From Thermomonas sp. (GTDB lineage Bacteria; Pseudomonadota; Gammaproteobacteria; Xanthomonadales; Xanthomonadaceae): a stretch of 43,556 nt of DNA. The stretch lies in contig NZ_JADZDS010000144.1 in NCBI RefSeq assembly GCF_020850895.1, forward strand, positions 1-43,556, in the 5' to 3' direction. A program made the position numbers and the translations under genes. Below the pieces are notes generated by a model. That model saw only the letters and a list, made by a program, of their open reading frames with translations. It was not told where the DNA came from and did not search any database. This document shows positions 1-43,556 of the stretch, piece by piece. The stretch's first letter is position 1. Each line of letters opens with the position of its first letter.

Positions 1-1
1 G

Positions 2-49
2 CGCCGCCTGCCGCAGATCGATGCCTGGCTGAAGCAGCACGGCGTGTAA
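2..49 (+). CDS. C-terminal 15 codons of an unidentified protein
   Basis: The first bases read in one open frame to a TAA stop and encode the tail PQIDAWLKQHGV. The rest of the gene lies left of the window, so no family can be assigned. A strong intrinsic terminator follows 25 bases after the stop, which supports this being the real end of a rightward gene. Confidence 0.5.
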   Translation, partial: RRLPQIDAWLKQHGV

Positions 50-74
50 GCCGTGCGATCGAGGGCAACGGACA

Positions 75-97
75 GGCCCCGCGATGCGGGGCCTTCT
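75..97 (+). terminator. Rho-independent terminator after the leftmost gene
   Basis: A perfect 8-bp stem (GGCCCCGC, bases 75-82, with GCGGGGCC, bases 86-93) has a GAT loop and is followed by TTCT. It separates the rightward partial gene from the convergent gcvP and can serve gcvP too, although the purine run on the other side is short. Confidence 0.7.
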
Positions 98-121
98 GCG
101 TGAGCCTTGGCGCGCCGACGG

Positions 122-3025
122 CTACGCTTCGTCCTTGTACGCATCCACCGGAATGCAAGCGCACATCACGTTCTTGTCGCCGTGCACGTTGTCGACGCGT
201 GCCACCGGCGGCCAGTACTTGACCTGCTTGAGGCTGGCCAGCGGGAACGCCGCCAGTTCGCGCGGGTAGGCGTGCGTCCACTCGCTGGCGCTGACCTGCA
301 CCGCCGTGTGCGGGGCGTGCTTGAGCGGGTTGTCGGCACGGTCGAGCTTGCCATCGATCACATCCTGGATTTCCGCGCGGATCTGGATCATCGCGTCGAT
401 GAAGCGGTCGAGTTCGTGCAGCGATTCCGACTCGGTCGGTTCCACCATCAAGGTTCCGGCAACCGGGAAGCTCAGCGTCGGGGCGTGGAAGCCGAAATCG
501 ATCAGTCGCTTGGCCACGTCTTCGGCGCTGATCCCGGAGAGCTTCTCCAGCGGACGCAGATCGAGGATGCATTCGTGCGCGACCAGGCTGTTGCGGCCGG
601 TGTACAAGGTGGGGAAGCAGGATTCCAGTCGCTTGGCGATGTAGTTGGCATTGAGCATCGCCACCTGGGTCGCCTTGCGCAGGCCGCTGGCACCCATCAG
701 GGTGATGTACATCCAGCTGATCGGCAGGATCGAGGCACTGCCGAAGGTTGCGGCGGCGACCATCGCTCCTCCACCGACCCCGGGCGTGCGCAGTCCGTCG
801 CGGCTGAGTGCATCGGGGAGGAACGGCGCGAGGTGAGCCTTCACCGCGCACGGACCGACACCCGGGCCGCCGCCGCCGTGTGGAATGCAGAAGGTCTTGT
901 GCAGGTTCAGGTGCGACACATCCGAACCCCACTTGCCGGGCTTGGCCAACCCAACCAATGCGTTCATGTTGGCGCCGTCGGTGTAGACCTGGCCACCGTG
1001 ACTGTGGACTATGTCGCAGATTTCGACCACGTCTTCCTCGAACACGCCGTGGGTGGATGGGTAGGTCAGCATGATCGCGGCCAGGTTGGCCGAGTGCTTC
1101 TCGGCTTGTCGGCGGATGTCTTCGACGTCGACATTGCCGTTGCCATCGCACTGGGTCACCACCACGTGCATTCCGGCCATTTGCGCACTGGCAGGGTTGG
1201 TTCCATGGGCCGAGGATGGAATCAGGCAGATATTGCGATGGCCCTCGCCGCGCGATGCGTGGAATGCGCGGATCGCCAGCAGGCCGGCGTATTCGCCCTG
1301 TGCACCGGAGTTGGGCTGAAGGCTGACCGCATCGTAGCCGGTGATCTCCTCCAGCATCGCTTCCAGGCCTGCGATCAGCTCGCCGTAGCCGCGTGCCTGC
1401 GCAGCAGGCGCCAAGGGGTGGAGGTTGGCGAATTCGGGCCAGGTGACAGGGACCATCTCCGCAGTGGCGTTGAGCTTCATCGTGCACGAACCCAGCGGGA
1501 TCATGGTGCGATCCATCGCCAGATCCTTGTCGGCAAGTTGGCGCAGGTAGCGCAACAGTTCATGTTCGCTATGGTGGGTGTTGAACACCGGATGGGTGAG
1601 GTAGCGACTGGTGCGGCGCAGTGCTTCCGGGATCAGGTTCGGTGCATCCGATTCCAGCGCGTCCACCGAGGGGAGCGGTTTGCTTTCACCGAACACTTCC
1701 CACAGCAACTCGATGTCGCTGCGGGTGGTGGTTTCGTCCAGCGAGATGCACAGGGAGCCGTTGCCACGCGTGCGCAGGTTGATGCCGTGTGCGCGTGCGC
1801 GTGCGGAGAGCGCAGCGCCCTGGTCGCCGGTATCGATGCACAGGGTATCGAACGCATTGGCGTGCACCGTGGCATGGCCGAGCTGTTCCAACCCGACCTT
1901 GAGGATGGATGTATAACGGGCGATGCGCTGGGCAATCCGCTTGAGTCCACGGGGACCGTGGTAGACCGCATACATGGATGCCATCACCGCCAGCAGCACC
2001 TGCGCGGTGCAGATATTGGAGGTGGCCTTCTCGCGGCGGATGTGCTGTTCGCGAGTCTGCAGGGTCAAGCGGTAGGCAGGGTTGCCTGCGGCATCGATCG
2101 ATACGCCGATCAGTCGGCCCGGCATCGATCGCTTGTAGGCATCGCGGCAGGCCATGAAGGCAGCATGCGGGCCACCAAAGCCCATGGGTACGCCGAAGCG
2201 CTGGCTGCTGCCGACCACGATGTCGGCGCCCATTTCGCCCGGCGGCTTGAGCAGGGTCAATGCAAGCAGGTCACTGGCGACCACGAGCAGCGCGCCGTGC
2301 CCATGGATGACCTCGGCATCGTGCATCCAGTCGGCGATCCAACCGCTGGAAGCGGGATAGGACACCAGCACGCCGAAATAGTCGCCAGTGGCGAGTTTGG
2401 CATGGAATTCGTCTGTTGAATGCACCACATCGACGTCCAGGCCCAGTGGCTCGGCGCGGGTGCGCAGCACATCGAGTGTTTGCGGATGGGTGTCGCCGGA
2501 GACCAGCAGGGTATTGGACTTCGATTTCGACGAGCGCTTGGCCAAGGTCATCGCTTCGGCTGCGGCGCTGGCTTCGTCCAGCAGCGAGGCATTGGCGATG
2601 TCCATTGCCGTGAGATCGGCGACCATGGTCTGGAAGTTGATCAGGGCTTCCATTCGCCCTTGCGAGATTTCCGCTTGGTACGGCGTGTAGGCGGTGTACC
2701 ACGCCGGATTCTCGAGGATGTTGCGCAGGATCACGTTCGGGGTATGCGTGCCGTAATACCCCTGTCCGATGAAGCTGCGGTAGGCCTGGTTGCGGGACGC
2801 GATGTCACGGATGCGCGCCAGCGCATCGACTTCGCTCACCGCATCCGGCAGCGAAAGCGTGCCGCTGGCCTTGATCGAATCCGGGACGATGGCCTGGGTG
2901 AACGCGTCCAGCGAGTCGAAGCCAAGGGCCGCGAGCATCTCCGCGATCTCGGCATCATTCGGGCCGATGTGGCGGGCAACGAAGGCGTCGTGTTGTTCGA
3001 GCGAGTGGAGCGAAGGCTGGGTCAT
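122..3025 (-). CDS. gcvP: Glycine dehydrogenase (decarboxylating), P-protein of the glycine cleavage system
   Basis: The protein has 967 residues, the usual size of the single-chain P-protein. It decarboxylates glycine with PLP and passes the aminomethyl group to the lipoyl arm of GcvH in the cytoplasm. The PLP-lysine motif HLNLHKTF followed by a glycine-rich loop is present, with the lysine at about residue 710. The N-terminal [12 protein letters not shown] is typical of the family. I start it at the ATG at 3025; a longer frame to 3097 runs through the riboswitch and is not credible. gcvT and gcvH are not in the window, so this is a stand-alone gcvP. Control by glycine is shown by the tandem riboswitch just upstream, and the gene is transcribed divergently from the MFS transporter. 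Confidence 0.97.
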
Positions 3026-3063
3026 GGTGGCATCCGGGCGCGTGGCGCGTTGATGGGATGCCC

Positions 3064-3275
3064 GCTCTGTCCTTCTGCCTGAGAGTTTGAACCGCATCGC
3101 CGAGGGGAGGGTGGCGAACGCAGCGGTCTTGCCCCTTCGGCGCCAGCTCGCGCGGTTCAGACGCGTGCGGGTCTCTCCAGAGTGTGTTCACACGGCGGTC
3201 ATTGGCCTGAGCGATTCCGGGCAGTTGCGCCTTCGGCAGCCTCGCGTGACCGGTGACACGCGCGCTTCTCCCACC
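3064..3275 (-). promoter_or_regulatory. Tandem glycine riboswitch in the gcvP leader
   Basis: Read on the minus strand, two consecutive glycine aptamers are visible. The first (about 3182-3275) has a GGGAGA start, TGCCGAAGGCGCAA, GGAATCGCTCAGGC and a GACCG end. The second (about 3064-3180) has TCTGGAGAGACC, GCGCCGAAGGGGCAA and ACTCTCAGGCAGAAGGACAG. These are the conserved core strings of the family. Between the second aptamer and the gcvP ATG, a possible expression-platform hairpin (3029-3035 pairing with 3056-3062, GGATGCC/GGCATCC) ends about three bases before the start codon. Such riboswitches normally turn on glycine cleavage when glycine is high. Confidence 0.93.
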
Positions 3276-3285
3276 GTGCCAAGGA

Positions 3286-3291
3286 ATTATA
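3286..3291 (-). promoter_or_regulatory. -10 box of the gcvP promoter
   Basis: A perfect TATAAT is read on the minus strand about 10 bases before the first riboswitch aptamer, exactly where transcription must begin to include both aptamers. I find no convincing -35 hexamer at 16-18 bp spacing. Confidence 0.7.
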
Positions 3292-3314
3292 CAAGGCCGG
3301 GGCCGCCGGGTCCG

Positions 3315-3320
3315 TACAAT
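3315..3320 (+). promoter_or_regulatory. -10-like hexamer for a leaderless Bcr-type transporter mRNA
   Basis: TACAAT lies exactly 6 bases before the ATG at 3327, so transcription would start at or next to the start codon. No Shine-Dalgarno sequence is present. The hexamer sits 23 bases from the divergent gcvP -10, so the two polymerase footprints must overlap. Confidence 0.5.
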
Positions 3321-3326
3321 CCGTCC

Positions 3327-4577
3327 ATGTCCCCCGGTGATCCACCTTCGACGCGGCACCTGGCCTTGCTTTTGGGCGGCTTGGCCATGTTCGGCCCGTT
3401 CTCGATCGACACCATCTTCCCCGCGTTTCCGCAGATTGGCGCGCATTTGGGCGCAGACAAGCTGGCGATGCAGCAGACCATCAGCGTCTACCTGCTGGCC
3501 TATGCGGCGATGAGCCTGGTGCACGGGCCGCTGTCCGATGCGCTGGGGCGCAAGCGGGTGATTCTGGTGGGGCTGGCGGTGTTCACCCTGGCTTCGGTCG
3601 GCTGTGCGCTGTCGACCACGCTGTCGGAACTGCTGGCGTTCCGCGCCCTGCAAGGCTTGAGTGCGGGTGTCGGATTGATCGTTGGCCGTGCGGTGATCCG
3701 CGACGTGCTGCACGGCGATGATGCGCAGCGGCTGATGAGCCAGGTGTCGATGATCTTCGGCATCGCGCCGGCGGTGGCGCCGGTGTTGGGCGGCTGGCTG
3801 TTGGGCTGGCACCGCTGGCCGGCGATCTTCCTGTTCCTCGCGAGTTTCGCCGCACTGCTGGCCGTGGCGGTATGGCGTGGCTTGCCGGAAACGCATCCGC
3901 CGGAGGCGCGGCTGCCCTTGCGGGCGGGCCCGCTGTCGCGCAGCTACCTTGGCATTGCGCGCAATCCGCGGTTCCTGCGCTTGTCCGCGGCGGCGGCAAT
4001 GAACTTCGGCGCGCTGTTCCTGTATATCAGTTCGGCACCGGCCTTTGTTCTGGACTTGTTGACGCTGGACGAAGATCAATTCGGCTGGTTCTTCATCCCG
4101 ATGATCAGCGGCATGATGCTGGGTGCGTTCGCGTCAGGGCGTGCAGCCGGTCGCATCGACGGGCAGCGCATGGCCACCTGGGGTTTCGCCTGTTGTGGCA
4201 TCGCAATGGTATTGAACGTCGGCTACAACCTGCTGGCCAGTCAGCCGACCTTGCCCTGGGCCGTGCTGCCGGCCAGCCTCAACGCGTTCGGCATCGCGCT
4301 GGCCTTTCCGATCATCACCCTTGCCATCCTCGACATGTATCCGCAGCAACGCGGCAGCGCGTCCTCGCTGCAAGCCTTCCTGGGTCTGCTGGTGAATGCA
4401 GTGATCGCAGGCTCACTCTCCTCGATGCTGAGCGGCAGCGGACTGGCCCTGGCGATCGGCGCATCCGCGTTTGCGCTGATCGGCTGGATGTTCTGGTGGT
4501 GGGAAACCCGTGGTGCTCCGCAGCCACTGCGGGTGCCGCCGTCGCCCACGGTACTGGAGCCGACCGACCAGATGTAA
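3327..4577 (+). CDS. MFS efflux transporter, Bcr/CflA drug-resistance subfamily
   Basis: A 416-residue polytopic inner-membrane protein with about 12 hydrophobic segments. The N-terminal LLGGLAMFGPFSIDTIFPAFP and MFS motif A (GPLSDALGRKRV, about residues 67-78) after the second segment are typical of the Bcr/CflA group of proton-driven drug exporters. The ATG at 3327 starts the hydrophobic N-terminus; the longer frame from 3087 runs antisense through the riboswitch. No Shine-Dalgarno sequence precedes it, and a -10-like TACAAT lies 6 bases upstream. It converges on the APC permease gene, whose stop is 36 bases away. The substrate cannot be told from sequence. Confidence 0.9.
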   Translation: MSPGDPPSTRHLALLLGGLAMFGPFSIDTIFPAFPQIGAHLGADKLAMQQTISVYLLAYAAMSLVHGPLSDALGRKRVILVGLAVFTLASVGCALSTTLSELLAFRALQGLSAGVGLIVGRAVIRDVLHGDDAQRLMSQVSMIFGIAPAVAPVLGGWLLGWHRWPAIFLFLASFAALLAVAVWRGLPETHPPEARLPLRAGPLSRSYLGIARNPRFLRLSAAAAMNFGALFLYISSAPAFVLDLLTLDEDQFGWFFIPMISGMMLGAFASGRAAGRIDGQRMATWGFACCGIAMVLNVGYNLLASQPTLPWAVLPASLNAFGIALAFPIITLAILDMYPQQRGSASSLQAFLGLLVNAVIAGSLSSMLSGSGLALAIGASAFALIGWMFWWWETRGAPQPLRVPPSPTVLEPTDQM

Positions 4578-4613
4578 CGCAGGTCTCGTTTGCCGGGTTT
4601 GACGACGTTGGCG

Positions 4614-5882
4614 TCAAGCCTTGCACCGCATCCACGCATACACCGGCAGGCCCGCCAGCAGCAGGACCCCGCCCCAGAGCAGCGCTTCCGTCCCGGTGCC
4701 GATCAATGCGTACAGGCTGAAGGCCAGCGCCAGCAACGCCGCGGGCTTGCCGCCTTGGCCGCGGCGCAGCCAAGCGGCACAGCTGGCGATGTAGGGCAAC
4801 AGGGTGGCAGCGGTTGAAAGCAGGATCACGAAGGTGAACATCTGCACCAGCGATCTGCTGAAGTTGCTGTAGACCAGCACCGTCGCCAGCACACCCACCA
4901 GCAGGATGCTCGGCGCAAGCGTGCCACGCGTATCCTTGCGCGCGAAGAATGCCGGCAGCAGGCGGTCGTCCGCTGCCGCCAGCGCCACCTGTGCGGCCGC
5001 CATCACCGAACTGTTGAGCGCGCCGAGGCAGGAGATCGCGGCGACAAGCGCAATCCCCAGGCCGGCCCGGGAACCCCACAGCAGGCGTGCCGCATCGGCC
5101 ATCGGGGCGGTGGATACCTGCAACTGCGCCAACGGCACGATGCCGATCACCGCGCTCACCGTGAGGACCGTGGCGATGCCGGCGAGCAGGGTGCCGAGCA
5201 CCGTGGCGCGCGGAATGGTGCGCTCGGGCCGTTCTATCGAGCCTGCCGGCACCGTTGCCGTCTCCAGCCCCAGCAAGGACCACACGGTCAGCGCGACAGT
5301 GGCATTGATCGCCTGCGGGAGTGGCTCGGTGCTGGGGTTCAGTGGTCGGTAGTGGCTGCCGTCGATGAGCCAAATGGCGATTCCACCAAACAGCAGCAAG
5401 GGCAGAAATTTGAGCACGGTCAGGATGATCTGCACGCGTCCGAATTCGCGCATGCCGGCGAGGTTGATCCCGATGCAGAACCAGAGCGCTGCCAGTGCAC
5501 AGGCTGCAGACCGCAGCGGCGTTGCTACCAGTCCGGGAAAGATCGCGCCGAGGCTGCCGGCAAAGGCGACGGAGATCGCCGCACAACCGGTCCAGTTGCA
5601 GATCCAGTAGCTCCACGCCACCAAGAACCCGGGTAGGTCGCCAAACGCATTGCGCGCAAAGGCATAGGGTCCGCCGGTTTGTGGCCAGCGTATCGCCAGC
5701 CGCGCGAGGGTCGCTGCCAATGCAAGCGCGCCGGTCAGCGTGATCGCCCAGCCGAACAGGCTGATGCCGCCGTATGGCGCAAGCGCTGCCGGCAACAGGA
5801 ACACGCCGCTACCAATGATCGTGCCAACGACGAGCGCCGTCGCTGACCACAGGCCCAGTGCTTTGTGCGCTTCCCTTGGCAT
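4614..5882 (-). CDS. APC-superfamily amino acid permease (AdiC/YjeH-like)
   Basis: A 422-residue inner-membrane transporter with about 12 hydrophobic segments. The first helix carries GTIIGSGVFLLP, the substrate-binding G-S/T-G motif of APC carriers, and a second family motif, WPQTGGPYAFAR, follows near residue 70. I use the ATG at 5882, which has an AAGG-type ribosome site a few bases upstream. A longer frame to 5927 would run almost into the stop of the Rieske gene. The gene lies 45 bases downstream of the Rieske oxygenase on the same strand, so the two are probably co-transcribed, suggesting that the permease brings in the oxygenase substrate. The amino acid or amine carried is unknown. 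Confidence 0.85.
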   Translation of the reverse strand: MPREAHKALGLWSATALVVGTIIGSGVFLLPAALAPYGGISLFGWAITLTGALALAATLARLAIRWPQTGGPYAFARNAFGDLPGFLVAWSYWICNWTGCAAISVAFAGSLGAIFPGLVATPLRSAACALAALWFCIGINLAGMREFGRVQIILTVLKFLPLLLFGGIAIWLIDGSHYRPLNPSTEPLPQAINATVALTVWSLLGLETATVPAGSIERPERTIPRATVLGTLLAGIATVLTVSAVIGIVPLAQLQVSTAPMADAARLLWGSRAGLGIALVAAISCLGALNSSVMAAAQVALAAADDRLLPAFFARKDTRGTLAPSILLVGVLATVLVYSNFSRSLVQMFTFVILLSTAATLLPYIASCAAWLRRGQGGKPAALLALAFSLYALIGTGTEALLWGGVLLLAGLPVYAWMRCKA

Positions 5883-5927
5883 GCAAGCCTTGAAGGTCTC
5901 CGATGTGCGGCAGCGACGGGCAGGCAC

Positions 5928-6992
5928 TCAGTCGGCGCGTTCTCGATACGCCGCCCGCAACAGTTCGTGGAAATGATGGACCCCGGTTTCGCGCAGAGGG
6001 TTCAACCTTCCCGGCAGGTAACTGCCGGACGCAAGCCCGCGTTGCACGGCCTCGCAGATGCCGATGTCCTCGTGTTGCACGGAGTCGCTGAAGCTGAGGT
6101 CGGCGTCGCGTTTGGCCGTGTCACCTGTCTCCGCGTAATAACTGTCGAATACGACCCGGCAGCGATCCACGCCCAGTGGCACCACGGCATTGGTCTGCAA
6201 GCGGCCGGGCAGGATGTTCAGCATCGTGTTCGGCCACAGCCAGTAGTACAGCGCGTCGCCATTGCCGTACAGGGTGTCAGCGCTTTCCAGCGGGCTCCAT
6301 TGCAGCGAATGCCACGCCGATAATTCGGTCTTGTAGCTGCGGTAGTCGAGCAGTCTGTTCAGGCCGGGATGCACATGCGGGACGTGGTAGCCCTCGAGAT
6401 AATTGTCGACATACACCTTCCAGTTGCAGGCGATGTCGTAGCTGACGCGATGATGGTTCGCGTAGTGCGCCAGCCCACGCGCGCTGCCGAGGCGTTGCGC
6501 GATGCCGGCGACGAATTGTTCGAACGGTGGCGCGCTGTCTGCATCCACCGCAGCGAACACCAGCCCCTGCCAGACCTGCACCGCCAGTTGCGGCAGGCGG
6601 ATGTCGGCGAGGTTGAAGTCCTGCGCTCCGCGCATCTCCGGTGCCGCGCAGAGCTGGCCATCCAAGGCGTAGGTCCAGCCGTGGTAGCGGCAACTCAGCG
6701 ACCGTGCGCCCTTGCCGTCGCAGACTGCGATCGGCCCGGCACGGTGGCGGCACACGTTGTGCAGGACGCGGATCTCGCCATCCGCGCCGCGCACCGCCAG
6801 CACCGGCAGGCTGGCGAGGTCCGCGACCACGTGGTCACCGGCATCGTGCAATTGAGAGACATGCGCGACCAGGTGCCACGCGCGATCGAATACCGCGCGA
6901 CGGTCGAGTTGGATGGTCGACGCATCGACATAGAATCCGGCCGGCAATGCGGTCGCCGTGGCGGCAGACTGCGGGGCAAGGTCCTCGTGCAT
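5928..6992 (-). CDS. Rieske non-heme iron oxygenase, alpha subunit (choline/betaine monooxygenase-like)
   Basis: A 354-residue protein. The Rieske [2Fe-2S] ligands are visible as CRH (about residues 81-83) and CRYH (about 101-104). The mononuclear iron site is NWKVYVDNYLEGYHVPHVH (about residues 190-208) with a later Asp in the VQHED segment. The NYLEGYHVPHVH form is typical of oxygenases acting on quaternary amines (choline monooxygenase, glycine-betaine demethylase, carnitine oxygenase), so N-demethylation or C-hydroxylation of a betaine-like compound is my inference. No reductase or ferredoxin gene is adjacent, so electrons must come from a partner elsewhere. I prefer the ATG at 6992 to the TTG at 7010; GATACT lies 6 bases before it. 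The downstream neighbour is an APC permease. Confidence 0.85.
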   Translation of the reverse strand: MHEDLAPQSAATATALPAGFYVDASTIQLDRRAVFDRAWHLVAHVSQLHDAGDHVVADLASLPVLAVRGADGEIRVLHNVCRHRAGPIAVCDGKGARSLSCRYHGWTYALDGQLCAAPEMRGAQDFNLADIRLPQLAVQVWQGLVFAAVDADSAPPFEQFVAGIAQRLGSARGLAHYANHHRVSYDIACNWKVYVDNYLEGYHVPHVHPGLNRLLDYRSYKTELSAWHSLQWSPLESADTLYGNGDALYYWLWPNTMLNILPGRLQTNAVVPLGVDRCRVVFDSYYAETGDTAKRDADLSFSDSVQHEDIGICEAVQRGLASGSYLPGRLNPLRETGVHHFHELLRAAYRERAD

Positions 6993-7078
6993 GGCGGCAG
7001 TATCGCGCAAGCGCCCTTCGGCGTGCGGGCCTCCGATTCACGGAGTTGCCCGCGCCACCGAACATCACCTTCGCCGCC

Positions 7079-9073
7079 TCAGCCGGGGGGTGCAGGCGTT
7101 GCAGCCGCCGCCGCCGTCGCGCCTTCGGCACTCCAGCCGCAGGTCTGCCCCGCGTTCTGCTGTTTCAGCCAGTCCTGCAGCGGGGCAAAATATTCCAGCA
7201 GCGGCTTGGCGTCGATCCGGTCGCTGCCGGTGAGTTCTTTCAGGGTCGCCTGCCAGGGTTGGCTGGCACCACGCGACAGCATCGCCCAGTACCTGCGGCC
7301 CGCTTCCTTGTTGCCGTAGAAGCTGCATTCGTACAGCGGGCCCTTGTGGCCGGAGGCGTCGCACAGCGCCTTGTAGAACTGGAATTGCAGGATGTTGGCG
7401 AGGAAATAGCGCGTGTAGGGTGTGTTGGCGGGAACGTGGTACTTCGCGCCCGGATCGAAGAAATCCTCGCCGCGCGGCGTGATCGGGGCGACGCCCTGGT
7501 ACTTCGCCTTCAGTGCCCACCACGCCTGGTTGTAATGATCGGGCGTGATCGAGCCGTCGAACACGCCCCAGCGCCAGCGGTCGATCATCAGACCGAACGG
7601 CAGGAATGCGACCTTGCTCAGCGCCATCCGCATCTGCGCGTTGACCAGCGCTTCCTGAGTCTGCTGCGGCTTCGCCACCAGGCCCACCGAGGCGAGGTAT
7701 TGCGGTGTCATCGACAACACGATGGTGTCGCCGATGGCTTCATGGAAGCCGTCATTGGCGCCGCCCTGAAGCAGCGGCGGCTGACTGTTGTAGGCGAGGT
7801 CGTAATAGATGTGGCCCAACTCGTGGTAGATGGTGGTCAGGTCTTCCTCGGTCGGCTTGATGCACATCTTGATGCGCACGTCGCCCTGCATGTTCATGTC
7901 CCAGGCGCTGGCGTGGCACATCACCTCGCGGTCCAGCGGCTTGATGAACTGGGTCTTCTGCCAGAAGCTCTCCGGCAGCGTGCGCATGCCCAGCGAGGTA
8001 TAGAAATCCTGGGCGCGCTGCATCATCTGGGTGGCGGTGGCGAGCTCGGCCGCACGCTGGGCCTGGAAGCCGCGATCCGATGCGGACAGGCCCGGCGTGT
8101 TGGCACTGAACAGCGCGCGCCCGAAGTTGGCTTCCTGCGCGCGTTGCAGGGCGGCATTCACGTCGAGGCTGCCGGCATTCGGATAGGGCGCGAGGATGTC
8201 CCAGAGGTTGCTCCAGTCCTGTTGCCATTGGTTGCCCATCAAATGCGCGGGCAGCATGCCGCCGGCCACCTCGCCCTTGTCCTTGCCGTACTTGGCGTCG
8301 AGCTTGCCGCGCGTGTAGCAGTGCAGTTGTTCGTACAGCGGCTTGACCTCGTCCCACAGGCGATCGGTCTCGTGCGCGAACTCGGCCGGCGTCATGTCGT
8401 AGCCGGAGCGCCACATTTCGCCGGCGTTGGCGAAGCCCATTTCCTTGGCGCCCTTGTTCACCAGGGTGACGAAGCGGGTGTAGTCGCCACGCATCGGAGC
8501 GCCCACCGTATGCCAGCCCTGCCAGGCATCGAGCTGGGCGGCGTAGTCGCGGCTGCTGGCCAGCACGTCGGAAAGCTGGCCGATGTCGCGGCAGGTCTTG
8601 TCGGCACCGCTGCCGGTGCAATAGCTGCCGCTGCCGTACATGCCTTCCAGCTTGCTGGCGATCTGCGCGAGCTGGGCCAGTTCCTTCGGGTCGCGCGGCG
8701 CCGGCATGGCGGTCATCAACTTGAGCAGCTTGATCGAGCGTGCTGCTTCGGGCGACATCTGTCGGCCCTCGAATCGCTTCGCCTGCGCGATCCATTCGTT
8801 CAGCCGGGTCAGCCAGCGTTCGTTCGCCTTGGCTGCGATCAGCTCGCTGTCGCTGTTGATGTAGGTATTGGATAGCCATTGCGCCGAATTGAGCTCGGTG
8901 CTGACCTCGCGCATTTCCTTGTTGACGCGCGCCACGAACTGCTCGGGGGTTTCGTTGGCGGGTGCGGCGTTGGTGCTGGTGCCTGCTGTCGGGCGGTTGC
9001 CGCCGCCGCAGGACGCCAAGGTGAAGGCGAGGGAGGCAGCAACGGCGAGGGCGAGGAGATGGGTGCGCGGCAT
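7079..9073 (-). CDS. Secreted M2-family metallopeptidase (angiotensin-converting-enzyme-like) lipoprotein
   Basis: A 664-residue zinc dipeptidyl carboxypeptidase. The N-terminus is a lipoprotein signal ending in the lipobox LASC followed by GGG, so it should be anchored in the envelope. Zinc ligands are HELGH (His417, His421) and the distal Glu445 in HEAIGD, separated by the spacing typical of M2 enzymes. The length matches a single ACE catalytic domain. These enzymes cleave dipeptides from peptide C-termini; in xanthomonads a role in peptide nutrition is plausible but not shown here. It stands alone between the M28 peptidase and the Rieske gene, all on the minus strand but with gaps of 68 bases or more. 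Confidence 0.93.
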   Translation of the reverse strand: MPRTHLLALAVAASLAFTLASCGGGNRPTAGTSTNAAPANETPEQFVARVNKEMREVSTELNSAQWLSNTYINSDSELIAAKANERWLTRLNEWIAQAKRFEGRQMSPEAARSIKLLKLMTAMPAPRDPKELAQLAQIASKLEGMYGSGSYCTGSGADKTCRDIGQLSDVLASSRDYAAQLDAWQGWHTVGAPMRGDYTRFVTLVNKGAKEMGFANAGEMWRSGYDMTPAEFAHETDRLWDEVKPLYEQLHCYTRGKLDAKYGKDKGEVAGGMLPAHLMGNQWQQDWSNLWDILAPYPNAGSLDVNAALQRAQEANFGRALFSANTPGLSASDRGFQAQRAAELATATQMMQRAQDFYTSLGMRTLPESFWQKTQFIKPLDREVMCHASAWDMNMQGDVRIKMCIKPTEEDLTTIYHELGHIYYDLAYNSQPPLLQGGANDGFHEAIGDTIVLSMTPQYLASVGLVAKPQQTQEALVNAQMRMALSKVAFLPFGLMIDRWRWGVFDGSITPDHYNQAWWALKAKYQGVAPITPRGEDFFDPGAKYHVPANTPYTRYFLANILQFQFYKALCDASGHKGPLYECSFYGNKEAGRRYWAMLSRGASQPWQATLKELTGSDRIDAKPLLEYFAPLQDWLKQQNAGQTCGWSAEGATAAAAATPAPPG

Positions 9074-9187
9074 GGCCTGAGGGATCCTGTGCGAAATGGG
9101 CAGGGGAAGCAGAAGACTAGCAGTTGGGCGGCGACCGGCAACTGCATCGACTGGTCGTCCAGGATTCGTCGAAATTCCGGGCGTTCG

Positions 9188-10045
9188 TCACCGGTAGGCG
9201 TCACAAGGCGTTTGGTCCATGCGTGCAACCATCGACAGCGCCAAGCGGTAGCCCAGGTAGACGCTCATCGGGTTCACCTTCGAGGCCTGGTCTTCCCGGC
9301 GGTGCAGGACGTGCATCCAGTTGCGGTCCAGTCCATGAAGGGTTATCGCTGGAATTTTCTTCGCCGTGAATGCGTTTGAATCGGAAGCCGATCCACCGAT
9401 CGTGACATGTGAGAACGGGATGTCCATGCTATTGGCCACATCCACCGCCAGTCGTTCCAGTGTCCTGCTCGACATGTTGTCGGCGACCTGTGGTCGGGCC
9501 AGGCCGAGGCTGTCGATATTGATCATGGCGCAATAGCTGGCCAGCTGTTCGTGCGGGATGGCGCTCACCATGGCGCGGGACCCCACCAGGCCATTTTCCT
9601 CGCGGCCAAACGCCACGAAGACCAAGGTCTTCTTCAGCTGCATGCCGTGGAGCGTCCGGTATAGATGTGCGAGTGCGACTTGGCCCGTCCAGTTGTCCAC
9701 GGCACCGCAGCCATCGCCGATCTTGTCGTAGTGCGCCCCGATGACGATTTTTTCCGGCGATTCTCCAGGCAGGATCAGGACCAGGTTCTCGACCCCGTCG
9801 TAGGCATCGAAACGGTCGATCCGGAAATCCGAATCCTGCGCGCCCAGACGAGTCAGCATAGCCCGCACGGCGGGGAGGCGGCCTGCGTTGTCGCAAGGGA
9901 CGGATGCGAATTCGCTCGCGATCTCCGCCGGGGTTGAAATCCGCAGTCCCGGATGCTCCTGTGCGGCGCCGGGCGACAAGGCGATCGGAAACATGAGGCC
10001 GAACAGCAGTCGGCGGCACCAGTGCAGACAGTCAAGCTTGGGCAA
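9188..10045 (-). CDS. Secreted M28-family zinc aminopeptidase
   Basis: A 285-residue protein beginning with a signal peptide (KLDCLHWCRRLLFGLMFPIA, cut near GAAQ). The bimetal site of M28 enzymes is present: GAHYD (His105, Asp107), VDNWTG (Asp117), the EE pair in REENG (149-150), Asp178 in NIDSLG, and a late His in the HVLHRRED segment. I choose the TTG at 10045 because AAGGAG lies 6 bases before it, while the upstream ATG-like options have no ribosome site and would bury the signal peptide. It probably trims N-terminal residues from peptides outside the cytoplasm. It is slightly short for the family. Confidence 0.88.
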   Translation of the reverse strand: MPKLDCLHWCRRLLFGLMFPIALSPGAAQEHPGLRISTPAEIASEFASVPCDNAGRLPAVRAMLTRLGAQDSDFRIDRFDAYDGVENLVLILPGESPEKIVIGAHYDKIGDGCGAVDNWTGQVALAHLYRTLHGMQLKKTLVFVAFGREENGLVGSRAMVSAIPHEQLASYCAMINIDSLGLARPQVADNMSSRTLERLAVDVANSMDIPFSHVTIGGSASDSNAFTAKKIPAITLHGLDRNWMHVLHRREDQASKVNPMSVYLGYRLALSMVARMDQTPCDAYR

Positions 10046-10209
10046 GGCAGGCTCCTTGGTGTTTGCGTGGCCAGAGGTACGCGCGGGCACCCGGCCTTGC
10101 TCGAAGGCTCGAATTGGGCTCCTGCGTGGATCGTAGCGGTTTTACTGCCTGCGGTTCGACGCGGCGCTCGAGATCAATCGCAAACCAATGACGCTGTAGT
10201 TATTGATCC

Positions 10210-10743
10210 TTATCGCAGGATCAAACCCCGATCTCCGTCGATCAAGCCGCGTGCCTGCAACCAGCACCACGCGTCTTCCGCGTCCCGTTCGACATAGGCC
10301 TGCGCCGAGCCCAGCCGGAAGGTGTAGCCCCAGGCATCCATATCGGCCCAGATTCGCTCGCGGCCCACGCCGGGCAGGGCGTCGCCCAGCAGGCCCTGCA
10401 ACACGCAAACGGCGTCTTCTTCCGGCACCGAATCGGTGGCGTCGGTGTGCACCTGTGCGCGGCGTTCCGGCGGCAGCACGATCAGGTGGCCGGATTCGTG
10501 CAGCAGTGAGTGCACCGGCGTGTCGGCGCGTGCGTACACCGTGCAGCCGATGATGCCGGCTTCGCGTTCGCCCCAATAGCTGCCGGGAATGGGTGTGTCG
10601 TCGGCAACGCGCTGCAGTCGCAGGCCATAACGTGCGAGCAGGGCGGTGGCGGCATCGAAGCCGATGTCCTGCATGGTCAGCACGGTGGACGTGGCCACGG
10701 CCGCGGTCGGAGCAGGGACGGGATGGCCTGATCGTTCCTGCAT
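10210..10743 (-). CDS. Uncharacterised small protein with a zincin-like HExxH motif
   Basis: A 177-residue soluble protein without signal peptide or membrane segment. The clearest motif is LLHESGHLI (about residues 81-89), an HExxH zinc-binding signature inside a hydrophobic helix, as in minimal metallopeptidases. An acidic stretch (PEEDAV, about residue 107) could give the third ligand. The C-terminal half is rich in Trp and Asp. It follows minE by 45 bases on the same strand and may be read from the min operon. An internal ATG at 10674 is a possible alternative start. I do not recognise a named family; protease function is inference from the motif only. Confidence 0.6.
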   Translation of the reverse strand: MQERSGHPVPAPTAAVATSTVLTMQDIGFDAATALLARYGLRLQRVADDTPIPGSYWGEREAGIIGCTVYARADTPVHSLLHESGHLIVLPPERRAQVHTDATDSVPEEDAVCVLQGLLGDALPGVGRERIWADMDAWGYTFRLGSAQAYVERDAEDAWCWLQARGLIDGDRGLILR

Positions 10744-10788
10744 GGTGCGTGCGGTCCGCCCTCCCGTGCCTCGGAGAGCGCGCGTGGA

Positions 10789-11061
10789 TCAGTCGCCCGT
10801 GGCGGCCGACCCGCGGTCGGGCAGAGAGACCGAGATGTCGAGCACGTCCTGGTCGCCGTTCTTGACCAGGTCGACCTTGACCTCGTCGATGTCCACGTTG
10901 ACGACGTACTTGCGGATGACTTCGAGGATCTCGCGTCGCATCAGCGGCAGGTAGTCCGGTGCGCTGGCCGAGCTGCGTTCCTGCGCGATCAGGATCTGCA
11001 GACGGGACTTGGCGGTCTCGGCGGTGTTCTTCTTGGGCTTGAGGAAGTCGAAGATGGACAT
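10789..11061 (-). CDS. minE: Cell-division topological specificity factor MinE
   Basis: A 90-residue protein with the N-terminal amphipathic [20 protein letters not shown] that binds membrane and MinD. The LQILIAQER and [13 protein letters not shown] segments are typical of the dimerisation domain. It stimulates the MinD ATPase and drives pole-to-pole oscillation so that the Z ring forms at mid-cell. It begins 3 bases after the minD stop, with GGAGG seven bases before its ATG overlapping the end of minD, so the two are translated together. Confidence 0.98.
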
Positions 11062-11064
11062 GGC

Positions 11065-11877
11065 TCAGCCTCCGAACAACTTGCTGAAGAAGCCTTTCTT
11101 CTCGACCGTGGTGAATCGCATCGGCCGATCCTCGCCGAGCAGGCGCGCCACCGCATCGTCGTAGGCCTGGCCTGCCATCGATTCGGGGTCCGTGATCACC
11201 GGCTCGCCCTTGTTGGAGGCGTTGAGCACGTCGCCGGATTCCGGAATCACGCCAATGGTCTTCAGCGCCAGCACGTCCTCGACATCCTTGATCGACAGCA
11301 TCTCGCCGCTCTCGACCCGCTGCGGGCTGTAGCGGGTCAGCAGCAGGTGCGCCTTGACCTCGCCGTCGCCGCGCTCGGCGCGGTGGGTCTTGGAGGAGAG
11401 CAGGCCGAGCACGCGATCGGAATCGCGCACCGAGGATATTTCAGGATTGACCACGACGACCGCGCGGTCGGCGAAGTACATGGCGAGGAAGGCGCCTTTC
11501 TCGATCCCGGCCGGGGAGTCGCAGACGATGTAGTCGAAGCCGTCGGCGGCGAGGTCCTTGAGCACCTTCTCGACGCCGTCGCGCGACAGCGCGTCCTTGT
11601 CGCGGGTTTGCGAAGCGGCCAGCACGAACAGGTTTTCGAAGCGCTTGTCCTTGATCAGCGCCTGCCGCAGCGTGGCTTCGCCGTGGATGACGTTGACGAA
11701 GTCGTAGACGACCCGGCGTTCGCAGCCCATGATCAGGTCGAGGTTGCGCAGTCCGACGTCGAAGTCGATGACGGCAACCTTCTTGCCGCGCCGCGCGAGG
11801 CCGGTGGCGAGACTGGCGCTGGTCGTGGTCTTGCCCACGCCGCCCTTGCCCGAGGTGACTACGATGATTTCGGCCAA
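11065..11877 (-). CDS. minD: Septum-site ATPase MinD
   Basis: A 270-residue ParA-type ATPase with a deviant Walker A motif (SGKGGVGKTT, residues 9-18). The C-terminal amphipathic membrane-targeting helix ends KKGFFSKLFGG. I choose the TTG at 11877: GGAGG sits 8 bases before it and it yields the canonical N-terminus AEIIVVTSGKGG. The ATG at 11892 is in frame but its first codons contain that GGAGG, so it would be a poor start. MinD-ATP binds the membrane, recruits MinC and is released by MinE. Confidence 0.97.
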   Translation of the reverse strand: MAEIIVVTSGKGGVGKTTTSASLATGLARRGKKVAVIDFDVGLRNLDLIMGCERRVVYDFVNVIHGEATLRQALIKDKRFENLFVLAASQTRDKDALSRDGVEKVLKDLAADGFDYIVCDSPAGIEKGAFLAMYFADRAVVVVNPEISSVRDSDRVLGLLSSKTHRAERGDGEVKAHLLLTRYSPQRVESGEMLSIKDVEDVLALKTIGVIPESGDVLNASNKGEPVITDPESMAGQAYDDAVARLLGEDRPMRFTTVEKKGFFSKLFGG

Positions 11878-11908
11878 GCTGGCGTCCTCCATGAAATTGA
11901 TTGCGGCT

Positions 11909-12700
11909 TCAGTCGAGCGCCGCGAGTTTGAGTTGACCCGCTTCCAGCCAGACCTGCACCGGCTTGCCGAGCAGTGACTGCGGGATGTCTTCCAGTACCT
12001 TGTAGCGACCGGCCACCGCCACCAGTTCCGCATGGAACTCGCGGCAGAAGATGCGCGCGTCTTCGTTGCCTTGTGCACCGGCCAACGCACGGCCGCGCAG
12101 CGCACCGTAGATGTGGATGTTGCCATCGGCGAGGACTTCCGCGCCAGCGCCGACCGTGGCCAATACGGTCAGATCGCGGTGTTCGGCGTAGACCTGCTGG
12201 CCGGAGCGTACCGGCGTGGTCTGGACCAAGCCGGGGCTTGCAACTGCAAGCGGGGTGCTGGACTGCGGTGATTCCGGGGCGGGCTGTGCCGTGGACTGTG
12301 TCGCAGTCGATGCCGGGGCGGGTTCGGGTGCCGCTGCCGAGGCCGGCTCGGCGGCGCTGCGTTCGTAGCTGGCGCGGAACTTCGCCAGCAGCGGCAGGCC
12401 GATCTGCTGCGACAGCGCGTCGATCTCCTTGGTGCCGTAGGCCAGCGCGACCGGCAGCACCCCGGCATTGCGCAGGCCGTCGATCAGTGCGCGGGTCTCG
12501 GCTTCCGACGGCAGTTTGGCCAGACCGCCGAAATCCAGCACCACCGCCGCACGTTCAAACAGTTTCGGCGCACGTTCCACCCGCTCGCGCATTTCCGCGG
12601 CGAGGCGTTCGACATCGAGGGTACGCACGCGCAGGTTGGCGATGCCGACCTGACCGAACTTCAGTTCCCCGGCCTGTGCATAATCCGGCGTCGCACTCAT
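11909..12700 (-). CDS. minC: Septum-formation inhibitor MinC
   Basis: A 263-residue FtsZ antagonist. The N-terminal domain (about 1-105) is followed by a long Ala/Pro/Ser linker (about 110-160). The C-terminal beta-helical domain carries YGALRGRALAGAQGN, the conserved MinD-binding surface. The ATG at 12700 overlaps the stop of the upstream GNAT gene (ATGA), so minC is translationally coupled to it. The gene heads the minC-minD-minE order normal for proteobacteria. The long low-complexity linker is common in GC-rich xanthomonads. Confidence 0.96.
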   Translation of the reverse strand: MSATPDYAQAGELKFGQVGIANLRVRTLDVERLAAEMRERVERAPKLFERAAVVLDFGGLAKLPSEAETRALIDGLRNAGVLPVALAYGTKEIDALSQQIGLPLLAKFRASYERSAAEPASAAAPEPAPASTATQSTAQPAPESPQSSTPLAVASPGLVQTTPVRSGQQVYAEHRDLTVLATVGAGAEVLADGNIHIYGALRGRALAGAQGNEDARIFCREFHAELVAVAGRYKVLEDIPQSLLGKPVQVWLEAGQLKLAALD

Positions 12701-13296
12701 GCGTGGGTGCCGGTCGCGGGCACGACGGCCGCAATCCGCCTGGGTTGCAGCAGCCAAGGGGCGTCGGGGAGGGCATCCCCGTAGGTCGCGTGCACCCATG
12801 GGTAGCTGCACAGGGCCTTCATCAGCATCGCCGCCCGCGGGCCGTCACCGGGCATCACGTTCTGGCCGACTTCGCGGAAACCGAAGCTGCCATGGAACAG
12901 CAGTGCGTGATCGGCGCCGTGCTCAAGAAACACTTCGCAGGCCAGTTGCGGATAGCGCAGCTCGGCGTAGCTTTGCACGTCGGCATACAACGCGCGACCC
13001 ACACCACCACCACGGCGGCGGCTGGCGACGACCACGCGGTCGATGTAGAAGAACTCCGGATAGCGCTCGCGGAACCAGGCAAAGTTGCTGCTCGTATGTT
13101 CCGCATGGGAGCCAAACCCGAGCAGGAAGCCGGCCAGCGTGCCGTCGCGTTCGGCAACGCGGAAGTATTCGGCGCCGTCGAACAGGTGGCGCAGGCGAGA
13201 TGCGTCCAATGGCAGGATCGTGGGCCCGGCGGCGTTGTTCAAGGCGAGGACGGAATCCAGGTCCTGCTCACGCACGTCGCGGATCGCGATCGACAT
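12697..13296 (-). CDS. GNAT-family N-acetyltransferase coupled to minC
   Basis: A 199-residue acetyltransferase. The acetyl-CoA binding motif A is visible as VVASRRRGGGVGRAL (about residues 92-106), after the beta strand FFYIDRVVV, and motif B includes LACEVFLEHGADHALLFHGS (about 119-138) with the Gly-Phe-x-Glu turn. It resembles RimI-like enzymes with unknown substrate. The start may be the ATG at 13296 (GGAG nine bases upstream) or the ATG at 13311. Its TGA overlaps the minC ATG, so it is the first gene of the min transcript. Divergent from the histidine kinase gene. Confidence 0.88.
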   Translation of the reverse strand: MSIAIRDVREQDLDSVLALNNAAGPTILPLDASRLRHLFDGAEYFRVAERDGTLAGFLLGFGSHAEHTSSNFAWFRERYPEFFYIDRVVVASRRRGGGVGRALYADVQSYAELRYPQLACEVFLEHGADHALLFHGSFGFREVGQNVMPGDGPRAAMLMKALCSYPWVHATYGDALPDAPWLLQPRRIAAVVPATGTHA

Positions 13297-13417
13297 TCCG
13301 AGAAGCTCCATCATCTCTTGCCGCGACCGTGCCGCAGCGGGTGCCGGTGGATTATCGCATGCACCGACCTGTCGCGACCATGACCATTGGGGTGCTGCGA
13401 CGCACAACCGGAAACTG

Positions 13418-13423
13418 TATAAG
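13418..13423 (+). promoter_or_regulatory. -10-like hexamer for the histidine kinase gene
   Basis: TATAAG ends 5 bases before the ATG at 13429, leaving no room for a ribosome site. This fits a leaderless transcript like those proposed for several other genes here. No clear -35 was found. Confidence 0.45.
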
Positions 13424-13428
13424 ACGCC

Positions 13429-14631
13429 ATGCTTTCGCAATTTTCCCACACCCGACTGTTGCGTTACGCCGGTCTGTTCACTTGGGCCGTGGTGGGCCTG
13501 CCGCTGCTGTATTCCTGGGCGGCCCCGTACATTGCGGATGCCTCCGGTGAGGACCTGGCCTTGCGGCCGATGCCTTGGCAGGGCTGGGCCGCCTATCTGG
13601 TATTTGGCTTCAGCTATGCCTGGCTGACGCGCGGGCTGGGACGCCGCGATCGCAGTGGATTCGATTACCTGCTGGTGGTGGTCCTGACCCTGGCCGCATT
13701 GGGCGTCAGCTATTTCACCGGTACCGGCTTGGGCAGCGTGCTGTTGATGGTGGCAGCCTGTGTCCTGCCGTGGTTGTTGCCGTTGAAGCTGGGCGTGGCC
13801 TGGCTGTTGGCCAGCCAGTTGGCCGTGGCCCCGGTGTTCATCCGTTGGCTGGACTTCCCGCCGCTGGAAGCGCTGATGCAGTCGATGCTGTACGCCGGCT
13901 TTTCCGGCTTCGTGTTCGTGGTCAGTCTTGTTGCCCTGCAGCAAACACAGGCTCGGGAGGAACAGCGCCGCCTCAATGCCGAACTGCGCGCCACCCGTGC
14001 GTTGCTGGCCGACAGCGCGCGGGTCAATGAGCGCACCCGCATTTCCCGCGAACTGCATGACCTGCTGGGCCATCACCTGACCGCACTCAGCCTGAATCTG
14101 GAGGTTGCCGGGCACCTGTCGGAAGGACGGGTGCGTGAGCATGTCCAGCAGGCGCATGCGTTGGCCCGCCTGCTGTTGACCGACGTCCGCGAGGCAGTCA
14201 GCCAACTGCGCGAGGGCGGGGCGATCGACCTTGCCGCGGCGCTGCGACCGCTTGCCGAGAACGTTCCCAGCCTCGAAATCGACATGGACATCGAAGAACC
14301 ATTGACCGTGGATGACCCGGAGCGCGCGCACGTCCTCCTGCGCTGCACCCAGGAAGCCATCACCAACGCAGTCCGGCATTCCGGCGCGAACCACCTGTGG
14401 CTGACTGCACGACGTGAGGGGGATCGCGTGCTGCTGCGGGTGCGAGATGATGGTCATGGCAGAGACAAACTGATCCCGGGCAATGGCTTGCGAGGGTTGG
14501 AGGAACGCCTGCGCCAGTACGGCGGTCGCCTGGAGGTCGACACCCGGCATGGCCAGGGTTTCCAGCTCACAATGGGCTTGCCGGTGGCCGCCCACGCCGG
14601 CATCCGACTGCACGGAGGTATCGACGCATGA
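13429..14631 (+). CDS. Sensor histidine kinase, NarL/DesK-type (HisKA_3)
   Basis: A 400-residue membrane kinase. About five or six hydrophobic segments fill residues 10-170 with hardly any periplasmic domain, as in DesK/LiaS-like sensors that read the membrane itself. A short coiled coil (about 171-200) leads to the phospho-acceptor motif RISRELHDLLGHHLTALSL, with His210. The ATPase N box (EAITNAVRHSGA) and G boxes (DDGHG, GNGLRGLEERL) follow. The stop overlaps the response regulator start (ATGA), so the pair is co-translated. The stimulus is unknown. Confidence 0.95.
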   Translation: MLSQFSHTRLLRYAGLFTWAVVGLPLLYSWAAPYIADASGEDLALRPMPWQGWAAYLVFGFSYAWLTRGLGRRDRSGFDYLLVVVLTLAALGVSYFTGTGLGSVLLMVAACVLPWLLPLKLGVAWLLASQLAVAPVFIRWLDFPPLEALMQSMLYAGFSGFVFVVSLVALQQTQAREEQRRLNAELRATRALLADSARVNERTRISRELHDLLGHHLTALSLNLEVAGHLSEGRVREHVQQAHALARLLLTDVREAVSQLREGGAIDLAAALRPLAENVPSLEIDMDIEEPLTVDDPERAHVLLRCTQEAITNAVRHSGANHLWLTARREGDRVLLRVRDDGHGRDKLIPGNGLRGLEERLRQYGGRLEVDTRHGQGFQLTMGLPVAAHAGIRLHGGIDA

Positions 14632-15284
14632 GTGAATCCAACCCGATCCGCATCTTCCTGGTCGATGACCAAACCTTGGTCCGGCAGGGCATCCAATCCC
14701 TGTTGGGCCTTGCCGATGGCATCGAGGTCGTTGCCGAAGCCAGCGATGGGCGACAGGCGGTCGAGCGGATCCCGCAGGTGCGCCCGGACGTCGTGCTGAT
14801 GGACATGCGGATGCCGGAAATGTCCGGACTGGAAGCGTTGCAGGCCTTGGGTGCGGCTGGAGCCCTGCCACCGACCATCATCCTGACCACCTTCGACGAC
14901 GATGCACTGGTGCTGGCCGGGATCAAAGCCGGTGCCAAGGGCTATCTGCTCAAGGACGTGTCGCTGGAACAATTGGTGGGTGCGATCCAGACCGTCGCCC
15001 GGGGTGGCTCGCTGGTGCAACCGGCCGTGACCCAACGCCTGCTGTCAGGGCTGGAGCAGATGCGCAACGAGTTCATCAGCCTCGACCGCCCGGATCCGCT
15101 GACCGACCGTGAAACCGAAATCCTGCGGCTGATGGCCTCGGGCTTCTCCAACAAGGAAATCGCCAATTCCCTGCACGTTGCGGAAGGCACCATCAAGAAC
15201 CATGTGTCCAACATCCTGAGCAAGCTGGGTGTGCGCGACCGCACCCGCGCGGTGCTCAAGGCGTTCGAACTGAAACTGGTGTAA
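14628..15284 (+). CDS. Response regulator, NarL/FixJ family (REC + LuxR HTH)
   Basis: A 218-residue transcription factor. The receiver domain has the acidic pair Asp13-Asp14, the phospho-acceptor Asp59 (LMDMRMPEMSG) and Lys109 (GYLLKD). The C-terminal LuxR-type HTH is LTDRETEILRLMASGFSNKE and following residues, with GTIKNHVSNILSKLGV as recognition helix. It is the obvious partner of the overlapping kinase gene. A 7-bp hairpin (15302-15308 with 15321-15327) follows the stop but lacks a T run. No target gene can be assigned. Confidence 0.96.
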   Translation: MSESNPIRIFLVDDQTLVRQGIQSLLGLADGIEVVAEASDGRQAVERIPQVRPDVVLMDMRMPEMSGLEALQALGAAGALPPTIILTTFDDDALVLAGIKAGAKGYLLKDVSLEQLVGAIQTVARGGSLVQPAVTQRLLSGLEQMRNEFISLDRPDPLTDRETEILRLMASGFSNKEIANSLHVAEGTIKNHVSNILSKLGVRDRTRAVLKAFELKLV

Positions 15285-15524
15285 CCGGGGCAGCCGGGAC
15301 GGACCGCCGGATGCGCGTCGGGCGGTCGAAACCGGGTGGCGGGATACGGGTCGGTATGGACATGCCGGGGTGGAGTTCCGTGGATGAGCCGGACCTTTCG
15401 CGCCGTGGCTGCGGGACGGGTCACGGTTTCATGCTCGCGGTGCTCGCCTGCACTCGCCGTTGTTTGATAGGATGACGGGTCCGTGCGACGCAGTCGACTT
15501 GCCGATTTTCCCGGAGACTCCTGA

Positions 15525-16592
15525 ATGACTCGTGTGATCGAGATCCTGATTTCATTGGCGATCGTCGCCGGGCTGTACCTGGCCCTCGGCATCGCATTGC
15601 CGTCGTCGCGCCACTTGACCGAGCGAATCGAAACCAACCGCAAGCCCACGATCGTCTTCGACATGATCAACAGCTTCCGGCGCTTCAAGGACTGGAACGC
15701 GCTTGCCCAGCGCGATCCGCGCATGCAACTGACCCTGTCCGGGCCGGAAGAAGGCGTGGGTGCCAAGATCGACTACGTCTCGCAGGAAAAGAGCTTGGGC
15801 AGCGGAAGCTGGGAAATCGTCCAGTCCGAGTCCAACAAGATGGTCGGCATCAGGATCGAGGATCCGTCACGCGGCAGTAACAAACGCGCCGCGTTCTTCA
15901 TGCGTCCAACCGGCCGCAACAACCGCAACGTCGAAATCATCCAGACCTACGACGTGGATTACGGTTGGGACATCCTGGGCCGTTATGCCGGCCTGTACGT
16001 CACCCGCCACATGGGTGACGACATGAAGCTGAACCTGTCGCGACTGGTGTCGGTGCTGGCGACGATCCCGAACGTTGATTACAACGTGCAGGGAAGCGGG
16101 ATGGACAAGCCAAGGATCGTCGACCGGCCGGAAGAGGACGTGCTCTACGTGAGTGCCGGTGCGATCGACCGTGGCAATGCCCAGATCCAAGCCGCGATCA
16201 CCAGCGACGCCGAGTGGCTGAAGCGGGTGATCGAAGCCAATGGCCTCGAGGCCGTTGGCCCGGTGCGCATCGTGACCACCGAGCTTGGGCGCGACACCTA
16301 CACCTTCGACGTGGCGCAGGTCGTGCGTCGCAAGGGGGGTGGTGCGGTGGGTCGGGTCTCGATCCCCGCGGGCGCGCCGGTGAAGTACGAGCACACCCAG
16401 CCCACGCGTGCGGTGATGACCTCCTACACCGGTTACATGGCCGGACTGGAAAACGTGCGCAACGCAGTGCGCGCGTGGGCGGCAGCACATGGGTACGAGA
16501 TCAAGGACCGCGCTTACGAAGACTACAAGGCGGGTATCGCCGGTTCGTTCACCGAAAGCGGCAAGTTCGACGTCTACTGGCCAATCAAATAA
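15525..16592 (+). CDS. Membrane-anchored SRPBCC plus GyrI-like effector-binding domain protein
   Basis: A 355-residue protein. One N-terminal membrane helix (about residues 5-23) is followed by an SRPBCC/polyketide-cyclase-type domain (about 30-150; the start FDMINSFRRFKDWN is typical). A second part (about 195-352) resembles the GyrI-like/AraC effector-binding fold. Two lipophilic-ligand folds on one anchor suggest binding of a small hydrophobic molecule in the envelope. The ATG at 15525 has GGAG eight bases upstream. The 240-base gap before it holds only the hairpin after the response regulator and no other clear signal. It could be a target of that system, but nothing proves this. Confidence 0.75.
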   Translation: MTRVIEILISLAIVAGLYLALGIALPSSRHLTERIETNRKPTIVFDMINSFRRFKDWNALAQRDPRMQLTLSGPEEGVGAKIDYVSQEKSLGSGSWEIVQSESNKMVGIRIEDPSRGSNKRAAFFMRPTGRNNRNVEIIQTYDVDYGWDILGRYAGLYVTRHMGDDMKLNLSRLVSVLATIPNVDYNVQGSGMDKPRIVDRPEEDVLYVSAGAIDRGNAQIQAAITSDAEWLKRVIEANGLEAVGPVRIVTTELGRDTYTFDVAQVVRRKGGGAVGRVSIPAGAPVKYEHTQPTRAVMTSYTGYMAGLENVRNAVRAWAAAHGYEIKDRAYEDYKAGIAGSFTESGKFDVYWPIK

Positions 16593-16618
16593 CGGCCCGT
16601 TTCATTTCGCACAAGCAG

Positions 16619-16642
16619 ACGCCGCGTTTCGACGCGGCGTTT
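16619..16642 (+). terminator. Terminator after the SRPBCC/GyrI-like gene
   Basis: A perfect 8-bp stem (ACGCCGCG, 16619-16626, with CGCGGCGT, 16633-16640) carries a TTTCGA loop and is followed by TT. The T run is short. The -35-like TTGCAT of the next promoter begins directly at its 3' edge. Confidence 0.65.
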
Positions 16643-16670
16643 GCATGTGTGGCGCATGCTTCCGGACAAT
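16641..16670 (+). promoter_or_regulatory. Promoter of the DUF423 gene, probably leaderless
   Basis: TTGCAT (16641-16646), an 18-bp spacer and GACAAT (16665-16670) are followed after exactly 6 bases by the ATG at 16677. There is no ribosome-binding sequence, so the transcript would begin at the start codon. Confidence 0.5.
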
Positions 16671-16676
16671 GCTGCG

Positions 16677-17051
16677 ATGCCTGCCCATGACACGCCTGTC
16701 TTCGTTGTGTATCGACGCTACCTCGCTGCCATCGGCAGCCTGCTGGCTGGCTTGTCGGTGGCGCTCTCGGCCTATGCCATGCACGCGGCGGCAGCGTCCG
16801 ATCAAGCACGCCTGCTGCAGGCGGCGATCTTCGCCTTCCTGCATGGGCTGGCGCTGACCGCGCTGGCCCCGCTGGCGCAGCGACCGACCGGCTTGCTGGC
16901 ATTGGCGATGTTGTTGGGTGGCGTGTTCCTGTTCAGCGGCAGCTTGCTGGCGGCGGCACTGATGGGCTTGGAGCCTGCACTGGCGCCGTTCGGTGGCTCA
17001 CTGTTGATCGCAGGTTGGCTGTTGCACGCCTACGACCGCCTGCGTGGATGA
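16677..17051 (+). CDS. DUF423 family small membrane protein (YgdD-like)
   Basis: A 124-residue protein with four hydrophobic segments. The N-terminal RYLAAIGSLLAGLSVALSAY followed by AMHA matches the characteristic start of DUF423 proteins, in which a G-A-xx-A-H motif follows the first helix; here it reads AYAMHAAA. The function of the family is not known. The AlkA-like gene begins 13 bases after its stop, so the two probably form an operon. Confidence 0.85.
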   Translation: MPAHDTPVFVVYRRYLAAIGSLLAGLSVALSAYAMHAAAASDQARLLQAAIFAFLHGLALTALAPLAQRPTGLLALAMLLGGVFLFSGSLLAAALMGLEPALAPFGGSLLIAGWLLHAYDRLRG

Positions 17052-17064
17052 CGAGGGATCGGTG

Positions 17065-17739
17065 ATGACGAAGCAAGCCCGCGGGTTCGATACCGATGCC
17101 GCGTTCGCGCATTTGTGCCGGCGTGATCGCAAACTGGGGGCGTGGATGCGCAGGCTCGGCCCGATTCCCGCCGACCCGCGCTGGAGAAAACCCTTCGATC
17201 CGGTCGATGCGCTGGCGCGCGCGATCCTCTACCAGCAACTCAGCGGCAAGGCGGCGGCGACGATTGTGGGTCGTGTCGAGGCTGCGATCGACAGTGACCG
17301 CTTCCATTGCGACACACTGGCGCGGATCGACGATGCCACGCTGCGCGCTTGCGGCGTTTCGGGCAACAAGACGCTGGCCCTGCGTGACCTCGCACGCCGC
17401 GAAGCAGTCGGGGAACTTCCAAGCCTGCGCAAGATGACGGGCATGGACGACGATGCCATCGTCGCTGCCCTGATGCCGGTGCGCGGCATCGGCCGCTGGA
17501 CAGTGGAGATGATGCTGATGTTCCGGCTCGGCCGGCCCGATGTATTGCCGATCGACGACCTCGGCATCCGCAAGGGCGCGCAGGTCGTGGACAAGGCAGA
17601 CGCGATGTTGGCACCCAAGGCGCTCGCGGAGCGCGGCGAACGCTGGGGCCCGTACCGCAGTTACGCGAGTTTCTATCTGTGGCGCATCGCCGATGCGGCG
17701 GCCGGCGCGAAGCAGCAGGTGGCACGTTCGCAGGATTGA
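17065..17739 (+). CDS. DNA-3-methyladenine glycosylase II-like base-excision enzyme (HhH-GPD)
   Basis: A 224-residue protein of the AlkA/HhH-GPD superfamily, the size of the short AlkA forms that lack the N-terminal beta domain of the E. coli enzyme. The hairpin-helix-hairpin is LMPVRGIGRWTVEMMLMF (about residues 136-153). The catalytic aspartate lies in LPIDDLGIRKG (Asp164-Asp165). It removes alkylated purines from DNA as a first step in base-excision repair. There is no iron-sulfur cluster motif at the C-terminus. The ATG at 17065 has GAGGG upstream; a frame from 17044 would overlap the DUF423 gene. Confidence 0.9.
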   Translation: MTKQARGFDTDAAFAHLCRRDRKLGAWMRRLGPIPADPRWRKPFDPVDALARAILYQQLSGKAAATIVGRVEAAIDSDRFHCDTLARIDDATLRACGVSGNKTLALRDLARREAVGELPSLRKMTGMDDDAIVAALMPVRGIGRWTVEMMLMFRLGRPDVLPIDDLGIRKGAQVVDKADAMLAPKALAERGERWGPYRSYASFYLWRIADAAAGAKQQVARSQD

Positions 17740-17770
17740 TGGCGCGTCGATCTTCCCGGAGAGTGCCTTT

Positions 17771-17901
17771 GGGCAATGCTGAAGAAGTCCCTCCTGGACG
17801 TGTCAGCACACGCAGTTCACGCGGAACAATCACTTCGGTGATCGATCCGCGGCCGACCATCCATGGTCGGCAGGCAACGCCGACTGAACCAGCGTTGCTT
17901 T
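17771..17901 (+). repeat. Multi-hairpin intergenic element, copy A (shortened)
   Basis: This stretch is homologous to 24261-24416 base for base over most of its length. Hairpins in order are a GCTGA...TCAGC stem with GTCC/GGAC inside, the TTCG-loop stem (ATCAC/GTGAT core), CCGACC/GGTCGG, and GCAACGC/GCGTTGC. It lacks the 11-bp hairpin that copy B carries between the first and second of these. Its TTCG stem has one extra mismatch, and its right end is degraded (GCTTT instead of GCCCTT). It lies between the AlkA-like gene and the TraB-like gene. Confidence 0.85.
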
Positions 17902-18012
17902 GGATGGCCGGCAGGCTGCCGAGGACATGAACATGTGGTTCAGCGGGCGTGGAACCTTGATGCCGCGTGCTTGTCGGAGTTGGATCGCGAAATGGAACAC
18001 AAGGAGCTGTGG

Positions 18013-19083
18013 ATGCTGCGAGCGATATGGTGTGTTGCGATGATCGCACTCGTGTGGGTGGCCCCGCTGATGGCGCAGGATGCCGCGCGGCCGCCTGCGG
18101 CAGGCGAGACGACGGTGGTGAACGGCGAACGCATCCGGGTGGAAGCGCCGGTGGTGGTGGTGGGCGAACAACCCGGCCCCGGCATGTGGATCGTGCGCAA
18201 GGGTGGCCATGATCTCTACCTGTTCGGCACGCTGACGCCGTTGCCGATGCGCATGCAGTGGCAGGCAAAACAATTGAAGGCCGTGCTGGCGCAGGCACAG
18301 GAAGTGATCCGCCTGCGTGGCGTCAGTTTCGAGGTCAAGGTCGGGTTCTTCAAGGGCCTGTTCCTGCTGCCGAAATTGCTGGGTGCGCGCAAGAGTCCCG
18401 ACGGCAAGGAACTGAAGGATCTGGTGGCACCCAATGCCTATGCGCGTTGGCTGGCCATGAAGGCACGCTACATCGGCTCGGATCGCGGCATCGAGCGCTG
18501 GCGTCCGCTGTTTGCCGCCCAGGAACTGTATCTGCAGGCGATGAAGAAAAATGGCTTGGAGATGCGCGACGTGGTCTGGCCGGTGGTGGAGAAGGCCATC
18601 GAGGAACACCATCCGGTCGTGACCGTGGTCGGCGAGCCGATCGTCATCACCGATCCCAAGCCGCTGCTGGTGGAATGGTCGAAGACGACGCTGGATGATC
18701 TCGCCTGCTTCGACAACACGATGCACTACATCGAAACCGATCTGGATGCGATGCGCGCACGCGCCAATGCGTGGTCAACCGGTGATATTGCGGCTTTGCG
18801 CAGGCTGCCGCCGGTGGCGCGTTGGGATGCCTGCAACGACGCGATCAGCGAGGCGGGGATCGGCAAGCGTCTGGGCTATGGCGATGCCCGTCGCAGCATC
18901 GACGCCAAATGGCTGGCCGCCGCCGAGACCGCATTGGGGCGCAATGCGGTCACCTTCGCGTCCTTGCCGCTGGATCGGATGCTGGGCGCGAATGGCTATC
19001 TGGCGCAGATGCAGGCGCGTGGCTACACCGTGATCGCGCCGGATACGGTTGAGGACGACGCCGAGGCTGCTGCCTCCGAGTGA
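18013..19083 (+). CDS. TraB/GumN family secreted protein, divergent
   Basis: A 356-residue protein with a signal peptide (MLRAIWCVAMIALVWVAP, cut near LMAQDA). The mature start contains MWIVRKGGHDLYLFGTLTPL, the position where TraB/GumN proteins have a conserved G-T/S-x-H strand. Here the usual histidine is replaced by Thr, so the putative metal-dependent activity is doubtful. The C-terminal FASLPLDRMLGANGYL also fits the family. I choose the ATG at 18013 because AAGGAG (18001-18006) stands 6 bases before it. It lies downstream of repeat copy A and converges on dxs with only 6 bases between. Confidence 0.8.
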   Translation: MLRAIWCVAMIALVWVAPLMAQDAARPPAAGETTVVNGERIRVEAPVVVVGEQPGPGMWIVRKGGHDLYLFGTLTPLPMRMQWQAKQLKAVLAQAQEVIRLRGVSFEVKVGFFKGLFLLPKLLGARKSPDGKELKDLVAPNAYARWLAMKARYIGSDRGIERWRPLFAAQELYLQAMKKNGLEMRDVVWPVVEKAIEEHHPVVTVVGEPIVITDPKPLLVEWSKTTLDDLACFDNTMHYIETDLDAMRARANAWSTGDIAALRRLPPVARWDACNDAISEAGIGKRLGYGDARRSIDAKWLAAAETALGRNAVTFASLPLDRMLGANGYLAQMQARGYTVIAPDTVEDDAEAAASE

Positions 19084-19089
19084 GGCCGA

Positions 19090-21000
19090 TCAGCCGGCTG
19101 CACGCGTGGTGGCAGGATTGCCGAGAATCTGCGGCCAGCGACGCAGAATCGCCGCGCGCACGCCGTCGAGGTCGAGCCCGGCCTGCGCCAGCAATTGCGC
19201 GCGGGACGCGTGCGGCAGAAACGCGTCGGACAGGCCGAGGTGCTGGATCGGCAGGGTGATGCCTTCGGTCGCCAGCAGTTCCGCCACCGCGCTGCCGGCG
19301 CCGCCGGCGATGGCATTGTCCTCCAGCGTCACGAAACCCTCGTGGCTGCGCGCCAGTTCGAGGATCAAGGCCTGATCCAGTGGTTTGACGAAGCGCATGT
19401 TGACCACGGTCAACCCAAACTCGCGGCCGACCGATTCCGCGGCCGGAACCATGGCACCAAACGCCATGAGCGCCAACCGGCTGCCGCGCTGACGCAGCTC
19501 GGCCTTGCCGATCGGCAAGGTATCCAGCGCCGGCTGCACGGCCACGCCGGGGCCGACATCGCGTGGATAGCGCACCGCCGCCGGCCCGCGGTGGCGGAAG
19601 CCCGTGCTCAGCATTTTCCGGCATTCGTTCTCGTCGGCCGGTGCCATCACCACCACGTTTGGCAGGCAGCGCAGGTAAGTCAGGTCGAAGCTGCCGGCGT
19701 GGGTGGCGCCGTCGGGCCCGACCACGCCGGCGCGGTCGATGGCAAACAACACGTCGAGGTTCTGGATGGCGACGTCGTGGATCAGTTGGTCATAGGCGCG
19801 CTGCAGGAAGGTCGAATAAATCGCGACGACGGGCTTTGCCCCTTCACAAGCCATGCCCGCCGCCAGCGTCACCGCGTGCTGTTCGGCGATGGCGACGTCG
19901 AAATAGCGCTCCGGGTATTCCTGGCTGAAGCGCACCAACCCGGAGCCTTCGCGCATCGCCGGGGTGATGCCCATCAAGCCTGGTTCGACCGCCGCCATGT
20001 CGCACAGCCAGTCGCTGAACACGTCGGTGTAGGTGGGTTTGCGGGCGCCAGCCTTGCCGAGCAACCCGACCGACGGATCGAACGGCGTCACCGCGTGGTA
20101 GCCGATCTGATCGCCTTCGGCCGGCTCGTAGCCCTTGCCCTTGGTGGTGATGACGTGCAGCAACTGCGGTCCCTTGAGGCCCTTGAGCGTCTTGAGGACT
20201 TCGGCCAGTGCGGCGACGTCGTGGCCGTCGATCGGGCCGGTGTAGTGGAAACCCATCTGCTCGAACAGGGTGGAGGGCACGAACATGCCCTTCCAGTGCT
20301 CCTCCCAACGCTTGACGAAGCGCGCCGGCGGGCTCTTGCGCTTGTCGCCCAGCAGCTTCTTGCCGCCTTCGCGCAGGGCGTTGAGGGTCTTGTTGCCGGT
20401 CATCCGGCCGAGCATTTTGGTCAGCCCGCCGACCGCTTCGCTGATCGACATCCGGTTGTCGTTGAGGATGACCAGCAGATTCGGGTCACTGTCCATGCCA
20501 CCGGCGTGGCCGAGCGCTTCCCAAGCCATGCCGGCGGTCATCGCGCCGTCGCCGATGATGGCCACGATGCGGCGTTCGTGGCCTGCCCGGGCATCGGCAA
20601 TCGCCATGCCCAGTGCGGCCGAGATCGAGGTCGAGGAATGGCCGACGCCGAAAGTGTCGTAGGGGCTTTCCTCGCGGGCCGGGAACGGTGCCACGCCGTC
20701 CTGTTGCTTGACGGTGTGGATGCGGTCGCGGCGGCCGGTGAGGATCTTGTGCGGATAGGCCTGGTGGCCGACATCCCAGACCAGCCGGTCTTCCGGCGTG
20801 TCGTACAGGTAATGCAGTACGGTGGTCAGTTCGACCACGCCCAGCCCGGCCGCGAAATGCCCGCCGGACCGACCGACCGATTCGATCAGGAATGCGCGCA
20901 GTTCGTCGCACACCGCAGGCAGCTCGGATTCCTGGAGACGGCGCAGGTCGGCAGGGCCGTCGATGCGTGACAGCAGCGGGTAGCGGGTCGAATCGATCAT
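19090..21000 (-). CDS. dxs: 1-deoxy-D-xylulose-5-phosphate synthase
   Basis: A 636-residue thiamine-diphosphate enzyme condensing pyruvate and glyceraldehyde-3-phosphate, the first step of the MEP isoprenoid pathway, in the cytoplasm. The N-terminal part has [14 protein letters not shown] and the ThDP motif [14 protein letters not shown]...NDN. The transketolase-like middle has the [15 protein letters not shown] motif with the catalytic Glu. The length is normal. The ATG at 21000 gives the expected N-terminus ([20 protein letters not shown]). No ribosome site precedes it; instead a promoter-like sequence ends 6 bases before it. Confidence 0.97.
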
Positions 21001-21006
21001 CCCGGC

Positions 21007-21035
21007 ATTGTCGCCCTTGCCGAGGCGATGGGCAA
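21007..21035 (-). promoter_or_regulatory. dxs promoter, probably leaderless
   Basis: On the minus strand TTGCCC (21035-21030), a 17-bp spacer and GACAAT (21012-21007) are followed by exactly 6 bases and the dxs ATG. This is the best complete -35/-10 example of the recurrent leaderless arrangement in the window. Confidence 0.55.
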
Positions 21036-21110
21036 CGCGCCGGCATGACTCAGGTTCGAGTGTTTGCACCAAACGCGCGTTTGAAAGTGCGCCGCGCTGG
21101 TTCGTCGGGC

Positions 21111-21347
21111 TCAGCTGCAGCTGCCGCAGCAGGTCGTGCCTTCGGGGTGTTCGGGCGCCGCGCTGGCATGAAAGCCGGCGGCACGCAGGGCGTCACCGAT
21201 GTCTCTTTCACTGGCACTGCTGTCCACCAGCAGACGGCCACGGTCGATGTTGGCGGTGATCCTGGCGTGCGGGTCGAGTGCGTGCACGGCGAAGGCGATG
21301 GAGCGTGCGGAGGCTTCGTCGACCAAGCCAATGACATCGAACAACAT
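21111..21347 (-). CDS. Small HMA-like (metallochaperone-fold) protein lacking CxxC
   Basis: A 78-residue protein that aligns by eye with heavy-metal-associated domains: [20 protein letters not shown], then [15 protein letters not shown], a LLVDSS strand and DALRAAGF at the end. The metal-binding CxxC expected after the first strand (positions of GLVDEAS) is missing. Instead the extreme C-terminus ends TTCCGSCS, a three-cysteine cluster. AAGGAG about nine bases before the ATG at 21347 supports the start. It may bind metal through the C-terminal cysteines or have lost transport function. It stands alone upstream of dxs on the same strand, with a gap of about 110 bases. Confidence 0.72.
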
Positions 21348-21414
21348 GGGGGGGACTCCTTGGTGGGTGGCCGCACATGATCGCGGCTGTGTGATGCGGA
21401 TGCCTTGACGCTGG

Positions 21415-22110
21415 TCAGGTCGGTTGAGGTGGAACGGTGTTCGTGACCGGGGCCGGTGGCGTGAATGGAATCGAATCGGGCGCCACTGCGCCGCCACTGA
21501 TGATGAAGCCCATGGCCTGATCCACGGTCCAGTCCGTGGGCGTGATCAACTCGACCGGTACGATTTCCAGGTAGCCGGAGGTCGGGTTGGGCGTGGTGGG
21601 CACGTAGACCGCGGCCAATTCACGCCCGGTTCCGTTTTCACGAATCACCCGGGTGACGAATCCCAACGTTTTCATGTCCCGGTGCGGAAAATCGATCAAC
21701 ACCACGCGCTGGGTGCCGTCGGGTTTTTTTTGCAGGATATCGAGCAGTTTGCGCGCACTTCCGTAGATCGTGCTGGCCAACGGGATGTGCGCAATCATCC
21801 CCTCGAACCAGCCCAGCAGACGCTGGCCAATCACGCGACGGGCCAGCCAGCCGACCGCCAGGATCGTGGCGACGGTGGCGGTCAGGGCAATGGCACTCTT
21901 GACCCACGGCTGGATCAGCCAGCCCAGCGCACGCGGACTGGTGGCGGCCAGATTCTGCAGCGTGGGTTCGATCAGTGGCTGGCTCAGGCTGCCCAGTCCG
22001 ACGAAAACGAACTTGAGCACGATCCAGGTCAGCCACAGTGGCAACAGGGTCAACAGGCCGGTCAGGAACAGCCGCTGCAGGCGCTGGCCGGTGGTGAGGG
22101 GGGTGGGCAT
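21415..22110 (-). CDS. DUF502 family membrane protein
   Basis: A 231-residue protein with two N-terminal membrane helices (about residues 14-35 and 65-90). The conserved DUF502 features follow: IPLASTIYGSARKLLDIL, then VVLIDFPHRDMKTLGFVT and YVPTTPNPTSGYLEIVP. The family is widespread but has no defined role. The ATG at 22110 is preferred; the frame to 22179 would overlap the C-terminus of the kinase gene. It follows the kinase by 25 bases and may share its transcript. The C-terminal Pro/Thr-rich tail is extra. Confidence 0.9.
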   Translation of the reverse strand: MPTPLTTGQRLQRLFLTGLLTLLPLWLTWIVLKFVFVGLGSLSQPLIEPTLQNLAATSPRALGWLIQPWVKSAIALTATVATILAVGWLARRVIGQRLLGWFEGMIAHIPLASTIYGSARKLLDILQKKPDGTQRVVLIDFPHRDMKTLGFVTRVIRENGTGRELAAVYVPTTPNPTSGYLEIVPVELITPTDWTVDQAMGFIISGGAVAPDSIPFTPPAPVTNTVPPQPT

Positions 22111-22135
22111 GGGGTGTGCAGGAGTGGACGGATCG

Positions 22136-24127
22136 TCAGTTTGCGCGAACCAGCCGGATGCCGACGTCGTCGTAGCCACGACCGGCGTCCAGCGGCTGCG
22201 GCTTGCCGCTGGCCATGCGCTTGCTGCAGGCAGCGTCTGCGCACAGGCTCACCCAGCCTGAAATCGGCGTGCGCGGCTGTTCGCGCAGCTCGCCGGCAGA
22301 GGGCAGACGGTAGCGTTTGCCTTCCTGCGCGCTGCGCCAGCTTGCGAATGCCTGGGCGTCGCCTGCGGACACGCACACGACGGGGCGTGCATCACTGCCG
22401 GAGGTGTCCCAGCGTGGCCGGCGGCCGAACAGTCTTTTGCCACAATCGGCTGGCGCACGGCCGCTGGCGGCAACGAAACGCGCGTACTCGGAACGGCTGA
22501 TGGTGACCAAGTCCACCGATCTCGGCGTGGCCTGAATGGGCGCGGTGGGGGCGGTGGCGCCACTCCGCCCACTGCGCGATCCAGCGCTGGCAGTGGTGGT
22601 CGCGGTTGCGGTGATCCGCGCCTTGAGCCCGGTTAGCTGCAGGGGGCTGAGTCCCAGCCAGCCGCTGTCTGCCAGCAGTGCGGTGGCGGCCTGCGGATCG
22701 GGCTTGGCCAGCAGAAAAGTGATGCGCGCCTCCAGCATTCCACTCAGGCGCGCCTGCAACAGGGTGATGGCATCGCCGGTGCCGCCCCGGCGCTGGTCCA
22801 AGGTCTTGGCATGCTCGAACGCGACGCGCGCGGTGGCCATGTCTCCACTGCGCAGTGCGTTTTCGGACAGGGCCGACAAGGCATCAAACAGCTGCGCAGT
22901 CAGGTGCTGGACGATGGGATTGGTGGGATTGATCCTCCAGGCGGCGTCCAGGCTATCCCATGCATTTGCATTCGCGGGTGTCAGCAAGGCGCCTTCGCGC
23001 AGTTGCTGGTCCGCATTGGCCAAGAAGACCCCGATGCCCTGTCCCGGGAACGTCTCCGGCGAGGCTGCGGGGGGGGCTGGTGCGGGCGCTGCCGAGGCTG
23101 CCGTTGATGAACTGGCGACCATGTCAGTGGAGGCGTCGTTGGCATCCGGCGTGCGGCTGTCGAGCCAAGACTGGATGCCGAAATAGGCTCCAACGGCAGC
23201 CACCGCGATGCCGGCCAGTGCCAAGCCGATCTTGCGGCCGGCCGGTTGAGCGCGGGGCGTGGCCGCCGGTTCCGGGACATAGCCGGCTGGAACCGTGACG
23301 TCTCCGAAGGCTTTTCCGGCCCGCTGCTCGACGGCGTTCAGCGCCGCCAGCATGTCGTTGGCGCTGGCGTAGCGGTCTTCCGGCTTCTTCGCCATCGACC
23401 TGTCGATCAGCGGTTGCCAGTGCTTCAGGCTTGGCGGCAGGCGCGGCACCGGCTCCTGTGCATGCTTGACTGCCATCGACAGCGCATCCCCGGCGCTGTA
23501 GGGCAATTGCCCGGTCAGCATTTCCCAGGCCAGCACGCCCATGCTGTAGAGGTCGGCGCGGCGGTCCACGTCCTTGCCGCGCGCCTGTTCCGGCGCCATG
23601 TAGGCAGTGCTGCCGACGGCCATGCGCTCGCTGGTCAGGCGTGGGTTGCTGCCGCGCTGCTGGGCGATGCCGAAATCCGCCAGCATCGGCCGGTCGGTGT
23701 CGTCGAACAGGACATTCTCGGCCTTGACGTCGCGGTGGACGACACCGCGGACGTGGGCATAATCGAGCGCGCCGAGCAGGGCACGCAGGATCGCGGCGAC
23801 TTTCTGCTGTTCGCCCACCAGCTTCCGCTGGGCGAGGTGCCCGCGGGCCAGATGGGACATCGTGTAGAACGGCAGGCCATCGGAACTGCGTCCGACTTCG
23901 TGGATGGCCACGATGTGCGGGTGCTCGAGCCGGGCAATCGTGCGGGCCTCGTTTTCGAAGCGCGCGCGGCTGACTTCATCGGCCAGTGCGTCGGCAAGCA
24001 TCACCTTCAGGGCGACCTTGCGGCCCAGCGAGTTCTGCTCTGCCAGGTAGACGGTGGACATGCCTCCCTGTCCGAGAACCCGGAGGATGGTGTACCCGGA
24101 GATGTTGGGGAAATCCTGACTGGCCAA
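22136..24127 (-). CDS. Membrane-anchored Ser/Thr protein kinase with C-terminal FGE/SUMF-like region
   Basis: About 663 residues. The N-terminal Hanks-type kinase has GQGGMSTVY (about 19-27), Lys41, the catalytic loop HRDVKAEN (Asp133) and DFG (Asp151), followed by an APE-like APEQ. A single membrane helix lies at about 299-319. The outer part has an Ala/Pro/Ser linker, a helical region, and a degenerate formylglycine-generating-enzyme-like fold (SRSEYARFV, then VCVSAGDAQAFASW and YRLPSAGEL near residue 606). All kinase residues look intact. The start is uncertain: I use the TTG at 24127 (GGAG ten bases upstream). Repeat copy B lies upstream, DUF502 downstream. Confidence 0.88.
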   Translation of the reverse strand: MASQDFPNISGYTILRVLGQGGMSTVYLAEQNSLGRKVALKVMLADALADEVSRARFENEARTIARLEHPHIVAIHEVGRSSDGLPFYTMSHLARGHLAQRKLVGEQQKVAAILRALLGALDYAHVRGVVHRDVKAENVLFDDTDRPMLADFGIAQQRGSNPRLTSERMAVGSTAYMAPEQARGKDVDRRADLYSMGVLAWEMLTGQLPYSAGDALSMAVKHAQEPVPRLPPSLKHWQPLIDRSMAKKPEDRYASANDMLAALNAVEQRAGKAFGDVTVPAGYVPEPAATPRAQPAGRKIGLALAGIAVAAVGAYFGIQSWLDSRTPDANDASTDMVASSSTAASAAPAPAPPAASPETFPGQGIGVFLANADQQLREGALLTPANANAWDSLDAAWRINPTNPIVQHLTAQLFDALSALSENALRSGDMATARVAFEHAKTLDQRRGGTGDAITLLQARLSGMLEARITFLLAKPDPQAATALLADSGWLGLSPLQLTGLKARITATATTTASAGSRSGRSGATAPTAPIQATPRSVDLVTISRSEYARFVAASGRAPADCGKRLFGRRPRWDTSGSDARPVVCVSAGDAQAFASWRSAQEGKRYRLPSAGELREQPRTPISGWVSLCADAACSKRMASGKPQPLDAGRGYDDVGIRLVRAN

Positions 24128-24260
24128 GGTTCGGTGTCTCCGCGAATCAGTGCGAGGATACGATGGACCCGGCCCGCTGTGAACGCTTGAACGCGGAATG
24201 TGGGCATGCAGGAAGCACACTCTGGCTGTTCCGGCATGCGTGTGGCCGGTTTGCGGCCAT

Positions 24261-24416
24261 GGGCAATGCTGGCCAAGTCCGTCCTGGACGTGACAGCGCA
24301 CGCTGCGTCCGGTGCATGCCCGGACGCAGCTCACGCGGATCAATCACTTCGGTGATCGATCCGCGGCCGACCATCCATGGTCGGCAGGCAACGCCGACTC
24401 AATCAGCGTTGCCCTT
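24261..24416 (+). repeat. Multi-hairpin intergenic element, copy B (fullest copy)
   Basis: A 156-bp element between the kinase start and the YbbN-like gene. Five hairpins in order: an imperfect GCTG...CAGC stem; an 11-bp perfect stem with a 7-base loop (24302-24312/24320-24330); a 13-bp stem with one A-C mismatch and a TTCG loop (24334-24347/24352-24365); a 9-bp stem (24366-24374/24377-24385); and an 8-bp stem (24387-24394/24406-24413). The ends GGGCAATGCTG and CAGCGTTGCCC are inverted repeats (10 of 11), and the right one overlaps the last hairpin. See copies A and C. Confidence 0.9.
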
Positions 24417-24422
24417 GGTGCA

Positions 24423-25319
24423 TTACGCCAGCAGCAAAGCCGACATCTGCCGGCGGTAGCGGGTCACCAGGTCATCATCGTCCAGCACGCGGAACGCATC
24501 GATCAGCGACCGGCGTGCCAATCCGTCTTCATAGGTGCGGTTGCGGCGCAGCATTTCCATGAACTGGGCCAAGCCCGCCTCGGCATCGCCGGACACCAAT
24601 TGGCGCACCCCGAGCAGGTGACGTGCGCGCAGGTCGGCAGGATCGATAGCGATTGCCGCCTCCAGCACCTCTGCCGGAGGCGCGTCGCGCAGCAGCGCGG
24701 CAAAGCCCAGCCGCGCGCGTGCCTTCACGGTGCGCTCGTCGGTGGCGAGGTTGGCGGGCAGCGCGTCGAGCAACTGCTCCGCTTCGCCAGTGGCGCCGAT
24801 CTGCAGCAGGGCCAAGGCGAGATCGAGCTTGAGTTCGGCCGTGTTCGGCTCGGCTTCGATGGCCTTGCGCAGGCGCAGCACCTCGGCGTGCGGGTCCAAC
24901 GGCGCGGCCACCTCAGCCGCAGTTTCGTCCGCTGGCGCCGGCGCGGGCTGCACGCCCAGCTGTGCCAGCATCTCGCGCAGCTGCCCTTCCGGAGCGCCGG
25001 GCATCACGCCGAGCACTTGCCCGTCCTTGATCACCGCGATGGTCGGGATCGAGCGGATCTGGAACGCCGCCGCCAGTTCCTGTTCCTGGTCGACGTCCAC
25101 CTTGGCCAGCAGGAATGCGCCGTTGTACTCGGCGGCGAGTTTTTCGAGGATCGGCCCGAGGGCCTTGCAGGGCCCACACCAGGTGGCCCAGAAGTCCACC
25201 AGAACAGGCGTTTGCAGGGATTTCTGGATGACCTCGGTCTCGAAGTTGTCGGCGGTGGCGTCGAAAACATTCGGCGTCGGGGTTGGTGTCGGGTTCATGG
25301 CGTTGTCGTCGAGGGGCAT
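24423..25319 (-). CDS. YbbN/CnoX-like thioredoxin-TPR co-chaperone
   Basis: A 298-residue protein with an N-terminal thioredoxin domain carrying an intact WCGPC active site (residues 47-51) and cis-Pro loop SIPTIAV. An Ala/Pro linker is followed by tetratricopeptide-like helices (about 140-298), with the family tail FMEMLRRNRTYEDGLARRSL. Proteins of this type shield unfolded or oxidised clients for chaperonins and DnaK. The intact CxxC implies that redox activity is possible here, unlike in E. coli YbbN. The start may be 25319 or the ATG at 25298. Divergent from the DUF2178-like gene. Confidence 0.9.
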   Translation of the reverse strand: MPLDDNAMNPTPTPTPNVFDATADNFETEVIQKSLQTPVLVDFWATWCGPCKALGPILEKLAAEYNGAFLLAKVDVDQEQELAAAFQIRSIPTIAVIKDGQVLGVMPGAPEGQLREMLAQLGVQPAPAPADETAAEVAAPLDPHAEVLRLRKAIEAEPNTAELKLDLALALLQIGATGEAEQLLDALPANLATDERTVKARARLGFAALLRDAPPAEVLEAAIAIDPADLRARHLLGVRQLVSGDAEAGLAQFMEMLRRNRTYEDGLARRSLIDAFRVLDDDDLVTRYRRQMSALLLA

Positions 25320-25371
25320 GCCCCAGTAGATGGTGTCGATGGCCTTCAGTGCAAGATGATGTAAAAAATTG

Positions 25372-25433
25372 TTGACATTGCAATCCGATAATGTAATTTA
25401 TGAATTACATAAAGTTGAGTTTAGATTACATCC
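25372..25433 (+). promoter_or_regulatory. AT-rich promoter/operator region of the DUF2178-XRE module
   Basis: This is the most AT-rich spot of the window. It holds a consensus -35 TTGACA (25372-25377), a perfect 7-bp inverted repeat TGTAATT/AATTACA around TATG (25392-25409), and a further ATTACA half-site (25425-25430). TAGATT (25422-25427) stands exactly 6 bases before the ATG. Two promoters are possible: one from TTGACA with a weak TAATTT -10, or a leaderless one from TAGATT. The palindrome is a candidate operator for the XRE protein encoded two genes on. Confidence 0.5.
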
Positions 25434-26081
25434 ATGCACAGTAAGTCCTCGAAAGTCCCCTTCCTCGCCTGGTTGCTGCTGGCCGGGATCGGGCTCACGC
25501 TGTTCTTCACCGGCGAATACCGGGACCTCCCGATCCCCTTGGGCTGGATGGGGACCGTCTTGTTCGTGGCGGCGGTGTGGTTTTCCGTCGACCGCCTGTA
25601 CAAATTCCCCGCCAACGACGCCGAAGCCCGGGTTGCGCCGGGCGAATGGCAGGCGTGGATCGGGGTGGCCTTCGTAGGCGTGGTGATCGTCACCAGCCTG
25701 CTCCATGCCGATGTGTTCCGTGCGCATGTGCCGATCAGGCACAACCCCGAAGCCGGCCAGGTCGGCGAGAAGATCGGCACCCTGTTCGTGGCCTGGCTGG
25801 TGCTTGTGCATGTGCTCAAGCAGCGCTGGGCCGGCAAGGTGCTGGCCGACGAGCGCGACCTGCAGATCGATCGCATCGCCGGGGAATGGGGGCGCTGGGC
25901 GACTGTGTCTTGCGTGATCGGGATTGCCTTGGTGCTCGGCTTCAGCGACATCGAACGGTTGCGCGAGTTCAGTTATCCGTTCATCGCCCAGATGCTGATG
26001 TTCACCGTGCTGTGGGGGCTGTGGTTCGACCAACTGGTGGCCGCACTCCTGTACTGGCGTGACCGCCGGGCGGCCGCATGA
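25434..26081 (+). CDS. DUF2178-like membrane protein paired with an XRE regulator
   Basis: A 215-residue inner-membrane protein with about six hydrophobic segments. The sequence [17 protein letters not shown] (about residues 138-154) between segments resembles the DERDxxI signature of DUF2178 proteins, which commonly sit next to small Cro/CI-type regulators. Function is unknown. Its stop overlaps the XRE start (ATGA). It has an AT-rich upstream region with a palindrome unlike anything else in the window. Confidence 0.7.
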
Positions 26082-26296
26082 GCGGCACGCTTGTCAGCAA
26101 CCAGATCCGCCGCCTCCGCTTCGAGCGCGGCGAGATGACCCAGCAGGCCTTGGCCGATGCCTGCGGGGTGACGCGGCAAACCATCATCGCGCTGGAAGCA
26201 GGGCGCTACGCGCCGTCGCTGGAATTGGGGTTTCGCATCGCCGATGCACTCGGTGTGCGGATCGAGGAGGTGTTTCAATGGAGCAAGCAGGGATGA
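26078..26296 (+). CDS. Small XRE-family (Cro/CI, YozG-like) transcriptional regulator
   Basis: A 72-residue protein that is almost only a helix-turn-helix: [20 protein letters not shown] followed by [20 protein letters not shown], then [14 protein letters not shown]. It is the usual small-repressor type. The ATGA overlap with the upstream membrane protein gene means the two are made together, so it probably controls that operon, perhaps through the palindrome at 25392-25409. Confidence 0.93.
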
Positions 26297-26916
26297 ATAT
26301 CTCTCTGGCAGGTAGCACAATCCTGCAAACGCATGTCACTGGAGCCTGCCGATGAAAAAGCCGGTCCTGCTGGCTGCCGTGGCATTCGCGCTATGCGCGA
26401 CGGCGCTGGTGCTGGCCGGTGTTGGCCTGCCCGAGTATTCGCATCGCCTGCACCCCGTGGCCTTGCGCGGAGCGACAGGCGTGCCGGATGCGTGGCTGTT
26501 CAATGTCGCGGCCTTCGTCCTGCCCGGCCTCTTACTGGCATGGGCGGGCCAGAGTCTGGGCGCGGCCTTGCGCGAGGGGCGTTGGGGCGTACGCATCGGC
26601 CTGACCCTGGTGCAATTGTCGGCGTTGGCGTTCGCGCTGCAAGGCGCGCTGCCGCTGGATCCGGAGCATCTGGATACGGGGGCCAGCCGCTTGCACGCGG
26701 TGGCGTGGGCGCTGTGGTGGATCGCCTTCGTTCCCGGGACCCTGCTGCTGGCACTGTCCGCGAAGCGTGGGCTGGGCTTTGCCGCCGCCTGCCTGGCAGT
26801 GGCCGTGCTGCTGCCGCTATTTGGCGTGTTGGCCCCTGTCGATGGCTGGGTGGGGTTCGAGCAGCGCTTGGCGCTGGCGCTCTGGTTTTGCTGGTGGCTG
26901 CTGGCGGCGCGCAGCC

Positions 26917-29999
<3,083 letters not shown>

Positions 30000-30201
30000 A
30001 CTGTTGCCGGAGAAGCACGAAGGACGCCCTGATCTCGTCCCTGCTTTCAGGACACCCGTCCAAGCAGCATCGGCCGGCCCTGTTGCCGTCCCGCCAATCC
30101 ATCCCCTCGATCCAGCCGTGCTGCAATGCGCGTGCCCATCTGCAGCCCTTGGGCGCCGCAGCACCTCATCCCGCCGGCGTCTGGTTGACCCGGACTTGCC
30201 C

Positions 30202-30207
30202 TAGACT
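30202..30207 (+). promoter_or_regulatory. -10-like hexamer for lptE, probably leaderless
   Basis: TAGACT lies exactly 6 bases before the lptE ATG and no ribosome site is present. TTGACC occurs at 30185-30190 but only 11 bases away, too close for a normal -35. The 214-base gap after leuS contains nothing else that I recognise. Confidence 0.4.
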
Positions 30208-30213
30208 ACGCGG

Positions 30214-30729
30214 ATGAAACCACGCTTCGCTGTCCTTGCCCTGATCGCCGGCTTGCTCACCGGCTGCGGTTTCCACCTGCGCGGGGCCTTGAACCTGCCC
30301 GAGCATCTAGGCCCGGTGCGGGTGCTTGCCTCCGATTCCCATAGTCCGCTGGGGGATCTGCTCGCACGGGAACTGCGTCGCGCTGGCGCCCAGCCAGCGA
30401 CGGTGCAGGACGGCGAACACGTGGCGACCCTGCAGGTCATTTCCGAATATTGGGCCGATACCCCTGTCAGCCATGATGCGTTGGGACGCGCACAGGAATA
30501 CATGTTGCGCTACGCCGTCGTGTTCACCCTGCGGCGTGCCGATGGCAGCGTGGCAGTGCCGCAGCAGGCGGTCGAACTTTCGCGCGATTACCTCACGCCG
30601 GTGTTCGATTCGGTTGGCAAGCTGAGTGAACGCGAGCGGTTGGTGGCCGAACTGCAGCGGGACATGGCCACCGCGATTCTGCGACGCGTGGATGCGGCTT
30701 CGGCGCCGCCGGCGGACGTCGTGCAATGA
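30214..30729 (+). CDS. lptE: LPS-assembly lipoprotein LptE
   Basis: A 171-residue outer-membrane lipoprotein with lipobox LLTGC (Cys18) followed by GFHLRG, the hallmark start of LptE. It plugs the LptD barrel and helps insert lipopolysaccharide into the outer leaflet. The size and the position between leuS and holA agree with the conserved gammaproteobacterial cluster. Its stop is 34 bases before holA. Confidence 0.95.
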   Translation: MKPRFAVLALIAGLLTGCGFHLRGALNLPEHLGPVRVLASDSHSPLGDLLARELRRAGAQPATVQDGEHVATLQVISEYWADTPVSHDALGRAQEYMLRYAVVFTLRRADGSVAVPQQAVELSRDYLTPVFDSVGKLSERERLVAELQRDMATAILRRVDAASAPPADVVQ

Positions 30730-30763
30730 ATCCCTGTCGAGCCCTTTGGGAGGGCGTTGTGGC

Positions 30764-31804
30764 ATGGAGCTGAACGCAGAGCGCCTTGCTTCGCAACTGC
30801 AGACTGAGTCGCTGCGAACGGTCTACTTGGTGGCTGGCGGTGAACCCCTGCTGGTGCAGGAAGCCTGCGATGCGGTGCGCGCAACCGCCCGTGCGCAGGG
30901 CATCGGCGAGCGCGAGGTGCATGACATGGAGGGTCGCGATGCCGATTGGGACGCCCTCGACGCCTCGATCCACGCGCCCAGCCTGTTTTCCAGTCGTCGA
31001 CTGATCGAGGTGCGTTTGCCCACCGGCAAGCCTGGCCAGGAGGGTGCCAAGCGGATTGTGGCGTTTTGCACTGCGCCACCACCCGACGTCGTCCTGCTGG
31101 TGGTGGCAGGCGAATGGTCGAAGGCGCACGCTGGCAAATGGAGTGATGCGATCGCGAAAGCCGGGCACATCGTCGTGGTCTGGCCGATCAAGCCGCACGA
31201 ACTTCCCGGCTGGGTGACCCAGCGCATGCGCAGTCGCGGCCTGAAGGCGACCCAGGAAGCCATTGCCCAACTTGCCCTGCGGGTCGAGGGCAACCTGCTG
31301 GCGGCCGCGCAGGAAATCGATAAGCTCGTGCTCCTGCAGCAGGGCAAGGATGAGGTGATCGATGGTGCGCGCATGGAAGCGCTGGTGGCCGATTCCGCAC
31401 GCTTCGATGTGTTCCGCTTGACCGCGGCTGCGCTCAATGGGGAGCCGGCGCAGGTGTCACGCATCCTTGCCGGATTGCGTGCCGAGGGCGAAGCGATCCC
31501 CGCGCTGATGGGCATGGTGGTCAAGGAGTTGACCACCATCATCGCGCTGTCACGCGCACGCAACTTCACCGAGGAATGCAAGGCGCTGCGCATCTGGGAT
31601 TCCCGGCAGGCGGTGTACAAGCGTGCACTGTCGCGGCATACGCCCGAGCGCTGGCAGTGGCTGTTGCGTGAAGCCGGCGCGGTGGATCGCATCTCCAAGG
31701 GACGGGTACGCGTCGGGCAGGAATCCCACGATGGCTGGCTGCAACTGGAACGGTTGCTGCTGGCAGTCGCGGACAAGGGCGCATTGCGCCTGCTGGCGGC
31801 GTGA
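30764..31804 (+). CDS. holA: DNA polymerase III delta subunit
   Basis: A 346-residue clamp-loader subunit that opens the beta sliding clamp. The N-terminal part has VYLVAGGEPLLVQEACDAVR, followed by the family's LFSSRRLIEVRLP and, at the C-terminus, the all-alpha collar region (ALRIWDSRQAVYKRALSRHT). No Walker motif is expected. The ATG at 30764 has GGGAGG about ten bases upstream. Its TGA overlaps the nadD GTG by three bases, so nadD is translationally coupled. Confidence 0.96.
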   Translation: MELNAERLASQLQTESLRTVYLVAGGEPLLVQEACDAVRATARAQGIGEREVHDMEGRDADWDALDASIHAPSLFSSRRLIEVRLPTGKPGQEGAKRIVAFCTAPPPDVVLLVVAGEWSKAHAGKWSDAIAKAGHIVVVWPIKPHELPGWVTQRMRSRGLKATQEAIAQLALRVEGNLLAAAQEIDKLVLLQQGKDEVIDGARMEALVADSARFDVFRLTAAALNGEPAQVSRILAGLRAEGEAIPALMGMVVKELTTIIALSRARNFTEECKALRIWDSRQAVYKRALSRHTPERWQWLLREAGAVDRISKGRVRVGQESHDGWLQLERLLLAVADKGALRLLAA

Positions 31805-32490
31805 ACGCGCCGCTGCGGGTGTTTTACGGAGGCAGTTTCGACCCCGTGCACAACGGCCATCTGGCGATTGCGCGTGCGGCCCGCGATGCCTTGGATGCGC
31901 GTGTGTTCTTGGTGCCTGCAGGCGATCCGCCGCACAAATCCGACACCTGCGCCAGCGCCGAACAACGCGCACGAATGCTGGACCTCGCCATCGAGGGCGA
32001 ACCGGGGCTGGCCGTGGATGGGCGTGAATTGTTGCGCCCGGGGCCGTCCTATACGGTCGATACCCTGCGCGAACTGCGTGCGGACTTGGGCGCGGCAGCC
32101 GCGATCGCCTGGCTGGTCGGTGCGGATTCGCTGCGGCAACTGCAGACATGGCATCGCTGGCGGCGGCTGTTCGATCTGGCCCACCTGCTCGTCGTTGAAC
32201 GTCCCGATGCCGCATTGGACGCGGCCGCCTTGCACCGCGACGCGCCTGAGGTGCTGGACGAAATCACGCCGCGGCTGTGCGCACCTTCCACCCTGGCCGC
32301 GCGGCCTTCGGGCGGGTGTTGCGTGTTGCCGCTGGCGCAGTTGCGCCCGGAATCCTCCAGCGCATTGCGCCTTCGGATCGCCCGTGGGGACGCCCGCTGG
32401 CGTGACTGGGTGCCGCCGGCGGTCGCCGCCCATATCGTCATGCAAGGCCTGTACGGCGTTTCCGCCGGTATACTGCCGAGGAACCTCTGA
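31801..32490 (+). CDS. nadD: Nicotinate-nucleotide adenylyltransferase
   Basis: A 229-residue enzyme that turns nicotinate mononucleotide and ATP into deamido-NAD. The nucleotidyl-transferase motif GSFDPVHNGHLA is at residues 10-21, and the C-terminal SSALRLRI corresponds to the ISSTxIR motif. It starts with GTG inside the end of holA. The last codons and the TGA lie inside the outer hairpin of repeat copy C, so the C-terminal residues (PRNL) are supplied by the repeat. Confidence 0.95.
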   Translation: MNAPLRVFYGGSFDPVHNGHLAIARAARDALDARVFLVPAGDPPHKSDTCASAEQRARMLDLAIEGEPGLAVDGRELLRPGPSYTVDTLRELRADLGAAAAIAWLVGADSLRQLQTWHRWRRLFDLAHLLVVERPDAALDAAALHRDAPEVLDEITPRLCAPSTLAARPSGGCCVLPLAQLRPESSSALRLRIARGDARWRDWVPPAVAAHIVMQGLYGVSAGILPRNL

Positions 32491-32632
32491 ACAATTCAGA
32501 GGTTCCCGTCGGCCACGGATGGCCGACCACGAATCGATCACGCAAGTGATTGATTCGTGTGAGCCGGGTCCGGGCCTGTACCGGACTCGGCGTGGGCTGA
32601 CAACTCCAGGAAGGAGTTGTTCAGACCATCCC
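32480..32632 (-). repeat. Multi-hairpin intergenic element, copy C (inverted)
   Basis: Read on the minus strand this is homologous to copies A and B and has the same hairpins in the same order. On plus-strand coordinates these are: 12-bp stem 32480-32491/32495-32506; 8-bp stem 32508-32515/32520-32527; 14-bp stem with one G-T pair and a GCAA loop 32528-32541/32546-32559; 11-bp stem with one G-T pair and a 7-base loop 32563-32573/32581-32591; and an imperfect ACAACTCC/GGAGTTGT stem. Stem sequences differ from copy B but keep pairing. Ends TCTGAACAA/TTGTTCAGA are inverted repeats. It covers the nadD stop codon. Confidence 0.88.
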
Positions 32633-32656
32633 TAACGACCCATCGAGCGCTCGCCC

Positions 32657-33052
32657 TTGACCACTGCTGCCCAAGTCCTCAAACCGACCCTGCCCGTTCC
32701 ACCGCCGCCGGTGGATGCCCTGCTGGAAGCCGTGCACGCCGGGCTTGCAGAACTCAAGGCCAAGGATGTGGTGGAAATCGATGTCCGCGGCAGGAGCAGC
32801 GTCTGCGATTTCATGGTGATTGCCTCGGGCACCTCGACCCGCCACGTCAAGGCGTCGGCGGAAGAAGTGGTGCAGTTCTCGAAAAAGCTCGGGGTGGCAC
32901 CGCTCGGCGTGGAAGGCGAGCGCGAGGCCGAATGGGTGCTGGTGGACCTGGGCGATGTCGTGGTCCATGTGATGCTGCCGCGGGTGCGCGAGTTCTATGC
33001 GCTGGAGCGGCTGTGGACGGTGGGCGACCAACCGCCTGAATTCGAGTCGTAG
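32657..33052 (+). CDS. rsfS: Ribosomal silencing factor RsfS
   Basis: A 131-residue protein of the Iojap/RsfS family that binds L14 on the large subunit and blocks subunit joining when nutrients are low. Conserved pieces are KAKDVVEIDVRGRSSVCDFM, IASGTSTRHVKA and WVLVDLGDVVVHVM. The start is not certain: TTG at 32657 gives a Pro-rich N-terminus, GTG at 32711 would start at the conserved domain, and neither has a clear ribosome site. Repeat copy C separates it from nadD. Confidence 0.93.
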   Translation: MTTAAQVLKPTLPVPPPPVDALLEAVHAGLAELKAKDVVEIDVRGRSSVCDFMVIASGTSTRHVKASAEEVVQFSKKLGVAPLGVEGEREAEWVLVDLGDVVVHVMLPRVREFYALERLWTVGDQPPEFES

Positions 33053-33147
33053 CCTGCTGCGCTCGACGCTTCATCGCCGTCCGCTGCTCGCAATCCTCAT
33101 GGGCCACAATGTCCATTGCGGTTGCTGCGCTGCGGGCGGCTTCGAAT

Positions 33148-33235
33148 CGCCTGCGCTCGCGACGGCTACAACTCGAATTCGATCACTAGGGTCGCAGGGA
33201 TGAACACACGCTCGAACTGCCTTCGCTCGCGACGG
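33148..33235 (+). repeat. Short direct repeat in the rsfS-rlmH gap
   Basis: GCCTGCGCTCGCGACGG (from 33149) and GCCTTCGCTCGCGACGG (from 33219) differ at one base and lie 70 bases apart in the 220-base gap between rsfS and rlmH. The rest of the gap shows no gene, terminator or clear promoter. Confidence 0.5.
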
Positions 33236-33272
33236 TGCTTGATCGACGTCCACGTGAAATTTCCGACTTGAC

Positions 33273-33743
33273 GTGAAAGCCCGCCTGATCGCCGTCGGTG
33301 AACATGCACCCAGTTGGGTGGCGCAGGGTTTTGGCGAATACCAGAAACGCCTCTCGCACTGGCTGCCGCTGGAACTGGTCGAAGTCGCGCCTGGCGTGCG
33401 CGGCAAGGGTCGCGATACTGCGAGGGCCATTGCCGATGAAGGCGCGCGCGTGCTCGCCGCACTGCCGAAGCAGGCGCACGTTATCGTGCTGGACGGTCGC
33501 GGCAGGATGCATTCGTCCGAGCAGTTGGCGGTTCGCCTCGAACACTGGCGCGGGCAGGGCCGTGACCTCGCCTTTCTCATCGGTGGCCCGGAAGGCCACG
33601 CGGCCGAGGTGTTGGCGCGCGCCGACGAATGCTGGTCGCTCGGTCCGCTGACCCTGCCGCACATGCTGGTGCGGCTGGTGCTGGCGGAGCAGCTGTATCG
33701 GGCGGCGGCGCTGTTGGCCAATCATCCCTACCACCGCGCTTGA
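33273..33743 (+). CDS. rlmH: 23S rRNA pseudouridine-1915 N3-methyltransferase
   Basis: A 156-residue SPOUT-class methyltransferase. The knot motif LAFLIGGPEGH (about residues 97-107) and the C-terminal LTLPHMLVRLVLAEQLYRA with final NHPYHRA are diagnostic. It methylates pseudouridine 1915 of 23S rRNA on the 70S ribosome. It begins with GTG at 33273, without a good ribosome site. A strong terminator follows. In related genomes maf usually comes next; here the convergent tsf does. Confidence 0.96.
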   Translation: MKARLIAVGEHAPSWVAQGFGEYQKRLSHWLPLELVEVAPGVRGKGRDTARAIADEGARVLAALPKQAHVIVLDGRGRMHSSEQLAVRLEHWRGQGRDLAFLIGGPEGHAAEVLARADECWSLGPLTLPHMLVRLVLAEQLYRAAALLANHPYHRA

Positions 33744-33754
33744 TCGCGGGCATG

Positions 33755-33785
33755 AAAAAAACCCGCCGTTGCCGGCGGGTTTTTC
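33755..33785. terminator. Bidirectional terminator between rlmH and tsf
   Basis: An 8-bp stem ACCCGCCG/CGGCGGGT (33761-33768 with 33773-33780) and TTGC loop is flanked by an A run on the left and a T run on the right. It therefore works as an intrinsic terminator on both strands, for rlmH (+) and tsf (-). Confidence 0.92.
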
Positions 33786-33807
33786 GTCAATCGATTGACG
33801 CGATGAC

Positions 33808-34689
<882 letters not shown>

Positions 34690-34715
34690 ATGAATTGCCT
34701 CTCGAAATGTGGAAG

Positions 34716-34799
34716 CGTCATCCCCGCGAAAGCGGGGATCCATGGGCCCTGTTCGATCGAGCCCAATGTCACTGGATTCCCGCTTTCGCGGGAATGACG
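34716..34799. repeat. Inverted REP doublet (BIME-like) between rpsB and tsf
   Basis: Two 27-bp units in head-to-head orientation (34716-34742 and 34773-34799) match 25 of 27 when one is reversed. Each is a hairpin with a GAAA or TTTC loop (CCCCGC/GCGGGG and CCCGC/GCGGG), flanked by GTCAT and ATCCA. Such TCATTCCCGCG...GGAATCCA repeats are common in proteobacteria. The two units can also pair with each other. A second 6-bp hairpin (34815-34832) lies between it and the rpsB stop. Confidence 0.9.
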
Positions 34800-34848
34800 A
34801 GCTATGAATTGCGACTGCGCAGCTTGGCGCAGCCGCGTGACGGGGCGA

Positions 34849-35637
34849 TTACTCAGCCTTCGGCTTGCTGCTGCGACGCGCCGGCTTGGCGGCTTCCTCG
34901 CCACCGTCGACCGCAGCGGCGAAGTCTTCTTCGCGCACCGAGGCGGCGTTCGGGGAGGCGGCCTTGCCTTCCAGCACCGCGTCGGCGGCGGCGCGGGCGT
35001 ACAGTTGCACCGCGCGGATGGCGTCGTCGTTGCCCGGAATGGGGTAATCGACCAGCGCCGGATCGTAGTTGGAATCGACCACCGCGATCACCGGGATGCC
35101 GAGCTTCTTGGCTTCCTTGATGGCGATGTCTTCATGGCCGATGTCGATCACGAACAGGGCGTCGGGCAGGCGGTTCATTTCCTTGATGCCGCCGAGCGAG
35201 GCTTCCAGCTTGTCGCGCTCGCGGCGCAGGCCCATCACTTCGTGCTTGACCAGCTTCTGGAAGGTGCCGTCGGTTTCCGCGGACTCCAGTTCCTTCAGGC
35301 GGGCGACCGACTTCTTCACCGTGGCGAAGTTGGTCAATGAGCCGCCCAGCCAGCGCTGGGTCATGAACGGCATGCCGCAACGCTCGGCTTCTTCCTTGAT
35401 CGCGTCGCGCGCGCTGCGTTTGGTCCCGACGAACAGGATGGTGCCGCGCTTCTGTGCCACGCCGCTGATGAAGTTCATCGCGTCGTTGAACAGCGGGACG
35501 GTTTTTTCCAGGTTGATGATGTGGATCTTGCCGCGGGCACCGAAGATGTACGGGGCCATCTTGGGGTTCCAGTAGCGGGTCTGGTGGCCGAAATGGACGC
35601 CGGCTTCCAGCATCTGGCGCATGGTGATCTGGGGCAT
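34849..35637 (-). CDS. rpsB: 30S ribosomal protein S2
   Basis: A 262-residue ribosomal protein. [20 protein letters not shown] at the start, [12 protein letters not shown], and [10 protein letters not shown] are family signatures. The C-terminal tail ([18 protein letters not shown] and a Lys/Arg-Ser end) is longer than in E. coli. The ATG at 35637 has AGGA nine bases upstream; the longer frame to 35889 reads through the leader. A good promoter and a roughly 245-base leader with a strong hairpin precede it, suggesting autogenous control as for other S2 operons. Confidence 0.98.
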
Positions 35638-35706
35638 TGCGAGTTTTCCTGTGTGATGGAACATCGGCAGCGTCGCACCCGGTTGGGGTTGCGGTGCTTT
35701 CCTGTG

Positions 35707-35731
35707 AAAAGTCCGCACAGGGATGTGCGGG
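35707..35731 (-). terminator. Hairpin with T run in the rpsB leader (possible attenuator)
   Basis: On the minus strand a 7-bp stem CCGCACA/TGTGCGG (35730-35724 with 35719-35713) is followed by ACTTTTC. It resembles a weak intrinsic terminator in the 5' untranslated region of rpsB, about 70 bases before the ATG. It may instead be part of an S2-binding leader structure. Confidence 0.5.
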
Positions 35732-35888
35732 CTCTTGCGCAGGGACGCGCGAATGCTCCGGGGTTGGGCCTCCCTGCCGTCACTGCGGCCAGATCCTCCG
35801 CCTTGCGGCATCGGACACCCCGGCGCAGGGGTTGTCGACAGGTGTGGATTCGACGATACGCTCGTCGTGGCGGCAACTAAGCCCTGCA

Positions 35889-35917
35889 ATTATGCGGCAT
35901 CGGCAGCGCAAAGGCAA
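35889..35917 (-). promoter_or_regulatory. rpsB promoter
   Basis: On the minus strand TTGCCT (35917-35912) and CATAAT (35894-35889) are separated by exactly 17 bp. Transcription would begin near 35882, leaving a leader of about 245 bases before rpsB. Confidence 0.7.
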
Positions 35918-36200
35918 TCTGCGTGCCGTGCGATGCGTTCCGTGCGACTGGCTGTCGGCGTTCCGATCCACCCGTCGTCACGGGTGCGCGGCCCGTTCAA
36001 CCGCCTGTGCGGATTCTGCACCCGGGCCCTTGCCTGGGGCTGCGGGAGGCCTGCGATCAATGCGCTGGTTTCCCCCGCCCAGTCAGGCTGCGCATGCGGC
36101 GTCATGGCTTGGGTGGCCGCGATGATCTGGCGCCACCGCGGTGGCTCGAATCGATCCTGCGCTATCGTGAAGGCTCGGAATGCGATCCGGGGGGCGTGAA
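35918..36200. other. Gap between the rpsB promoter and the DDAH gene, no gene seen
   Basis: About 280 bases lie between the divergent rpsB promoter and the DDAH start. Open frames here run through without codon structure or recognisable protein. Apart from GGGGGG, a possible ribosome site about 6 bases before the DDAH ATG, I see no defined element. Confidence 0.5.
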
Positions 36201-36977
36201 ATGGCGGGAGCGACGGGGATTGCGTTTGTCCGCACACCAACGGCCAATCTGGCCGAAGGCATCGTGACCCATCTGCAACGCAGCGTGGTCGATGTGGGTC
36301 GTGCGATGGTGCAGCATGCGGCCTATTGCCGGGCACTGGCGGAGGCCGGCTGGCAGTTGCGCGACGTGGCACCGGCGCCGGCCTGCCCGGATGCGGTGTT
36401 CATCGAGGATGCGATGGTGGTGGTGGGGCATGCCGCGATCATCACCCGGCCCGGCGCCGAGGCACGTCGCCCGGAAACCGAGGGCGCGGAAGCAGCCGCG
36501 CGCACGGCTGGACTGGACATCGTCAGGCTTGCGGCGCCCGCCACCCTGGACGGCGGCGATGTGTTGCAGGTCGGCGATACCCTGTATGTCGGTCGCAGCG
36601 GGCGCACCAATGCCGAAGGCATTCGCCAGTTGCGGGCGGCGGTGTCGCCGCTGGGGCGGCGGGTGGTGCCGGTGCGCCTGAACGCGGTGCTGCACCTGAA
36701 GTCGGCGGTGACCGCGTTGCCGGACGGCACCTTCCTCGCCCTGCCCGAACTGTTCGAGCCGGGCGTGTTCCCGGTGGTGCGGCCAGTGGCCGAGGAGGGC
36801 GGTTGCCACGTCGTCCCCTTGGGCGGCGATGCCATCCTGATTGCGGCCTCGGCGCCGCGCACCGCCGATGCATTGGCCGATCTCGGTTTCGACCCGCGCG
36901 TGGTGGACATCAGCGAATTCGAAAAACTCGAAGGCTGCGTCACCTGCCTGAGTGTGTTGGTGCCGCCGCGTCGCTGA
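36201..36977 (+). CDS. Dimethylarginine dimethylaminohydrolase (DDAH)-like guanidino-modifying enzyme
   Basis: A 258-residue protein close in length to Pseudomonas DDAH. Expected signatures are CPDAVFIEDAMVV (about residues 62-74), TLDGGDVL (115-122), the catalytic His165 in LHLKSAVTAL and the nucleophilic Cys249 in GCVTCLSVLV. These enzymes hydrolyse methylated arginines to citrulline and methylamines. An arginine- or agmatine-type substrate cannot be excluded. The start at 36201 has a G-rich ribosome site. It sits alone between the divergent rpsB and map. Confidence 0.88.
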   Translation: MAGATGIAFVRTPTANLAEGIVTHLQRSVVDVGRAMVQHAAYCRALAEAGWQLRDVAPAPACPDAVFIEDAMVVVGHAAIITRPGAEARRPETEGAEAAARTAGLDIVRLAAPATLDGGDVLQVGDTLYVGRSGRTNAEGIRQLRAAVSPLGRRVVPVRLNAVLHLKSAVTALPDGTFLALPELFEPGVFPVVRPVAEEGGCHVVPLGGDAILIAASAPRTADALADLGFDPRVVDISEFEKLEGCVTCLSVLVPPRR

Positions 36978-37039
36978 GCCGCTGCGGGCGTTCCGGATAC
37001 GCTCGAATGCCGCGACGCGTGGGGCACGCGGGAATGGGC

Positions 37040-37045
37040 GATAAT
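37040..37045 (+). promoter_or_regulatory. -10-like hexamer for map, probably leaderless
   Basis: GATAAT lies exactly 6 bases before the map ATG and there is no ribosome-binding sequence between. No -35 at normal spacing was recognised. Confidence 0.45.
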
Positions 37046-37051
37046 CCGCAA

Positions 37052-37828
37052 ATGACTATCAATCTGAAAACCCCGGCCGAGATCGAGAAGATGCGCGTGG
37101 CCGGTCGCCTTGCCGCCGAGGTATTGCAGGTTGTCGCACCGCATGTGAAGGCGGGCGTGACCACCGAGGAACTGGATCGGATCTGCCACGACCACATCGT
37201 CAAGGTGCAGAAGGCGATTCCGGCGAACGTCGGTTACCGCGGTTTCCCCAAGACCGTGTGCACTTCGGTCAACAACGTGATCTGCCACGGCATCCCCAGC
37301 GAGGCCAAGGTGCTGAAGGACGGAGACATCGTCAACATCGACGTCACCGTGATCAAGGACGGCTGGCACGGTGACACCAGTCGCATGTATGTGGTCGGCA
37401 CGCCGTCGGTGATGGCGCAGCGCTTGGTCGACGTGACCCGCGAGGCGATGTTCCGCGGCATCCGGGTGGTGCGGCCGGGGGCGACTCTGGGTGACATTGG
37501 CCACGCGATCCAGGAATACGCCGAGAGCCATCGCTTCTCGGTGGTGCGCGAATACTGCGGGCATGGCATCGGCAAGGTCTACCACGACGAGCCGCAGGTG
37601 TTGCATTACGGCCGCGCCGGTGACGGCCTGGTGCTGCGCGAGGGCATGACCTTCACCATCGAGCCGATGATCAATGAAGGCGCCCGCCATACCCGCGTGC
37701 TGCCGGATGGCTGGACCGTGGTCACCAAGGACCGCAAGCTGTCGGCGCAGTGGGAGCACACCGTGCTCGTCACCCGCGATGGTGTGGAAATCCTGACCCG
37801 GGTGCCAGGCGACGACAACGACCTGTGA
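37052..37828 (+). CDS. map: Type I methionine aminopeptidase
   Basis: A 258-residue enzyme removing the initiator Met from nascent proteins. The pita-bread metal ligands are visible: the two Asp of NIDVTVIKDGWHGDTSRM, the His of GHGIG, the Glu of TIEPMI and the Glu of QWEHTVLV. It lacks an N-terminal zinc extension, as expected for the bacterial type. The ATG at 37052 is chosen; the frame upstream runs antisense-like through DDAH. Its TGA overlaps the glnD GTG. Confidence 0.97.
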   Translation: MTINLKTPAEIEKMRVAGRLAAEVLQVVAPHVKAGVTTEELDRICHDHIVKVQKAIPANVGYRGFPKTVCTSVNNVICHGIPSEAKVLKDGDIVNIDVTVIKDGWHGDTSRMYVVGTPSVMAQRLVDVTREAMFRGIRVVRPGATLGDIGHAIQEYAESHRFSVVREYCGHGIGKVYHDEPQVLHYGRAGDGLVLREGMTFTIEPMINEGARHTRVLPDGWTVVTKDRKLSAQWEHTVLVTRDGVEILTRVPGDDNDL

Positions 37829-40458
37829 ATACCGAGCTTCCGGCCGATCCGCGCGCGGTGCTGGCCGGACTGCCTGCCGGACCCGAAGGCGATCCCGAGT
37901 GGAGTGTGCTGGTGCGCGCACTGCTGGCGCGCAACGATGCGCGCCTGGCGCAGCGCTTCGATGCGGGGGATGCGGCACGACAGTTGGTCCGGTTGCGCGC
38001 GCGGGCGGTCGATTTCCTGGTGCGCAAGACGTGGCAGCGCTGTTTCCCGGACGCGCAGGATGCCGCCGAGGTGGCCTTGTTCGCGGTCGGTGGTTACGGG
38101 CGCGGCGAGTTGTTTCCGCAGTCGGATGTCGACCTGCTGGCGCTGGTTGAACCGGACGCGCAGGTGCGCCTGCACCCCGCGCTGTCGCGGTTCGTGGCCC
38201 TGTTGTGGGATGCGGGCGTGGCGGCCAGCCAGTCGGTGCGCGCACTTGCCGAATGCACGGCCGCGGCAAGCGAAGACCCGACCGTGCTGACCGCGATCAT
38301 GGAAGCGCGTCCCTTGGTCGCGAATGAATCGACGTCACGCGCATTGGCTGATGCGATTTCACCCGATCGGGTGTGGCCGCCGCGTGCCTACTACGCGGTC
38401 AAGCGCGAGGAACAGCAACGGCGCCATGCGCGTTTCGGCGATACCGCGGACAACCTCGAACCCAATCTCAAGGAAGGCCCGGGAGGTTTGCGTGACTTGC
38501 AGCAGCTGGGCTGGCTGGCGCGGCGTTGTTTCGGCGTGGGCGATGTCGCCGGACTGGTCCCGCTTGGCCACCTTGGCGTGGATGAGGCGGCGGCGCTGGC
38601 GCGCGAACTTGGCGCGTTGTCGCGCCTGCGTTTTGGCCTGCATCTGGTGGCCGTCCGACGCGAGGAACGGCTGCGTTTCGATCACCAGAAGACCTTGGCG
38701 GCGCGCTTGCACGAACGGGACGATGCCGACGCGCTCGGCGTCGAGAAGCTGATGCAGGGCTTCTATCGCAGCGCGGCGGTGGTGCAGCGGATCAACGAGC
38801 GGGTGCTGCAGCGCTTCGAGGAATATTTCGAAGGCGCCACCGAACCGCAGGCGATCAATGCGGCGCTGGAACGGCGCGGGGCCTACCTTGCGGCTCGTCG
38901 CAACGATTGGCTGGGCGAGGATCCTGCCCACGTTTTCGCGCTGTTCTCGGCATGGGCAGAGGATCCCAGCCTGCGCGGCTTGCACTCACAAACGGCGCGC
39001 GCGCTGGCCGAGGCGCTGGATGGATTTCCCGACTACGCCGCGGCGTCGCCGGCGATGCGGCAGGCCTTCCTCGATCTCCTGCGCGGCCCGCAGCCGGTGG
39101 CCACGCTGGAACGGATGGCGCGGCTGGGCGTGCTGGCGCGCTGGATTCCGGCGTTTGCTCGGGTCTCGGGGCGGATGCAGTTCGACCTGTTCCATGTGTT
39201 CACGGTCGACCAGCACACGCTCGCGGTATTGCGCAACATGGCGGCGTTCGCCGCACCGGAACCGGACGAACGTTTCGCGATTGCGCACCAGGTCTGGCCG
39301 TCGCTGCGCAAGCCCGAGTTGTTGCTGCTGGCCGGGCTGTTCCACGACATCGGCAAGGGGCGCGGTGGTGACCATTCGAAACTCGGTGCGGTCGATGCAC
39401 GCGCGTTCTGCGAAGCGCATGGCTTGTCGGACGCGGACACCGCGCTGGTGGAATGGTTGGTGCAACAGCACCTGCTGATGTCGGTGACGGCGCAGAAACA
39501 CGACATCACCGATCCTGCGGTGATCCAGCGTTTCGCCGAAGAGGTGGCCGACCGCCAGCGTTTGGATTACCTGTACCTGCTGACCTGCGCCGATATCGCC
39601 GGCACTTCGCCCAAGCTGTGGAACAGCTGGAAGGATCGCCTGCTGGCCGACCTGCACACCGCCACCCGGCTTGCGCTGCGGCGCGGGCTTGGGCATCCGG
39701 TTGCGGCCGACGAGCGCATTGCCGAGAACTGTGCGGCAGCACGCGCGCTGTTGCAGGAGGACGGGCTTCCTGCAGAAGCGATCGACGCGCTGTTTGCACG
39801 GATGCCGGAGGAGGGCTTCCTGCGTGGTCGTCCCGAGCAGATCGCCTGGCAGGCCACGGCGCTGGCCGATGCGAAGGGCCGGATGCCCGTGGTCGCGGCA
39901 CGCGCTCCGGCCGGGCGTGACCGGCTGGAACTGTTCGTGCACACCCATGACCGCGACGGCGTGTTCGCGGCGATCGTGATCACATTGGACCGGATGGGCC
40001 TCGGCATCCTGCATGCGCGCGTGCTGGATGGGCCGGATGACACCGTGTTCGATACCTTCCAGGTGCAGCCCGGCGACGCTCGCAGCGTGCTGGAACCCGA
40101 ACGCGTGGAGGCGCGACTGGTGCAGGCGTTGAGCGGTGACCTGGCCGCCTTGCGCCCTGCGCGCCGCAGCCGCCCCAGCCACCTGCGCCATTTCCGCGTC
40201 GCGCCCCAACTCGATTTCACCGACATCGAGGGCGGCACTCGGATCGGCCTGGTTTGCAATGACCGCCCCGGTTTGCTGGCCGATATCGCAGGCGTGCTGC
40301 GCGAACAGCGACTGCGCGTGCATGATGCGCGCATCGCGACCTTCGGCGAGCGTGCCGAAGACCTGCTGCTGGTCAGCGATGAACACGATGCCCTGCTTTC
40401 GCCGGAGCGTTGCGCGCAGTTGCGCGAGGCGCTGCTGGCCGTACTCGACGGAGATTGA
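37825..40458 (+). CDS. glnD: Bifunctional PII uridylyltransferase / uridylyl-removing enzyme
   Basis: An 877-residue nitrogen sensor. The nucleotidyltransferase site is [20 protein letters not shown] (about residues 88-107, Asp102 and Asp104). The HD hydrolase has [16 protein letters not shown] near residue 507. Two ACT domains follow at about 695-770 and 800-877, the last reading [20 protein letters not shown]. It uridylylates PII proteins when glutamine is low and removes UMP when it is high. It starts with GTG overlapping the map stop. dapD begins one base after its TGA. Confidence 0.97.
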
Positions 40459-40459
40459 G

Positions 40460-41344
40460 ATGCCCGCCAAGCCTGCTGCAAAGAAGACCCTGACACCCGC
40501 CCGTGCTGCACAGGCCGATGAACTTCGGTTCGTCATCGACAGCGCCTGGGAACGGCGCGCCACGCTGACGCCCGAGGAAATCGACGGTTCCACCAAGCCG
40601 GCGGTGGATCGCGCAATCGAAGCGCTGGAACAGGGCTGGCTGCGCGTGGCCGAACCGGACGGCACGGGTGGCTGGCAGGTCAACGAATGGCTGAAGAAGG
40701 CGGTGCTGCTGTATTTCCGCACCCAGGAGATGGAGTTGGTGGAAGCCTACCCTGCTCCGTTCTGGGACAAGGTCCCGGCACGATTCAATGGCTTTGGCGA
40801 GAACGATTTCCGCAAGCTGGGCGCACGCGTCGTGCCGGGTGCGGTGGTGCGCGCCGGCAGCCACATCGGCAAGGACGTGGTGCTGATGCCGAGCTTCGTC
40901 AACATCGGTGCCCATGTCGGGGCTGGCACCATGGTCGATACCTGGGCCACGGTCGGCTCCTGCGCGCAGATCGGCAAGGGCTGCCACCTCTCCGGTGGCG
41001 TCGGCATCGGCGGCGTGCTGGAGCCGCTGCAGGCCAGCCCGACCATCATCGAGGATCACTGCTTCGTCGGTGCGCGTTCGGAAGTGGTGGAAGGCTTCGT
41101 GGTCGGTCATCACAGCGTGATCGGCATGGGGGTGTTCCTCGGCCAGAGCACCCGCGTCTACAACCGGATGACCGGTGAAGTCAGCTACGGCAGCGTGCCA
41201 CCCGGCAGCGTGGTGGTGTCCGGGTCCTTGCCCGCGGCCGACGGCAGCCATTCGCTGTATTGCGCGGTGATCGTCAAGCAGGTGGACGAGAAAACCCGCA
41301 GCAAGACCAGCGTGAATGAACTGTTGCGCGGGTTGGCGGGTTGA
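40460..41344 (+). CDS. dapD: 2,3,4,5-tetrahydropyridine-2,6-dicarboxylate N-succinyltransferase
   Basis: A 294-residue left-handed beta-helix acyltransferase of the succinylase branch of lysine/diaminopimelate synthesis. The hexapeptide-repeat region runs from about residue 125 to 260 ([20 protein letters not shown], then [18 protein letters not shown]). The N-terminus has a Lys/Ala extension of about 20 residues relative to E. coli. GGAG in the glnD tail serves as ribosome site. It is placed with glnD and dapE as in many proteobacteria. Confidence 0.97.
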
Positions 41345-41362
41345 GTTTGGATTTCGACGTGG

Positions 41363-41468
41363 GGATGGCCTGCGAACGGTGTTCGCGACACGCCGTGAAT
41401 ACATCCCTGTAGGCTCATCGGCGACGTCCCTGTCGCCGATGGTCGCGAACACCATCCGCAGGCCATCC
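41363..41468. repeat. 106-bp cruciform repeat with 27-bp terminal inverted repeats
   Basis: The ends GGATGGCCTGCGAACGGTG (from 41363) and its inverted partner (to 41468) match over 25 of 27 bp. Inside is a second perfect 10-bp hairpin, CATCGGCGAC/GTCGCCGATG, around GTCCCT (41416-41441). The whole gap between dapD and the ArsC-like gene is this element. It has no coding capacity and is distinct from the multi-hairpin family. Confidence 0.85.
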
Positions 41469-41485
41469 CTTTGGAGTAGTTGCGC

Positions 41486-41842
41486 ATGACCACCCTCTAC
41501 GGGCTCAACAACTGCGACACCTGCAAGAAAGCGCGCAACTGGCTGCGACGCTTCGGCATCGAACACGTTTTCATCGATTACCGCGATGTGCGGCAACCGC
41601 CCGACATCCTGCTGGCGTGGAAGGCCGCAGCGGGCGGCTGGGACGCGCTGATCAACAAGTCCTCGACCACCTGGCGGCAACTGCCGCCCAATCGCAAGAC
41701 GCCGGGCAGCGACGCCGAGTGGACGCTGCTGCTGAAGGAATACCCGCAGCTGATCCGTCGCCCGGTGGTGGTGCAAGGCGATGGCACGGTGACGCAGGGA
41801 TTTTCCGACAACGGATTCAAGAAGCTGTTCGGGGTGCCGTAA
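41486..41842 (+). CDS. ArsC/Spx-like (YffB-type) thioredoxin-fold protein
   Basis: A 118-residue protein. The N-terminal TLYGLNNCDTCKKARNWL has a CxxC pair (Cys9, Cys12 in this numbering). FIDYRDVRQPP and the C-terminal LIRRPVVVQGDGTVTQGF are typical of the ArsC-reductase-like YffB family usually found between dapD and dapE. Its role is unclear; glutathione-linked reduction has been suggested for relatives. GGAG nine bases before the ATG at 41486 fixes the start, and this site directly follows the cruciform repeat. Confidence 0.93.
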   Translation: MTTLYGLNNCDTCKKARNWLRRFGIEHVFIDYRDVRQPPDILLAWKAAAGGWDALINKSSTTWRQLPPNRKTPGSDAEWTLLLKEYPQLIRRPVVVQGDGTVTQGFSDNGFKKLFGVP

Positions 41843-41908
41843 GTCGTCGCTGCAATTTGCGATGCAAGCTGGGCAGCTATCAGGTCATCCACTGCGAGCC
41901 AATTTCCC

Positions 41909-41968
41909 CCGTTCGTGGTGAGCCTGTCGAACTCCCCGTTCGTGGTGAGCTTGTCGAACCATGAACGG
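41909..41968 (+). repeat. REP-like doublet (CCGTTCGTGGTGAGC units)
   Basis: Two direct 24-bp units (41909-41932 and 41936-41959) differ at one base: CCGTTCGTGGTGAGCCTGTC and the same with TTGTC, each ending GAAC. The second unit ends in ACCATGAACGG, which pairs with its own start (10 of 11). This is the common proteobacterial REP class with GAGC-TGTCGAAC. It occupies the ArsC-like/dapE gap. Confidence 0.85.
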
Positions 41969-42008
41969 ACACGGCCCAGGTCCTGGCGTTATTCCCCTCC
42001 CGCGTCCC

Positions 42009-42014
42009 TACAAT
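42009..42014 (+). promoter_or_regulatory. -10-like TACAAT upstream of dapE
   Basis: TACAAT stands 29 bases before the dapE ATG, giving a short leader of about 22 bases. No convincing -35 is seen. It suggests that dapE can be transcribed on its own despite its place in the dap cluster. Confidence 0.35.
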
Positions 42015-42043
42015 GCCCCGATCCACTGCAACAAAGCGTGCCG

Positions 42044-43177
42044 ATGACCAATGATGTCCTGCAACTGACCTGCGACCTGATCGCCCTGCCGTCGATCACA
42101 CCCGACGATGCCGGCTGCCAGCCGTTGATCGCGCAGCGCCTGCAGGCGGCGGGCTTTGCCTGCGAACACCTGCGCTTTGGTGAGGTCGACAACCTGTGGG
42201 CCACCCACGGTTCCGGCGATGGTCCGGTGCTGGTCCTGCTTGGCCACACCGACGTGGTGCCGCCGGGGCCGTGCGAGGCCTGGGCCAGCGATCCGTTCAC
42301 GCCCACGCTCCGCGATGGCGTGCTGTACGGGCGCGGCGCGGCCGACATGAAGGCCGGCGTGGCGGCGTTCGTCATTGCACTGGAACGATTCGTTGCCGCG
42401 CACCCGGATCACCCCGGCAGCGTCGCCCTGCTGCTGACCTCGGACGAAGAAGGCGATGCCATCGACGGCGTGCGCAAGGTCGCGGACGTATTCCGTCAGC
42501 GCGGCCAGCGCATCGACTGGTGCATCACCGGCGAGCCGTCATCGAAACACCTGCTGGGCGACCTGTTGCGGGTCGGCCGTCGTGGCAGCCTGTCGGCCAC
42601 GCTCATCGTTCGCGGCGTGCAAGGCCACGTCGCCTATCCGGACAAGGCCTGCAATCCCATCCATCAGGCGGCACCGGCACTGGCGGAATTGGTCGCGCGG
42701 CGGTGGGATGAAGGCTTCGAGAGCTTCCCGCCAACCTCGCTGCAAATCAGCAATATCCACGCCGGCACCGGTGCCAACAACGTGATCCCGGGTGAGCTGC
42801 AGGTGCTGTTCAACCTGCGCTACAACCCGCATTGGGCGGCGGAAAAACTGGAAGCCGAGTGCGAATCGATCCTGCGCCGGCACGCGCTCGACTACGCCAT
42901 CCATTGGCACCGCAGCGGTGAACCCTTCTACACGCCCGAAGGCCCGCTGCGCGCGGCCGCGCGCGCCGTGCTGACGCAGTTTGCGGGCAAAGCGCCGGAA
43001 GAAAGCACCGGCGGCGGCACCTCGGACGCCCGCTTCATCGCCCCGCTGGGCGCGCACTGCATCGAGATCGGCCCGGTCAATGCCAGCATCCACAAGGTCG
43101 ATGAGCATGTGCGCGTGGCCGAGCTGGAAGCGCTGCCTGCACTTTATGGTGCATTGATCGAACGACTCCTGGCCTGA
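42044..43177 (+). CDS. dapE: Succinyl-diaminopimelate desuccinylase
   Basis: A 377-residue M20-family zinc hydrolase releasing LL-diaminopimelate and succinate. Metal ligands and catalytic residues are visible in [12 protein letters not shown] (about 63-74), [10 protein letters not shown] (98-107), [11 protein letters not shown] (the Glu pair) and the C-terminal [11 protein letters not shown]. The ATG at 42044 gives the usual N-terminus [20 protein letters not shown]. With dapD it supplies lysine and peptidoglycan precursors. Its stop is one base from that of the convergent acylase gene. Confidence 0.97.
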
Positions 43178-43178
43178 T

Positions 43179-43556
43179 TCATCGCGTCGCGGGTTGCAGC
43201 CGCAGCGTGTACCGCGTCGATCCCGGCAGGAACGGCGTCGGCGTGCCGTTGACCCAGGCTTCGTGACCCGCGCCCCAGAACGGTGACAGCGGGTGGTCGC
43301 TCTGGCCGCCGGGCATGTGGAAATAGCCGTCGGCTTCGTGGCCGGGTGCCACCACCATGCGTTCGGAGGCACCGAAGTCCGGGCCAACCACGCGCGGCAT
43401 GTTGTCGTCGCCGGCCAGTGGCTGGTGCGGCATGCACAGCCAGCGCTTGCCGACCAGCGGAATGGCGGCGGCCAGCGGATGGCAGATCGCGGCGGTGTTG
43501 CGCTCGCCCCAGGTCCGCAGCGGCAGCGGGCCGATCGGGCGCAGCGCATCGCGCAC
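43179..43556 (-). CDS. Penicillin-acylase-family (S45 Ntn-hydrolase) protein, C-terminal part
   Basis: The last 125 residues of a protein that continues beyond the right edge. It shows the beta-subunit end of penicillin acylases: RTWGERNTAAICHPLAA, then PQVVGP-like PRVVGPDFGASERMVVAP, and the diagnostic HMPGGQSDHPLSPFWGAGHE before a final strand. The N-terminal nucleophile Ser and signal peptide lie outside. Family members hydrolyse amides, including acyl-homoserine lactones in some cases; the substrate here is unknown. Confidence 0.85.
   Translation of the reverse strand: MRDALRPIGPLPLRTWGERNTAAICHPLAAAIPLVGKRWLCMPHQPLAGDDNMPRVVGPDFGASERMVVAPGHEADGYFHMPGGQSDHPLSPFWGAGHEAWVNGTPTPFLPGSTRYTLRLQPATR

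What the first reader, a model, noticed from the sequence alone, without database searches (positions are those of the whole stretch)
24261..32632. Three-copy family of multi-hairpin elements with compensatory base changes and competing end pairing
Seen: 17771-17901, 24261-24416 and (inverted) 32480-32632 align end to end and share five ordered hairpins (four in copy A). Between copies B and C the stems differ but still pair. In the TTCG/TTGC-loop stem the outer arm GCGGATC/GATCCGC becomes ACGAATC/GATTCGT. In the next stem GCCGACC/GGTCGGC becomes GTCGGCC/GGCCGAC. In the 11-bp stem a T-A pair becomes C-G. Loop sizes stay the same (4 and 7 bases). In B and C the extreme ends are inverted repeats that use the same right arm as the last hairpin, so the two pairings exclude each other. 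Known: REP, SMAG and MITE elements are common in this order and are often moved by RAYT or other transposases. Inference: this is either a compound palindromic mobile element or a repeated structured RNA. I do not recognise the full architecture as a described family.
Basis: partly seen in the sequence, partly recalled or inferred. Interest (0 to 1): 0.8.

Follow-up and report, generated by a model that had tools for sequence, protein, structure and literature searches.

The report
Jumping hairpin DNA with protein-binding loops
A short mobile DNA element, scattered through this genome and found in many other proteobacteria, keeps the same five-hairpin shape although its letters change, and two of its loops look like landing sites for CsrA, a major bacterial RNA-binding regulator; such binding has not been tested.

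Summary
The repeats are real: the three copies align, and 41 places in this genome match, a lower bound. The element is a roughly 152-bp non-autonomous transposable element (MITE) with IS5-type ends and 4-bp YTAR target duplications (154 of 216 bases match, 108 expected, 0 of 20,000 shuffles). IS5-type transposons in relatives share ends and target. Empty sites exist in congeners.

The family is wide: 55 of 297 genomes sampled in its bacterial family, 56 of 369 in its class, 43 of 398 in its phylum. Over 54 diverged copies, 54 of 55 stem pairs show double changes (alignment fitted to the structure).

On the bottom strand, hairpin-1 and hairpin-4 loops hold GGA in 57 and 58 of 63 representatives, in CsrA/RsmA-like contexts; a top-strand loop does in 1 of 67. 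CsrA occurs in 87 of 91 tested element-bearing genomes and 107 of 148 element-negative ones; with size and completeness matched, p is 0.04.

Best reading: an IS5-mobilised MITE whose core is a CsrA-binding RNA. Mobility is well supported; CsrA binding is inferred, and three further tests gave it no support.

The parts
24262..24413 (+). copy B, full-length element (GGCAATGC ... GTTGCC)
   Evidence: CM R1 match 24262-24414, 174 bits; the last model column is the first base of the right target duplicate
24258..24261 (.). left target duplicate of B, CATG
   Evidence: right duplicate is CTTG, 3 of 4 bases equal
24414..24417 (.). right target duplicate of B, CTTG
24268..24297 (+). hairpin H1 of B: left terminal repeat paired with its inverted copy; bottom-strand apex CCAGGACGG
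   Evidence: A1 structure; GGA in the bottom-strand loop in 57 of 63 representatives
24302..24330 (+). hairpin H2 of B (absent from copy A)
   Evidence: loop variable, GGA in 0 of 63
24334..24365 (+). hairpin H3 of B
   Evidence: bottom-strand GNRA tetraloop in 33 of 63 representatives
24366..24385 (+). hairpin H4 of B; bottom-strand apex CATGGATG (24372-24379)
   Evidence: GGA in the bottom-strand loop in 58 of 63 representatives
24387..24413 (+). hairpin H5 of B: right terminal repeat paired with its inverted copy
17772..17899 (+). copy A, lacks H2; target duplicates TTTG/TTGG
   Evidence: CM R1 118 bits; duplicates (locus L023 copy)
32480..32631 (-). copy C, diverged subfamily (ends GGATGGTCTGAACAA / GGAACCTCTGAACAA); target duplicates TTAG/TCGG
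   Evidence: CM R1 166 bits; duplicates; site empty in G006, G017, G020, G011
31801..32490 (+). cytidylyltransferase-like gene (nadD-like) whose last codons and stop are supplied by the end of copy C
   Evidence: PF01467; ends ...ILPRNL* here and ...ILxxxPSSARP*-like in four relatives
24423..25319 (-). thioredoxin-TPR gene (CnoX/YbbN-like); its stop lies 10 bases from the edge of copy B, so read-through would make the bottom-strand RNA
   Evidence: PF00085 and PF14561; gene calls

Best explanation
A family of miniature transposable elements (MITEs) moved in trans by IS5-type DDE transposases. The transposase recognises the terminal repeats (GGxAxxxCTGA...) and inserts them at YTAR, often at a TAA/TAG stop codon, duplicating 4 bp. 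SHOWN: shared ends, target duplications, dispersed copies, empty sites, class- and phylum-wide spread, covarying stems. INFERRED: between the ends lies a conserved core (H1-H5) that is selected in the long run as a bottom-strand RNA. When read-through transcription makes that strand, the loops of H4 (CANGGANG) and H1 (CAGGAnG) would bind CsrA/RsmA, so that copies act as scattered CsrA-binding hairpins (decoy or tether) in untranslated regions. Which of these two effects benefits the element is not known.
For: Mobility: target duplications in three sets, 154 of 216 bases versus 108 expected (54 copies), 183 of 256 versus 124 (64 copies, 2 of them loci of the first set) and 181 of 240 versus 123 (60 copies), each 0 of 20,000 shuffles. 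14 of 30 transposase loci give 14-base terminal repeats with an exact 4-bp duplicate. In G026, G009 and G007 the IS ends resemble the element ends of the same genome. Empty sites. Six copies share one internal deletion at different loci, two with exact duplicates, so ends suffice for movement. RNA core: GGA in bottom-strand loops of H4 58 of 63 and H1 57 of 63, H3 5, H2 0, H5 0; at least two such loops in 54 of 67 bottom strands; top strands 1 of 67 have any. CANGGANG in 59 of 67 bottom and 4 of 67 top strands, 4.8 in shuffles. H3 is a bottom-strand GNRA loop in 33 of 63. CsrA in 87 of 91 element-bearing versus 107 of 148 element-negative genomes, p 2.4e-6; in one family outside the class 24 of 26 versus 3 of 7, p 0.011.
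Against: No transcription or binding data. Flanking genes read the top strand more often than the bottom (54 versus 37 of 91 tandem cases, p 0.09), and copies read on the bottom strand do not keep two GGA loops significantly more often (27 of 34 versus 27 of 39, p 0.42). Single copies in this genome show no extra constraint at GGA (6 of 114 deviations versus 87 of 2067 in stems). G-U pairs are rare on either strand, with only a weak, non-significant tilt to the bottom strand, which fits DNA-level upkeep at least as well. No promoter within copy B and no terminator in its region. The CsrA association weakens to p 0.04 when genomes of at least 90% completeness and 2.0 Mb are compared; G514 (98% complete, one match) carries an element without a CsrA hit. 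The CM was built from copies that have these loops, so copies without them are under-sampled. No PF05598 transposase in this genome; IS ends do not match the element ends in G158 or G580.
Confidence: 0.5

Rival explanations
1. An ordinary IS5-type MITE. Each end became a hairpin by inverted duplication, and the stems stay perfect through a DNA-level process (template switching that repairs imperfect palindromes, or gene conversion), with no RNA role. Loop conservation reflects descent or an unknown DNA-binding protein.
For: Few wobble pairs on either strand (72 top GU and 136 top AC of 2785 cells; 47 and 74 of 2889). No orientation preference that favours the bottom strand. Six copies spread without H3, H4 and one H5 arm. 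Copies in this genome decay about evenly.
Against: Template switching does not explain why the H1 and H4 loops keep C-N-TCC-N-G across families whose stems have changed completely, while H2 and H5 loops drift, nor the CsrA association.
Confidence: 0.32
2. A mobile cis-acting RNA module without CsrA: a leader or 3' UTR structure that tunes stability or termination of neighbouring transcripts, akin to the gyrA RNA of Pseudomonas.
For: Bottom-strand H2-H1 resembles Rfam gyrA RNA RF01740 below its 45-bit gathering score: 29.1 bits for copy B, 26.6-42.3 in 4 of 10 loci, up to 41.5 in 13 places of this genome. Insertions sit at gene ends: a stop codon lies within 3 bases of an element end in 34 of 136 copies.
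Against: Orientation is mixed; no intrinsic terminator found in copy B; the gyrA model finds nothing in the other 142 genomes, some of which carry diverged elements.
Confidence: 0.13
3. A REP/SMAG-type palindrome moved by a RAYT tyrosine transposase.
Against: Length, terminal repeats and 4-bp duplicates fit a DDE transposon; six hairpin-deleted copies still moved.
Confidence: 0.02

Closest known systems
IS5-family insertion sequences and their MITEs (PF05598 and/or PF01609 transposases)
   Same: 14 of 30 transposase loci have 14-base TIRs (GGAGGGTCTGAACAAG, GGAAGGTCTGAACAAC) and exact 4-bp duplicates, mostly YTAR, like the element
   Different: The element has no transposase, both ends are folded into hairpins, and a covarying core lies between them; no transposase with matching ends was found in this genome
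CsrA/RsmA-sequestering RNAs (CsrB/C, RsmX/Y/Z; RsmU of Xanthomonas)
   Same: GGA in hairpin loops, in pairs (pairing rule: passage of PMC4383904); RsmU is a 3'-UTR RNA with GGA motifs that binds RsmA (passages of PMC7694677)
gyrA RNA motif, RF01740 (Pseudomonas gyrA leaders)
   Same: CGUGAG plus two hairpins, the second with a CC..GAUGG apex (alignments)
   Different: Below gathering score; loop there reads AAGAU, not GGA; listed only for Pseudomonas in PMC2864571 (passage)
QMITE1/QMITE2 of Coxiella, Correia and ERIC elements
   Same: Multi-copy intergenic MITEs that can give or alter RNAs (passages of PMC5896051 and PMC10969869)
   Different: Other ends and duplicates (7-11 nt DRs in QMITE2); no CsrA-type loops described in the passages seen
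R0/R2 repeats of Pseudomonas fluorescens SBW25
   Same: MITE-like repeats thought to be moved by a resident IS with the same inverted repeats (passages of PMC2718517)
   Different: 80-110 bp with long outer repeats and a loop; no five-hairpin core described in the passages seen

Membership tests
IS5-type MITE | many dispersed short copies without a transposase gene | tested here: met
   41 places in the genome, about 152 bp
IS5-type MITE | 4-bp target duplication, YTAR preference | tested here: met
   YTAR rule for IS5 is recalled, and seen for ISs
IS5-type MITE | ends shared with an autonomous IS5-type transposon in the same genome | tested here: inconclusive
   resemble in G026, G009, G007; not in G158, G580; none found in G000 (PF05598 only)
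IS5-type MITE | insertion polymorphism with empty sites | tested here: met
   copy C absent in G006, G017, G020, G011; L015 site empty in G017, G020, G005, G004 and filled in G006
IS5-type MITE | mobilisation in trans | not testable with these tools
   needs an experiment
CsrA-binding RNA | at least two GGA hairpin loops on one strand | tested here: met
   54 of 67 bottom strands
CsrA-binding RNA | CsrA encoded by the host | tested here: inconclusive
   87 of 91 element-bearing genomes, four exceptions of which three are 85% complete or less; CsrA in G000 itself was not searched
CsrA-binding RNA | transcribed; binds CsrA | not testable with these tools
   no expression or binding data
CsrB/RsmY-type sRNA | match to a catalogued Rfam family at gathering score | tested here: not met
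   window, 10 loci
CsrB/RsmY-type sRNA | own promoter and terminator | tested here: not met
   copy B region only, consensus scan
REP/SMAG (RAYT-moved) | 20-40 bp palindrome with GTAG or CGTC tag | tested here: not met
   152-bp element with TIRs; REP definition from the abstract start of PMC3733652
REP/SMAG (RAYT-moved) | RAYT gene in the genome | not tested
   no search made
gyrA RNA RF01740 | gathering score 45 bits | tested here: not met
   best 42.3 bits, 41.5 in this genome
gyrA RNA RF01740 | lies upstream of gyrA | not tested
   no Pseudomonas gyrA locus was available; neighbours of most G000 copies were not named

The most novel reading that the evidence does not exclude
A phylum-wide mobile RNA module: a five-hairpin core with two CsrA/RsmA-binding loops and a GNRA hairpin that persists while the transposon ends around it are exchanged. 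Most copies carry IS5-type ends, but 7 of 60 diverged copies have other termini (L204, L217, L221, L238, L240, L246, L249). By this reading the element lives off two hosts at once: a transposase for movement, and CsrA for tolerance or for manipulating the host, and it may have seeded fixed regulatory RNAs such as the gyrA leader.
Probability: 0.35. Interest if true: 0.88.

Novelty: new variant of a known kind. Interest (0 to 1): 0.7.

Why it matters
If the CsrA reading holds, bacteria would have a widespread selfish element that scatters binding sites for a global regulator, which would link transposition to post-transcriptional networks and give a ready source of new CsrA-sequestering RNAs in clades where none is known. 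Even without CsrA, this is a MITE family traceable by structure across a class and into other classes, with ends exchanged around a conserved core. That is unusual for MITEs, which are commonly taken to be short-lived deletion derivatives of one IS (recalled view).

Tried and rejected
RAYT/REP origin: disfavoured by TIRs and duplicates, without a RAYT search. Catalogued RNA: only a glycine riboswitch passes in the window, none in 10 loci; weak e-value matches to ar35, Twister-sister and HDV-F-prausnitzii in copy B are below gathering score and taken as chance. Plasmid carriage: no match for L196 or copy B in 72,556 plasmid records; phages and E. coli genomes were not searched. Bottom-strand transcription bias: not found; wide set +|+ 13, -|+ 11, +|- 9, -|- 6 by a crude longest-ORF rule, 139-copy set. 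'No copy inside a gene' (0 of 139) is not claimed as a result, since an insertion would itself break the reading frame. In one search the label 'class only' wrongly included two genomes of another class (G703, G688); one search gives the corrected figures. The L005 empty-site alignment was not informative upstream of the site. MAFFT misplaced the left flank of copy C; the uninterrupted relatives are taken from the BLAST span (G006, 468-660, 92%) and from the reading frames.

Selections: negatives for CsrA were taken in handle order, leaving out G325, G328, G329 and G337; 'negative' means no R1 match under strict filters with 7-10 candidates scored per genome, so some will be false. All 55 element-bearing genomes other than G000 were tested; of the 43, G839, G859, G890, G917 and G1059 were not. 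Copies under 40 bits and repeat loci (L001, L017, L023, L026, L043, L050) were dropped.

Papers: none read whole. Passages seen: PMC2864571, PMC2718517, PMC7694677, PMC4383904, PMC5896051, PMC10969869. Searches that found no description of this element; only open-licence papers are held.
Full report
OBSERVATION. The three copies are present at 17772-17900 (+), 24262-24414 (+) and 32479-32631 (-) by covariance model and align end to end. Copy A lacks hairpin H2. Copy C folds into H1-H5, A into H1, H3, H4 and H5; B folds into H2-H4 with its two ends paired. A BLAST query with copy B finds 41 places in the genome at E <= 8.3e-19, of 89 candidate regions with 40 scored.

HOST. G008 has the contig lengths of Thermomonas haemolytica DSM 13605 and G006 those of MAG SZAS-112, so the window's genus, and hence the window, is most likely Thermomonas (inference).

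MOBILITY. Ends are GGCAAYGCTGA... in most copies of this genome, and GGATGGTCTGAACAA... / GGAACCTCTGAACAA... in copy C. The 4 bases on each side match as direct repeats in 154 of 216 positions over 54 full copies (shuffled mean 108, 0 of 20,000 shuffles reach it; exact 11 versus 3.0); inverted matching is not raised (99, mean 109). Two further sets give 183 of 256 versus 124 (64 copies, 2 being loci of the first set) and 181 of 240 versus 123 (60 copies). The consensus is YTAR. IS5-type transposases (PF05598) are in 10 of 41 relatives and not in G000. Of 30 such loci, 14 show 14-base inverted ends with an exact 4-bp duplicate, with ends GGAGGGTCTGAACAAGTC (G026, G037) or GGAAGGTCTGAACAAC (G007, G009); elements of G026, G009 and G007 have similar ends. 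In G158 and G580 the ISs found have other ends than the elements there. Six G000 copies share one deletion that removes H3, H4 and the inner H5 arm, at different loci, two with exact duplicates, so the core is not needed in cis for movement.

EMPTY SITES. Joined flanks of 12 insertions were searched in 25 genomes of the genus. At copy C, G006 runs uninterrupted over positions 468-660 at 92%, and G017, G020 and G011 likewise. At L015 (beside a tRNA) four congeners are empty and G006 is filled. Copy C replaced the C-terminal residues of a nadD-like protein...GILPRNL* here...SSARP*-like ends in three of the four relatives and ...SSDCP* in the fourth, with the stop supplied by the element end.

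SPREAD. R1 finds the element in 55 of 297 genomes sampled in its family (20 of 54 genera), 56 of 369 in its class (44 of 272 genera) and 43 of 398 in its phylum (18 of 213 genera; E <= 1e-4); each tally includes G000, and G035 is counted in both. Of the 43, 39 lie outside the class. Plasmids: none found with two queries.

STRUCTURE. On 51 MAFFT-aligned copies 27 of 55 pairs show double changes (18.4 in shuffles). On 54 strongly diverged copies aligned by the model, 54 of 55 do, 94.6% of cells pair (67.8% in shuffles, at most 47.0% when slid), and the score is 0.628 against 0.158; this alignment was fitted to the structure.

LOOPS AND CsrA. Of 178 copies, 67 representatives were kept; 63 fold into five hairpins on the bottom strand. 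GGA is in the loop (closing bases included) of H4 in 58, H1 in 57, H3 in 5, H2 and H5 in 0 of 63. At least two GGA loops: 54 of 67 bottom strands; any GGA loop on the top strand: 1 of 67. CANGGANG occurs in 59 of 67 bottom and 4 of 67 top strands (4.8 in shuffles), CAGGA[UAC]G in 36 and 3. The most common H4 loops are AUGGAU, AGGGAU and ACGGAU closed by C-G, and the most common H1 loop is AGGAU. These match the CsrA/RsmA consensus as recalled; a passage of PMC4383904 says that CsrA sites are short GGA hairpins that generally occur in pairs. H3 is a GNRA loop on the bottom strand in 33 of 63.

PROFILE. CsrA (PF02599) is in 40 of 40 element-bearing and 32 of 40 element-negative genomes, 32 of 34 and 26 of 46, and 15 of 17 and 49 of 62 (G410 was repeated there and counted once): 87 of 91 and 107 of 148, p 2.4e-6. 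Without the two genomes of another class, the class figures are 53 of 55 and 81 of 102 (p 0.004); at 90% completeness or more 50 of 51 and 71 of 86 (p 0.005); with 2.0 Mb or more also 48 of 49 and 53 of 62 (p 0.04). In family f217, outside the class, 24 of 26 and 3 of 7 (p 0.011). Exceptions: G893 (74% complete), G944 (69%), G660 (85%), G514 (98%). No phylogenetic correction was made.

TESTS THAT GAVE NO SUPPORT. Orientation: +|+ 54, -|- 37, +|- 31, -|+ 14 of 136 classified copies; tandem bias p 0.09 and towards the top strand. GGA retention does not depend on orientation (27 of 34 versus 27 of 39, p 0.42). Top-strand AC mismatches (GU on the bottom) exceed top GU (136 versus 72; 74 versus 47), but columns do not differ significantly (p 0.63 and 0.26). 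In 19 G000 copies GGA positions deviate in 6 of 114, stems in 87 of 2067, H3 loop in 16 of 76, H5 loop in 17 of 95 and H2 loop in 7 of 126: no extra constraint on single copies. No promoter within copy B and no terminator in its region. So any selection acts on lineages of elements, not visibly on each insertion.

INSERTION PLACES. A stop codon lies within 3 bases of an element end in 34 of 136 copies, as YTAR contains TAA/TAG. Convergent places exceed divergent ones (31 versus 14, p 0.016).

gyrA RNA. RF01740 matches the bottom strand of H2-H1 below its gathering score of 45 bits: 29.1, 42.3, 32.8, 30.1 and 26.6 in 4 of 10 loci, and 13 places in G000 up to 41.5 bits, none in 142 other class genomes. 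This may be common descent or shared hairpin grammar.

VERDICT. An IS5-type MITE family (well supported), unusually wide and with a structured core (well supported); a CsrA-binding RNA role for the core (plausible, untested). No paper that describes it was found, which cover open-licence papers only.

Noticed in passing
window 3057-3190 (-): Glycine riboswitch RF00504, 57.4 bits.
   Followed up: no
window 31801-32490 with copy C: Insertion replaced the C-terminus of a nadD-like protein; the element end supplies the stop codon.
   Followed up: yes
L037 (G026:C1) 1234-1641: Head-to-tail array of element units with a 127-base period in another family of the order.
   Followed up: no
L064 (G000:C25) 1999-2162: Tandem right-half units (H3-H5) side by side.
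   Followed up: no
L032 (G017) and L060 (G000): A 23-base palindromic insert (CCCTTCGTCAAGCTCAGG...) inside the H2 loop of two copies.
   Followed up: no
L204, L217, L221, L238, L240, L246, L249: Copies with the same core but other terminal sequences, such as GCAGGCTGTTGAAAA-like ends; the matching transposons were not sought.
   Followed up: partly
L286 (G000:C97:33889-33972): gyrA-RNA-like match of 33.8 bits at a place not among the 41 BLAST places.
   Followed up: no
L028, L030, L057, L058, L059, L065: Six copies with the same internal deletion, a mobile shorter subfamily.
   Followed up: partly
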